Of a stretch of 51,142 nucleotides of DNA, positions 1 through 51,142 are shown one piece after another. The first letter of the stretch is position 1. Every line of letters begins with the position of its first letter. A program made the translations under genes and the position numbers. This DNA is from Gemmatimonadota bacterium (GTDB lineage Bacteria; Gemmatimonadota; Gemmatimonadetes; Gemmatimonadales; Gemmatimonadaceae), in NCBI GenBank assembly GCA_947462095.1, contig CANHNQ010000011.1, forward strand, positions 1-51,142, in the 5' to 3' direction. The notes under the pieces are model-generated. The model saw only the letters and a program-made list of their open reading frames with translations. It ran no database searches and was not told the origin of the DNA.

Positions 1-3000
1 CGGAGCCGAGCCTTCATGCGCCTCGACACTCGCCCGTACGTCGTCCATCACGCCGGGAGCCAGATCCAGCTCCCGACTCAAGTCGATTGCAACCGCCAGC
101 TCACCGTTGGCCCGCACTTCCGCGAAGCGCGTGACCGTGTCCACGATGAACGTGGCATTCTCGACGCCCTGATCCTTCCGCGAATAGCCCCCCTTGAGCA
201 GGAGCGGCACATCGGGCCGGACACGTTCGGCGATCACCGCCCACGCCTCCGGGAAGACCAGCACTTCGGAAGATCCGGAAAAATCCTCAACTGTCAACCG
301 GGCGAACTCAGCACCCGACCGTTTGGAAATCTGCTTCTTGATCGCCGTGATCACCACACCGATCGTGACCGCATCGCCCGTCCAGTTGCCCAGCTGGGCC
401 ACGGTGCTGCTGGCAAACAGTTCGCACTCTGTTCGGTATGGCTCCAGCGGATGCCCGGAAATGTAGAACCCGAGCAGCTCCTTTTCGCGCGTGAGCCGCT
501 CGCTCTCGCTCCACACGGGTACCGAGGGCAGCGGAGGCGGCGAGCCGCCGTTGGCCGACCCCGGGGCGTCGTCGACATCACCACCCAGCAGGTCACCGAA
601 GAGCGACACCTGCCCCTTGGCTGCCTCCTCCTGTCGGAGTGATGCCTCGTTGATGGCGTGATCGAGCGCCGCCAGCAGCTGCGCCCGGTGCCCGCCCAGA
701 CCGTCGCAGGCCCCGGCGGCGATCAGCGCCTCGAACACGCGCTTGTTGCAGACGCGGAGGTCGACGCGGGAACACAGGTCGTACAGCGTGGTGAAGGGGC
801 CGTCCTCACGGGCCGCGATCAGCGAGTCGATGGCTCCGCGCCCCACGTTCCGGATGGCGCCCAGCCCAAAGCGCACCCGCTTGTCGCCCACCACCGTGAA
901 GCGCCACCCCGACTCGTTGACGTCGGGCGCGAGCACGTCGATCTGCATTTCGCGCGCTTCGGCGATGTACTTGATGACTTCTTCGGTCTTCCCGATGTTC
1001 GACGACAGCAACGCGGCCATGAACTCGGCCGGATGGTGCGCCTTCAGGAATGCCGTATGGTACGCGACGACCGAGTAGGCGACCGAGTGCGACTTGTTGA
1101 AGCCGTAGCGGCCGAATGTTTCGATCTGCCCCGAGAGCTCATCGATGATCTTCGGATCGTACCCCTTCGCGACCGCCTTCGTCACGAACTTGCCGAGCTC
1201 CTTCTTGATCAGCTCCGCGTCCTTCTTGCCCACGGCCTTTCGCAGGACGTCCGCTTCGGCCAGCGAGATCCCCGCCAGCACCTGCGCCAGACGCATCACC
1301 TGTTCCTGATAGGTGATGACGCCGTACGTGTTCGAGAGAATCGGCTCCAGCTCGGGGAGCGCGTACACCGTGGGCTCTTCGCCGCGCTTGCGCCGGATGT
1401 ACACGTTGTGCATGCCCGCGTCGAGCGGACCCGGACGGAGCAGGGCGTTCGACGCAACCAAGTCATCGAACCGGTCGCACCGCATGCGCTTCAGCACGTC
1501 GGTCGCGAGTGGCGATTCGAACTGGAACACGCCGCCGGTCCGGCCGGCACGCAGGAGCTGATAAGTCTTCTCGTCCGTGAAGCCGCGCTCCTCGAGCACG
1601 ACCGTCTGCCCACTGCGCTGCCTGATGCTGGCCAGCGTGTCGCTGATCACCGTCAGCGTGGTGAGTCCGAGGAAGTCCATCTTGAGCATGCCGGCCTTCT
1701 CGAGCGCCGTCATGTCGTACTGCGTTACGATCACCCGCTCGTCATCACCGCTGCCACCCGCGCCCTTCGAGGCCTGCGTGCAGATCGGCACGAACTCGTC
1801 GAGCGGCCCGGGCGCGATGACCACGCCGGCCGCATGCACGCCGGTGTGGCGTGACAGCCCTTCCAGCGAAATCGCGAAGTCGAGCAGCTGCGTGTAGCGC
1901 GGTTCGTTCTGGTAGAACGCCTTCACTTCCGGCACCTGCTCGATCGCTTCCTTGACCGTGAGCGAGAAGTTCGGGGCATTCGGAATCAGCTTCGCCAGCG
2001 CGTCGGTTTCGCCCGGGGTGAAGCCAAGCGTACGCCCCACGTCTTTCACGGCGGCACGCGACTTCATGGTCCCGAACGTGACGATCTGCCCCACCGAATC
2101 CTTGCCGTACTTCTGCCGCACGTACTCGATCACTTCCCCGCGTCGCTCGAAGCAGAAGTCGACGTCGACGTCGGGCATCGACACGCGCTCGGGATTCAGG
2201 AAGCGTTCGAAGAGCAGGTCGAACTCGAGCGGACACACGTCGGTGATCCGCGTGGCATACGCCACCAGTGAGCCGGCCGCCGAACCGCGGCCGGGGCCCA
2301 CCGGAATGCCACGGTCGCGCGCTGCCTTGATGAAATCGGCGGTGATCAGGAAGTAGCCCGCGTACCCGGTCTTCGTGATGACGCCCAACTCGTAGTCGAG
2401 CCGCTCCTGCACGTGCGCCGGGAGCGGGTCGCCGTAGCGCTCCTTCGCGCCGTCGGTGGAGAGTCGCACGAGGTACTCGTTCTCGGTCTCGACGCCGGGC
2501 GGCAGCGGGAACGACGGCACGTAGTACTTCTTGGCGAACTGCACGTCCACCGAATCCGCGATCGCCAGCGTATTCGTGAGCACATCTTCGCGCCCCGGGA
2601 AAAACGGGCGGATCTCGTTCGGCGGCTTGAAGTACAACCCGTCGTCGTACTTCATGCGATCGCGGTCGTTGCGATCCTTGCCGAGGCCGATGCACAGCAG
2701 CACGTCGTGTGCGTCGTGATCCTCGTGCTTCAGGAAGTGCGCATCGTTCGTGGCGATCACCGGAAGCCCGAGCTCGTCACCCAGCGACAGGATCTTGGCG
2801 TTGAGCTTCGCCTGGCCTTCGCTGGTGTGCGCCTGCACTTCGAGGTAGTAGCGGTCCTTGAACAGCTCGGCATACCACGCGGCCGCTTCACGCGCGGCAT
2901 CCATGCGGTCTTCCATCAGGTGACCGGCCACTTCACCCGCCAGACACGCCGACGAGACAATCAGCCCTTCGGAGTGCTTGGCCAGCAGCTCGCGGTCGAT

Positions 3001-3360
3001 ACGCGGCTTCGTGTAGAAGCCTTCGGTGTACCCCAACGACGACAGCTTGACCAGATTCTTGTAGCCCACGAGATCGCGGGCCAGCAGCACCAGGTGGTAG
3101 TACGGCTTCTGACCCGGCCCCGGCCGTCCGCGCGTGCGACGGTCACCCGGCGCCACGTAGGCTTCCATCCCCATGATGGGCTTCACGCCCGCCTTGCGCG
3201 CCTTCTCCTGGAAATCCCAGGCAGCATGCATGTTACCGTGATCGGTGATCGCCAGCGCCGGCATTTCGTAATGCTGTGCGCGTTTGATCAGATCATCGAT
3301 ACGATTCGCGCCGTCGAGGAGCGAATACTCGGAGTGGCAGTGCAGATGAACGAACGACAT
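1..3360 (-). CDS. dnaE: DNA polymerase III subunit alpha (3' end outside window)
   Basis: Replicative polymerase catalytic subunit. The frame opens at the ATG complementary to 3358-3360 and stays open to base 1, giving 1120 codons with no stop, so the C-terminus lies outside the window. The N-terminus has the PHP-domain metal motif HLHCHSEYSLLDGA (His5, His7). The polymerase palm carries PDVDVDF, which matches the conserved PDxDxDF catalytic aspartates. Late in the sequence come the tail of the helix-hairpin-helix region, the GFYISGHPLEPY segment and an OB-fold (VTIGVVITAIKKQISKRSG). Family members are usually about 1150-1200 residues, so roughly 30-80 residues are missing. The start is supported by the PHP motif beginning at residue 4. 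There is no Shine-Dalgarno, but a TATCAT hexamer lies 9 nt upstream, suggesting a leaderless or near-leaderless transcript. Confidence 0.97.
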   Translation of the reverse strand, partial: MSFVHLHCHSEYSLLDGANRIDDLIKRAQHYEMPALAITDHGNMHAAWDFQEKARKAGVKPIMGMEAYVAPGDRRTRGRPGPGQKPYYHLVLLARDLVGYKNLVKLSSLGYTEGFYTKPRIDRELLAKHSEGLIVSSACLAGEVAGHLMEDRMDAAREAAAWYAELFKDRYYLEVQAHTSEGQAKLNAKILSLGDELGLPVIATNDAHFLKHEDHDAHDVLLCIGLGKDRNDRDRMKYDDGLYFKPPNEIRPFFPGREDVLTNTLAIADSVDVQFAKKYYVPSFPLPPGVETENEYLVRLSTDGAKERYGDPLPAHVQERLDYELGVITKTGYAGYFLITADFIKAARDRGIPVGPGRGSAAGSLVAYATRITDVCPLEFDLLFERFLNPERVSMPDVDVDFCFERRGEVIEYVRQKYGKDSVGQIVTFGTMKSRAAVKDVGRTLGFTPGETDALAKLIPNAPNFSLTVKEAIEQVPEVKAFYQNEPRYTQLLDFAISLEGLSRHTGVHAAGVVIAPGPLDEFVPICTQASKGAGGSGDDERVIVTQYDMTALEKAGMLKMDFLGLTTLTVISDTLASIRQRSGQTVVLEERGFTDEKTYQLLRAGRTGGVFQFESPLATDVLKRMRCDRFDDLVASNALLRPGPLDAGMHNVYIRRKRGEEPTVYALPELEPILSNTYGVITYQEQVMRLAQVLAGISLAEADVLRKAVGKKDAELIKKELGKFVTKAVAKGYDPKIIDELSGQIETFGRYGFNKSHSVAYSVVAYHTAFLKAHHPAEFMAALLSSNIGKTEEVIKYIAEAREMQIDVLAPDVNESGWRFTVVGDKRVRFGLGAIRNVGRGAIDSLIAAREDGPFTTLYDLCSRVDLRVCNKRVFEALIAAGACDGLGGHRAQLLAALDHAINEASLRQEEAAKGQVSLFGDLLGGDVDDAPGSANGGSPPPLPSVPVWSESERLTREKELLGFYISGHPLEPYRTECELFASSTVAQLGNWTGDAVTIGVVITAIKKQISKRSGAEFARLTVEDFSGSSEVLVFPEAWAVIAERVRPDVPLLLKGGYSRKDQGVENATFIVDTVTRFAEVRANGELAVAIDLSRELDLAPGVMDDVRASVEAHEGSAP

Positions 3361-3369
3361 GGACCGAGA

Positions 3370-3375
3370 ATGATA
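3370..3375 (-). promoter_or_regulatory. Candidate -10 element of dnaE
   Basis: On the minus strand this reads TATCAT, five of six matches to TATAAT, ending 9 nt before the dnaE ATG. No convincing -35 box stands 17 nt upstream and no purine-rich ribosome-binding site follows. If used, transcription would start at or within a few bases of the start codon. Confidence 0.4.
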
Positions 3376-3435
3376 GCCGAGCCGGGCAGCGAGCAACACG
3401 GGATTGACAAGCGCGGCCGGATGCCGCACCGGCGG

Positions 3436-4488
3436 ATGTCATGGCGCGTGATGCGCCGCGTCACCGGGGTGACCGCCGTCTTGCTGGCCGTGGTGCTCGG
3501 GATTACCCCCACCGGGTGCTACATCTCCCGCGCCGCCTACGAGGAGGCGCGGATCCTGTCGCGGCGCCAACCCATCACACGGCTGGTCGCCGATTCAGCC
3601 ACCGATCCGGCATTGCGGGCCAAGCTCCGGCTGGTGCAGGAGGCGCGTCGGTTCGCCATCGACTCGCTGGCGCTCACCGCCCGCAAGAGTTTCACCGCCT
3701 ATTCCCAGCTCGACCGCGACACGTTGGTGCTGGTCGTCACCGCCGCCTATCGCGACCGGCTCGCGCGGAAAACCTGGTGGTTTCCCGTGGTGGGCAGCTT
3801 CCCCTATAAGGGGTTTTTCGACTTTCCCGGCGCGTTGCGCACCGCCGAAACACTGCGCAGCGACGGCTTTGACGTGACCGTCGGGCCGTCATCGGCGTTC
3901 AGTACCCTCGGTTGGTTCAATGATCCGCTGGTCAGCACCACCGTGAAGGCAGATTCGGTTACCCTCGTCAATACGATCCTGCACGAGCTGCTGCACAACA
4001 CCTTCTTCGCCAAGGGCGCGGTGTCGTTCAACGAGTCCTTCGCCACGTTCGTCGGCGGCCGTGGCGCGGAGCACTTTTTTCGCGCCCGCGGCGACTCGGC
4101 GTTGTTGCGTCGGGCGGAAGACGAGTGGTACGACGACCGGTTGCTGGGGGCGTTCTGGGAGCGCACGTCGAACGACGTCGAGCAGGTCTTCGCCGCGCTC
4201 CCCGACTCCGCCAGCACCGAGCGCATCGCGGCGCGCGATCGCGTGTACGCGCGCGCCCGCACGCGCCTGGTGGACAGCATCGGACCGCTGCTCCGTACCT
4301 ATCCCGTTGGATGGGCGCAGAAGGTGAAACTCAACAACGCCGTCCTGCTCTCGCGACGCGTGTACGCCGAACGCCTCGACCGCTTCGACTCGGTATATGT
4401 GGCCGAAGGACGCGATCTGAAGCGCGCGATCGTGCGCATCATCGCCCTTCAGGAAGCAGCACAAACCGCGCGCGATTCGCGTCGGTGA
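3436..4488 (+). CDS. Putative zinc aminopeptidase, lipoprotein (PF10023-like)
   Basis: About 350 residues. The N-terminus has a basic run, a hydrophobic stretch and a Cys in ITPTGC, so a secreted lipoprotein is likely, although Pro at -3 is not a classical lipobox. The central motif LHELLHNTFF (HELLH at about 183-187) is a gluzincin-like HExxH zinc site, followed by FNESFATFVGGRGAEHF, where a downstream Glu could be the third ligand. This pattern fits the predicted aminopeptidase family PF10023/COG4324, recalled rather than searched. ATG codons at 3421, 3436 and 3451 are all in frame; the middle one is an arbitrary compromise and none has a good ribosome-binding site. It is divergent from dnaE. 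Its last 50 nt overlap the 3' end of the convergent M16 protease gene. Confidence 0.75.
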   Translation: MSWRVMRRVTGVTAVLLAVVLGITPTGCYISRAAYEEARILSRRQPITRLVADSATDPALRAKLRLVQEARRFAIDSLALTARKSFTAYSQLDRDTLVLVVTAAYRDRLARKTWWFPVVGSFPYKGFFDFPGALRTAETLRSDGFDVTVGPSSAFSTLGWFNDPLVSTTVKADSVTLVNTILHELLHNTFFAKGAVSFNESFATFVGGRGAEHFFRARGDSALLRRAEDEWYDDRLLGAFWERTSNDVEQVFAALPDSASTERIAARDRVYARARTRLVDSIGPLLRTYPVGWAQKVKLNNAVLLSRRVYAERLDRFDSVYVAEGRDLKRAIVRIIALQEAAQTARDSRR

Positions 4489-7276
4489 GGTACCGCTTCG
4501 CCGCCGCCGCCAGCGTCTCGGCGGTGAGTCCGGCGATCATCGGCTCTTCAGTGCCGATGGTGCCAAGCGCATCACCGTTCTCGAGACGGTTACGGATCGT
4601 GCTCAGCCAGTAGCCGTTTTGCTTGCGGGCCACTTCCAGCTCGCGACGCTGCTGTTCGCGTACCCGCTCCACTTCGGCGGCACTCGGCGGCACCCGACGC
4701 AGCGAATCGAGCTCCTGCTGCACGGCGGCGAACATCGACTCCGCCTGCTCCGGTGCCGAGCCGTAGCCGATCACGAGCTGCCACTCCTGCCGCGGCGTAC
4801 GCGAGAACTGCGCGCTCACCGACACCGAGTACGTGCCCCCCAACGCTTCGCGGAGACGGTCCAGCAGGCGCATCTCGAGCACTTCGCCGACCGACGCGAG
4901 CAGATACGCCTCGTCGCGGCTCCACGGGGCCGCCCCGGCAATGAGAATCGCCGTCTGGCTCTGCGGGGCAATCCCCTTGCGCACCGTCTTGTCGATCTGC
5001 CCCGTGAACAGCCTGGGGCCGACGTCCTTGAACGTTTCCTTGCGGCCGGCCGCCGGCAGTGGGGCGAGCCACTGCTCCACCAACGGCTTCAACACCGCGA
5101 GATCCACGTTGCCCACGAACAGGAACGTGAAGTCCCCCAGATCGGCGAAGCGATCGCGATAGATCGCCAGCATCTCGTCGAGGTTGAGCTCCTGCAGCAT
5201 CTCGACCGAGAGCGGGCGCACCCGCGGATGACCGCCGGCCAGCGTCATCTGCACCGTATCGCTGAACACCGCAGCCGGATTGGCATCCTTGTTCTTGAGC
5301 ACCTGATCGAACTGCTGCAGCAGCGCCTTGAACGCCGAGGTATCGGCCCGCGGTGCGGTGAGGCGCAGCCACGTGAGCTGCAGCATCGTCTCGAGATCCT
5401 TCGGGGACGCCCGCCCGCTGACCCCTTCACTGAGATCGGAAATCACCGCCGAGGCCGTGGCCACCTTGCCGGTGAGCTTCTTGTTCAAGTCGATGATCGA
5501 ATAGTCGCCCACGCCGCCGCGCTCGATCACGGTGGTCGCCAGCGAGGTCTTGAATACGTCTTTGTCGGCCACGAGACTGGCGCCACCGGGGCTCCACCCC
5601 GACATGACGATCTGATCGGCGGTGAAGTCGGTGGGCTTCACGAACACCGTGATCCCGTTTGAGAGCGTCCACTGCGTGAGGTTGAGCGATTCGGTGTTCT
5701 GCTCACTGACCACACGACCGGCCGTCGGCGCCTTGGCGACCAGCGCCCCCGCCGTGACCGTTTCCACCCACGGCGTGATCGGGGCGGCGTTCACCGTGCC
5801 GAACAGCGCGCGGATCTCGGCCTCGGTGGGCACCGTCAGCCCGTCTTTCTCGGGGAGGCTCACGGTCACCACCCGATTCGCCTCGCCCACGCGGGAGGCG
5901 CCGAGCGCATTCACGTCCGCAGTGGTGATCGTGGGCAGCAGGCGCTGTATGGCGGCATACTCGAAGGCGATGCCGGGAATCGCCTCGCCCTGTAGGAAAT
6001 GGTCGATGTACTCATCGACGAAGACATCCGACGGCGTCTTGTCGCGCTCCTGATAGGCGCGTTCGTAGCCGCGGAGCGTATTGATCTTCGCGCGCTCGAG
6101 TTCCGTGACCAGAAACCCATGTCGACGCACGCGCTCGGCCTCCGTGAGCAGTGCCTGCAACGATTCCAGCAGCCGACCCTCCTTGGCCCGCGCATCGAGC
6201 GAGTAGTACTCGCTGTTGCGCACAAAACTGCCGCCGCCGGCACCGGCACCGACAAACGGCGCCTCGGGCTTCAGCGCGAGCTCACTGAACCGCTGGTTCA
6301 GCATCTGGTCGTACAGGCGCTCCATCAGATCCTGCCGCAGGTCGCCCACCGTGCGGGTGGTGCGCCCCGTGCTCTTCCACAACACGCCCACCGACGAGCC
6401 GCTGAGTTCCTTGTCGGTGGCGATGGAGATCAGGGTGGAATCGTGGGTGGGCACGGCGGCCACGGTGCGGGCGCGGGCTCCCGTCCGCGGGGCGATCCCG
6501 CCGAAGGTCGAGCGTATCAGCGCCTCGAGCTGCGTCGGGTCGGCATCACCGACCGCCATCACGGCCATGAGATCCGGACGGTACCAGTCACGCCAGAACC
6601 GCTTGAGGGGCGCCGGGTTGGCCTGTTCGAGAATTGCCGGCTGGCCGATCGGCAGTCGGTCGGCGTAGCGCGAGCCGCGGAAGATCACGGGGAATTGCTG
6701 GTCGCGGATCCGCTCACCGGCACCCAATCCGTTCCGCCATTCCGACAACACCACGCCACGTTCGGCGACCACCTCGGTGGAGTCGAACAGAATGCCGGTG
6801 GCCACGTCCCCGAGAAACCGGAAGCTCTTCTCAAGAATCCCCGCGCTGTCGGTCGGGACCGGGAGGATGTAGACGGTTTCGTCGAAGCTCGTGAATGCGT
6901 TCAGGTCGGCGCCGAAGCGCACGCCGATCGATTCGAGGTACTTCACGATGTCGTTCTTGGCGAATGACGTCGTGCCGTTGAACGCCATGTGCTCGATGAA
7001 GTGCGCGAGGCCGCGCTGATCCTCGTCTTCCAGTATGGAGCCGGCGTTCACGACCAGTCGCAGCTCGGCGCGCTGTTCCGGCTTCGCGTTGCGACGGATG
7101 TAGTAGCGAATGCCGTTCGGCAGGGTGCCGATCCGCACGGCGGCATCCACCGGCAACGCCGCCTGCAGGGCAAACGAATCGCGCGGCGCCGTGGAGGCGG
7201 CGCGTTGGGCCCCGGCCATCGGGGCGGATATGACCGCGACCACCGCGGCGAGCGACAGATTACGGAAGAAACTCAC
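4439..7276 (-). CDS. M16 family zinc metalloprotease (PqqL-like), secreted
   Basis: 945 residues starting at GTG (7274-7276), with a GAGGA ribosome-binding site 4 nt upstream. The longer open frame upstream to 7654 overlaps the helicase gene and is not needed. Residues 1-23 form a Sec signal peptide ending APMAGA-Q. The inverted zinc motif HFIEH (HxxEH) is at 92-96, and the downstream zinc-ligand Glu is probably in ERGVVLSEWR. Length and the second half (QLVIGY, RRELEVARKQNGYW, YLTDANRARFVLLPEGR) match two fused M16 units as in PqqL and the pitrilysin-like peptidases, which act in the periplasm. The start is 32 nt downstream of the helicase stop, so the two may be cotranscribed. The 3' end overlaps the aminopeptidase gene tail to tail by 50 nt. 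Confidence 0.92.
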   Translation of the reverse strand: MSFFRNLSLAAVVAVISAPMAGAQRAASTAPRDSFALQAALPVDAAVRIGTLPNGIRYYIRRNAKPEQRAELRLVVNAGSILEDEDQRGLAHFIEHMAFNGTTSFAKNDIVKYLESIGVRFGADLNAFTSFDETVYILPVPTDSAGILEKSFRFLGDVATGILFDSTEVVAERGVVLSEWRNGLGAGERIRDQQFPVIFRGSRYADRLPIGQPAILEQANPAPLKRFWRDWYRPDLMAVMAVGDADPTQLEALIRSTFGGIAPRTGARARTVAAVPTHDSTLISIATDKELSGSSVGVLWKSTGRTTRTVGDLRQDLMERLYDQMLNQRFSELALKPEAPFVGAGAGGGSFVRNSEYYSLDARAKEGRLLESLQALLTEAERVRRHGFLVTELERAKINTLRGYERAYQERDKTPSDVFVDEYIDHFLQGEAIPGIAFEYAAIQRLLPTITTADVNALGASRVGEANRVVTVSLPEKDGLTVPTEAEIRALFGTVNAAPITPWVETVTAGALVAKAPTAGRVVSEQNTESLNLTQWTLSNGITVFVKPTDFTADQIVMSGWSPGGASLVADKDVFKTSLATTVIERGGVGDYSIIDLNKKLTGKVATASAVISDLSEGVSGRASPKDLETMLQLTWLRLTAPRADTSAFKALLQQFDQVLKNKDANPAAVFSDTVQMTLAGGHPRVRPLSVEMLQELNLDEMLAIYRDRFADLGDFTFLFVGNVDLAVLKPLVEQWLAPLPAAGRKETFKDVGPRLFTGQIDKTVRKGIAPQSQTAILIAGAAPWSRDEAYLLASVGEVLEMRLLDRLREALGGTYSVSVSAQFSRTPRQEWQLVIGYGSAPEQAESMFAAVQQELDSLRRVPPSAAEVERVREQQRRELEVARKQNGYWLSTIRNRLENGDALGTIGTEEPMIAGLTAETLAAAAKRYLTDANRARFVLLPEGR

Positions 7277-7308
7277 GGAGTCCTCGTGACAGTGAACCGC
7301 GCGGCACC

Positions 7309-9408
7309 TTACGTGCTGGGAAAGCGACCTCGCAGGAGGGCGCGCAGGTCGAGCGGGGGCGCGTCGCCGCGCAGCGCCGGCAGGGGCGGGGGCAGCTCTT
7401 CGCCAACGGTCACCCGCTGCATTGATGAGCGTACCCCGGGATCGAGAAAACGGGACAGCTGGCTGTACGCGAAGTCGGCGCCGGTGCGGGTGGCATAGCT
7501 GTGCAGCGGATACGTCACGAACAGTTGGTCGCGGGCGCGGGTCATCGCCACATACAGGAGCCGCCGCTCTTCGTCGATCTGGGCGTCGTCGTTCGCCGAG
7601 CGGGCCATCGGGAACACACCGTCGGAGGCGTGAATCACGAACACCGCATCCCACTCCTTGCCTTTCGCGGAATGCGCGGTGGACAAGATGAGCGCGTCGT
7701 CTTCATCGGTGCTCCCCACCGCGAGATCCTGCGTGTTCGACGGTGGCTCGAGGGCGAGCGCCGACAGGAATGTGCTCCGGTCGGGGTAGCCGGCCGCGAT
7801 GACTTCCAGCTGGTCGAGGTCCGCCATGCGCGGCGGGGCGTCGTCGTAGGTGCCCTGCAGAATCGGATCGTACAGATGCCGGCACAAGCGGATACTCTCG
7901 GCCGGCGAATGCGGCGTGTTGCTCCGCTCTACCCGTCGCATCCCATCCAGCAAGGCGGCCAACGTCTGGAGCGCCGACCGGGCGCGCGACGGCGCCTTGG
8001 TGGCACCCAGGGCCATCGGCTCCCATCCGTGTTGCGCCAGCAGGTCAATGGCGGCACGCGCGGTGGCATCACCGACGCCGGGAAGCAGGCGCAGGAGGCG
8101 GTACCAGCTCACCTCATCGCGCGGGTTCTCCAGCACGCGGAGAAAGGCGAGTATGTCCTTGATGTGCGCCGCCTCGAGAAACTTGAGGCCGCCCCACTTC
8201 TCGTACGGAATGCGCCGGTTGGCGAGTTCGATTTCGAGATCGGCCGAGAGATAGCCGGCGCGGAAGAGCACCGCGATCTCGCGCAGCGGGATCCCTTCCT
8301 CGTGCAGTTCGAGCAGGCGATCGACGACGAACGCCGTTTGGGCATGTTCGTCTTTCACCGTCACGAGCCACGGAGCCTCACCACCGGTGCGCTCGGTCCA
8401 GAGCTGCTTCGAGTAGCGCTCGCGGCTGCGGGAGATGAGCGCGTTGGTCGTGTCGAGAATCGGTGCCGTCGAGCGATAATTGCGTTCGAGCGTGACGATC
8501 TGCGTGCCGGGAAACTGCTGCGGGAAGTCGAGAATATTGCGGATGGTCGCGCCGCGGAACGCGTAGATGCTCTGCGCGTCGTCGCCGACCACGGTGATCT
8601 TGCCGTTGGTGCACAGCGCGCGGAGAATCCGCGACTGCAGCGGATTGGTATCCTGATACTCGTCGACCAGTACGTGATCGTAGAGGGCGCGGATCTGATC
8701 AGCGATTGGCGGCACCTGTTCGAGCAGCAGCGCCCACGAGAGGAGCAGGTCGTCGTAGTCGAGGAGATTCCGTTCGGCCTTGCGCTTCACGTAATCGCCG
8801 AAGAGCCGCTCGATGTCGCCGGTCCAGGCGAGGAAATGCGGCCACTGGTCGCCGAGCAGGTCTACGATGGGGCGCTCGGTGTTGACGTGTCGCGAGTAGA
8901 TCGACTGCAGCGTTTCGGCGCGCGGGAAGCGCGGCGCGGAGCGCGGCGCATTTTTCAGGTCGGCGTAGCCGAGGGCGGCGCGGGAGATCCCCATCAGGTC
9001 TGAGGCATCGGCCTGATCGAGGATCGTGAAGTCGGCGGGGAGCCCAGCGGACGGTCCGAAGCGGCGCAGCAGACGGTGGGCGACGCCGTGGAAGGTGCCG
9101 CCGTGCACCTGATGCGAGGCGGAGCCGACCAGTCGCTCGCAGCGTCCCAGCATTTCCTGGGAGGCGCGTCGGGTGAAGGTGAGGAGCAGGATGCGGCCGG
9201 CCGGCACGCCTCTACCTATAAGATGCGCGACCCGATGAATGAGTGTCCGGGTCTTGCCGGAGCCGGCTCCGGCCACGATGAGGAGGGGGGTGTCGCCGTG
9301 GCTGGCGGCGGCCGCCTGCGCCGCGTTGAGCGCGGGCCCTTCCACCGCCAGGGGGGGCGGGGGGACGACCCGGGTAGCGGGGACGTGGATCCGGGGAGGC
9401 TCAGCCAT
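7309..9408 (-). CDS. UvrD/PcrA/Rep-type superfamily 1 DNA helicase
   Basis: 699 residues, with helicase motifs in order: Q motif LNAAQ (27-31), Walker A AGAGSGKT (46-53), motif Ia LLLTFTRRA, motif II DEYQD (249-253), motif III GDDAQSIYAFRGA, motif IV LERNYRS, motif V TAHSAKGKEWDAVFVI (about 580) and motif VI RRLLYVAMTRAR. This is an ATP-driven 3'-5' translocase fold used in repair and replication restart. It has no nuclease domain, so it is not AddA or RecB. It could be PcrA/UvrD or a shorter paralogue; the C-terminus (PALRGDAPPLDLRALLRG) is short. The start ATG has no ribosome-binding site; a TAATAT hexamer ends 5 nt upstream. Confidence 0.94.
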   Translation of the reverse strand: MAEPPRIHVPATRVVPPPPLAVEGPALNAAQAAAASHGDTPLLIVAGAGSGKTRTLIHRVAHLIGRGVPAGRILLLTFTRRASQEMLGRCERLVGSASHQVHGGTFHGVAHRLLRRFGPSAGLPADFTILDQADASDLMGISRAALGYADLKNAPRSAPRFPRAETLQSIYSRHVNTERPIVDLLGDQWPHFLAWTGDIERLFGDYVKRKAERNLLDYDDLLLSWALLLEQVPPIADQIRALYDHVLVDEYQDTNPLQSRILRALCTNGKITVVGDDAQSIYAFRGATIRNILDFPQQFPGTQIVTLERNYRSTAPILDTTNALISRSRERYSKQLWTERTGGEAPWLVTVKDEHAQTAFVVDRLLELHEEGIPLREIAVLFRAGYLSADLEIELANRRIPYEKWGGLKFLEAAHIKDILAFLRVLENPRDEVSWYRLLRLLPGVGDATARAAIDLLAQHGWEPMALGATKAPSRARSALQTLAALLDGMRRVERSNTPHSPAESIRLCRHLYDPILQGTYDDAPPRMADLDQLEVIAAGYPDRSTFLSALALEPPSNTQDLAVGSTDEDDALILSTAHSAKGKEWDAVFVIHASDGVFPMARSANDDAQIDEERRLLYVAMTRARDQLFVTYPLHSYATRTGADFAYSQLSRFLDPGVRSSMQRVTVGEELPPPLPALRGDAPPLDLRALLRGRFPST

Positions 9409-9413
9409 CTCGT

Positions 9414-9419
9414 ATATTA
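9414..9419 (-). promoter_or_regulatory. Candidate -10 element of the helicase gene
   Basis: Reads TAATAT on the minus strand and ends 5 nt before the helicase ATG. There is no Shine-Dalgarno in the gap. The spacing is what a leaderless transcript would show. Confidence 0.4.
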
Positions 9420-9580
9420 CATAGCGGGCGGCGCCTCAGGCTGCCGAGGATGTGACGTTCGCGGCGGCGGGGGCGTCCACGTCGGGATATGCCGCTATTG
9501 GCCCAACGGAGGGCGGGCGTGGGGGGATCGTGGTGTGGAAAACCGGCGCTCGCGGGTCGTCTGTCGCAGGAATGTGACAG

Positions 9581-9596
9581 CGGTTTTCCGAAACCG
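9581..9596 (+). promoter_or_regulatory. Candidate operator palindrome upstream of the Big2 lipoprotein promoter
   Basis: CGGTTT, four bases, AAACCG: a 6-bp inverted repeat ending 14 nt before the TTGACT promoter-like box. The left arm, within CGGTTTTCC, is also complementary to GGAAAACCG at 9537-9545. Position and symmetry suggest a dimeric regulator site, but no regulator is identified. Confidence 0.3.
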
Positions 9597-9610
9597 GCGG
9601 ATGCGGATGC

Positions 9611-9640
9611 TTGACTAGTGTGGCCGACCACCCCTAGCTT
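9611..9640 (+). promoter_or_regulatory. Candidate sigma-70-like promoter for the Big2 lipoprotein gene
   Basis: TTGACT (9611-9616), then TAGCTT (9635-9640) after an 18-nt spacer. The -35 is good and the -10 is weak (3 of 6). If correct, the mRNA would have a leader of about 365 nt before the ATG at 10011. Confidence 0.35.
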
Positions 9641-9997
9641 AGGGCCTTGAAGATGGCGGGAAACGTGTGCGAATCATCCTTCGGGGTGATCGCGCGCCTT
9701 TTCCTGCCGATATGCGTTTGAAACGTGCGAGCGATCGCGCGTGCAGGAGTCACGAGGAACCGACGCTTGGGTTGGCGACGCGTGATGCAGGACCAGCAGG
9801 TCAGTAGTTCGGTTCTTCGGGCATCATGGTTTTTGCACGACAGGAATGTTGATTCGGCCGCTCCCCGAGCCACGTCCTGCTCCTCTGTGAACGGCGCATG
9901 ATGAAGCGGTCGCCAAAGCGGCGCGCGCTTACCAAAGCAAGACGTTGTTGGTGAGGCAACCCACCCTCACGAACGGCAGATACCTCCACGACCTCGA

Positions 9998-10006
9998 AAG
10001 AGGGGG
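9998..10006 (+). promoter_or_regulatory. Ribosome-binding site of the Big2 lipoprotein gene
   Basis: A purine run AAGAGGGGG ends 4 nt before the ATG at 10011. It fixes that start over alternatives and suggests strong translation. Confidence 0.7.
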
Positions 10007-10010
10007 ATGA

Positions 10011-13000
10011 ATGCAACTCTTTTCTCGGAACAAGGCGATCGTTGCCCTGAGCCTTGGCGCCTTGGCGCTGGGTGCTTGCGGCGATGACGTGACGGTGCCT
10101 GTGGCACCGGCCGCGCCGATCACGCTCTCCATCACGCCGCCTTCGGCCAACATGAACATTGGCGAAGCGGTGAATTTTGCTGTGCAGATTTCGGGAGGCC
10201 CGAGCACCGGCGCCCCGACGCTTGCCAGCTGCACGTCGAGCTCGGCCACGGTCGCCACGGCGACGGTGTCTGGTTCGTCCTGCCGCGTGACCGCGATCGG
10301 CGCGGGTAACGCGACGATCACGGCGGCGGCGTCGACGGGTCAGTCGGCGGCGGCGTCGGTCTCGGTGGCCGCTCCGGCTGCTGCGATCAGCGGCCTGGTG
10401 GTTTCGCCGAGCGCGGCCAGCGTGCCGGTGAACCAGACGGTGTCGATCGTGCCGACGGTGAACCGCGGTGCGTCGGCGGTCACGGTGGCGTACACGTACG
10501 CCTCGTCGACGGCCTCGGTGGCCACGGTGACGGCGGCTGGTGTGGTGACTGCGGTCGCCCCCGGCGTTGCCACCATCACGGTGACGGCCACGGGTACGGG
10601 CACGGGCTTCACGACCACGACGCTCACGTCGGCGGCCGCCATCACGGTGACGGCGCTTCCCACGGGCCTCACGTCGCTGAACGTCACGCCGACCACGCTG
10701 TCGCTGTCGGCTGGCGCCACGGCCCAGCTCGTCGCCTCGGCGCAGCAGCCTGCGGGCGCGGCGGCCGCGGCCATCACGTACGGCACGACCGCGCCGGCCA
10801 TCGCCAACGTGAGCGCGACCGGTCTCGTGACCGCGGTCGCTCCCGGCACGGCCGTCATCACGGTCTCGGCCACGTCGGCCGCGAACGCGAACTTCGCCGC
10901 TGCCACGCTGTCGGGCTCGGTTGCCGTCACGGTGTCGCCGTCGGCGCAGCTCTCGATCGCCAGCATCACGTCGGGCTTGAACTTCCAGGCCGTCGACATC
11001 AACAGCGTGAACGGCCAGATCACGGTCACCACGAACCTGACCACCAACGGCAACAACGTGTCGGGCGTCCAGCTCTTCGCGTGCGCGGCCGGCACCACCT
11101 GCCCGGCCGTCGGCCAGACGCCGGTGGCGCAGCAGCTGTTCGGTTCGTCGGGTGCCGCGTCGGGCGCGATCTCGTTCCTCGTGAACACGGCGGCCTTCAC
11201 GGTTGCGTCGGACTTCTCGAGCGCGAGCACGCTGTTCCGCAACGGCCAGACGACCCTCGTCGCCACGGCCACGTCGGCCACGGGCTCCAGCTCGGCCAAC
11301 AGCAACCTCGCGGTGCTGAACCTGACCAACGTTGACGGCTACGCGGCCTCGCACACGGCGCCGACGAACACCGCCCGTGACGCGAACGGCGATGCCTGGT
11401 ACGGCGGCCCGGTTGCGGCCGGCCGCGGCTCGGTCACGGTCGTTCCGGTCCTCTACACGGCTGGTCGCACGATCAGCACGGCCGTTGTCACCATGAACGG
11501 CTGCCGCGCCGCGAACGCGGACACGGTTCGCTTCACGACGGGTACCGACGTCGCTCCGTGGACGGCTACCTACGGCACCTCGGCCACCGCGCCGACGGGC
11601 ACGAAGACGATCACCTGCAGCCGCTCGAACACCGCGACGACGCCGACGGTCACGTCGATCGACAACAACAACGTGTCGCTCAACGTGTCGGCCGGTAACT
11701 TCCTGACGTCGACCAACACGACGGTGGCCGTCAACGCTCCGGCGTCGATCCGCACCGACTACCAGGCGCCGCAGTCGGGCTCCGCGCTGGCCATCAACAG
11801 CCAGAACGGCTCGAACAACAGCTGGGTGAACGCCGCGTTCAACTTCGACACCGCCGGCGTGATCACGACCCCGGTGGACTCGGGTGTCGGTATCCCGACC
11901 GCGCGCGTGATCGAGTATGCGGGCTGCCCCGTGAACACGGACTCCACGACGAACACCTGGTCGGTTGCTCGTACGGGTAACGACGTGCCGGAGTGCGGTT
12001 CCAGCCAGGCGAACAACGTGTACCTGCTCCGCTACCGCGCGACGGACCGTCTCGGCAACGCCGTGTCGGCGACGTCGGGCGTGGTCTTCTCGGGCCGTTT
12101 CGGCGTCGACAAGACGGCTCCGCAGGTTCGCTACTCGGCCGGCTCGCGTGGCAACGCCACGGTGCTCAACACGACCGCTGGTGACTCCACGCTGTTCCAG
12201 ATCGAAGCGCTCGACGAGCGCTCGGGTCTGAACTCGACGCTTGCTTCTGCGGCTGATCACTACCTGGTGCGTGCCAACCGCATGAGCACCACGAACCGCG
12301 CCGGTGCTTGCGCCGTCGGTTCGTACCCGACCGTGGGTGGCGTGACGGCGACGAACGCCGGTGGCGCGTTCATCACCGCTCCGAACTGCCTCATGGCCGC
12401 CATGGCCGGTTCGTACGGTTCGGTCACGGCCGATGGCTACTCGACGCTTCAGAACATCACGGCGTCGGTCGCCGGCAACGAAGGCTACTACACGTACCGC
12501 GCTCGCGTGCGTGACGAAGCTGGTAACGTGACCACGTCGGACATCCGCAGCGTCCTGCTGGCGAAGTCGGCGCCGTTCACGACGACCGCTGATGCGCTGA
12601 TCACCAGCCTCACGGCCAGCTACGCCGGCACGTTCACGGGCTTCTTCCGTGACTCCGTGGAAACGCAGGGTTACGGCCTGCGTCTTCGCTACACGAACGG
12701 TGGCTCGAACACCGTGTCGCTCGGCTTCCCGATGATCGCGACGACGGCCACGTCGTTCAACAACGTGATCACGCGTGACTCGCTCACGGCTCTGTCCACG
12801 CCGTTCACGTCGGGTGTCCGTCTGTACACGAACATCGAGTACACGAACAACGACGGCACGCTCAGCGCGACGCCGACCGTGGACTCGCTGGGTGCACACG
12901 GCCTGTACGCGCAGAACTTCGGTGGTCTCTCGAACACCGGCTTCTCCACGTTCCTGACCGGCATCACCACGTTCGACGCCACCCGTTGGGGCAACGGCGC

Positions 13001-13436
13001 GGCCGGCAGCGTGAAGAACGCGAACCTGCTCTCGTTCAACTTCGACACGACGACGGTCTCGGGCTACAACAGCCCGGCCGGCGGCCTCAAGGCTCGCGCC
13101 TTCGGCAACGTCGACCTCACGAACTCGCCGTTCGCTCGTGTGGACTTCTACCACCGGGTCGGTGTGACGAGCACGTGGGAATACGCGGGCTCGGTTGATG
13201 GAACGGCCACGCCGTGCACGAACCCGTCGCAGAGCTGCGGTGTGTATGTTGCCGAGAACAACTCGCAGCGTGCCTACACCTACGTGCTGCGCTCGGTCGG
13301 CTCGGGCGCCGAATCGTTCTCCAGCCTGTCTGTGGGCGGACTGGGATCGGGCGAGTGGGTTGCGGTCGGTGTGCACTCGACGGGCGGCCGCGTGCTGCTC
13401 ACCGGTGGCGCGTTCGACGTGATCCCGCCGGCCTAA
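10011..13436 (+). CDS. Large surface lipoprotein with Big2-type Ig-like domains
   Basis: 1141 residues. The signal peptide ends in a lipobox ALGAC with lipidated Cys23. Residues from about 37 to 315 form three Ig-like Big2 repeats, recognisable by the recurring signature [I/V]A-V-[S/T]-A-x-G-V-V-T-A-V-A-P-G-x-A-x-I-T-V. The remaining 820 residues are rich in Thr, Ser, Asn and Gly with predicted beta character and paired cysteines (for example CAAGTTCPAVG, CTNPSQSCG), and I do not assign them to a family. Likely role is an outer-surface or outer-membrane-anchored structural or adhesive protein; that is inferred from architecture. It is monocistronic, with its own ribosome-binding site, a long leader and a strong terminator. 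The nearly full-length open frame on the opposite strand is a composition artefact. Confidence 0.85.
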   Translation: MQLFSRNKAIVALSLGALALGACGDDVTVPVAPAAPITLSITPPSANMNIGEAVNFAVQISGGPSTGAPTLASCTSSSATVATATVSGSSCRVTAIGAGNATITAAASTGQSAAASVSVAAPAAAISGLVVSPSAASVPVNQTVSIVPTVNRGASAVTVAYTYASSTASVATVTAAGVVTAVAPGVATITVTATGTGTGFTTTTLTSAAAITVTALPTGLTSLNVTPTTLSLSAGATAQLVASAQQPAGAAAAAITYGTTAPAIANVSATGLVTAVAPGTAVITVSATSAANANFAAATLSGSVAVTVSPSAQLSIASITSGLNFQAVDINSVNGQITVTTNLTTNGNNVSGVQLFACAAGTTCPAVGQTPVAQQLFGSSGAASGAISFLVNTAAFTVASDFSSASTLFRNGQTTLVATATSATGSSSANSNLAVLNLTNVDGYAASHTAPTNTARDANGDAWYGGPVAAGRGSVTVVPVLYTAGRTISTAVVTMNGCRAANADTVRFTTGTDVAPWTATYGTSATAPTGTKTITCSRSNTATTPTVTSIDNNNVSLNVSAGNFLTSTNTTVAVNAPASIRTDYQAPQSGSALAINSQNGSNNSWVNAAFNFDTAGVITTPVDSGVGIPTARVIEYAGCPVNTDSTTNTWSVARTGNDVPECGSSQANNVYLLRYRATDRLGNAVSATSGVVFSGRFGVDKTAPQVRYSAGSRGNATVLNTTAGDSTLFQIEALDERSGLNSTLASAADHYLVRANRMSTTNRAGACAVGSYPTVGGVTATNAGGAFITAPNCLMAAMAGSYGSVTADGYSTLQNITASVAGNEGYYTYRARVRDEAGNVTTSDIRSVLLAKSAPFTTTADALITSLTASYAGTFTGFFRDSVETQGYGLRLRYTNGGSNTVSLGFPMIATTATSFNNVITRDSLTALSTPFTSGVRLYTNIEYTNNDGTLSATPTVDSLGAHGLYAQNFGGLSNTGFSTFLTGITTFDATRWGNGAAGSVKNANLLSFNFDTTTVSGYNSPAGGLKARAFGNVDLTNSPFARVDFYHRVGVTSTWEYAGSVDGTATPCTNPSQSCGVYVAENNSQRAYTYVLRSVGSGAESFSSLSVGGLGSGEWVAVGVHSTGGRVLLTGGAFDVIPPA

Positions 13437-13445
13437 TTGCCTGAC

Positions 13446-13478
13446 CGGCCGGAGTCGCCCTCGTGGCGGCTCCGGCCG
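13446..13478 (+). terminator. Stem-loop just after the Big2 lipoprotein stop codon
   Basis: A 13-bp stem with one internal mismatch (CGGCCGGAG...CTCCGGCCG) begins 10 nt after the stop codon. No T-run follows, so on its own it is probably an mRNA 3'-end protecting hairpin that works with the terminator 23 nt downstream. Confidence 0.45.
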
Positions 13479-13501
13479 ATCGGTAACCGGTACAGTGAAA
13501 G

Positions 13502-13537
13502 CGGCCCCAGCAGAGATTGCTGGGGCCGTTTCGTTTT
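13502..13537 (+). terminator. Intrinsic terminator of the Big2 lipoprotein gene
   Basis: A perfect 11-bp stem (CGGCCCCAGCA / TGCTGGGGCCG), 5-nt loop, followed directly by TTTCGTTTT. This is a classical rho-independent terminator for plus-strand transcription. Confidence 0.88.
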
Positions 13538-13544
13538 CCTACAA

Positions 13545-13585
13545 ACAACGAGGGGCCGGTGTCAAAGACACCGGCCCCTCGTTGT
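13545..13585. terminator. Perfect 19-bp hairpin terminating the small lipoprotein gene
   Basis: A 19-bp perfect stem with a 3-nt loop (ACAACGAGGGGCC... on the left arm) lies 17 nt beyond the stop of the convergent minus-strand gene. On the minus strand it is followed by GTTTGTAGG. It probably serves that gene and may also back up the plus-strand terminator next to it. Confidence 0.75.
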
Positions 13586-13601
13586 CATCCGCGAGCGCCC
13601 G

Positions 13602-14036
13602 TTAACGCTGTGCGGCGCCAGCGCTGTCCGTGGTTGCCCGCAACGGCGACGGCAACTTGTACTGCTCCATCGCCTCCACGTAATAGGCCCAACCCCAGCC
13701 CATCACCTTGGCATCGATCAGCACGATCGGCGTCTCGACGCTCTGCAGCACGGGATCAGTCACGTTGCCGGGCTCCTCGCGATAGTAGAGCACCTCGTAC
13801 GTCTTTCCATCGATAAAATAGACGCTCCGGCGGAAGCCGTTCTCCAGGCGGAGCGTATCGGCGTACACGGCGGTAAGTGGGCCCTTGCCGATGATCATCG
13901 CCAGCGAGTCCTTCGGCATCCCCTCATGCACGGGCTTGAGCAGCTTTTCACCAACTTCCTGGCGGTCGCTACAGGCCGACGCCAACAGCAATAACCCGCC
14001 CATCAGTGCGGACGAGCGAAAAAATGAACGTGTCAT
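13602..14036 (-). CDS. Small lipoprotein, possible BamE/SmpA-like fold
   Basis: 144 residues from the ATG at 14034-14036; the longer upstream frame lacks signal-peptide character. Residues 1-22 form a lipoprotein signal (GGLLLLASAC, Cys22). The mature part contains VHEGMPKDSLAMIIGKGPLT, resembling the 'GMTxxEVxxxLGxP' start of BamE/SmpA-like domains, then strands with YFIDGKTYEVLYYRE. BamE-like proteins bind at the outer membrane; this assignment is tentative because the similarity is a short motif recognised by eye. The gene is monocistronic, converges on the Big2 lipoprotein gene and shares the double terminator between them. Confidence 0.72.
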   Translation of the reverse strand: MTRSFFRSSALMGGLLLLASACSDRQEVGEKLLKPVHEGMPKDSLAMIIGKGPLTAVYADTLRLENGFRRSVYFIDGKTYEVLYYREEPGNVTDPVLQSVETPIVLIDAKVMGWGWAYYVEAMEQYKLPSPLRATTDSAGAAQR

Positions 14037-14214
14037 GGTTGATTTAAGAGAGCGGGGAATCACACGACCGCTGCCCGATGGCGCGCGTGTGCTATCCAGA
14101 AACAGGCAGACACCGTAGAAGTTAGAAAGGATAGCCACCGTGGAGAAGTGTACGTTCGCGCCGTGTCCCGGTGCGAGCCATTGGATGGGCGTCGTCGCTC
14201 GACTACCAAACGAA

Positions 14215-14245
14215 AGGCCCCGGTGAGCACTGCTCACCGGGGCCT
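14215..14245 (-). terminator. Intrinsic terminator of the seven-repeat Ig lipoprotein gene
   Basis: Inverted repeat with left arm AGGCCCCGGTGAGCA and its complement around a tiny loop. In the minus-strand reading direction it is followed by TTCGTTTGG. It lies 24 nt past the stop codon of the minus-strand gene at 14270. Confidence 0.8.
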
Positions 14246-14269
14246 CTCAGATTCCGGCAGAACCGATCG

Positions 14270-16543
14270 CTACGGGACCGTGGCGGTGAACGTGATCGGA
14301 TTGCCGCTGATGCCGGACCCGGTCACGGTGGCGATCAGCGTACGCGCGCCGCTGCCGGCACCCATCGTCCACGTGCCCACACTCGCAAAGCCCAACGCGT
14401 CGGTCGTGACGCTGGGCGATCCCACGGTCGATGTCCCGGTTCCGACGGTGAAGGTCACCGTCGCGCCGACGACCGCATTCCCGTAGGTATCCGTAACCCG
14501 GACCACCGGAACGGTCGCCACGGCTGCCGAGGCGGTGGCTGCCTGACTGAGCAGAGATCCACTACTGACAGCGACCTGCGCCGCCGCCAGCGCCGTACCG
14601 GACACGCTCCACGTGACCTCACTGGTGAGTGTGAGCCCCGCCACGAGTACCTGCACGCTGTACAACCCTGCCGCGGTGCCGAGGCGCCATGACGTGAGCT
14701 GCGCCAGTCCATCAACGCCCGTGGTCTTGGTGGCGCCCGAAAGCGCCGCGCCAGCGCCATCGACCACCTCGAACGTGACCGTGGCACCGCTCACGGGATT
14801 CCCGTTGCTGTCGACCACGCGGACCGTCGGAAGCGCGGTCACGAAACTGTTGACCGGAAGGTCGCTCAGGATGGACGCGCCAACCACCTGAACACCAGCG
14901 GCCACACCTGCGCTCGCGGTGGCCGTGAACACGACGTCCGGCAAGTTGGCCAGCGACGCCGTGAGTGTCTGCGCGCCGGCCGTATTGCCCAAACGCCAAC
15001 TGCCCACCGTGGCCACGCCCAGCGCATTGGTCAGCGCGGTACCGTCGGTGACCGAGCCACTGTTCAAGCCGGGGGTGAAGGTGACCGTCACGCCGGAGAC
15101 CGGGTTTCCGCGGTTGTCGCGAACGACCACTGACGGCGCCACGGCGACCAGCGATCCGGCGGTGCCGGACAGGCTCGTACCACCAGACGCGGACATCGAG
15201 GCCGGCGCGCCAGCGGTGGCGGTGGCAGAGAAGGTGGCCGGATTCCCGGCCAGCGACAGCCCAGTGGCGGTGGCGCGAAGCGTATTGGCCCCGGGCGTCT
15301 CGCCGAGCGTCCACGCCCCAACGGTGGCCACACCATTCGCGTCGGTGACCGGCCGGCGTACCAGCGCGCTTCCGCCGCCGCTGGTCACTTCAAACACGAC
15401 TTCCTGTCCGGCGATCGGGTTGCCCAGCGCATCGGTGATCCGCACGGCCGGATCGATCGGCAGCGTACGGCCGACGCTGGCCGTCTGATTGTTTCCCGCG
15501 AAGATGCTGAGCGAGGTCGCCGCACCCGCGCGTGCCGTCGCGGTAAACACCGTGGTCACGGTGCCGACCGACGCGGTCAGTGTGTAGTTGCCGAGCGACG
15601 CCCCGACCTGCCAGCTATCGGGAGTCGCGAGGCCGTTGCTGTTCGTGACCTTCGAGGCGCCGACGACCGTTGAACCGCTGGAAGCGGTGAAGGTGACCGT
15701 GACATTGCTGACCGGATTTCCCGCCGCGTCGACCACGCGGACCGACGGAACCGGCGACACGAGTGCCCCTGCCGTCGCGGTGAGGCTGGTGGATCCCTGC
15801 GCCTGAAGTGCCGCTGGCGCTCCGGCGGTGGCCGTGGCGTTGAACGTGACAGGGTTGGACGTCACTCCGTTCGCCACGACCAGCGCGGTCAGGCGATTCG
15901 CCCCGGTCGTCGCGCCGAGGGTCCAGGAGCCGACCGTTGCCACACCGCTGGCGTTGGTGGTGGCACCCGCGCCGGCAACGGAGCCACCGCCCGCCGACAC
16001 GCTGAAAAACACCGACGTGCCGCTGACCGGATTGTTGAATCGATCACGCACCAGCACCGCCGGTGCGGTAGTGACCGCGGCACCCGCCACGGCACTTTGA
16101 TTGTCACCGGCCTGAATCGCGACCGACGCCGGCGCACCGGCGGATGCCGAGGCCGTGAAGTTGACTTGGGTCGTGACGCCGGAAATCGCGGCCGACACCC
16201 GCTGCTGCCCCGTGGTGCCACCAAGCCGCCAGCGGGTGCTCGCGGCGCCGGTGTTATCGGTGGTGTCCACCGCGGGGGTCGTGGATCCGCCGCCCTCGGC
16301 GACGGTGAACGTGACCACGATGCCGCCCAGCGCGGCACCTCGGTCGTCGGTCACCTTCACCACGAGCGGATCTCCCACGAGCTCCCCAACCGTACCGGTG
16401 AAGCTGGTGGAGCCCACGGCCGCCACCGACGAGGGGGGACGGGGGCCGTCGTCGCCGTTGCAGGCGGCGAGAAGCAGGCCGGTCAGCGCCGTGGCTGCCG
16501 CACGCGGCAGCGAGGAGCGGAAAAGAGACGGTAGTCTCTGCAT
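14270..16543 (-). CDS. Lipoprotein with seven tandem Ig-like (Big1/invasin-type) repeats
   Basis: 757 residues from the ATG at 16541-16543. The signal peptide ends TGLLLAAC with a textbook lipobox and lipidated Cys28. The rest is seven repeats of about 95-105 residues. Each starts with a strand ending in a G/S-rich turn, then V-R-V-x-D-x-x-G-N-P-V-S-G-x-x-V-T-F, a GGGS loop, T-N-A-x-G-V-A-T-V-G-S-W-x-L-G and A-T-A-x-A-G-A-P-A. This is the Big1/invasin-like pattern found in adhesins. It may act as an extended surface stalk; no terminal catalytic or binding domain is visible. Some in-frame sequence upstream (to 16648) contains further start codons, but the hydrophobic signal immediately follows the chosen ATG. 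No good ribosome-binding site is visible. Confidence 0.85.
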   Translation of the reverse strand: MQRLPSLFRSSLPRAAATALTGLLLAACNGDDGPRPPSSVAAVGSTSFTGTVGELVGDPLVVKVTDDRGAALGGIVVTFTVAEGGGSTTPAVDTTDNTGAASTRWRLGGTTGQQRVSAAISGVTTQVNFTASASAGAPASVAIQAGDNQSAVAGAAVTTAPAVLVRDRFNNPVSGTSVFFSVSAGGGSVAGAGATTNASGVATVGSWTLGATTGANRLTALVVANGVTSNPVTFNATATAGAPAALQAQGSTSLTATAGALVSPVPSVRVVDAAGNPVSNVTVTFTASSGSTVVGASKVTNSNGLATPDSWQVGASLGNYTLTASVGTVTTVFTATARAGAATSLSIFAGNNQTASVGRTLPIDPAVRITDALGNPIAGQEVVFEVTSGGGSALVRRPVTDANGVATVGAWTLGETPGANTLRATATGLSLAGNPATFSATATAGAPASMSASGGTSLSGTAGSLVAVAPSVVVRDNRGNPVSGVTVTFTPGLNSGSVTDGTALTNALGVATVGSWRLGNTAGAQTLTASLANLPDVVFTATASAGVAAGVQVVGASILSDLPVNSFVTALPTVRVVDSNGNPVSGATVTFEVVDGAGAALSGATKTTGVDGLAQLTSWRLGTAAGLYSVQVLVAGLTLTSEVTWSVSGTALAAAQVAVSSGSLLSQAATASAAVATVPVVRVTDTYGNAVVGATVTFTVGTGTSTVGSPSVTTDALGFASVGTWTMGAGSGARTLIATVTGSGISGNPITFTATVP

Positions 16544-16688
16544 GAACGGGGGTATTGAGGGTGGGAGATCAGGGCAATTCGTGATACACGCAACTGCGAG
16601 GTACGCCATGGAGACACTACTGCGCCGTCTTGCCGTGCGATAGAGCATTGAGGATGCCGCGCCTCGTTACGGTACAGCGCGGTCGCGG

Positions 16689-17399
16689 TCAGTCGGCGCC
16701 GACGAGCTGGTCGTACAGCGGAACGGGAAGGGGGGCCGCGGTGAGTGTGAAGACGCTGGCGAATCCTTCCGTGACCGCCTCCTGCACCTGCGCAACGCTC
16801 GGCACGGGCCGGTTGGCCGCCGCGCATTCGCGTGCCACGGTGCTCATGGCGACGCCATCGATCCCGCAGGGCACCGTGTGTGCGAAGGTACTGAGATCGT
16901 TCTCCACGTTGAGCGCCACCCCGTGCCAGGTCACCCAGTCCTTCGCGTGCACTCCGATACTGGCCAACTTGCGACGACCACCGGCGTCTTCCCGCCAGAC
17001 ACCGGTGAGTCCCGCCACGCGACCGGTTTCGAGTCCAAAGGTGCGGAGTGCCACCATGATCGACTCTTCCACCTGCCGCAGGTACCAGTGCAGGTCCTGC
17101 TTGTGTCGCTTGAGGTCGATGATGGGATACGCCACCAGCTGACCCGGTTCGTGAATCGTCACGTCACCGCCGCGCTCCACGTCGCGCAGCTGCACGCCGC
17201 TCGCGGCCAAGTACTCCGGCGTGGCCAACAGATGCCCGGGCTTGGTACTGCGGCCGAGCGTGACCACTGGCGGATGTTGCACCAGAATCAGCAGATCCTG
17301 ATCGAGCGCCCCGGAAATCCGCGCCGCTGCGGCGCGCTTCTGGATGCCCCACGCCACATCGTACGGGGTGAGGCCGAGATCGAGGAGATACAATTGCAT
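16689..17399 (-). CDS. lipB: Octanoyl-[acyl-carrier-protein]:protein octanoyltransferase
   Basis: 236 residues. LipB moves octanoate from acyl carrier protein to the lipoyl domains of E2 and GcvH. Diagnostic segments: QHPPVVTLGR (41-50), RGGDVTIHEPGQLVAYP (His83), RRKLASIGV (catalytic Lys144), WHGVALNV and the catalytic Cys178 in VPCGI. The usual RGGxxTxHGPGQ reads HEPGQ here, a Glu in place of Gly. It is the last gene of the minus-strand PDH/lipoate cluster, 75 nt after lpdA and separated from it by a heptanucleotide inverted repeat. It pairs functionally with lipA at the other end of the cluster. Confidence 0.95.
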   Translation of the reverse strand: MQLYLLDLGLTPYDVAWGIQKRAAAARISGALDQDLLILVQHPPVVTLGRSTKPGHLLATPEYLAASGVQLRDVERGGDVTIHEPGQLVAYPIIDLKRHKQDLHWYLRQVEESIMVALRTFGLETGRVAGLTGVWREDAGGRRKLASIGVHAKDWVTWHGVALNVENDLSTFAHTVPCGIDGVAMSTVARECAAANRPVPSVAQVQEAVTEGFASVFTLTAAPLPVPLYDQLVGAD

Positions 17400-17411
17400 A
17401 AAAGCAAGTAA

Positions 17412-17467
17412 GGGGTAGGGAGTGGGGAGTAGGAAGTACTCCCTACTCCGTACTCCCTACCCCCTAC
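17412..17467. repeat. Inverted array of eight heptanucleotides
   Basis: Fifty-six bases that divide exactly into eight 7-mers: four variants of GGAGTAG followed by four variants of TCCCTAC, the complementary orientation. It fills almost the whole lpdA-lipB gap. It can fold as a long imperfect hairpin, and the G-rich half has four G-runs. It may terminate or attenuate transcription between lpdA and lipB, or be a mobile or expandable repeat. Confidence 0.8.
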
Positions 17468-17474
17468 TTCGCCG

Positions 17475-18878
17475 TTACGCGTGCAGCATCTTCCCCATCG
17501 AGTCCAGCACCGCTTCACCGATCGCTTCGCTGAGCGTGGGATGGGCGTGAATCGCGAGGTCGATTTCTTCTACCGTGAACTCGTTTTCGCGGGCGACGAC
17601 GAGTTCGTGAATCATTTCGGTGGCATGGGCGCCCACGATGTGCGCGCCGAGGATTTCGCCGTACTTGGCGTCACGGATGATCTTCACGAAGCCGTCGGTT
17701 TCACCGCTGGTGCGCGCGCGGCCGTTCGCGGAGAACGGGAACTTGCCCACCTTGTAGTCGAGCTTCTTGTCCTTGCACGCCTGTTCCGTGAGTCCGATGC
17801 TGGCGACTTCCGGGTGGCAGTAGGTGCAGCTCGGAATGTTGTTGTAGTTCACGAGATGCGGGTGCTCGCCGCCCAGCAGGTCGGCCAGCACGTGTCCTTC
17901 GCGTGATCCCTTGTGCGCGAGCATCTGATTGCCCGACACGTCGCCGATCGCGTAGTAGCCCGGGACGTTCGTCTCGAACTTCTCGTTGATCTTCACGAAG
18001 CCGCGTTCCGACTTCGCAATCCCGACGGTCTCGAGCCCGATCTTCTCGACGTTCGGGGCGCGGCCGGCGGCCACCAGCACCTTCTCGACTTCGAGGGTGT
18101 GCGTGGTGCCGCCCGACTCGACCACCAAGGTGGCTCCCGTCTTCGTGACCTTGGTGCTGGTGATCTTGGCGCCGGTGAGCACTTCGATCTTCCGCTTCTT
18201 GAACGCCTTGGCGAGTTCGGCGCTGCAATCGGCGTCTTCGATGGGGAGGATCGTGGGCGCGACTTCCACCATGGTGACCTTCGTGCCGAAGGCCGAGAAC
18301 ACGTCGGCAAACTCCACACCGACGGCGCCGGCACCGACCACGACCATGGATGCCGGCGCCTTCTCGGCGATCAGCACGTCGTCGCTGGAGAGCACCACGT
18401 GCTTGTCGAGTTCGAGCCCCGCTTGCGGCAGCCCCTTCACGCGCGAGCCCGTGGCGATCACAACCGCCTTCTTCGCCTCGTGCGTTTCCTTTTTGCCGTC
18501 GGCGAGCGTGACGGTGACCTTCTTCCCCTTCTCGAGGATGCCTTCGCCGCGGATTGAATGGACCTTGTACTTCTTCATCAGGAATTCGACGCCCTTGGAG
18601 TTCTGCGCGCTGATGCTGCGCGAGCGCTTCATGGCCGGCCCGAAGTCGAGCGAGATGCCGTCGATGGTGATGCCGTGTTCGGCCGCCTTGCCGAGCTTCA
18701 CTGCGAGGCCGGCGCTCTCGAGCAGCGACTTGGCCGGAATGCAGCCCCACAGCACGCAGGTGCCACCGAGCCCTTCGCGTTCGATAACGGCCACCTGCAT
18801 GCCCAGCTGGGCACAGCGGATGGCGCAGACGTAGCCGGCGGGACCGCCGCCAAGAATGATGACGTCGAACAAAGCCAT
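17475..18878 (-). CDS. lpdA: Dihydrolipoyl dehydrogenase (E3)
   Basis: 467 residues from the ATG at 18876-18878; the in-frame extension to 19481 overlaps the next gene and is not real. Flavoprotein that reoxidises dihydrolipoyl groups of PdhC and GcvH using NAD+. Seen: FAD-binding GGGPAG (10-15), redox pair GGTCVLWGCIPAK (Cys41, Cys46), NAD-binding GAGAVGVEFADVF, FAD-binding YYAIGDV, and the C-terminal active-site HAHPTLSE (about 444). The usual Cys spacing is kept, with VLWG replacing the common LNVG. It lies between the metzincin-like lipoprotein gene (59 nt upstream) and lipB. It probably serves both the pyruvate dehydrogenase and glycine cleavage complexes. Confidence 0.97.
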   Translation of the reverse strand: MALFDVIILGGGPAGYVCAIRCAQLGMQVAVIEREGLGGTCVLWGCIPAKSLLESAGLAVKLGKAAEHGITIDGISLDFGPAMKRSRSISAQNSKGVEFLMKKYKVHSIRGEGILEKGKKVTVTLADGKKETHEAKKAVVIATGSRVKGLPQAGLELDKHVVLSSDDVLIAEKAPASMVVVGAGAVGVEFADVFSAFGTKVTMVEVAPTILPIEDADCSAELAKAFKKRKIEVLTGAKITSTKVTKTGATLVVESGGTTHTLEVEKVLVAAGRAPNVEKIGLETVGIAKSERGFVKINEKFETNVPGYYAIGDVSGNQMLAHKGSREGHVLADLLGGEHPHLVNYNNIPSCTYCHPEVASIGLTEQACKDKKLDYKVGKFPFSANGRARTSGETDGFVKIIRDAKYGEILGAHIVGAHATEMIHELVVARENEFTVEEIDLAIHAHPTLSEAIGEAVLDSMGKMLHA

Positions 18879-18937
18879 GATAGTCGGGGATAGACGGGTT
18901 CTAGGAACTGCGGTAGAAAAGTAGCGGAATACACGCG

Positions 18938-21931
18938 CTACCGGCGAACCGACCGCACCCCGTCGGAGAAGATCACGTCGACCGCCCGTCCACCGGTCAC
19001 GACCGCGTCGCCCGAGTGCCGCACGAAACCCATGAGGGCGCCGGTCGACGCGTCCTGCACCATGGCCATGGGATAGGCCGACGTGTTCCACGTGACACGC
19101 GCCCGGCCATCGGTGGTGCGGTCGATCTGGGCCTGGACCGGCGTCGGCGGCGCGACGGGCGTGCCACCGGCGACCGGCGCCGTCATGCGAGCGCTCCGAC
19201 GCGCCACGGCGGCGAGCGGGGAGCGGGCGTCGCGCACGCGGATGGCGGCGAGGCGCGCTTCGAGGGTCGTACTCCACGGCACGACCACGGCGAACTGCCG
19301 CTCGTCGGTGGCGGTGGCGTGGTCCACCTGCTGCGCGACGATGGGGGTGTCGAGCAAGGTGGCGCCGTCGGCGTCGAGCAACTCGAGGCGATGTGAGGCC
19401 GACGTCGCGTCGGCACTCACGGGCGCGTTTACCCGGAACGCCGGTTCGAGAAGGATCTGCCCGTTGACCACGCGTCCCCACACCAGCAACCCCTCACCGG
19501 GGGCCGCGGGTGACGAGATACCGCCGGAGGCGCTGCGGTACTGCATGACGGCCGACCAGTTGTAGTCGCTGATCCATTGGTTGCCGCAATACCCCATGAC
19601 GTCGGTCGCCGTTGGCGACACGAGCGTGTTGGTCAGACGGTTCCAGCCCCAGTGGTTGATCACCCCGTCCGCGTAGGGATAGCTGGCATCACCCGTGGTG
19701 CCGCAGGGGGCGTGGTTCCGCGAGAAGTTGTGCCCCCACTCGTGCGCGGCTACGCGATCGCCGCTGGGCAGGTGATCCCAGCCCACGGCGGCACGGCCGG
19801 GCACGTAGCCGTAGCCGGCCACCCCGCTGGTGTACGCCACCTTGAGCACGCCGTAGTAGTGCGTGGTCGCCGGGGCACCGTCGGTGGTGCGCAGCGCGTT
19901 GATCTCGCTCAAGACCGTGAGCCACTGTCCGTTGCCGTCATTGCTCTGGATATCCGTGGCGCTCGACGTGAACGGCGCCCGGACGTCGGACGCCACCGTG
20001 TTCAGCGGGAACATCCGCTGCACCGACGACAGGAACGACGTCTGATTGCCGGCGGTCACGTTGCCGGTGAGCGCGCCCACCACGATGGGCACGAACCGCA
20101 CGGTGAAGGGCGGCACCGTATTCACGCTCACGCTCTGCGGCGTTCCGCTGGCGGGCCAGGTATTGTCGCTCCGGTCGGCATCGGTGATTGCGCGTGCGGG
20201 GTCGAGATCCACGAGGACGCGCGTGGTCGGGCGCACGTTTGCCCCCGGCACCAGCAGGTTCCAGGTGGACGTCAGCGTGCCTTCGGCGAGTGCGGTGCGA
20301 ACGCTGGGCTCCGGCGCCGCGATCGTGGCCGTCTGCAGCAGGGAGGCGCCGTCGTAGAGGCGTACGCGCACGTCGGGGCGCGCCGTGTTCGCGGTGTTGG
20401 CTCGGACGAACACCCGAAGCAGCGCATCGCGACCGGCCACCAACGCCACCGAGTTATCGAGCCTCTGGATCGCCTGGGTGAGATAGACGTTCGTGATCGC
20501 ATAGTTCGCGGCAACGACGGCCGTATACGAGAAGCTGACCGTTGCGGTGGCGTTCTCCGTGACCGCAACGCTCTGCGACGAGGGCGACGGCGTGTAGGTC
20601 GTGGTGCCGCTCACGATCGCGTTGGCGGTGACCGTCCAGTTGCCGACTTCAAGGGAGGACACGGTGCCGGCGCCACTGGCCGACCGCGGTGCGCCGGTGC
20701 CGGTCAGGGTGAAGGTTGGCGTGATGCCAGTGGGAAGGGCGCCCACCCCCACCGCGATCGAGCCGACGATCGGTACCGCCGCGAAGGCGACGTTGATGGT
20801 GGTCGTATTGCCCACCGTGGCCGCGAGATTCTGGATGGCCGTGGCTGGCAGGTAGCGCACCCCCGCCACCGTGAGCGGACTGGCCGACAGGGCGTAGCTG
20901 CCCACCGGCAGCGAGTCGAACGCGGCGGGGCCACTGAGGGTCCGCACCACGTTGCTCCCGGTCAGGGTCAGCGTCATGGCTGGCGCCGCGCCGGCAGGGA
21001 GACCACTCGTCGTGACGACCACCCGCCCAACCTGCGCGAGATAGGCCACCGGAGCGGGCGCTGCCGTCAACGACGCGGCCACCGTCACGCGTATCGTATC
21101 GGCTCGCGGGCGGTACGTAATCCCACCTGCCGACACGGCCGCGGCGATCACCTGGTAGGCGCCCGGGGTGAGCTCCGTGAGGGTGGCCGTGGCCGTCACC
21201 GTCTTGGTAAATCCCTGCGGGCCAGTGACTTGCACGGCGCCGGCAAGGCCCGCCGGCAGGCCGGTGAGGGCAACGGCCAGTGCGCCGCTGGCGAGGTCGT
21301 AGCGCACCGCCACACGGGTGGTGTCGCCGGCGAGCACGAGCGTATCCACGGCGGCAGGAGAGGGCGCATAACGGAATCCCCCCGACAGCAGTGTGCCGGC
21401 CGCGACTTTCCATCGCCCCGCGTTCGCACTGGTGAGGACGCGCGATGCCGTGACGGCAACGCCATCGCCACCAGGCGCGGACACGGTGACGGGGGGATCG
21501 ACACCACCGGGCACGCCGGAGATCGTGAGGTCGAGCGCTGACGGTAACGGCGCATATGTGATCGCGGCGATGGCCGGCGTGGACCCGCTCACCACCGTCA
21601 CGGTGACGGTGGCCGGCGTGGCGGTGAAGGTTCCCTCGGCGGTCCGCACGGGACGCACGGTGATGGTGTACTGGCCGGCGGGCACATCGACCCAACTCAC
21701 GGTTCCCGCAGCTGCGCGCGTGAACGCCGCGCCAGCCACCGCGATATCGGCACTGGTGCCAGTGGGGAGCCCCGCCACCGAGAGGCTGAGGACACCCGGC
21801 GGGATCGGCGCGGCGACGGGCGGAGGCGGAGGCGGGGGAGCGGTCGGGCCGGCTGCGGAATCGCCACCGGCGCAGGCCGAGAGCAGCGAGAGGGTACAGA
21901 GCAGCACGAAGCGCGGAGAGAATCGTCGCAT
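18938..21931 (-). CDS. Metzincin-like zinc metalloprotease lipoprotein
   Basis: 997 residues from the ATG at 21929-21931. The signal ends LSLLSAC (lipidated Cys20), followed by a proline run. Residues about 60-500 are repeated beta-rich segments recurring with 'GLPxG' and 'P.GxYxxxAxxxxxxGxxYxP' patterns, probably Ig or PEGA-like. The C-terminal third has HEWGHNFSRNH at 730-740, an exact HExxHxxGxxH-type metzincin zinc site except that Ser replaces the usual Gly, then DVMGYC with Met779 as the likely Met-turn. The protease fold is well supported; substrate is unknown. It sits inside the PDH cluster, 144 nt after pdhC (with a hairpin between) and 59 nt before lpdA, so it may be partly cotranscribed with lpdA. 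Confidence 0.85.
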   Translation of the reverse strand: MRRFSPRFVLLCTLSLLSACAGGDSAAGPTAPPPPPPPVAAPIPPGVLSLSVAGLPTGTSADIAVAGAAFTRAAAGTVSWVDVPAGQYTITVRPVRTAEGTFTATPATVTVTVVSGSTPAIAAITYAPLPSALDLTISGVPGGVDPPVTVSAPGGDGVAVTASRVLTSANAGRWKVAAGTLLSGGFRYAPSPAAVDTLVLAGDTTRVAVRYDLASGALAVALTGLPAGLAGAVQVTGPQGFTKTVTATATLTELTPGAYQVIAAAVSAGGITYRPRADTIRVTVAASLTAAPAPVAYLAQVGRVVVTTSGLPAGAAPAMTLTLTGSNVVRTLSGPAAFDSLPVGSYALSASPLTVAGVRYLPATAIQNLAATVGNTTTINVAFAAVPIVGSIAVGVGALPTGITPTFTLTGTGAPRSASGAGTVSSLEVGNWTVTANAIVSGTTTYTPSPSSQSVAVTENATATVSFSYTAVVAANYAITNVYLTQAIQRLDNSVALVAGRDALLRVFVRANTANTARPDVRVRLYDGASLLQTATIAAPEPSVRTALAEGTLTSTWNLLVPGANVRPTTRVLVDLDPARAITDADRSDNTWPASGTPQSVSVNTVPPFTVRFVPIVVGALTGNVTAGNQTSFLSSVQRMFPLNTVASDVRAPFTSSATDIQSNDGNGQWLTVLSEINALRTTDGAPATTHYYGVLKVAYTSGVAGYGYVPGRAAVGWDHLPSGDRVAAHEWGHNFSRNHAPCGTTGDASYPYADGVINHWGWNRLTNTLVSPTATDVMGYCGNQWISDYNWSAVMQYRSASGGISSPAAPGEGLLVWGRVVNGQILLEPAFRVNAPVSADATSASHRLELLDADGATLLDTPIVAQQVDHATATDERQFAVVVPWSTTLEARLAAIRVRDARSPLAAVARRSARMTAPVAGGTPVAPPTPVQAQIDRTTDGRARVTWNTSAYPMAMVQDASTGALMGFVRHSGDAVVTGGRAVDVIFSDGVRSVRR

Positions 21932-21973
21932 GAGCCCGGCGTTGAGGTCTGCGGAAGAGACGACTGACAACGC

Positions 21974-22010
21974 CGAACGCACCAACCGCGCGAGGCGACT
22001 GGTGCGTTCG
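21974..22010 (-). terminator. Hairpin between pdhC and the metzincin-like gene
   Basis: An 11-bp perfect stem, CGAACGCACCA / TGGTGCGTTCG, with a 15-nt loop, about 65 nt beyond the pdhC stop. A second smaller hairpin (8-bp stem, 22045-22063) lies closer to pdhC. Neither is followed by a strong T-run, so termination may be partial or rho-assisted. Confidence 0.5.
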
Positions 22011-22075
22011 TGTGAGAGCAGTGATACCCTCGGCGGCGGCGTGACGGTCCGCGTGGCGGACCGGCGCCCGCCGGA

Positions 22076-23350
22076 CTAAAAGAGCATCATCATTGGGGCT
22101 TCGAGCAGGGCGCGCAGCGTGTGCAGGAACCTCGCACCGACGGCGCCATCGATGACGCGATGATCGCAGCTGAGCGTGACGCGCATCCGTTGCCGCGGCA
22201 CGAACTGGCCGTTCTCCCACACCGGCTTCGTTTCGGTGGCGCCGACCGCCAGAATCGCCGCTTCAGGCGGGTTGATGATGGCGGTGAACTGATCGATGCC
22301 GAACATGCCGAGGTTGGACACGGAGAAGGTGCTGCCCGTGAACTCGGCGGGCTGCAGCTTCCGCTCGCGGGCTTTCTTCGCGAGTTCGCGCGCTTCCTTG
22401 CCGATCTGTCCCAGCCCCTTGAGCTGCGCGTCGCGGATCACCGGTACGATCAGGCCGTCATCCGTCGCGACCGCCATGCCGACGTGCGCGGCGCTGAAGT
22501 AGCGGATGGCGTCGCCCATCCAATGCGCGTTGCACTCGGGGTGCCGAGTGAGGGCGATGGCGACGGCTTTGATGATGATGTCGTTCACGGAGACCTTGTA
22601 CTGATCGCCGTTCGCCACCATCTGCTCGCGGAGCTGTCCCACCTTCGTCATGTCGATTTCCGACGTGAGGTAGAACGTGGGGACGGGGCCGATGGACTCG
22701 CTCAGGCGACGCGCGATCGTTTTGCGCATCTGCGTAAGGGCCACGTCCTTGAATTCGCCGTCGATCTGCATGCCGGTGGCCACGGCGGTCGGTGCGGACT
22801 TCGACGACGCGGCAGCCGGTGCGGCGCTGGCTGCACTCGCGGCGGCTGGCGCCGCGGCGGCGCCCTCGATATCGCGACGGATCACTCGGCCGCCCGGTCC
22901 ACTGCCGTGGATGGCGCCGATGTTCAGCCCTTTTTCGGCAGCCATGCGCCGCGCGAGCGGCGAGGACCGTACCGGGCCGGCCGGTCCCGCGTCTGCAGCC
23001 GTGGGGGCGGCGGTGGGCGCGGCGGCGGCTGGCGCCACCGCTGGCGTTGCCGCCGGTGCGGCCGCGGCCGGAGCCGGCGCGGCACCGCCGGTGAGCGCCG
23101 CAATGTCTTCGTCGGCGCCCGCGATCACCCCGATCACCGCGCCGATGCTGGCCGTGGTGCCTTCGGTGATGAGCTGCGCGCGCAAGACGCCGTCACCGCG
23201 CGCCACGAGTTCCATGATCGCCTTGTCGGTCTCGACTTCACCGATCGTGTCGCCGGTCTTCACGGCGTCACCGACGTTCTTTACCCACTTCACGAGGCGT
23301 CCTTCCTCCATCGTGGGAGAAAGCGCCTCCATCATCACTTTCGTTGCCAT
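22076..23350 (-). CDS. pdhC: Pyruvate dehydrogenase E2, dihydrolipoyl acetyltransferase
   Basis: 424 residues from the ATG at 23348-23350. Core of the pyruvate dehydrogenase complex, transferring acetyl from lipoyl-lysine to CoA. Domains: N-terminal lipoyl domain (1-80) with lipoylated Lys43 in EVETDKAIMEL; an Ala/Pro linker; the peripheral subunit-binding domain (SSPLARRMAAEKGLN ... GPGGRVIRRDI); a second Ala-rich linker; and the catalytic domain ending in DHRVIDGAVGARFL, with the active-site His and Asp of the HxxxDG motif. There is one lipoyl domain. It starts 10 nt after the pdhB stop. The substrate is assigned as pyruvate from the E1 context; a branched-chain 2-oxoacid role cannot be fully excluded. 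Confidence 0.95.
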   Translation of the reverse strand: MATKVMMEALSPTMEEGRLVKWVKNVGDAVKTGDTIGEVETDKAIMELVARGDGVLRAQLITEGTTASIGAVIGVIAGADEDIAALTGGAAPAPAAAAPAATPAVAPAAAAPTAAPTAADAGPAGPVRSSPLARRMAAEKGLNIGAIHGSGPGGRVIRRDIEGAAAAPAAASAASAAPAAASSKSAPTAVATGMQIDGEFKDVALTQMRKTIARRLSESIGPVPTFYLTSEIDMTKVGQLREQMVANGDQYKVSVNDIIIKAVAIALTRHPECNAHWMGDAIRYFSAAHVGMAVATDDGLIVPVIRDAQLKGLGQIGKEARELAKKARERKLQPAEFTGSTFSVSNLGMFGIDQFTAIINPPEAAILAVGATETKPVWENGQFVPRQRMRVTLSCDHRVIDGAVGARFLHTLRALLEAPMMMLF

Positions 23351-23360
23351 GATCGCCTGG

Positions 23361-24341
23361 TCAGTCGAGGTAGAGAACCTGTCGGATTGCCGCGATCGTC
23401 TTCGGCAAGTCGGGCTTGGCGGCCTTTTCGAGACTCTTGGTGTACGGCATCGGTGCATCGGCCTGATGCACGCGGAGCACCGGCGCATCGAGGTGATCGA
23501 AGCAATGGCGCTGGACGTAGTCCACCACCTGTGCGCCGACGCCGCACACTTCCCATCCTTCTTCCACCACGACGCACCGATTCGTCTTCTTCACCGACGC
23601 GGTGATGGCATCGACGTCCATCGGGCGGATCGTGCGCAGGTCGACGACGTCGCAGGTAATGCCTTCCTTCGCCATCTGGTCGGCGGCCTGCAGGGCCACC
23701 AGCACCATCTTGCCGTGCGACACCAGTGTGACGTGCTCGCCTTCGCGCTTGAGCTCCGCCTTGCCGATCGGCACGATGTAGTCATCGTCGGGCACTTCGC
23801 CCTTCGTGTTGTACAGCATTTCGCCTTCGAGGAAGCACACCGGATTGTCGTCCCGGATGGCGGCCTTGAGGAGGCCCTTGGCATCGTACGGCGTGGCGGG
23901 GGCCACAACCTTGAGGCCGGGGATGTGCGCCAGCCACGATTCCCACGCCTGCGAGTGCTGCGCGCCCAGCTGCAGCGCGGCGCCGTTGGGGCCGCGGAAC
24001 ACCATCGGCATCGGGAACTGCCCGCCCGACATGTACAGCATCTTGGCGGCCGCGTTGACGACCTGGTCGATCGCCAGCAGCGCGAAGTTCCACGTCATGA
24101 ATTCGATGATCGGCCGTAAGCCGGCCATCGCGGCGCCGACGCCGACGCCGGCGAACCCGAGTTCGGTGATCGGCGTGTCGACCACGCGCATCTCACCGAA
24201 TTCCTGCAACAGTCCCTTCGAGACTTTGTATGCGCCCTGATAAACGGCGACTTCCTCACCCATGAGGAAGACACGGTCGTCGCGGTGCATTTCTTCGCGG
24301 AGCGCCATGTTGAGCGCATCGCGGTACGTGATCACGGCCAT
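23361..24341 (-). CDS. pdhB: Pyruvate dehydrogenase E1 component subunit beta
   Basis: 326 residues from the ATG at 24339-24341. Pairs with PdhA to decarboxylate pyruvate with thiamine diphosphate. Recognised by ITYRDALNMALREEMHRD at the N-terminus, MGEEVAVYQGAYKVSKGL, VDTPITELGFAGVGVGAAMAGLRPIIEFMTWNF and the C-terminal EEGWEVCGVGAQV. The Glu of MGEEV corresponds to the catalytic Glu that contacts the TPP aminopyrimidine in this family. It starts 13 nt after the pdhA stop and 10 nt ahead of pdhC, clearly one operon. Confidence 0.96.
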   Translation of the reverse strand: MAVITYRDALNMALREEMHRDDRVFLMGEEVAVYQGAYKVSKGLLQEFGEMRVVDTPITELGFAGVGVGAAMAGLRPIIEFMTWNFALLAIDQVVNAAAKMLYMSGGQFPMPMVFRGPNGAALQLGAQHSQAWESWLAHIPGLKVVAPATPYDAKGLLKAAIRDDNPVCFLEGEMLYNTKGEVPDDDYIVPIGKAELKREGEHVTLVSHGKMVLVALQAADQMAKEGITCDVVDLRTIRPMDVDAITASVKKTNRCVVVEEGWEVCGVGAQVVDYVQRHCFDHLDAPVLRVHQADAPMPYTKSLEKAAKPDLPKTIAAIRQVLYLD

Positions 24342-24354
24342 GGTCGTTGGGCTC

Positions 24355-25392
24355 TCAGCTCGTGGTTTCGACGAGGATGTCTTCCATGAGCGCCTCGAGC
24401 GGCAACTCCGGGCTCTGCTCAGCAAAGTCGATGCTGTCCTGCACGATCTTCTTGATCTCCTCGTCCATCGCCGCCACATCGGCGGGTGTGATCTCGCCGT
24501 CTTCTTCCATGCGCTGCCGGTGCAGGGCGATGGGGTCGCGCTTGAGGTATTGCTCCAGCTCTTCCTTGGTGCGGTACGTGCCGCTGACCGCGTCGGACAT
24601 GGAGTGTCCCATGAAGCGGTAGGTGCGGATTTCCAGCAGCGTGGGCGTCCCGTCGGTGCGCGCGCGTTCGATCGCTTCTTCGGTCGCCTTGCGGACGGCG
24701 TGCACATCCTGCCCGTCGACGACGTCACGCGGCATGTCGTACGACGCGCCGCGCTTGTAGATGTCGTGAATGGCCGAGGCGCGCTCGAGCGCGGTGCCCA
24801 TGCCGTAGCGGTTGTTCTCGATGATAAAGAGGCACGGCAGCTTCCAGAGCGCGGCCATATTGAGCGCTTCGTGGAACGCGCCGTTGTTGACCGCGGCTTC
24901 ACCCATGAAGCAGACGATGACCTGATCGCCGCCACGATACTTGATCGCGAAGCCGACGCCGGCGGCGATGGGAATGTGCCCACCCACGATGCCGTGGCCG
25001 CCCAGGAAGCCGAGCTGCTTGTCGAACATGTGCATCGAGCCGCCCTTGCCCTTCGCGCAGCCGTCCTGCCGCCCGAACAGCTCCGACATCACGGCGCGCG
25101 GCGTCATCCCGCGCGCCAGCGCCTGGCCGTGATCACGGTACGTCGTGATGATGTAGTCGTCGGGACGGAGCAGCGAAATCACGCCGGTGGAAATGGCTTC
25201 CTGTCCGATGTACAGGTGGCAGAAGCCGCCGATCCGACCGATGGCATACATCTCGGCGCAGCGCTCTTCGAAGCGGCGCTGCATCAGCATCGAGTACAGG
25301 AGCTCTCGATTCGTGGCCGCCGACGTGCCTTCCGATGCTTTCACATCGGCGCGCACCGGCTCGCCCTTCTTCTTGGGTTTGGCTGTCGACAT
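24355..25392 (-). CDS. pdhA: Pyruvate dehydrogenase E1 component subunit alpha
   Basis: 345 residues. Binds thiamine diphosphate and Mg2+ and forms the E1 heterotetramer with PdhB. Seen: RRFEERCAEMYAIGRIGGFCHLYIGQEA (36-66), YRDHGQALARG, KGKGGSMHMF, GGHGIVGGHIP and the TPP-binding region GEAAVNNG (164-171) to ENN (192-194). The canonical GDG start of the TPP motif reads GEA, a Glu for Asp and Ala for Gly. Phosphorylation-loop-like RYRFMGHSMSD is present as in family members. It begins 25 nt before the lipA stop region in operon order (lipA ends at 25417). There is no clear ribosome-binding site upstream of its ATG. Confidence 0.96.
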   Translation of the reverse strand: MSTAKPKKKGEPVRADVKASEGTSAATNRELLYSMLMQRRFEERCAEMYAIGRIGGFCHLYIGQEAISTGVISLLRPDDYIITTYRDHGQALARGMTPRAVMSELFGRQDGCAKGKGGSMHMFDKQLGFLGGHGIVGGHIPIAAGVGFAIKYRGGDQVIVCFMGEAAVNNGAFHEALNMAALWKLPCLFIIENNRYGMGTALERASAIHDIYKRGASYDMPRDVVDGQDVHAVRKATEEAIERARTDGTPTLLEIRTYRFMGHSMSDAVSGTYRTKEELEQYLKRDPIALHRQRMEEDGEITPADVAAMDEEIKKIVQDSIDFAEQSPELPLEALMEDILVETTS

Positions 25393-25416
25393 GGGGAGTG
25401 GACGGGTGTTGGGTGG

Positions 25417-26388
25417 TTACACGCCTGCGGCTTGCACTTGCTCCCACGCGTGATAGCTGGAGCGCACGAGCGGACCGCTCTCGACGTGCTTGAAGCCGAG
25501 CTGCATGCCCACGAGATACAGCTCGCGGAACTCTTCCGGCGTGACGTATCGATCGAGCTCGATGTGGCCGTCGGACGGGCGGAGGTACTGGCCGAGCGTC
25601 AGAATGTCGACGTCGACGGAGCGGAGCTCCTTCATGACTTCGATGACTTCTTGATTCGTCTCGCCGAGGCCGAGAATGATGCCGGTCTTGGTGGGAATGG
25701 CGGGAGCGACACGCTTCGCAATGCGGAAGATCTCGAGCACACGCTCGTAGCGTCCGCCGGGGCGCGCTTTCTTGAACAGGCGCGGTACCGTTTCGGTATT
25801 GTGGTTGTAGATGTCGGGGCGCGCTTCGAGGACGGTGCGGATGGAGTCTTCGTTGCCCTGGAAATCGGGGACGAGCACTTCGATGGAGCAGCCGGGAAGG
25901 CGCTGGTGGATCTGCCGGATCGTTTCGGCGAAGATGAACGCGCCGAAGTCGGGGAGATCGTCGCGGTCGACCGATGTGATGACCGCATGCCGCAGGTTGA
26001 GTTCGGCGATGGCCTGACCCACGCGCGAGGGCTCTTCGATATCGTACTTGGGCGGTCGGCCGTGCGAGACGGCGCAGTACGCGCAATTGCGCGTGCACAC
26101 GTCGCCGAGAATCATGAACGTGGCGGTGCCGTGCTCCCAGCATTCGCCGATGTTGGGGCAGTGCGCCTCCTGGCAGACGGTGTGCAGGTCGAGCTCCTGC
26201 ATCATCTGCTTGAGGCGCACGTAGTTCGCGCCCCCGGGGGCCTTCACCTTGAGCCACGACGGCTTTCGCTCGGGGAGCGCTTCGCGGCGGTGGCGTCCCA
26301 TGATCTGCACCAACTGCTCGGCCATATTCTGCTGGGAAAGGCCCGGAGAGGTCCGGGACGTGAACTGGGGAAGGTAGCCCGATGTCAC
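25417..26388 (-). CDS. lipA: Lipoyl synthase
   Basis: 323 residues. Radical SAM enzyme that inserts two sulfurs into octanoyl groups on E2 and GcvH. Both Fe-S cluster motifs are present: the auxiliary-cluster cysteines CQEAHCPNIGEC and the radical SAM CTRNCAYC (CxxxCxxC). Also seen: AYCAVSHGRP, VITSVDRDDLPDFGA, VPDFQGNED, YNHNTETVPRLF, TKTGIILGLGE and the C-terminal ESGPLVRSSYHA with the conserved Ser-containing RSSYHA ending. The start is the upstream ATG; a later start near NMAEQLVQ is possible because the first 20 residues are not conserved. It is the first gene of the PDH/lipoate cluster, divergent from the small membrane protein. Confidence 0.97.
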   Translation of the reverse strand: MTSGYLPQFTSRTSPGLSQQNMAEQLVQIMGRHRREALPERKPSWLKVKAPGGANYVRLKQMMQELDLHTVCQEAHCPNIGECWEHGTATFMILGDVCTRNCAYCAVSHGRPPKYDIEEPSRVGQAIAELNLRHAVITSVDRDDLPDFGAFIFAETIRQIHQRLPGCSIEVLVPDFQGNEDSIRTVLEARPDIYNHNTETVPRLFKKARPGGRYERVLEIFRIAKRVAPAIPTKTGIILGLGETNQEVIEVMKELRSVDVDILTLGQYLRPSDGHIELDRYVTPEEFRELYLVGMQLGFKHVESGPLVRSSYHAWEQVQAAGV

Positions 26389-26506
26389 GTGTCGGGAAAC
26401 AGTCCAGTAACCAGCAAGTAGGAAATAGCCGGAATATCGCTATACGGAAACTTTGCGGGATGGCGAACGTAGAGGCCAGCACCCACCCTTTGACCAGAGG
26501 CAGACC

Positions 26507-26722
26507 ATGCTCCGAACCCTATTTACCATCGGCCTGATCGCCATGCTTGGCCTGGTCGCCCTGAAGTTGGTGTTCGGGCTGCTGGGACCGCTGGTCGCGC
26601 TCTTGTTTACGCTGCTGGGGTTCGCGATCCGCGTGGTGTTGATCGGCGCGGTCGTGTACTTCGTGCTCCGGGTGGTGAGCCCAGAGACGGCGGCGCGGAT
26701 CGAGAAGGCGATTCGGGGATAG
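26507..26722 (+). CDS. Small integral membrane protein
   Basis: 71 residues from the ATG at 26507, with AGAGG 6 nt upstream. Two closely spaced hydrophobic stretches (about 5-35 and 38-57) with a Gly/Leu/Val-rich composition and a short charged tail SPETAARIEKAIRG. No family recognised. It lies alone between the lipA promoter region and the glycosyltransferase 3' end. A frame to 26453 exists upstream but lacks support. Confidence 0.65.
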   Translation: MLRTLFTIGLIAMLGLVALKLVFGLLGPLVALLFTLLGFAIRVVLIGAVVYFVLRVVSPETAARIEKAIRG

Positions 26723-26883
26723 GGCGCGGGTGGAATGGCTCAGTGCTCCGTGTTCTGAGTTCTGGCGTCAGACTTTTTATAGTGCTCAGAGTTGAGCACT
26801 GTCTTTGCTGAAGTCTGAGCACTATACCCAGTCTGATGCCTCCGGCTGGCTGTCTGTGCTCTGTGCGTGCCGCCGCGCAGAGC
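26723..26883. repeat. Non-coding heptad-like and palindromic repeat region
   Basis: Between convergent genes. AGTGCTCAGAGTTGAGCACT (26781-26800) is a perfect 8-bp palindrome with a 4-nt loop. TATAGTGCTCAGAGT (26778-26792) also pairs with AGTCTGAGCACTATA (26812-26826) with one mismatch, so two mutually exclusive hairpins can form. The flanks show degenerate 7-nt periodicity (CTCAGTG, CTCCGTG; TTCTGAG, TTCTGGC). Probably a transcription-end structure or part of the same repeat class as 17412-17467. Confidence 0.6.
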
Positions 26884-28818
26884 TCAGCTTTCCCCTTCGC
26901 CGCCGCCGCTTTCGCCGCCGCTTTCGCCGCCGCTCTCCCCGCCGTCCTTGTCCCGCCGCCCGCGTGACCGACGCGCGCCACCACGGCGCCCACGACGTCC
27001 ACGCCGCCGCGCGCGGGCGGCGCTGTCGAGATCGGATTCGTCGCCGTCGGCCGCTGGGTTGCCGCCTTCGTCGTCGCCCTCGTGTTGGCTCGACCCCTCG
27101 GCGTCGGTCTCCTCTTTCGGAGCACGGCGGAGCGAACGGGGCGGGGTTCCGGCCATCGGCACGTCGGCGCCACTGCCGGCGGTGGACTCGCCCGTGGACG
27201 CTCCATCGGTATCCGTGCCGCCCTCGGCTCCGCCCTCGCCGGTGCCATCCTTTCTGGCACGCCCACGCCGTGAGCGACGATTCCGCCGCCGCCTTTTACG
27301 CGGGGCGGCGCCTTCGGCTCCGTCGACGGTATCGCCCTCAGTCGACCCGTCTTCGTCGCCCGCGTCCTCTGCGTCGCTGCCCTCGTCGCGATCATCGGTG
27401 CTGGGTGGCATTGCGCCGCGCTCGACGTACGGCGACGCACCGTCGGCGGCGCGCAGGCCGCCTGAGCGCAGGCCGCCCGTGCGCAGCTCATCCGTGGGCT
27501 CGGTAGCGTCCACGGGGGCGCGGTCCGCCCCGTCGCGCTTCGCGGCCGGCGCCGCGAATGGATCGTCCAGTTCGACGGCCGGATCGCGGTACGGGGAGCG
27601 GGATTCGTCGCGCCCGCGGCGCGGCCGCTTCGGGCCGTCGCTTCGGGCCGGACGCTCACCCCGCGGTAGCCGCTCCGGGCGCGCCGGCTTGGTGTCCCCT
27701 TCCGCTGTCTCGCCCCGCTGGCGCTTGGGTCGCGCGGCACGCGGCGGCCTCGACTCGGCGACCGGCTTCGCCAACGGTTCCGCCGCGCGCTCCGCGACCC
27801 GCTCCGCGACCCGCTCCACGACGCGCTCCGCGGCGCGCTCGACCGGCGCGTCCAGCTGCTCGTCGGCCGACCGTTCGCTCTTCGCGCGTTCACGCTCGCG
27901 GCGACGCCCTTCGCGTCGGCCGTTGAACGACTCTTCGTCGTCCACGCGCGGACGATCCCGCACCCGCTCACGCAGCTTCTCGACCGACAGCTCGGGTTCT
28001 TCGCGACGCTTGCCGACAGGCGCGCCGCCACGGGCCGGACGCCGCTCGGCGTCTCCTCCCGTGGATTCGGCGGCCGATCCGGCCACCGCGCGGCGTCCGC
28101 GCGCCCCCCATGCCCACTTGAGCGCGGCGAGCGCATCACGCACCGCCACGCGTCGTGTATCACGCATCCGCACGCCGTAGGTCGGCTCCATGGGGACCGA
28201 CTCCACGCGACGGGCCAGCGGGACCAGCTTGAGCAGCAGATCGGCGTTCGCGGTCCACGAGTCACCAACGCAGATCGGCTCGGCGCCGGCCTGACGCACC
28301 AGGTCGCGCAGCGCCGAAATGCGGATCAGGCGCATCGAGGCGGTGAGGTCATTCACCCCGAGCACGCGCACGAAGGGACGCATCACCCAATGCGCAGCCT
28401 TGAACAGGCGACGCACCGGCACCGGCGCGTCGGCCACGACCATGCGCTCACCGACGACCAGGTCCGCGCCGCCTTCAAAGCGACGCGCGAACTCCGGGAC
28501 GATGCCCGGCGGATCGGTGAAGTCGCCCTGGACGAGCAGCATGGCATCGCGACGCGGATAGCGCGTTTGGGCCGACACGTGCCGGATGAGCGCGTCGAGG
28601 GCGCCGGCGTATCCGACGCGGGTGGCCCCGCGGAGCACGGTGACCGGCATCGCATTCGCGTACTGCTCCGCCACCTCCGCCGTTTCGTCGGAGCTCGCAT
28701 CATCGTAGACGACGACTTCGTACTCGCGAGGAAATTCGGCGAGCACAGTGCGGATCCGCCAAAGCAGGACGCCGATGGTGGCGACCTCATTGTGTGCGGG
28801 AATGGCGAGGTAGAGCAC
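26884..28818 (-). CDS. Family 2 glycosyltransferase with a long basic disordered tail
   Basis: About 644 residues if the GTG at 28816-28818 is used, just before YLAIPAHNE. Residues 1-225 are a GT-A fold: LAIPAHNEVATIGVLL, YEVVVYDDASSDET, VLRGATRVGYAGALDALI and QGDFTDPP (98-104, the DxD-like site), followed by a GxGxx-poor C-terminal part of the domain. GT2 enzymes move sugars from nucleotide or polyprenol donors. From about 230 to the end the protein is Arg/Glu/Gly-rich and of low complexity, with VAER repeats, several clusters such as RKRRRRNRRSRRGRAR and a GGES repeat at the C-terminus. This resembles RNA-binding tails rather than anything in known GT2 enzymes. The start is uncertain; no ribosome-binding site. 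Confidence 0.75.
   Translation of the reverse strand: MLYLAIPAHNEVATIGVLLWRIRTVLAEFPREYEVVVYDDASSDETAEVAEQYANAMPVTVLRGATRVGYAGALDALIRHVSAQTRYPRRDAMLLVQGDFTDPPGIVPEFARRFEGGADLVVGERMVVADAPVPVRRLFKAAHWVMRPFVRVLGVNDLTASMRLIRISALRDLVRQAGAEPICVGDSWTANADLLLKLVPLARRVESVPMEPTYGVRMRDTRRVAVRDALAALKWAWGARGRRAVAGSAAESTGGDAERRPARGGAPVGKRREEPELSVEKLRERVRDRPRVDDEESFNGRREGRRRERERAKSERSADEQLDAPVERAAERVVERVAERVAERAAEPLAKPVAESRPPRAARPKRQRGETAEGDTKPARPERLPRGERPARSDGPKRPRRGRDESRSPYRDPAVELDDPFAAPAAKRDGADRAPVDATEPTDELRTGGLRSGGLRAADGASPYVERGAMPPSTDDRDEGSDAEDAGDEDGSTEGDTVDGAEGAAPRKRRRRNRRSRRGRARKDGTGEGGAEGGTDTDGASTGESTAGSGADVPMAGTPPRSLRRAPKEETDAEGSSQHEGDDEGGNPAADGDESDLDSAARARRRGRRGRRGGARRSRGRRDKDGGESGGESGGESGGGEGES
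26897..26944. repeat. 12-bp in-frame repeat at the end of the glycosyltransferase gene
   Basis: Repeats of a TCGCCGCCGCTT-like unit encode GGES three to four times at the C-terminus. Simple tandem expansion in a disordered tail. Confidence 0.6.
27787..27846. repeat. 12-bp tandem repeat encoding AERV units
   Basis: Four near-identical 12-bp units of the type CCGCTCCGCGAC plus a partial fifth lie inside the glycosyltransferase tail. They encode alternating E-R-V-A/V-E-R-A units. Confidence 0.7.
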
Positions 28819-29086
28819 AGGAGCCGGTGACGGGACGCGCGAGCCAACCGAAAATGACGTTGGCGTACTGGTGTACGTCCGATAATAACAGACAGAGGCC
28901 TCCGGCGGAGCGTTTCCGGGCTCAACTGGCGGATCGGCCGATGGCGGATTCCATCGAACAGCGGCGGTGGCGTCGCGGCGGCCCCAGTCTGGGGTATTAC
29001 GAGGAGATGGGTCAGCGTGGCTTCCGGCTGGCCGCGACTGGCCTTCGGGCAGACGACGGGTACTTTTCGCGATCTCCTTCGCACCC

Positions 29087-29668
29087 ATGTTCGAACCGCT
29101 TCGCGACGCCCTACGCGACTTGACCACGCGCCTCACTCCCGACGAACGCCGCACGATGACGCAGTCGATGCGTGACGCGCTGGTGCACGCCAAGCTGGGG
29201 CTCAACGACCTGCGCGCTTCACTCGCGACAACCGACGCGCGCCTTGCCGCGGAGCGGGCCGAGCTCGACACCGTGCGCCGTCGGCAGGGGTTGGCGGCCG
29301 CGGTCGGTGATCAGGAAACGGTCGCGGTGGCGGAGCGCTTCTCGGTGCAGCATCAGGAGCGCGTCGCGATGCTCGAGGCCAAGCAGATGGTGCAGCAGCA
29401 GGAGCTCTCCCTCGCTGAGCGCGACGTCGAGGCCATGTCGGCGGAGTTGCGCCTGATCCTGTCGGGGGTCGCGCCCGGGGCGCCATCGCGCGAGGCGGGG
29501 AGCGCCGAACCGTTGCCAACAGAGCACGTGTATGCGGGAGGGGATGCCGACCGGTCGGACGACGCGCTGGAAGTCCCGCCGGTGTCGCCCGCACGCCGCA
29601 CGCGCGCAGAGCGGGAGGCGGACGCCGAACAGCGACTGGCGGCACTCAAGCGTCGCATGGGCAAATGA
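29087..29668 (+). CDS. Coiled-coil protein of unknown function
   Basis: 193 residues from the ATG at 29087. No family is recognised. A long helical, charged region (about 10-130) with heptad character contains RASLATTDARLAAERAELD, QHQERVAMLEAKQMVQQQ and ELSLAERDVEAMSAELRL. A low-complexity Pro/Ala/Glu region follows, then a basic C-terminal helix RRTRAEREADAEQRLAALKRRM. No signal peptide or membrane span, so it is probably cytoplasmic. Its stop overlaps the start of the POTRA/barrel gene (ATGA), implying translational coupling and a linked role. No good ribosome-binding site is visible. Confidence 0.7.
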   Translation: MFEPLRDALRDLTTRLTPDERRTMTQSMRDALVHAKLGLNDLRASLATTDARLAAERAELDTVRRRQGLAAAVGDQETVAVAERFSVQHQERVAMLEAKQMVQQQELSLAERDVEAMSAELRLILSGVAPGAPSREAGSAEPLPTEHVYAGGDADRSDDALEVPPVSPARRTRAEREADAEQRLAALKRRMGK

Positions 29669-31434
29669 CGTGGCAGCGTGCGCTGACCGGGGCGTGCCTT
29701 GCGGCCGGTCTGCCGTGGTGCGCGATGTCGGGGCAGACCGTGAGTGCCAACGGGCAGAGGCAGCCACCGGTGTCGAGCCGAGGTCGCCTCCCGGTCACGG
29801 GATGCGCGGGTCAACCGATCAGTGACATTGTCGTCATCACGCAGCCGCCGTTTACGGACCGCCTTCCCACGCGGCTCGAGTGGGTGCGACGGACGGTTCG
29901 CCGCACGCACGTGAACACGCGGGATGACGTGATCCGCCGGTTTCTGCTGATGAAAGTCGGCGACGCCTGCAACCAGATCCGCCGGGCGGAGTCCGAGCGC
30001 ATTCTGCGCGCGCAGCCGTTCCTCGTGGACGCCAGAATTCGCGCGTACGATGACGAAGCCGGCGGCGTGCGGCTCGAGGTGGAGACGCGCGACGACTTCA
30101 GCATGGTGTTCGAGCCGATGCTGCAGGCGATGTCACCCTTTGTGCGCGGCATGCGTCTCGGTGACTCGAATCTCGGCGGGTCGGCGACGCTGGCCGCCGT
30201 CAACTGGCGCGACGGCCGCGCCTACAACGATCTGCTTGGCGTCAACCTCGAGAACTACGCGTTCGGGCGCGGGCGGAATGAATTCCGTCTGTCGGCGCAG
30301 CGCAATCGATTCGGTCAGGATATGCGGCTCGAACTCGTCCGGCCGTACTACACCGACCTGCAGCGCTACGCGTGGATCGGCAGCGTGGGCGGGACGCGCG
30401 AGCCGGTGGAGTTCCGTCGGGGCACTCTGCCGCGTAATGCGCTCACGGTCCGTCGGGAGTTCGCGAACATCGGCGCCGTCGCGCGCATCGGTCCGGTGGG
30501 TCGACTGCGGCTGATCGGGGCGTCACTCACGCGCGAAGCGCAGCGCACCGACGCGCAATCGCTGCTGCTCACGCGCGAGGGGGTGCGGGCTGATACCACC
30601 GGCGCCGTCGTACCAACATTCCGCCCGCAACGGGTCACGCGCGTGAACGCGCTGCTTGGTGTGCGCGCCATTCGCTTCGTGCAGGTGCAGGGGTTCGATG
30701 CGCTCAGCGGCGCGCAGGACGTCCGCGTTGGCATGCAGCTGGGGCTGGTCGCCGGCCGGTCGATCCTCATGCGGCAGTCGCGCGATCGCGATCATTTCGT
30801 GGCAGCGAATCTGTACGGCGGATACGGTGGTCCACAGAGCTTCGTCGGCGTGCAGGCGGTCACCGAGGCGCGGTTCGATCGTGACGCGAAGGCGTGGGAC
30901 AATTTTGTCACCAGCGGCCGACTGGCCTGGTACTTTCGTCCGGCGATTCACCAGACCACGGTGGTCGAGTCCGAGTGGAGCGCGGGGCGCGACATGCGCT
31001 CCCCGTTCCAGCTGTCGCTGGCCGATCGCGAAGGTGGCCTGATGGGCCATCGCACGTCCAGTGAGGCCGGGGCGCGGCGTCTGGTGTTCCGCGCGGAGCA
31101 GCGCTTCGTCGTGCCCACCCGGTTAAATGTGGGCGACGTCGGTCTCGCCGGCTTTGCCGAGGCCGGTCGACTGTGGGCCGAGCCGTCGGTACCGTATTCG
31201 GTGTCCACGCCGTGGCGCGGCGCGGTCGGTGTGTCCGTGCTGGCCGCCGTGCCGCCGAGTTCGCGGCGATTGTGGCGCGTGGACTTCGCGCTGCCCGTGG
31301 GCTCCGATCCGCGGCAGCGGTTCGAAGTGCGATTCTCGAGCGTTGATCGTTCGCGCGTGTTCTGGAACGAGCCGCGGGACGTACAGGCCGGTCGCGAGCG
31401 CACCGCGCCGTCCAGCCTCTTCACCTGGCCGTAA
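29665..31434 (+). CDS. Outer-membrane POTRA plus beta-barrel protein (Omp85/TamA-like)
   Basis: 589 residues. A signal-like N-terminus (ALTGACLAAGLPWCAMSGQTVSA) is followed by a POTRA-like module (about 60-150: TRRTHVNTRDDVIRRFLLMKVGDACNQIRRAESERILRAQPF...), with the helix-containing pattern VIRRFLLMKxGD typical of Omp85 family POTRA domains. The rest (about 160-589) is an amphipathic strand-rich barrel. The final residues are FTWP, lacking the usual terminal Phe barrel-assembly signal. It could assemble or translocate proteins or lipids at the outer membrane. Because only one POTRA is evident and the length is short, a BamA role is unlikely. It is coupled to the preceding coiled-coil gene by a 4-nt overlap. 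Confidence 0.78.
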   Translation: MTWQRALTGACLAAGLPWCAMSGQTVSANGQRQPPVSSRGRLPVTGCAGQPISDIVVITQPPFTDRLPTRLEWVRRTVRRTHVNTRDDVIRRFLLMKVGDACNQIRRAESERILRAQPFLVDARIRAYDDEAGGVRLEVETRDDFSMVFEPMLQAMSPFVRGMRLGDSNLGGSATLAAVNWRDGRAYNDLLGVNLENYAFGRGRNEFRLSAQRNRFGQDMRLELVRPYYTDLQRYAWIGSVGGTREPVEFRRGTLPRNALTVRREFANIGAVARIGPVGRLRLIGASLTREAQRTDAQSLLLTREGVRADTTGAVVPTFRPQRVTRVNALLGVRAIRFVQVQGFDALSGAQDVRVGMQLGLVAGRSILMRQSRDRDHFVAANLYGGYGGPQSFVGVQAVTEARFDRDAKAWDNFVTSGRLAWYFRPAIHQTTVVESEWSAGRDMRSPFQLSLADREGGLMGHRTSSEAGARRLVFRAEQRFVVPTRLNVGDVGLAGFAEAGRLWAEPSVPYSVSTPWRGAVGVSVLAAVPPSSRRLWRVDFALPVGSDPRQRFEVRFSSVDRSRVFWNEPRDVQAGRERTAPSSLFTWP

Positions 31435-31456
31435 CGGAGATCCGTCACGGCCAGGT
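31423..31456. terminator. Bidirectional hairpin spanning the stop of the barrel gene
   Basis: A 10-bp outer stem (ACCTGGCCGT / ACGGCCAGGT) plus a 5-bp inner stem around a tiny loop. It contains the stop codon of the plus-strand gene and lies 30 nt from the stop of the convergent transporter gene. No T-run follows on either strand, so it may be an mRNA-end stabiliser or a weak shared terminator. Confidence 0.5.
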
Positions 31457-31486
31457 TGGTGTCAGACCACTCGACGCGTCTGGCCC

Positions 31487-33046
31487 CTACGTGGCGCTGG
31501 CCATCAGGCGTCGGATCGGCACAATCATCAAGGCCAGAATCGCCGTGGCGCCGAAGAGGGCGATCGCGGTGCCGCTGAACACCAGCGGCGTCTGGTCGAG
31601 TTTGGTCGGATCCACATGGCCGCCCACGAGGCCCGCCACCAGATTGCCGACGGACGTGGCGAGGAACCAGATGCCCATCATCTGTCCGACATAGCGTCGC
31701 GGGGCCAGCTTCGTCATCGATGACAGACCGACCGGGCTCACGAACAGTTCGCCCAGGGTTTGGAACATGTAGCTCAGAATGAGCCACCACGGCGACACGA
31801 GCACCGAGCCGCCGCTGGCGACCACGCGGTTGGCAGCGAATACCATGATCAGAAAGCCGACACCGGCCAGGGCCAAGCCGAGCGCAAATTTGGCCGGGCT
31901 GGAGAGATCGATGTTGCGCTTCGCGAGCAGGATCCAGAGCGCGGCGAACACCGGCGAGAAGAGAATGATGAACGCCGAGTTCACCGTTTGAAACCACGTG
32001 GCGGGGATCTCGAAGCCGAACAGGTTCCGGTCCGTAAAGTCATTCGCGAACAGCTGCAACGAGGTCGGTGCCTGCTCGAACGCCGCCCAGAAGATCGCGG
32101 CAAAGACGAAGAGCACAAAGATCACGCCGGAGCGCAGCTTCTCGTCGCGGGTGAGGCCGCCGAACGCGAACAGGAAGGCGAAGAACGCGACGGCGATACC
32201 GACCAGCACGAAGGTCATCGCGCCCCCGATCGCCTGCGGATCGAGGGCGATGCTGCCGGTGCTGGCCAGCACGAATACCAAGGCCAGCACGGCCAGGCCA
32301 CCGATGGTGTAATTGCGTACCGCACCTTCGCGCTTCGCCTGCACCGCGGGATTCGGATCGCGCACGATGTCCTGCCCGAGGCTGCCCAGCATGTCTTTGG
32401 CCTTGAGCCAGAACATGAGGAGTCCGCACAGCATGCCCACGCCGGCCGCGCCGAAGCCCCAGTGCCAGCTGACCCGCTCGCCGAGATAGCCGGTGACCAG
32501 CTGGCCGATCAGGGCGCCGGTGTTGATGCCCATGTAGAAAATCGAGAAGCCGGCGTCGCGGCGCGCACCACCCTCGGGGTAGAGGTCTCCCACGATGGCG
32601 GAGATGTTCGGCTTGAGCAGTCCGGTGCCGAGCACGATGAGCACGAGACCGAGGAAGAAGAACATCTTCCCCACGCCCGCGCCGGCCATTCCCGAGATGC
32701 CAATCGCGAGGTGGCCCGACGTGATCAGCATGGCGCCGATCAGGATGGCACGACGCAACCCGAGCCAGCGGTCGGCAATCCAGCCGCCGGGGAGCGAGGC
32801 GAGGTACACCGACGCGGCGTAGATGCCCACGATGGCCGATGCGGCGGGACGATCGAAGCCGAAGCCGCCATCGGCGAGCGCGGCGGCCATGAACAACACC
32901 AGCAGCGGGCGCAGTCCGTAAAACGAGAAGCGCTCCCACATCTCGGTCATGAAAAGCAAGCCGAGTCCGCGTGGATGACCGAAGAATGCTCGATCGTTGG
33001 CGGGGGTCGGCGCGGACGAGTCCGTTCGCAGTGAGGGAGGCGTCAC
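31487..33046 (-). CDS. Proton-dependent oligopeptide transporter (POT/PTR2 family)
   Basis: 519 residues from GTG at 33044-33046, which overlaps the upstream ATPase stop by 4 nt (GTGA); the longer frame to 33169 would run into that gene. Twelve or more hydrophobic helices. The POT signature ExxERFxxYG reads [10 protein letters not shown], and the second signature [20 protein letters not shown] and [19 protein letters not shown] match the PTR2 patterns. Imports di- or tripeptides coupled to protons. It is the last gene of the peptide ABC operon, an unusual pairing of two energy sources for the same substrates. Confidence 0.93.
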
Positions 33047-34068
33047 GACGCGTTGGCTGAAAGGTGAAGAAGGGGCTGCTTGATGCAGGCCACGAAGTGT
33101 CCGGGCGATTTCTCTTCGAGCGGTGGGACCACGCGCGTGCACTCCGCATCCTTGAGCGGACTTGGGCACCGCGGATGAAACACGCAGCCAGTGGGCGGAT
33201 TCGCCGGCGACGGCGGATCACCCGGCAGCAGAATGCGCTGGCGCTTCGCCGTCGGGTCGGGCACCGGCACGGCGGACAGGAGCGCCTGCGTATACGGCAT
33301 CAAGGGCGTACTGAAGATCGTGCGCCGCGGCGCGAGTTCGACGATGCGGCCGAGATACATGACGGCCACGCGGTCGGCCATGTGCGCGACGACCGCGAGA
33401 TCGTGGGCGATGAACAGATAGGAGAGGCCGCGCTCGCGCTGCAGATCGCGCAGCAGATTCACCACCTGCGCCTGCACGCTCACGTCGAGCGCCGAGACCG
33501 GCTCGTCGCACACGATGAACGATGGCTCCACGGCGAGGGCGCGCGCGATGCCGATGCGCTGACGCTGGCCACCGGAAAATTCGTGCGGATATCGTGCGGC
33601 ATACTCCGGGCGCAGTCCGACTTCGTCGAGCAGGGTGGCCACGCGACGATCGGCGTCGCCGCCTTCGGCGAGGCCGTGCACGATCAGTCCTTCCTTGATC
33701 GCGGCCCCGACTGTCATGCGCGGATTGAGGGAGCCGTACGGATCCTGAAAAATGATCTGCATGTGCCGCCGCATGCGCCGCAGCGCTTCTCCGCGCAACG
33801 CCAGCACGTCGGTGCCATCGAATCGCACCGTACCGGCCGTCGGTTCAATGAGGCGAAGGATCGAGCGGCCGGTGGTCGTCTTGCCGCACCCCGACTCGCC
33901 CACCAAGGCGAGGGTTTCACCCGCCCGCACGTCGAACGACACGCCGTCCACGGCTTTCACGGCGCCGGTGATGCGCTGCAGCACCCCCGTTCGGACCGGG
34001 AACTGCTTGGTCAGGTTGCGGACCTCGAGCAGAGGGGCCGCTGGGGTACCCGTCGTCGGTGCACTCAT
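33043..34068 (-). CDS. Peptide ABC transporter ATP-binding protein (OppF/DppF type)
   Basis: 341 residues from the ATG at 34066-34068, overlapping the preceding gene by 4 nt (ATGA). Walker [12 protein letters not shown] signature [12 protein letters not shown], Walker [12 protein letters not shown] and H-loop IAHDLAV are intact. The C-terminal oligopeptide-transporter tail carries the cysteine cluster [10 protein letters not shown] ... CTRV that is common in OppD/OppF. It pairs with the OppD-type ATPase upstream in the operon to power peptide uptake. Confidence 0.92.
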
Positions 34069-35123
34069 GGGCGGGCCCCCTCGAGCCCGAGGTCTCGCCG
34101 CACGGCGCGCCGCGCCGGCTCTTCCACCAGATGGCAGCGCGCCCGATGGGCCGACCCGACCTGCACCAGCGCCGGCTCTTCCGTGGCGCAGCGTTCGAAG
34201 GCGTACGGGCACCGGTCGCGAAACGTGCAGCCGCTCGGCAACGCGCCCGGCGGCGGGACCGATCCGGAGATCGTCTGCAGCCGCGATGCTTCCTCACCCA
34301 ACCGCGGGATCGCGGCCAGCAGTCCCTCGGTGTACGGATGGCTCGGCGCGGCGAAGAGATCCGCAACGTTTGCTTCCTCGACCACGCGGCCGGCGTACAT
34401 CACAATCACGCGCGAGGCCATTTCGGCGACGACGCCAAGGTCGTGGGTGATGAGCAGCAAGGCCATGCCCGTGCGCGCGCGCAGATCGCGCAGCAGTTCG
34501 AGGATCTGGGCCTGAATGGTGACGTCGAGCGCGGTCGTGGGTTCGTCGGCGATCACGAGCTTGGGGGACATAATGAGCGCCATCGCAATCATCACGCGCT
34601 GGCGCATCCCGCCCGACAGTTGATGCGGGTACTGTCTGGCGCGCGCGTCGGCATCGGCGATGCCGACCTGCGCGAGCATGTCCACCGTGCGCGTCCATGT
34701 TTCCTGCCGCGAGAGCGTCGTATGGACGCGCAGCACTTCCTCAATCTGGTCGCCGACGGTGAGGACGGGGTTGAGCGCCGTCATCGGCTCCTGAAAAATC
34801 ATCGCCATATGCTGGCCGCGAATGTCCCGTAGCCGCTCGTCATCGAGCGTCAGCATGTCATCGCCGTTGAACATGATCCGGCTTCCCGACTCAATGCGGC
34901 CGGGAGATGGCACGAGACGGAGCAGCGAGAGGGCCGTGAGCGACTTCCCACATCCGGATTCGCCCACCAGGCAGACGGATTCACCGCGGGCGACCGTGAA
35001 CGAGACGCCGTCGACGGCACGCGCCACGCCGTGGCCCGCCGGAAAGGCGATCTGCAACGCGTGCACATCGAGCAGCGCACGATCGGACGTGGTCGTGGAG
35101 TCGCGTGTGGCAGAAATCGTCAC
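34065..35123 (-). CDS. Peptide ABC transporter ATP-binding protein (OppD/DppD type)
   Basis: 352 residues from a GTG at 35121-35123 in a GTGA overlap with the upstream permease stop. Walker A GESGCGKS, signature [15 protein letters not shown], Walker [13 protein letters not shown]-loop [13 protein letters not shown], and the C-terminal [15 protein letters not shown]. Second ATPase of the peptide transporter. Length and the Cys tail match OppD. Confidence 0.93.
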
Positions 35124-36010
35124 GGGCGCACGGTACGGGGAGAGGAGGGGGCGGGCGGCGACGCGACACCGGCCGCAGGGGCCGGCGCGGCGCCGAGACT
35201 CGGAACGTGATTCGGTACGAACCGCTCGCGCAAGGCGTCGCCGAGCGCATTACAGGCGAGAACCGCAAAGACGGTGGCCAGCCCCGGGAACAGCGAGAGC
35301 CACCACTCGCTCTGCACGACCCCGGATCCGTCGCGGAGAATCGTTCCCCAACTCGCCTGAGGCGCTTGGATCCCGAGGCCGAGGTAACTGAGGCCGGCCT
35401 CCAGAGCGATCGTTCCCGCTACCCCGAAGGTGGTGGTGATCACGAGGGTCGGCAGCAGGTGCGGCAGCAGATGTCGCCAGAGGAGCCGCGGGGCGCGAAC
35501 ACCCTGAGCGCGGGCGGCCGCGATGAACTCCTGCGCGCTCAGGGCCCGCAGTTCATCGGTCACGAGCCGCGCCGTGTCGAACCACCCGGTGAAGCCGATC
35601 AGCACGACGAGTGCGGGAAACGACAGGGCGCCCCACAGTGCGCTCACCGCCAGCAGGATGAGCAGACGCGGTATCGACAGGGCGACGTCGAGGAGTCGTC
35701 GCATCGTGGTGTCGACGATGCCACCGGCCAGCGTGGAGATCGCACCGTACAACGTCCCGACGACGAGCGACAGCGACACGGAGAGGACGGCGAGGGCCAA
35801 CGACACGCGGCCACCGTCGAGCACGCGACTGAGGACGTCGCGACTCACCGCGTCGGTGCCGAAGGGATGGGCCAGCGACGGGGGCTGACTGCGCAGCGCG
35901 ATGATGTCGAGCTGCGCATTCGGTGGATAGGGCGAGAGTAGCGGCCCCGCCACCACCACGGACACGAGGACGGCAATCAGCACGAGGGCCGTTGGTAATT
36001 GGCGTCTCAC
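35120..36010 (-). CDS. Peptide ABC transporter permease (OppC/DppC type)
   Basis: 296 residues from GTG at 36008-36010 (GTGA overlap with the upstream permease). Six predicted membrane spans. The EAA loop reads EFIAAARAQGVRAPRLLWRHLLPH, matching the ABC permease ATPase-docking motif, and HPFGTDAVSRDVLSRVLDGGRVSL is the DppC-type N-terminal signature. The C-terminus has a Pro/Ala-rich extension after FVPNHVP. Confidence 0.92.
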   Translation of the reverse strand: MRRQLPTALVLIAVLVSVVVAGPLLSPYPPNAQLDIIALRSQPPSLAHPFGTDAVSRDVLSRVLDGGRVSLALAVLSVSLSLVVGTLYGAISTLAGGIVDTTMRRLLDVALSIPRLLILLAVSALWGALSFPALVVLIGFTGWFDTARLVTDELRALSAQEFIAAARAQGVRAPRLLWRHLLPHLLPTLVITTTFGVAGTIALEAGLSYLGLGIQAPQASWGTILRDGSGVVQSEWWLSLFPGLATVFAVLACNALGDALRERFVPNHVPSLGAAPAPAAGVASPPAPSSPRTVRP

Positions 36011-36975
36011 GGCTGGCGCAGTCGTGGGTCGGCGAGTTCGCGCGCGAGGTCGGCGAGGGCTGCGCCGAGGGCTGTGACTGCACTTCCCAGGATCACGCCG
36101 GCGGAGACGACGGGATAATCGCGCGCTTCGATCGCCCGGATCATCGCGTACCCCATCCCGGGCCACGAGAACACCCGCTCCACGAACACCGCGCCGGTGG
36201 TCAGGGCGGGGAGCATCACGCCCGTCACCGTCAGCACGGGCAGCAGTGCGCTGCGCCACGCCTGCCAACGCACCGCCGGTTCGGTGAGCCCCTTCGCGCG
36301 GGCAGTCCGGACGAAGGGTTGCGTCATGCTCTCTTGCATGGCGTTGCGCTGATAGCGCGCAAACACCGACACCCCGACCAGAGACAGTGAGGTGAGCGGT
36401 AGGATCAGATGCCGAAGGCGATCCATGAGTTGCGCACCGGCTCCCATGTAGCCGTACATCTCGCTCGTGATGCCGGTGGCCGGGAGCCACCGCAACTGAT
36501 GGGCGAATACGACGAGCAGCACGAGCGCCAGCCAAAACTCCGGCAGCGAGTAGACCACCAGCAGGGCGGTGGATGTCATCCGATCGCGGCGTGACCCGGC
36601 CCGCGCCCCCTGCCACGCGCCGATGAGCATACCACCCAGGAGGCTCACGCCGAGCGCGCATCCCATGAGGAAGAGCGATCGCGGCAGGGCCTCCCCCAAC
36701 ACGGCGGCCACCGGCCGATGCTGCGCGCGCGACCAGCCCAGATCACCACGCACCAGCGACCAAAGCCAACGGCCGTACTGCGTCACGATCGAGTCATCGA
36801 GCCCGTATTGCGCCCGGATCGTGGCCCGCACCGCCGGCGCAATGCCTTCGCCCAACGCGGTGGCGGGATCGCCCGGCGCCAGGTGGAGCAGCAGGAACGC
36901 GAGCGTCGCCGCGGCGAAGACGACGGCCACGCCCTGCACGACACGCACGACAACGCGACGGGCGATGGTGGTCAG
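36007..36975 (-). CDS. Peptide ABC transporter permease (OppB/DppB type), probable CTG start
   Basis: 322 residues if initiated at the CTG complementary to 36973-36975, which overlaps the upstream stop codon as CTGA. No ATG or GTG lies in the matching place. The next downstream GTG would still start within or next to the first membrane span. Otherwise a normal OppB: one N-terminal span ending in FLLLHLAPGDPA (the DppB signature), then a six-helix core and the EAA loop (FVRTARAKGLTEPAVRWQAWRSAL). The other junctions in the operon use ATGA or GTGA, so CTGA completes the pattern. A GGGGA stands about 10 nt upstream. The longer ORF start would run into the binding-protein gene. Confidence 0.85.
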   Translation of the reverse strand: MTTIARRVVVRVVQGVAVVFAAATLAFLLLHLAPGDPATALGEGIAPAVRATIRAQYGLDDSIVTQYGRWLWSLVRGDLGWSRAQHRPVAAVLGEALPRSLFLMGCALGVSLLGGMLIGAWQGARAGSRRDRMTSTALLVVYSLPEFWLALVLLVVFAHQLRWLPATGITSEMYGYMGAGAQLMDRLRHLILPLTSLSLVGVSVFARYQRNAMQESMTQPFVRTARAKGLTEPAVRWQAWRSALLPVLTVTGVMLPALTTGAVFVERVFSWPGMGYAMIRAIEARDYPVVSAGVILGSAVTALGAALADLARELADPRLRQP

Positions 36976-38639
36976 GGAGGTGTCCCCAGCCCGATCCGAT
37001 CGCGGTCGGTGCGCTGCGCAGGATCGACGCGCCAGTCGGCGAGACCGACGAACCAACCGTCGGCCCGCAGCGGTGTCGTGAGGAACCGACGGTGAATGGC
37101 GACCGGTGAGCGCTGTTCGTACAGCCATACGGCGGGTACATCGTTCACGATCTGCTGGAACGCGCGCGCCCAGTAGCGGCGGCTGGCCGTCGGATCAAAG
37201 GTGGTGAGTGCGCTGTCGAGCAGTGCGTCGAACACGGGGCTGTCGTAGCTCCCCGCGTTCGAGCTGCCGCGCGAGGCCCACGTCTGCGTCAATCCGACCA
37301 AGCCGGGGCTCGTTTGCCATCCGCCCATATAGCTGTCGAAGCGCTTCCCCTCGATGGCGTCGATGAGGGCGTTGATCTCGAGCACTTTCGGCGTCGCCTT
37401 CACGCCGATGGCGCGATACTGCTCCTGCAGCAGCACCGCATACCGCTGACGTGGCGGGCTGGAATTGGGGACGAGGATGTCGAACGCGAGCGACACGCCG
37501 TTGCGATCGCGGATGCCGTCGCGGTCGCTGTCGCGCCAGCCGGCGGAGTCAAGCAAGGCCGTTGCCGCGGCCACATCGTACGGCACCTGTGTGAAGGCGG
37601 CGGTGTCGGGAATCAGGGCGCGCGGCGCCGGCGCCAGCGCGACCAGACCCAGCGAGTCGTACACGTTCCGCACCAGTCGTGCCCGATCGACGGCCAGGTG
37701 CAGCGCGCGCCGCACGAGCGGATCGCCGAACACCGGATGCGGCCGCGACCGATCGTTCGTATCACGGAGGTTGAAGCCGAGGAAGCCGTACTGCAGTGTG
37801 CGATTGTCGACGAGGCGAAGCGACGGGGTCCGCGTGACCTGCGCGAGATTCTCCGGCCGCAGATTCTCGAGCATGTCGGCCTCGCCGGCGAAGAGCTTGA
37901 CCGTGGCCGATCCGAAGTCGGGGGCGATACTCCAGATCACGCGGTCGAGTTTCGCCCGCCCACGCGCATTGGCGGTATCGGCGATGAGCTCGATGCGCTG
38001 ACCGGGTTCCCAGCGGGCAAAGCGGAACCGGCCGCTACCGACCGGATTCCGACCGAACGGCGCGCTCTCGAGCTTGGCCATCGGGATGGCATCGAGCAGG
38101 TGCGCGGGGAGGACATACATGTGGTAGGTGGCATCGTAGAACTGCCGCGGCATCCGACGCTTGAACCAGAACACGGCGGTGCGCGGATCACGGACCGAGA
38201 CCGAATCGATGTTGCCCAGCAGTGATTTCAGCTCGACGGCGATCGAATCGCTCGTGTACACGCGAAACGTGTAGCGCACGTCCTCGGCGCGTACCGGTTG
38301 TCCATCGTGCCAGCGGGCCATCGAATCAAGCGCGAAGGCGATGGAGAGCGAATCGGCGGACCAGGTCCACGACGACGCCAGGCGCGGTTGAAAGCCGCGG
38401 TCGCCGTACGTTTCGAGCGCGTCACCGATTTCAGCCAGGCGGTCGAAGAGCACGCCGACGATCGCACCGCCCTGCGTGCCCGTGACGAGTGGCGGGAAGA
38501 GCGTGGTCGGCTCGGCGGGCACCGCGATGATCATCGTGCCCCCGGTTTCGCCGCCGGTGGCGGGCCGTTCGCCGCCGGTGCAGGCCGCGAATGACACACC
38601 AAGGAGGCCAGCCAGCCAACGGATCTGAGGGAAGCGCAT
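36972..38639 (-). CDS. Peptide ABC transporter substrate-binding lipoprotein (SBP_bac_5)
   Basis: 555 residues from the ATG at 38637-38639. Lipobox GVSFAAC (Cys20), so it is a lipid-anchored periplasmic binding protein. Peptide/nickel-type family 5 features include ALDSMARWHDGQPVRAEDVRYTF, GSGRFRFARWEPG, YGFLGFNLRDTNDRS, HPVFGDPLVRRALHLAVDR and YWARAFQQIVNDVPAVWLYEQ. First gene of the six-gene minus-strand operon (SBP, B, C, D, F, POT). Its start is not well fixed: a further in-frame ATG upstream exists and no clear ribosome-binding site was found. Confidence 0.92.
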   Translation of the reverse strand: MRFPQIRWLAGLLGVSFAACTGGERPATGGETGGTMIIAVPAEPTTLFPPLVTGTQGGAIVGVLFDRLAEIGDALETYGDRGFQPRLASSWTWSADSLSIAFALDSMARWHDGQPVRAEDVRYTFRVYTSDSIAVELKSLLGNIDSVSVRDPRTAVFWFKRRMPRQFYDATYHMYVLPAHLLDAIPMAKLESAPFGRNPVGSGRFRFARWEPGQRIELIADTANARGRAKLDRVIWSIAPDFGSATVKLFAGEADMLENLRPENLAQVTRTPSLRLVDNRTLQYGFLGFNLRDTNDRSRPHPVFGDPLVRRALHLAVDRARLVRNVYDSLGLVALAPAPRALIPDTAAFTQVPYDVAAATALLDSAGWRDSDRDGIRDRNGVSLAFDILVPNSSPPRQRYAVLLQEQYRAIGVKATPKVLEINALIDAIEGKRFDSYMGGWQTSPGLVGLTQTWASRGSSNAGSYDSPVFDALLDSALTTFDPTASRRYWARAFQQIVNDVPAVWLYEQRSPVAIHRRFLTTPLRADGWFVGLADWRVDPAQRTDRDRIGLGTPP

Positions 38640-38715
38640 GTGAGCCAGTGTTGCGTGAAAGACGGGTCGGCCGATCATCGCGGCGACCACACGAGGGTAC
38701 GATGCCCGACGCTTC

Positions 38716-39591
38716 CTATCGGCGCCAGAGCCAGTGCTCGTTCGCGATCGCAGCGTGATGGGCCGCCGTCCGCCGCGCAAAGTCCGGCGACGCGACGAAG
38801 GGCTCGACCGTGCGTGCCGGATCCGGCCCGGTGTCCGTCTCCAGTGTGGCGGCGAGGGCGTCCACGACGTTCGTCCAGTGTGCCTGGGACGGCACACACG
38901 CCGCCAGCGAGGCGGCGGGAGGCGGTGCCGGCAACGGCACGTCGGCCGCGTGCGCCAGCAGTCCCTGATCATCCGCCAGCAGAATGCTGCCGTGCTGCAG
39001 GTAGGCGCCGCCATGCCGCCACACCGCGCTGCCCACGAGCTTCCGGCCGCTCACCATGATCTCGCCGGCCGCCGGGTGCTCGAAGCACACCGGCCCCTCG
39101 GGGGCGATGGCTGGCGCCTCGCGGTCGCTGACCAGCTGTGCCGGCACCCCCAGCGACTGCAGGGCGCGCAGCAGGACGTGGTTGACGGCGGCGTAGGCGA
39201 CCCGCCAGGAGAGCCGTTCGTCGAGCGGAAAGGCCACGCTGTAGGTGACCTCGCGGGTGTGGAGCAGCGCCCGGCCCCCGGTGGGGCGCCGCACGGCGCG
39301 CAGCCCGGCGGTGCGCAGCCCCGCGGCGGAGAAGCGGCCCGAGGTCCGTTCGTTCCGCCCGAAGGACACGGTTGGCGCGTCCCACGCATAGCATCGCCAG
39401 ACGGCACGGTCGTCGGCGCCCGCCAGTTCCAGCAGCGCGGCGTCGATCGCCATGTTGGTGACGCCGTCCGCCGCTGGTGAGCGAAGGAACGCCCACCGAG
39501 CGGGCAGGGTGCCCGGCGCGGTGCCGCGCGTGGCTGGTCCGGACTGTGGCGTCGTCTCGCGGATGGCGGGGGCGATTGGGGAAGAGCTCAC
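38716..39591 (-). CDS. Lipoate-protein ligase A / LipM-like protein
   Basis: 291 residues from GTG at 39589-39591. BPL/LplA/LipB superfamily member: [11 protein letters not shown] (101-111), [32 protein letters not shown] with the conserved Lys184, and Cys169 in GPVCFEHP, the position of the acyl-transfer Cys in LipM-type octanoyltransferases. So it is either a lipoate ligase or a LipM-like octanoyltransferase. There is a non-conserved N-terminal stretch of about 30 residues. It diverges from gcvP (95 nt between starts), so it may lipoylate or octanoylate GcvH. A TAAATT hexamer 8 nt upstream and no ribosome-binding site suggest a leaderless message. Confidence 0.87.
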
Positions 39592-39599
39592 GGAGGTTA

Positions 39600-39605
39600 A
39601 ATTTA
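39600..39605 (-). promoter_or_regulatory. Candidate -10 element of the LplA/LipM-like gene
   Basis: Reads TAAATT on the minus strand and ends 8 nt before the GTG start. No Shine-Dalgarno lies between; the pyrimidine CCTCC there is the anti-sense of one. Confidence 0.35.
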
Positions 39606-39686
39606 CGGCGTCACGGGCGAAACGCGCCCCGGTGGCCCCAACGATTTCACGACGCTTGCACGGGCTTGGCCCGTTTGAGGATGGTC

Positions 39687-42578
39687 ATGGGTACGCGCAC
39701 CATCTCGTCCGCGCCGGTCGCGGTCGATTCGTTCATTCCGCGCCACATCGGTCCGAGTGCAGCCGATCAGCAGGCGATGCTCGCCGCACTCGGCTACGAC
39801 TCCCTCGAGGCGTTCATCGACGCGGTCGTACCGGAAAGCATCCGCTTCCGCGGCACCCTGAACACGGGGCCCGAGCGCAGTGAGGCGGAGGTGCTCGGCT
39901 CGCTCCGGGCGATCGCCGCGCACAATGCCGTGTACCGCTCGTTCATCGGCATGGGCTACTACGGCACGCACACGCCGAACGTGATTCTCCGCAACGTGAT
40001 GGAGAACCCGGCCTGGTACACGGCGTACACGCCGTATCAGGCCGAGATCGCGCAGGGACGACTCGAAGCGCTGCTCAATTATCAGACGATGGTGATCGAT
40101 CTGACGGGACTCGAGATCGCCAACGCCTCGCTGCTCGACGAAGGCACGGCCGCCGCGGAAGCGATGGCGCTGTGCTTCGGCTCGCGCGGCAGTGCCACGC
40201 GCAACGTGTTCTTGATCGGCAGCGACTGCCATCCGCAAACGATCGCGGTGGTCGAGGCGCGCGCGTCGGCCCGTGGCATCGTGGTGCAGGTGGGTGATCC
40301 GCGGGCGTTCACGTTCAACGACACGGTGTTCGGCGCGCTGCTCCAGTATCCGGGCACCGACGGCGCCGTGGTCGACTATCGCGGACTGTGCGAGGCGGCG
40401 CATGCAGCGGGCGCACTGGTCACGGTGGCGAGCGACCTGCTCGCCCTGTGCCTGCTGACCCCGCCGGGGGAGTGGGGCGCCGATATCGTCGTGGGCAACA
40501 CGCAGCGGTTCGGCGTGCCGATGGGCTACGGTGGGCCGCACGCGGCCTTTTTCGCGACGCGCGACGAATTCAAGCGCCTGTTACCGGGGCGTATCATCGG
40601 TCTCTCGCGTGACACCGAGGGCAAGCCGGCGCTGCGCATGGCACTCCAGACGCGCGAGCAGCACATTCGCCGTGAGAAAGCCACCAGCAACGTGTGCACG
40701 GCGCAGGTGCTGCTGTCGGTGATGGCGGGCATGTACGCCGTGTATCACGGGCCGGATGGTCTGGTGCAGATTGCCGAGCGCGTGCATCGGCATGCCGCGA
40801 CGCTGGCGGCCGGCTTCGAACGGCTCGGCTTCGCGATCACGCACGAGCACTTCTTCGACACCGTGCGTGTCGAAGTCGGCGCGCATGGACAGGAAGACAT
40901 TCTCGCGGCTGCGTCGGCGCACCGCATGAACCTGCGCGTGCTCGAGCCGGGCACGCTCACGGTGGCGCTGGACGAGACGACGACGGCACAGGATGTCGCC
41001 GATCTGTGGGCGGTGTTCAACAACAACGTCGCGGTCGACTTTTCGTACGCCGATGTCACCGCCGGCGTGGATACGCGCTACGACGAGCGCTTCCGCCGCG
41101 TGACGCCGTTCCTGACGCATCCCACGTTCCATCGCTACCACAGCGAAACGGAGATGCTGCGCTACATGTACGCGCTGCAGGCGCGCGATTTCTCGCTCGT
41201 GCATGGCATGATTCCGCTGGGCTCGTGCACGATGAAGCTGAACGCGACGGCCGAGATGATCCCGGTCACGTGGCCCGAGTTCGGTCAGCTGCATCCGTTC
41301 GCCCCCACCGCGCAGGCGCAGGGGTATGCGCAGATGTTCGCGGAGCTGGAGCGCGATCTGGCCGAGGTGACCGGCTTTGCGGGCGTGTCGTTGCAGCCGA
41401 ATGCCGGCTCGCAGGGCGAGTACGCCGGCCTGCTCGTGATCCGCGCGTACCATCTCGCGCGCGGCGACGCGCATCGCACGGTGTGTCTCATTCCGCAGTC
41501 GGCGCACGGCACGAATCCGGCGAGCGCCGTGATGGCCGGTTTCTCGGTGATCGTCGTGAAGACGGACACTGACGGCAACATCGACGTGGACGATCTGCGC
41601 GCGAAGGCGGAGCAGCACGCCGCCAATCTCGGCGCGCTGATGGTGACCTATCCGAGCACGCACGGCGTGTTCGAAGCGCGCATCAAGGAGATCACGGCGC
41701 TCATCCATGAGCATGGTGGTCAGGTGTACATGGACGGCGCCAACATGAACGCGATGGTCGGTGTGTCGCGTCCGGGCGATCTTGGCGCCGACGTGTGCCA
41801 CCTGAACCTGCACAAGACGTTCTGCATCCCGCATGGTGGTGGCGGCCCGGGGATGGGCCCGATCGGTGTGGCGTCGCAGCTCGTGCCGTTCCTCCCCACG
41901 CACCCGGTGATTGCCACCGGCGGTACGCAGGCGATCGGTCCGATCTCGGCCGCCCCGTGGGGGAGCGCGAGCATCCTGCCGATCTCGTACGTGTACATCA
42001 AGCTGATGGGCGGCGAAGGACTCGCCACGGCCACGAAGGTGGCGATCCTGAATGCGAACTACGTGGCCAAGCAGCTCGAGGCGCACTACCCGGTGCTCTA
42101 CCGTGGCCAGAATGGACTGGTGGCGCACGAGTGCATCCTGGACACGCGCGGCGTGAAGAACGCGTCGGGCGTGGAAGCGGAAGACATCGCGAAGCGTCTG
42201 ATGGACTATGGCTTCCACGCACCGACGTTGTCGTTCCCGGTGGCCGGCACGCTGATGGTGGAGCCCACGGAGAGCGAATCGAAGGCGGAGCTCGACCGGT
42301 TCATCGAAGCGATGATCGGCATCCGCGAAGAGATCGCGGCCGTCGAGCGGGGGGAAGCGGATCGCGACAACAATGTGCTGAAGCGCGCGCCGCACACGGC
42401 CGCGCATGTCACGAGCGACGAGTGGGATCGCCCGTACACGCGTCAGCAGGCGGCGTATCCGACCTCGTTCACGCGCGAGCGGAAGTTCTGGCCGTATGTG
42501 GGGCGCGTCGAGAGCGCGTTCGGGGATCGCAACCTGGTGTGCGCGTGTCCGCCCATCGAGTCGTACGCGACGACGTGA
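39687..42578 (+). CDS. gcvP: Glycine dehydrogenase (decarboxylating), fused P-protein
   Basis: 963 residues from the ATG at 39687, chosen over the ATG at 39681 because GAGG at 39677-39680 then sits 6 nt upstream. PLP enzyme of the glycine cleavage system; passes the aminomethyl group to lipoyl-GcvH. Seen: [91 protein letters not shown] and the PLP-lysine segment [18 protein letters not shown] (Lys710). Both halves are in one chain, as in bacterial GcvP of about 950 residues. No gcvT is present in the window, and no glycine riboswitch precedes it. Confidence 0.97.
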
Positions 42579-42598
42579 GTCTTGGTTGGTGAGTGGTG

Positions 42599-42640
42599 AG
42601 AACGGCGTGGCTGCTTCGGTGGTCACGCCGTTCTGGCTTT
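42599..42640 (+). terminator. Intrinsic terminator of gcvP
   Basis: Perfect 11-bp stem AGAACGGCGTG / CACGCCGTTCT with a 14-nt loop, followed by GGCTTT. It lies 20 nt after the gcvP stop codon. Confidence 0.7.
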
Positions 42641-42661
42641 GGGCTATGGGCTATGGGCGCT
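42641..42661. repeat. GGGCTAT heptad repeat
   Basis: Two exact GGGCTAT units and a degenerate third (GGGCGCT), immediately after the gcvP terminator. It has the same 7-nt unit length as the lpdA-lipB repeat. Confidence 0.6.
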
Positions 42662-42706
42662 CGGTGGGCGTTGGTGTACGTATAGCCGCGGCTCCGGGCG
42701 CGGGTC

Positions 42707-42785
42707 ATCCCCTTCGCGGCCTTGCTGTGGCGGCGGACTTGGGAGCGCCGCGCGGCGCTCGTGCGCCCGCCACAGAGGGCCGCTC
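42707..42785 (+). repeat. REP-like structured repeat, left copy
   Basis: 79 bp. Ends GGCCTTGCTGTGGCGG and CCGCCACAGAGGGCC pair as a nearly perfect stem, with the inner palindrome GCGCCGCGCGGCGC as a second stem. The same 79-bp element recurs in inverted orientation at 43077-43155. The two copies match at 69 of 79 positions by eye, and all 10 differences lie in the interior. Confidence 0.8.
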
Positions 42786-43076
42786 GTGGGGCGCCCGGCC
42801 CGGCAGCCGCTCGCGTCGGCGTAGGGGCCGGGGCCGAGTTCCCTGCGCCGCACACCGAACGTCGTGATTCCGAAAAGTCCGCGACGGGATTCCATCCCCC
42901 GGTGTGACGTCGTCGCGTGGCGGATGGGGAGTGGCACGCGCGCACCGTGGGCGAGTGGGGGCTCATCGCGGGCTGGGGTGTGGGACGTGGCCAGCCCCGC
43001 GGGATTGCTCATCCTTCGTGAACGGTGCTGGTGCCGAGCTGCTTCCCCCAAGCCCCGCGAGGGGCGTGGGTCCGCT
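42786..43076. other. Non-coding spacer between the two REP-like copies
   Basis: GC-rich, with open frames on several strands but no recognisable gene, start signal or protein motif. Contains a short GCCCC/GGGGC hairpin near 43050-43070. I see nothing else. Confidence 0.55.
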
Positions 43077-43155
43077 GAGCGGCCCTCTGTGGCGGGCGCG
43101 CCGATGCCGCGCGGCGTTCCGACATTCGCCGCCACAGCAAGGCCGCGAAGGGGAT
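43077..43155 (-). repeat. REP-like structured repeat, right (inverted) copy
   Basis: Reverse-orientation copy of the 42707-42785 element, same length, with identical ends (28 bp on one side and 25 bp on the other) and divergence only in the interior. It lies in the gcvH-side half of the 685-bp gap. Confidence 0.8.
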
Positions 43156-43206
43156 CCCTCGCTCCGACCAAGGCGGTCGCACACGACCCAACGTCCGAAC
43201 GCAGAA

Positions 43207-43233
43207 AGGCCCCGAGCACAGAGCCCGGGGCCT
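43207..43233 (-). terminator. Intrinsic terminator of gcvH
   Basis: 8-bp stem AGGCCCCG / CGGGGCCT. In the minus direction it is followed by TTTCTGCG. It lies about 30 nt beyond the gcvH stop. Confidence 0.6.
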
Positions 43234-43263
43234 CACGCACCACGATCCCGCCGAAAAACAGAA

Positions 43264-43650
43264 CTACTCGCCCACCACGCCCTTGTACTCGGCCGCCGAG
43301 AGCAGACCAGCGTCACCGCCAGCCGCGACGCGCACCTTGATCATCCAGCCGTCGCCGTACGGATCCGTGTTGATCAGCGCCGGCTCGCCGTCGAGGCGCC
43401 CGTTGATCTCGACCACTTCGCCGGCCACCGGCATGTACAGCTCCGAGACGGCCTTCACCGCTTCGACGGTGCCGAACACGTCATGGGACCCGTACGTCGC
43501 GCCGACCTTGGGCAGCTCGACGTACACGATGTCACCCAACTCGCCCTGCGCGAAATCCGTGATCCCGATGGCGACGATCGCGGCGTTGTCGGTGGCGCGG
43601 ATGTACTCGTGGTCCTTGGTGTAGCGCAGATCGGCGGGAATGTTCGACAC
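43264..43650 (-). CDS. gcvH: Glycine cleavage system H protein
   Basis: 128 residues from GTG at 43648-43650, with a TTTGGAG ribosome-binding site just upstream. Lipoylated carrier between GcvP, GcvT and LpdA. Lipoyl-lysine is Lys66 in the ...EAVKAVSELYMPVAGEVVEINGRL segment. N-terminal YTKDHEYIR and C-terminal INTDPYGDGWMIKV are typical. It follows coaE by 28 nt on the same strand, so it is probably cotranscribed with it rather than with gcvP, which faces it from the other side of the repeat-bearing gap. Confidence 0.96.
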   Translation of the reverse strand: MSNIPADLRYTKDHEYIRATDNAAIVAIGITDFAQGELGDIVYVELPKVGATYGSHDVFGTVEAVKAVSELYMPVAGEVVEINGRLDGEPALINTDPYGDGWMIKVRVAAGGDAGLLSAAEYKGVVGE

Positions 43651-43678
43651 GGGGACTCCAAATGGGGAAAAAGAACGG

Positions 43679-44308
43679 TCACGATGAAGTATCCGCAGAG
43701 GAGCCGCGGAGGGGAAGCGCCTGAATCGTCTGCCAGAGCTCGGCGACGCGTGCTGGAAGCTGCGCTTGCGGACCGTCGTTGTCGATGATCCACGTGGCGC
43801 CAGGCCGTTTGCGCGCGGACGGCCACTGGGCGTCGATCATGGCCTGCGCCTCGTCGCGCGCGAGCCCGCGGTCGCGCTGGAGCCGCTCCAGCCGGACCGC
43901 CGCGGGCGCGTCCACCAGGATCACGCCGTCGAAGGCGTGCTCAAGGCCGACTTCGAAGAGCAGGGGGATGTCGGAAATCACGAGCGCGTCGCCGCGCGCT
44001 GTTGCCTCCGTGAGCGCCGCGTCGCGCAGCCGTCTGACGGCCGGATGCACAATGGCATTGAGGGCGTCGCGCGCGACCGGGTCCTGAAAGACGCGACGGC
44101 GCAGCGTCGGCCGGTCGAGGGTGCCGTCGGCGTGCAGCACTGACGGGCCGAAGCGATCGACGATGGCTTCGAGCGCCGCGGTGCCGGGCCGCACGGCCTC
44201 ACGGGCCAACCGGTCGGCATCGATGATGGTGGCCCCGTGGGCCGCCAGCAATGCCGCCACGGTACTCTTGCCGCTGGCGATATTGCCGGTGAGCGCGAGG
44301 TGAATCAT
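43679..44308 (-). CDS. coaE: Dephospho-CoA kinase
   Basis: 209 residues from the ATG at 44306-44308. Last step of CoA synthesis, phosphorylating the 3'-OH of the dephospho-CoA ribose. Walker A GNIASGKST (8-16), IIDADRLAREAVRPG, DRPTLRRRVFQDP and IVHPAVRRL, and DIPLLFEVGLEHAFDGVILVDA are diagnostic. The gene is upstream of gcvH in the same operon. A TATGTT hexamer 5 nt before the ATG, with no Shine-Dalgarno, suggests a leaderless transcript. Confidence 0.95.
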   Translation of the reverse strand: MIHLALTGNIASGKSTVAALLAAHGATIIDADRLAREAVRPGTAALEAIVDRFGPSVLHADGTLDRPTLRRRVFQDPVARDALNAIVHPAVRRLRDAALTEATARGDALVISDIPLLFEVGLEHAFDGVILVDAPAAVRLERLQRDRGLARDEAQAMIDAQWPSARKRPGATWIIDNDGPQAQLPARVAELWQTIQALPLRGSSADTSS

Positions 44309-44313
44309 GCGGA

Positions 44314-44319
44314 AACATA
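44314..44319 (-). promoter_or_regulatory. Candidate -10 element of coaE
   Basis: Reads TATGTT on the minus strand, preceded by TGG, giving an extended -10-like context. It ends 5 nt before the ATG and no ribosome-binding site is present. Confidence 0.4.
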
Positions 44320-44331
44320 CCACGAACGCGA

Positions 44332-44358
44332 ACGGGCTCCGGAATGCCCGGAGCCCGT
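44332..44358 (-). terminator. Hairpin terminator after the AraC-type regulator gene
   Basis: Perfect 11-bp stem ACGGGCTCCGG / CCGGAGCCCGT with a 5-nt loop. In the minus direction it is followed by TCGCGTTCG. It lies 50 nt beyond the regulator stop and directly upstream of the coaE start region. Confidence 0.6.
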
Positions 44359-44407
44359 CGTGGTGCCGTTCGTGTCGCCAGCGTGCGCCCGCACGGCCAT
44401 GCGACGG

Positions 44408-45223
44408 CTACGCCGCGGCGCTGTCCAGCATCTCGTCTTCCGGTTCCGAGATCTCGCGCCGCTTCTCGCGGTTCACGAGCAACTCCTGAATCACCCAGCT
44501 GGCCCCGCCGCGCAATCGGATCTGATGCGGCGTGCAGCCGAGGTAGCGCTGACAGGTGTTCCGGAATGCGCTCCCCGAGGGAAAATCGAGTGCACTCGCG
44601 ACGCCGTCGGCGCTGCGGGAGCCGTCCTCCAGCATACTGGCGGAGACGATCAGGCGACCCCACGTGAGCAGCTGGTGCGGGGGCGGCAGCTCTGCCCCCT
44701 CCAAGCGTTTCGAGAGCAGTCGGCGGGAGACGGAGATCAGGCGCGCCAAACTGTCCGGGGTGAGGCGCTCGTGCGCCCGCGTGACCGATAGCATCACGGC
44801 GTCGCGCACCACGCTGCGCAGTCCGACGAGGTGTGGCTTGAGCAGACTCGAGACGCTGCGCGCTTCGGCCTGATCCAGAAGCGCCGCGAGCATCTGCGGC
44901 GTATCCGTCTCCTCGGCCACCACGAGCACGTCGATGCCGCACCGTCCGGCGTCGAACATGTCCTTGGCGCGCTCTCGCGTCAGGTCCACGTAGGCTACGA
45001 GGGCCGCACGCGGCACCCGGATGCGCAGCTGGCGCACCCGCTCGAAATCCGCGCGGCCGTCGACGTACAAGTCGAAGACCACCACGTTGATGGGCCCGCG
45101 CTCGCAAGCGCGGGTCAGAGACGTCCAGTCCTCGCAATGCACGAAGCGATAGCGGTCCCGCGCGGCGGTACGCAGCCGTGCGAGCCGGGGCTCGTGAGCG
45201 AGGAGCGTCGCGATTACACCCAT
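44408..45223 (-). CDS. AraC-type HTH regulator with receiver-like N-terminus
   Basis: 271 residues. The C-terminus (about 190-245) carries an AraC-type second helix-turn-helix: VASALDFPSGSAFRNTCQRYLGCTPHQIRLR, followed by a short tail. The N-terminus (1-115) has the alternating hydrophobic pattern of a response-regulator receiver, with NVVVFDLYVDG placing an Asp (about 51) where phosphorylation would occur. However, the acidic pair near the N-terminus and the conserved switch Lys are not evident, so it may be a pseudo-receiver. It is divergent from the multi-PAS hybrid kinase, with 195 nt between the starts. The pairing suggests, but does not prove, a shared signalling pathway. Confidence 0.78.
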   Translation of the reverse strand: MGVIATLLAHEPRLARLRTAARDRYRFVHCEDWTSLTRACERGPINVVVFDLYVDGRADFERVRQLRIRVPRAALVAYVDLTRERAKDMFDAGRCGIDVLVVAEETDTPQMLAALLDQAEARSVSSLLKPHLVGLRSVVRDAVMLSVTRAHERLTPDSLARLISVSRRLLSKRLEGAELPPPHQLLTWGRLIVSASMLEDGSRSADGVASALDFPSGSAFRNTCQRYLGCTPHQIRLRGGASWVIQELLVNREKRREISEPEDEMLDSAAA

Positions 45224-45418
45224 GCGACGATCCGTTCGGGGAAAAGGAGACTTGACACAGGCATCGGCAAAAAGACGCCGGGAGCCCGAGAATCGTCACT
45301 TTCCGTCGGATCTGGGACGGTTCGTCCCCTGCCGATCCCCTCGACGCGCCTACACATTTCGCCGGGCAATCACGGGCGACGCCGTCCGTGGCCGCCTTCT
45401 TTGCCCGCGTCGTCCTTC

Positions 45419-48400
45419 GTGCTTTCGGACCCACATACGCCCCCTTCGCTGCTCGTGTCGGCCATCATGGCCTTGAGCGACGTCCTGTTCGTGACCGACG
45501 AACAGGGGCGTATTCTCGACGCGAGTCCGTCCGCCGGCGATCTGCTCGGCGTCCCCCCCGACGCGCTTCGGGGGCAGCTGCTGCCCGAGTGCGCGGCGCG
45601 GCTCGGTGGCGGCGTGTTGTCGGCGTGGATCGCGACCGCGTTACGCACCCCCGTTGCCCCCCCGCTGGAGTTCTCGCTCGTCGACGGTGCGGGCGAGCGC
45701 ATCTGGGAGGCACTGCTGTCCACCGGACCTGCCACCGCCGGAGCATCGTTCCGAGTGGTCCAGCTGCGCGACGTCACGACGCGGGCGCTGGCCGCGCGGG
45801 AGGCGCATCGCCGGGAAACGCACCTCCGGATGCTTTCGGACCACATGCACGAGATGGCGTTCGTGCTTCGGGTCGAAGCGCCTGGCGTCTTCCGGTGCGA
45901 GGCGGTGAACGAGACGTATCTCGCCGCGACCGGACTCGACGCCGCGCAGTTGGTCGGGCGTTTGCCGGCGGAGGTATTTCCACCCGCGGAAGCGGCCAGA
46001 ATGCAGTCGCGATGTGAGGACGCCATCGCGTCGGTTGCACCGATCGCGTACCGCGAGGTGGTGCCGCTCCAGGGGCGCAGCCTGGTGCTGGAAACGCGCC
46101 TCAGCGCGATCCGCGATGCGGCGGGCGTTGCCACGCATCTGCTGGGGCTTGCGCGGAACGTGACCGACGAGGCGGAGACGTCGCAGGCGCTGCGCGAGTC
46201 GGAGCAGCGGTTGCGCGGGGTCATCGAAGCCGGCCTCGATGCCTTCGTGATTGCCCGTGCCCACCGGACCGTGGATGGCACGATCGAGCGCTTCGAGATT
46301 CTCGACGTGAATGCACGTGCCGCCGAGATGGTGAACCGGTCTCGCGACGCGCTGCTCGGCGCCTCGTTGATGGAGGTGTTTCCGAACAGCCGTGAGTGGA
46401 ATCTGTGGGAGCAGTGCTGTTCGGTGATCATCACCGGCGAGCCGCTGGAAACGACCCAGCACGCGCCAACGGGAGACGAGACCGTCCGTTGGTTGCAGCG
46501 GCAGCTCGTGCCCGTGCCCGGTGACGCGGTGGCGATTGCCTCGCGCGATATCACGGCGCGCCATCTTCAGCGACTCGCGCTCGAGGAGAGCGAAGCACGG
46601 CATCGCGAGCTCTTCGAGAATAACGGTGCCGTGCAGCTGCTTGCCGACATCGAGACCGCACGCATCATCGACGTGAACCCGGCGGCGGTCACGTTCTACG
46701 GCTGGCCGCGCGACACGATGCGCGCGATGTATGTGACGGATCTCGAAGCGGTGGCGCTCGATCACTGGCGCGAGACGACATCGGTCATCGCCACGGGAAC
46801 CGGACTCCGGGTGCAGCGGGAACACCGCATCGCCAACGGTGAGCTTCGTCAGGTCGAGTCCTTCATCGGCGTCGTCGCGATCAACGGACGTCGGGTGCTG
46901 CACTTCATCATTCAGGACACAACCGATCGCGTGCGCGCCGAGCGTCAGTTGCGTGAATCGGAGGCACGGTTCCGCGCTGTGATCGCCGGGATGCAGGAAG
47001 GTGTCGTCCTGCACGATGAAACCGGCGCGATCCGCGCGTACAATCCGAGTGCCGAACGCATCCTCGGGTTGTCGGGGGCGCAGCTGCTGGGGCTCAAGCC
47101 AGTCGATCCGGAGTGGAGCGCCGTATACGAAGACGGCACCCCGTGGCCGCCGGAGTCCCATCCGGCCCTCGTTGCCCTGACAACGGGGCACCGGCAGGAG
47201 CGGGCCGTGATGGGCGTGCGCCGGGGGAGCGGGACGTTCGGCTGGTTGCATGTCACCGCTGATCCGCTGATCCGCTCCGGCGAACAGCGGCCGTATGCCT
47301 CGGTGGCGGTGTTCACCGACGTCACCGATGCGCGGAGCTCAGAGGAGCGCCTGCGTCAGGCGCAGAAGCTGGAGGCGGTTGGTCAATTGGCGGGCGGTAT
47401 CGCCCATGACTTCAACAACCTGCTGACGGTCATCCGCGGTTCCGCGGGATTTCTGCGTGACGGCGTCGGTCCCACGTCGCCGTACGTCGGGGATCTCGAC
47501 GCGATCGAGCGCGCCACCGAGCGCGCCGAGGAGCTCACCGGCCGACTGCTCGCGGTTGGCCGTCGGCAGATGTTGCGGGCGGAATCGGTCGAACTCAACC
47601 AGCTGCTTGGCGATCAGCTGCCCATGATTCGCGAGATCGTCCCGCGGTCGATCGATGTGCGCCTCGATCTCAGCGCCGCGCCCGTGACCGCGGTCGTCGA
47701 CCGCACGCGCCTGCTCGATGCGCTGCAGGCGCTCGTGGATAACGCGCGTGCCTCGATGCTCGCGAAGGACGGCGGTGGAACGCTGTCAGTGGCGACGGCA
47801 CTCGTGCACGCCCGGCATCCGCAGGGGCAGCGCACCGACGAGCCGCGTCCGTTTGCCGTGCTGTCCGTCTCTGACACCGGCACCGGCATTCGCGACGATC
47901 TCAAGGCCCGTCTGTTCGAGCCGTTCTTCTCGACGCAGGAATTCGGTGGCAGCAAGGGCATGGGGCTCGCCTCGGTGCACGGCTTGGTGCATCAGAGCCG
48001 CGGCTTCATCGAGTGCGAGTCGGCAGCGGGCGAGGGGACCACGCTGCGGTTGTTTTTCCCGGCGGCGTTGTCCTCGCCGCGTGTCACGCCGTTGTCCTCG
48101 GCGCGTGTCACGCCGTTATCCTCGCCGCGTGTCACGCCATTGTCCTCGGCGCGCATGACGCCGCGCAGCGTGCCGACGGTGCCCGCCATCGCCGTGCCGG
48201 CCGCGCGCAGCGTGCTGCTCGTCGATGACGATCCGATGCTGCTCGATCTGGGTCGCCGTACGCTCCAGAAGCTCGGACACGCTGTCGTGGTGGCGCCGTC
48301 GGCGCCGCACGCGCTGGAGGTGCTGGAGTCCCATGCCGCCACGATCTCGCTGATGATCACCGATCTGACGATGCCGGGGATGAACGGGCTGGAGTTGATG

Positions 48401-48577
48401 GACGTGGTTGCCGCTCGCTATCCGGCCATGCCGATCGTGGCCGTGAGCGGCTACAGCGTGGACCCCGGGGCCCGCGCGGCCATCGAGGCGCGACAGGTGC
48501 CCTTCGTGACCAAGCCGTTCTCGCGCGGGCAGCTCGCCGACGCGATCGCCTTGGCACTCGCGCGCACGTCGAACTGA
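45419..48577 (+). CDS. Cytoplasmic multi-PAS hybrid sensor histidine kinase with C-terminal receiver
   Basis: About 1052 residues from GTG at 45419. The internal ATG at 45467 would cut into the first PAS domain (SAIMALSDVLFVTDEQGRIL), so the earlier codon is preferred; the upstream frame to 44831 is the reverse of the regulator gene. No membrane spans. About five PAS-like repeats (near 15, 130, 260, 400 and 520) with motifs such as VNPAAVTFYGW and YNPSAERILGLS. Dimerisation/phosphoacceptor LAGGIAHDFNNLL with His663, HATPase motifs VDNARAS, SDTGTGI and SKGMGLASVHGLVHQSRGFIE, then a Ser/Pro/Arg linker of four repeats (884-915) and a receiver with VDDD, acceptor Asp982 (MITDLTMPGMNG) and Lys1032 (VTKPF). 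Confidence 0.9.
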   Translation: MLSDPHTPPSLLVSAIMALSDVLFVTDEQGRILDASPSAGDLLGVPPDALRGQLLPECAARLGGGVLSAWIATALRTPVAPPLEFSLVDGAGERIWEALLSTGPATAGASFRVVQLRDVTTRALAAREAHRRETHLRMLSDHMHEMAFVLRVEAPGVFRCEAVNETYLAATGLDAAQLVGRLPAEVFPPAEAARMQSRCEDAIASVAPIAYREVVPLQGRSLVLETRLSAIRDAAGVATHLLGLARNVTDEAETSQALRESEQRLRGVIEAGLDAFVIARAHRTVDGTIERFEILDVNARAAEMVNRSRDALLGASLMEVFPNSREWNLWEQCCSVIITGEPLETTQHAPTGDETVRWLQRQLVPVPGDAVAIASRDITARHLQRLALEESEARHRELFENNGAVQLLADIETARIIDVNPAAVTFYGWPRDTMRAMYVTDLEAVALDHWRETTSVIATGTGLRVQREHRIANGELRQVESFIGVVAINGRRVLHFIIQDTTDRVRAERQLRESEARFRAVIAGMQEGVVLHDETGAIRAYNPSAERILGLSGAQLLGLKPVDPEWSAVYEDGTPWPPESHPALVALTTGHRQERAVMGVRRGSGTFGWLHVTADPLIRSGEQRPYASVAVFTDVTDARSSEERLRQAQKLEAVGQLAGGIAHDFNNLLTVIRGSAGFLRDGVGPTSPYVGDLDAIERATERAEELTGRLLAVGRRQMLRAESVELNQLLGDQLPMIREIVPRSIDVRLDLSAAPVTAVVDRTRLLDALQALVDNARASMLAKDGGGTLSVATALVHARHPQGQRTDEPRPFAVLSVSDTGTGIRDDLKARLFEPFFSTQEFGGSKGMGLASVHGLVHQSRGFIECESAAGEGTTLRLFFPAALSSPRVTPLSSARVTPLSSPRVTPLSSARMTPRSVPTVPAIAVPAARSVLLVDDDPMLLDLGRRTLQKLGHAVVVAPSAPHALEVLESHAATISLMITDLTMPGMNGLELMDVVAARYPAMPIVAVSGYSVDPGARAAIEARQVPFVTKPFSRGQLADAIALALARTSN
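48068..48163 (+). repeat. Four 24-bp tandem repeats in the kinase-receiver linker
   Basis: Four in-frame 24-bp units encode LSSPRVTP, LSSARVTP, LSSPRVTP and LSSARMTP. Units 1 and 3 share a C and units 2 and 4 a G at the same place, so a 48-bp higher-order unit has duplicated. It joins the ATPase domain to the receiver. Confidence 0.9.
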
Positions 48578-48601
48578 CCCACTGGCGTCGGGCCGCGGCG
48601 G

Positions 48602-49213
48602 CTAGAGCAGCCGCGGCTGACCTTCGGCGGGACGCGGCACAACGTGGCAGGCGCGGCAGCGCGCTTCGTAGGAGTCGGCCGCGCCCACCATGATGGTGGG
48701 CGAGTCGTACGGCGCGGGCTTGCCGCCGATGAGCCGCTGGTTGCGGCTGGCCGGCGACCCGCACAACACGCAGATCGCGTGCAGCTTGTCGACCATTTCC
48801 GCGACCGCCATGAGCTGCGGCATCGGGCCGAACGGTTCGCCGCGGAAATCGCTGTCGATACCGGCGAGGATCACTCGCCGGCCGCGGTCCGCCAGACTCG
48901 ACGCCACCTGCACGATCCCGGCGTCGAGAAACTGCGCCTCGTCGATGGCAATGACCTGCGCCATCGGATCGAGACGCAGCAGAATCTGCGACGACGAGTC
49001 GACGGGCATCGCCTCGAAGGTCCGCCGGTCATGGCTGGAGACATTCCAGAGCCCGGCGTACCGGTCGTCGAGATGCGACTTGAACACCTGCACGCGCTTG
49101 CGGGCGATGGTCGCCCGCCGCACGCGCCGCAACAGCTCTTCGGTCTTGCCGCTGAACATCGAACCAGCGACGACCTCCATCCACCCGCCGGAGACCTGGA
49201 AGCTGCCGCTCAT
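48602..49213 (-). CDS. tdk: Thymidine kinase
   Basis: 203 residues from the ATG at 49211-49213. Phosphorylates thymidine using ATP. Seen: Walker [15 protein letters not shown] (17-30), [23 protein letters not shown] with the catalytic Glu, [18 protein letters not shown], and two zinc-binding pairs, CVLCGS and CRAC, in the type II thymidine kinase lasso. Its start lies 2 nt after the upstream DEAD-box-like gene stop, and that gene carries the GAGGG that serves as its ribosome-binding site. Translational coupling is likely. Confidence 0.96.
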
Positions 49214-49215
49214 GA

Positions 49216-51093
49216 TCAGCCCTCGCTGCTCCCGTGGGGATTCCCGTCGGGATTCCCGTCGGGAATCGGACGCGGCTTCCGACTGGCGTTTTGCATGCGG
49301 GCCCCGCGCTCCGACCATTCGGCGCGCCCTTCGGCGCGCTCACGCACCGGACGATCGCCGAACGCTCGGCGCTCGTCGTCGGCGCGCGGGGGGCGATCAT
49401 TCCCTCCGCGCGGCGGGCCACCACGGCCCTCAGGGCGCGGGCCCCGGTCCCCGCCGAACGACGGGCGGGGCGGACGATCTCCGCCGAACGCCGGCCGCGC
49501 CGGCCGGTCGCCGCGATCGGCACCGCGGGACGGACGGTCGCCGGCATCGCGCCGCGGCGGGCCAAACGTGCGCTCGCTGCGAGGACCGCGCGCTCCGCGG
49601 TCGCCACCACGATCTCCGCCGCGCGGCGCGTCGCCGCTGCGCTCGTCGATGCGGGCACTGAGTCGACGGCCACGGAGCGAGACCGATCCGAGCGCCTGCA
49701 CCGCCTTGGCGGCATCGTCGGCACTGAGCTCCACGATCGCGTGCGACTCGAAGAGTTCCACCTGGCCGATCCGGTCGCCCGGGATACCCGCCTCATTCGC
49801 GACGGCACCCACGATATCGCCGACGCGCACGCCGTCGCGCTTACCCGCGGCCAGAAACACGCGCTGCTTGCCGTCAACGACCGGCGCATCCGGCTTATGG
49901 CCGGCGGCGAGGGGCGTGCGCACCGGGCCGGCGGTGGTGGCCTTCGTCCGCGCGGTGACCAGCTCACGGCGTGCGCCTTCGTACAACCGCAGCGCCGCCG
50001 CGGCGATCTCGAGCGAGTCGTGGGTGTCGAGCAATGGCGCCAGCAGCGCCATTTCACTGGCCGAGGTGCCGCCCGAACTGGCGAGCGTCGTGCGGAGCGC
50101 CGCCCGCAATGCCTGCACGCGGCTCTCGGCCTTTGCCTTGCGCACTGCCGGCGTCCACGCCTCGGCCAACCCGTTCGTCATGCGACGGAAGGCGGCGAGT
50201 TCATCGGCCATCAGCAGCGCGACAGCGTCCACCGGACGGGCCGACAGTGCGTCCACGAGTGCATCGTACGACATCGGCGATTCCCAGAGCACCACCAACG
50301 CGACGTGTTGCGACGTGGCCTGACGCACGACCTGCACGTTCAGCCCATCGATGACCATCCCGATGCGCGCGATGGCGCTCTGCGCCTCGCGCTGCCCCGC
50401 GTCGGTCGTCGCCACAACCACGACCGACGGCGGATCGACTTCATCCAGAATCGCGCGCAATGCATCCGCGCGTCCCGATGCCGACGTGATCACGAAGCTC
50501 GGCGTCATCGCGAGCGGTGCATCCCCGACGAGCATCGGCGTGAGGCGACGCGCGCGACGCATCTGCGCTTCGAGAAAGGCGTCGATCTCGTCCGACTCGC
50601 TGTCGATGGTACCGACGCGCATCATGTCCTCCGGCGAATCGCCGAGGAGCGCCTGCAGGGTATCGCCCATCTTATCGGCGAGGATCTCGTCGAGGCTGAA
50701 CACTACGAGCACCTGCAGTTGCTGCAGGTCGATGCCGGCTTCCGTGCGAAGCGCGAGAAGGTCGGCGGCCGTACCGGTGACCACGGCCACCGGGCCGGTG
50801 GCCAGGACGCGGCGGGCGCGGGTCGCGGAGGTGACGGGGACGACTCGGAGGCTGTCGTCGGCCAGCAGTAAGCGCGCCTGTTCTGCCACGCTGAGGGCCT
50901 GTTCGACCGTGGGGGTGATCACCAGGCAGGCCGGCGCCGCGACGCCCTGCAGGCGACGGCTGCGCTCGATCCCCGGACGCATGGCGGCCGTCATCATCCG
51001 CAGATCTGCGGGCCCCTGCAGCACCACGTGCTGGCTCCGCGTCGCCCCTGGCGACGTCTCTTCCCGTTCTTGCTCGCCCACGCCCCACCCCAT
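49216..51093 (-). CDS. Degenerate DEAD-box protein with DbpA-like RNA-binding domain
   Basis: About 625 residues if the ATG at 51091-51093 is used; the frame stays open to the window end, so an upstream extension cannot be excluded. Its first 400 residues follow the DEAD-box helicase layout but key motifs are lost: no GKT Walker A, PTREL reads PTVEQ (61-65), DEAD reads DEIL (135-138), and SAT is DSES. About 405-480 is a DbpA/CsdA-type RNA-binding domain ([29 protein letters not shown] ... [16 protein letters not shown]). The rest is an RGG-rich tail. It probably binds RNA but is unlikely to hydrolyse ATP. It is coupled to tdk (2-nt gap). Confidence 0.8.
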
Positions 51094-51109
51094 CGATTGT
51101 CGGTCAGCC

Positions 51110-51126
51110 TGGCCGCCCAACGGCCA
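51110..51126. other. Short stem-loop upstream of the degenerate DEAD-box gene
   Basis: TGGCCG, a 5-nt loop and CGGCCA form a 6-bp hairpin 17 nt before the ATG at 51093. If the frame really starts at the ATG this is in the 5' leader. If the frame extends upstream it is coding, so its role is unresolved. Confidence 0.35.
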
Positions 51127-51142
51127 GTGATTGTCGCGCCCC

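Follow-up and report, generated by a model that had tools for sequence, protein, structure and literature searches.

A diverged pair of inverted hairpins between gcvP and gcvH and a Gemmatimonas family of putative non-autonomous mobile elements

Small palindromic repeats are usually found through sequence similarity. In the DNA studied here, an inverted pair of hairpins separates gcvP (+) from gcvH (-), two convergent genes, and it raises the question of what such a pair is when similarity returns nothing but the pair itself: a local duplication, an RNA element of the two genes, or a diverged copy of something that moves.

An inverted hairpin pair between gcvP and gcvH

A preliminary description of the whole 51-kb stretch of DNA analysed (hereafter the window) had reported two 79-bp copies in opposite orientation, 291 bp apart, with 10 interior differences and identical ends. 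Recomputation gave the same copies, spacer and number of mismatches, all of which fall at positions 30-56 of the 79 bp; the ends are indeed identical, but over 29 bp and 23 bp, not 28 and 25 bp. With its flanks included, the repeat extends over 105 bp at 80% identity, weaker but continuous. Inverted pairs were sought by a seed-and-extend script, as BLAST self-comparison missed pairs in palindromic DNA. At a score of at least 24 and a spacing of 60-900, this pair is the only one in the window, and its score of 35 compares with a best of 17 or less across 20 Markov-shuffled windows. The pair is real, and chance is ruled out as its source.

Each copy folds on itself, as had been described, copy 1 alone at -57.7 kcal/mol (z -4.4) and copy 2 alone at -48.7 kcal/mol (z -2.3), around a stem GCGGCCTT(G)CTGTGGCGG / CCGCCACAGAGGGCCGC with a single bulged G. 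The preliminary description had also seen compensatory-style conservation of the stems in these two arms, which did not hold up: almost no compensatory change was found within them (1/19 pairs). In Rfam, the focal hairpins had no match to any described RNA family at E <=1. The features of the locus are collected in Table 1. Gene calls were made with a simple codon score, and the true start of gcvP is probably downstream of the first GTG of its open reading frame. Both hairpins lie inside the interval bounded by the terminator-like stems of the two genes.

Table 1. Features of the gcvP/gcvH locus, in window coordinates.
Feature	Position	Strand	Remarks
gcvP (glycine dehydrogenase) ORF	39477..42578	+	adjoins gcvH in the genus
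Terminator-like stem of gcvP, outside the element	42600..42634	+	read from sequence; conserved in relatives
Left terminal motif	42670..42690	+	GTTGGTGTACGTATAGCCGCG, degenerate form of the family end GGTGTGYGCGA(C)..GCCCGGC
Left hairpin core	42707..42785	+	CM-aligned extent 42696-42802; TTGCT side outward; sense to gcvP
Spacer between CM-aligned hairpins	42803..43059	.	kept in close relatives; shortened in G019
Right hairpin core	43077..43155	-	CM-aligned extent 43060-43166; TTGCT side outward; sense to gcvH
Right terminal motif, inverted	43170..43190	-	CGTGTGCGACCGCC on the - strand
Terminator-like stem of gcvH, outside the element	43207..43233	-	read from sequence; conserved in relatives
gcvH (glycine cleavage H protein)	43264..43650	-	ORF

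By blastn, the focal sequence has no copy besides these two in the genome to which the window belongs (G000; 215 contigs, 82% complete), and its matches in relatives fall at the gcvP/gcvH locus only. There, either the complete pair or, where a contig ends within it, one side alone was found in G023 (two contigs), in the one-contig genome G041, and in G019, G045, G014 and G016, the contig of the last being without the gcvH-side copy. The two genes are convergent in every genome of the genus where both were seen. Taken alone, a sequence matched at a single locus and conserved there in relatives would suggest a local duplication. The nearest pair-less genome by gcvH/gcvP identity, G011, has 88 bp of a different spacer between the genes, and no clean empty site could be aligned among the relatives. 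In G019, the same change from CCTTGCT to CTTTTCT is present in both arms, which suggests homogenisation between them.

Several contigs of relatives (L062, L064, L081, L083; G016, G014, G045, G024) terminate at or next to the gcvP/gcvH hairpins, which may therefore break sequencing or assembly, so that copy numbers from draft genomes are to be read as lower bounds. Different hairpin pairs stand between gcvP and gcvH in G017 and G021. G021 has 12 copies (L114, L151-L162) of another hairpin family, which has the same layout but no relationship in sequence; most of these copies form inverted pairs, 200-360 nt apart, that keep the same +/- order, and one such pair stands between gcvP and gcvH.

A wider hairpin family in Gemmatimonas

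A hairpin of G017, CCCCCTTCGCGCG TTGCTTC GGGG ... CCCC TCAGAG ACGCGCGGCGGGGG, recurs in many copies in G042, G017, G006 and G015, often in inverted pairs. A covariance model built from 18 hairpins of this type (R1) matched in 17 of the 30 genomes of the genus, the elements being absent from many species. The complete genome G042 gave 26 matches, or about 22 distinct hairpins once opposite-strand echoes were removed, which is the maximum in any one genome. G000 itself holds two further members, at C22:17644-17756, adjoining a topA/trmFO-like gene pair (named by eye from sequence), and at C29:23517-23619. Folded arms measure about 100-150 nt in the family and 79-107 nt in the window.

The genus that bears the family is Gemmatimonas, according to record titles: an exact-pattern scan of contigs matched only records labelled Gemmatimonas, Gemmatimonadaceae, Gemmatimonadetes/Gemmatimonadota, or bacterium without a taxon name, and a family search of 201 genomes from 69 genera sampled in the taxonomic order gave no match outside this genus. 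Among open-licence papers we found no description of palindromic repeats in Gemmatimonas; the family is apparently previously undescribed for this lineage, in line with the initial suggestion of an element class new to it.

In an alignment of 48 family hairpins, 93.7% of cells were paired, and both sides had changed in 21 of the 32 pairs, amounting to 178 cells. Such cells numbered 29-49 in slid structures and 44.7 in shuffled ones. The alignment was fitted to the R1 structure, which favours covariation, but the effect is so large, and so far above these controls, that the fitting is unlikely to be its cause. The outermost stem is locus-specific yet complementary, both sides having changed in all six pairs of helix 1 (6/6). 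Selection on structure, which had been proposed from the focal arms, thus finds its support in the family.

Do the focal arms belong to it? A covariance model of 48 family hairpins with no focal arm included (R2) scored 29.5 bits (E 3.5e-4) on arm 2 of the window, 19.0 bits on arm 1 and 26.5-34.7 bits on eight ortholog arms, all on the TTGCT (sense) strand, the best non-focal place in the window reaching 14.8 bits. The unrelated hairpins of G021 served as a negative control, and their loci reached up to 23.1 bits, so that the membership of arm 1, at 19.0 bits, depends on its identity with arm 2. When the focal arms were aligned directly with family members, sense exceeded antisense in 30/30 comparisons, and all but two of the 30 topped the shuffle maximum. 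The arms share motifs with the C22 and C29 members, at other loci of G000, and the pair fits the family layout, with the TTGCT side outward and a position 3' of a gene on either side. On these comparisons, the focal pair appears to be a diverged family member, arm 1 being the weak point of the assignment.

The preliminary description had expected many copies, inverted pairing and covariation if the pair was of REP type, and had taken two lone copies without covariation as the mark of a local duplication. By blastn, G000 has just the two focal copies of the sequence, which therefore does not count as multicopy there; covariance models do recover multiple copies, inverted pairing and covariation, in diverged relatives only. 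The picture of a local duplication is thus what blastn alone returns, and it is overturned by the covariance models. What stands of the original proposal is a REP/BIME-like pair; covariation in the focal arms and a multicopy sequence by blastn do not.

Layout, placement and movement of the unit

When flanks were compared, many hairpins proved to carry the terminal motif GGTGTGYGCGA(C/G)(A)C(G)CCCGGC on their outer side and a motif GCCGGGCTG(C/G) on their inner side. The ends of the unit, which is short and non-coding, are degenerate GGTGTGYGC on both sides, that is, terminal inverted repeats. At L136/L203, the terminal motif in the outer flank of the left hairpin is in tandem (TTGGGTGTGGG, about four times); simple repeats, for example GGTCGGGGTCGGGG, also flank many copies.

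Where opposite-strand hairpins are neighbours within 900 nt, the TTGCT side points outward in 24/24 cases; three further neighbouring hairpins within that distance are in tandem. G042 has clusters of four and three hairpins (L208 4211-5818 and L210 4442-6061), tandem beyond the first pair, lying behind an ilvD-like gene and around a redoxin gene. With an outer gene within 100 nt, 39 of 45 hairpins face its 3' end, and single hairpins are sense and just 3' of a gene in 26 of the 34 that have an outer neighbour within 400 nt. Pairs stand in codirectional (15) or convergent (7) contexts, plus one divergent copy (L203); a divergent context was thus seen for 1/23 pairs vs 17/47 control intergenic regions (p=0.004), with the limit that close species share loci, which are counted more than once, so that counts are not fully independent and p-values are optimistic.

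Three copies in G042 (a, b and c, near 26.7, 40.5 and 54.6 kb) resemble one another over the stretch that runs from GGTGTGGGC to GTCGCGCGCAC and differ beyond it, their homology being confined between the terminal motifs; no target-site duplication was seen at any of the three. A parS-like GTTTCACGTGAAAC site stands on either side of copy c, and the orthologous interval in G017, G009, G005, G015 and G013, short in the last, has no family hairpin. The neighbourhood of copy b has a counterpart without a hairpin in G001. Both b and c, one of which occupies a divergent region, have the look of recent insertions. Conversely, G006 is without both gcvP/gcvH hairpins of its relative G017, and the alignment reads directly as separate deletions between short direct repeats. 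Moves and losses alike are what we infer from comparing genomes.

The parS-like sites of G042 (L202, around 4210-4901) lie upstream of a ParA-like gene, and the type of repeat that separates them differs in almost every species inspected: a hairpin pair, tandem repeats, or GGGGAGAA-type repeats. No transposase or autonomous partner was found among the scanned genes between or beside hairpins; cargo between them was restricted to redoxin, a PEP-CTERM protein and ordinary enzymes.

Alternative readings and known systems

Our reading of the focal pair, with a probability of roughly 0.74, is that a copy of a Gemmatimonas-specific non-autonomous mobile element, BIME/REPIN- or MITE-like, has become fixed at this locus and is slowly decaying. 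Its unit would consist of a terminal motif GGTGTGYGCGA.., a long hairpin, a spacer of ~55-700 nt, the hairpin inverted, and a terminal motif. Comparison between genomes points to a unit present at new sites and bounded by the terminal motifs, to pairing that is kept while sequence changes, to the same facing of both hairpins in every pair, and to non-coding sites, mostly after stop codons. Hairpins that are conserved in shape and variable in sequence, with conserved loops, point to recognition of a folded single strand: a trans-acting nuclease or transposase would recognise them as single-stranded DNA, by shape and by the conserved internal loops TT(C)/GGC and TTGCT/CAGAG. A transposase-like nuclease reading folded single-stranded DNA would account for the structure of the unit, its fixed orientation and its moves, and insertions would survive best away from promoters. 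At gcvP/gcvH, entry of the unit would predate the split of the focal clade, the two arms having since been partly homogenised, and other copies would be in the course of loss, hairpin by hairpin, through short-repeat deletions.

More tentatively, these hairpins might define an element class recognised mainly by the shape of two long single strands, in which sequence drifts and pairing is kept, with a mover that is not a RAYT, and which settles sense just behind genes, where it may be an RNA 3'-end element for each convergent gene. We consider it unlikely that such a role is the entire explanation, i.e. that the hairpins are 3'-end RNA or transcription elements (an RNA stabiliser, a backup or bidirectional terminator, or an insulator) whose structure and orientation are kept by selection, not transposition. 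The sense position just 3' of genes, including that of most singles (26/34), the fact that each of two convergent genes, gcvP and gcvH among them, has a hairpin of its own, and the covariation of the family would all agree with it. However, at codirectional sites (15/22 pairs) the second hairpin lies ahead of the next gene in antisense orientation, which argues against RNA function as the sole cause; moreover, the elements are missing from many Gemmatimonas species, copies b and c look recently inserted, one of them in a divergent region, and the focal hairpins lie beyond the terminator-like stems and have no T-run. Since the outer hairpin is usually sense to the preceding gene, an RNA role could add to mobility, and the two may coexist, as suggested for REPs.

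That the pair arose as a local inverted duplication at gcvP/gcvH, unrelated to any family and with its structure a by-product of GC-rich palindromes, is very improbable: the blastn matches at the focal locus only, in its own genome and in relatives, and the near lack of covariation in the focal arms would fit, but an independent covariance model matches the arms in the right orientation, motifs are held in common with the C22 and C29 members of G000, and both the orientation rule and the 3'-gene rule hold.

As for a RAYT as mover, Y1_Tnp genes (PF01797, RAYT) are present in single copy in 8 of the 30 genomes (L163-L170), and no match was found in G042, which is complete and has the most copies, in G000 or in G041. 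The flanks of the eight RAYT loci carry other repeats, of GGGGTCAGAGTC / AGCTCTGACCCC type, and no constant GTAG was seen beside the stem in the family flanks compared, in agreement with the earlier statement that the pair is not linked to a RAYT. High copy number nevertheless goes with RAYT presence (5/8 vs 1/22, p=0.002, without phylogenetic correction), and an indirect link may be possible. A true REP/REPIN moved by a RAYT tyrosine transposase is the least probable reading: inverted pairing and that enrichment would favour it, but no RAYT gene was found in the genome with the most copies, the RAYT genes of other genomes are flanked by GGGGTCAGAGTC-type repeats, no GTAG tag was seen in the hairpin flanks compared, and the arms are 3-5 times REP length.

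A non-autonomous mobile element, the reading we prefer, would mean that a family can diverge until blastn shows two lone copies, and that covariance still exposes it as a genus-wide mobile family. Gemmatimonas would gain a defined mobile element, in which it becomes testable what moves palindromic repeats without a RAYT, and whether the hairpins that follow genes serve as functional RNA ends or sit at landing sites that are tolerated.

REPs measure 20-40 bp, carry GTAG or CGTC tags and form inverted dimers downstream of genes (PMC3733652), and REPINs, which are inverted REP doublets, are proposed to move through RAYTs (PMC3116915). As in REPINs and BIMEs, an inverted palindrome pair with its spacer would be the mobile unit and singles its remnants (PMC3116915, PMC3733652), and sites are intergenic, mostly unidirectional or convergent and near gene 3' ends; spacers of up to ~700 nt are a difference. 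Unlike REPs, the Gemmatimonas family has arms of ~80-150 nt with conserved internal loops, at most ~22 hairpins per genome where REPs often exceed 100, and neither a constant tag nor a linked RAYT. CGTC REPs, palindromic and often dimeric, are likewise without a known dedicated transposase (PMC3733652), but they are short, and no constant CGTC tag was seen at the Gemmatimonas stem end. We class the family as a variant of the BIME/REPIN-MITE kind that departs from REPs in size, in tag, in copy number and in its lack of a linked RAYT; of the REP/BIME likeness first put forward, the inverted doublet as unit is retained and those four features are not.

Among longer elements, ERIC, RUP, RPE and NEMIS are non-autonomous, intergenic long stem-loops of ~100-200 bp (PMC2229807), a description that the Gemmatimonas hairpins share; these are, however, single elements, most with terminal inverted repeats and a TA/TSD signature, whereas the Gemmatimonas unit has two hairpins and no target-site duplication was seen. 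The same lack sets it apart from MITEs, which it resembles in being short and non-coding with terminal inverted repeats (degenerate GGTGTGYGC). The Caulobacter intergenic repeats (CIR) have two long stem arms, a linker and exposed GANTC sites (PMC2229807). Of the family matches checked, only 24/84 contain GANTC, too irregular a presence for CIR-like methylation sites; it is in the two long stem arms joined by a linker that the Gemmatimonas unit resembles CIR.
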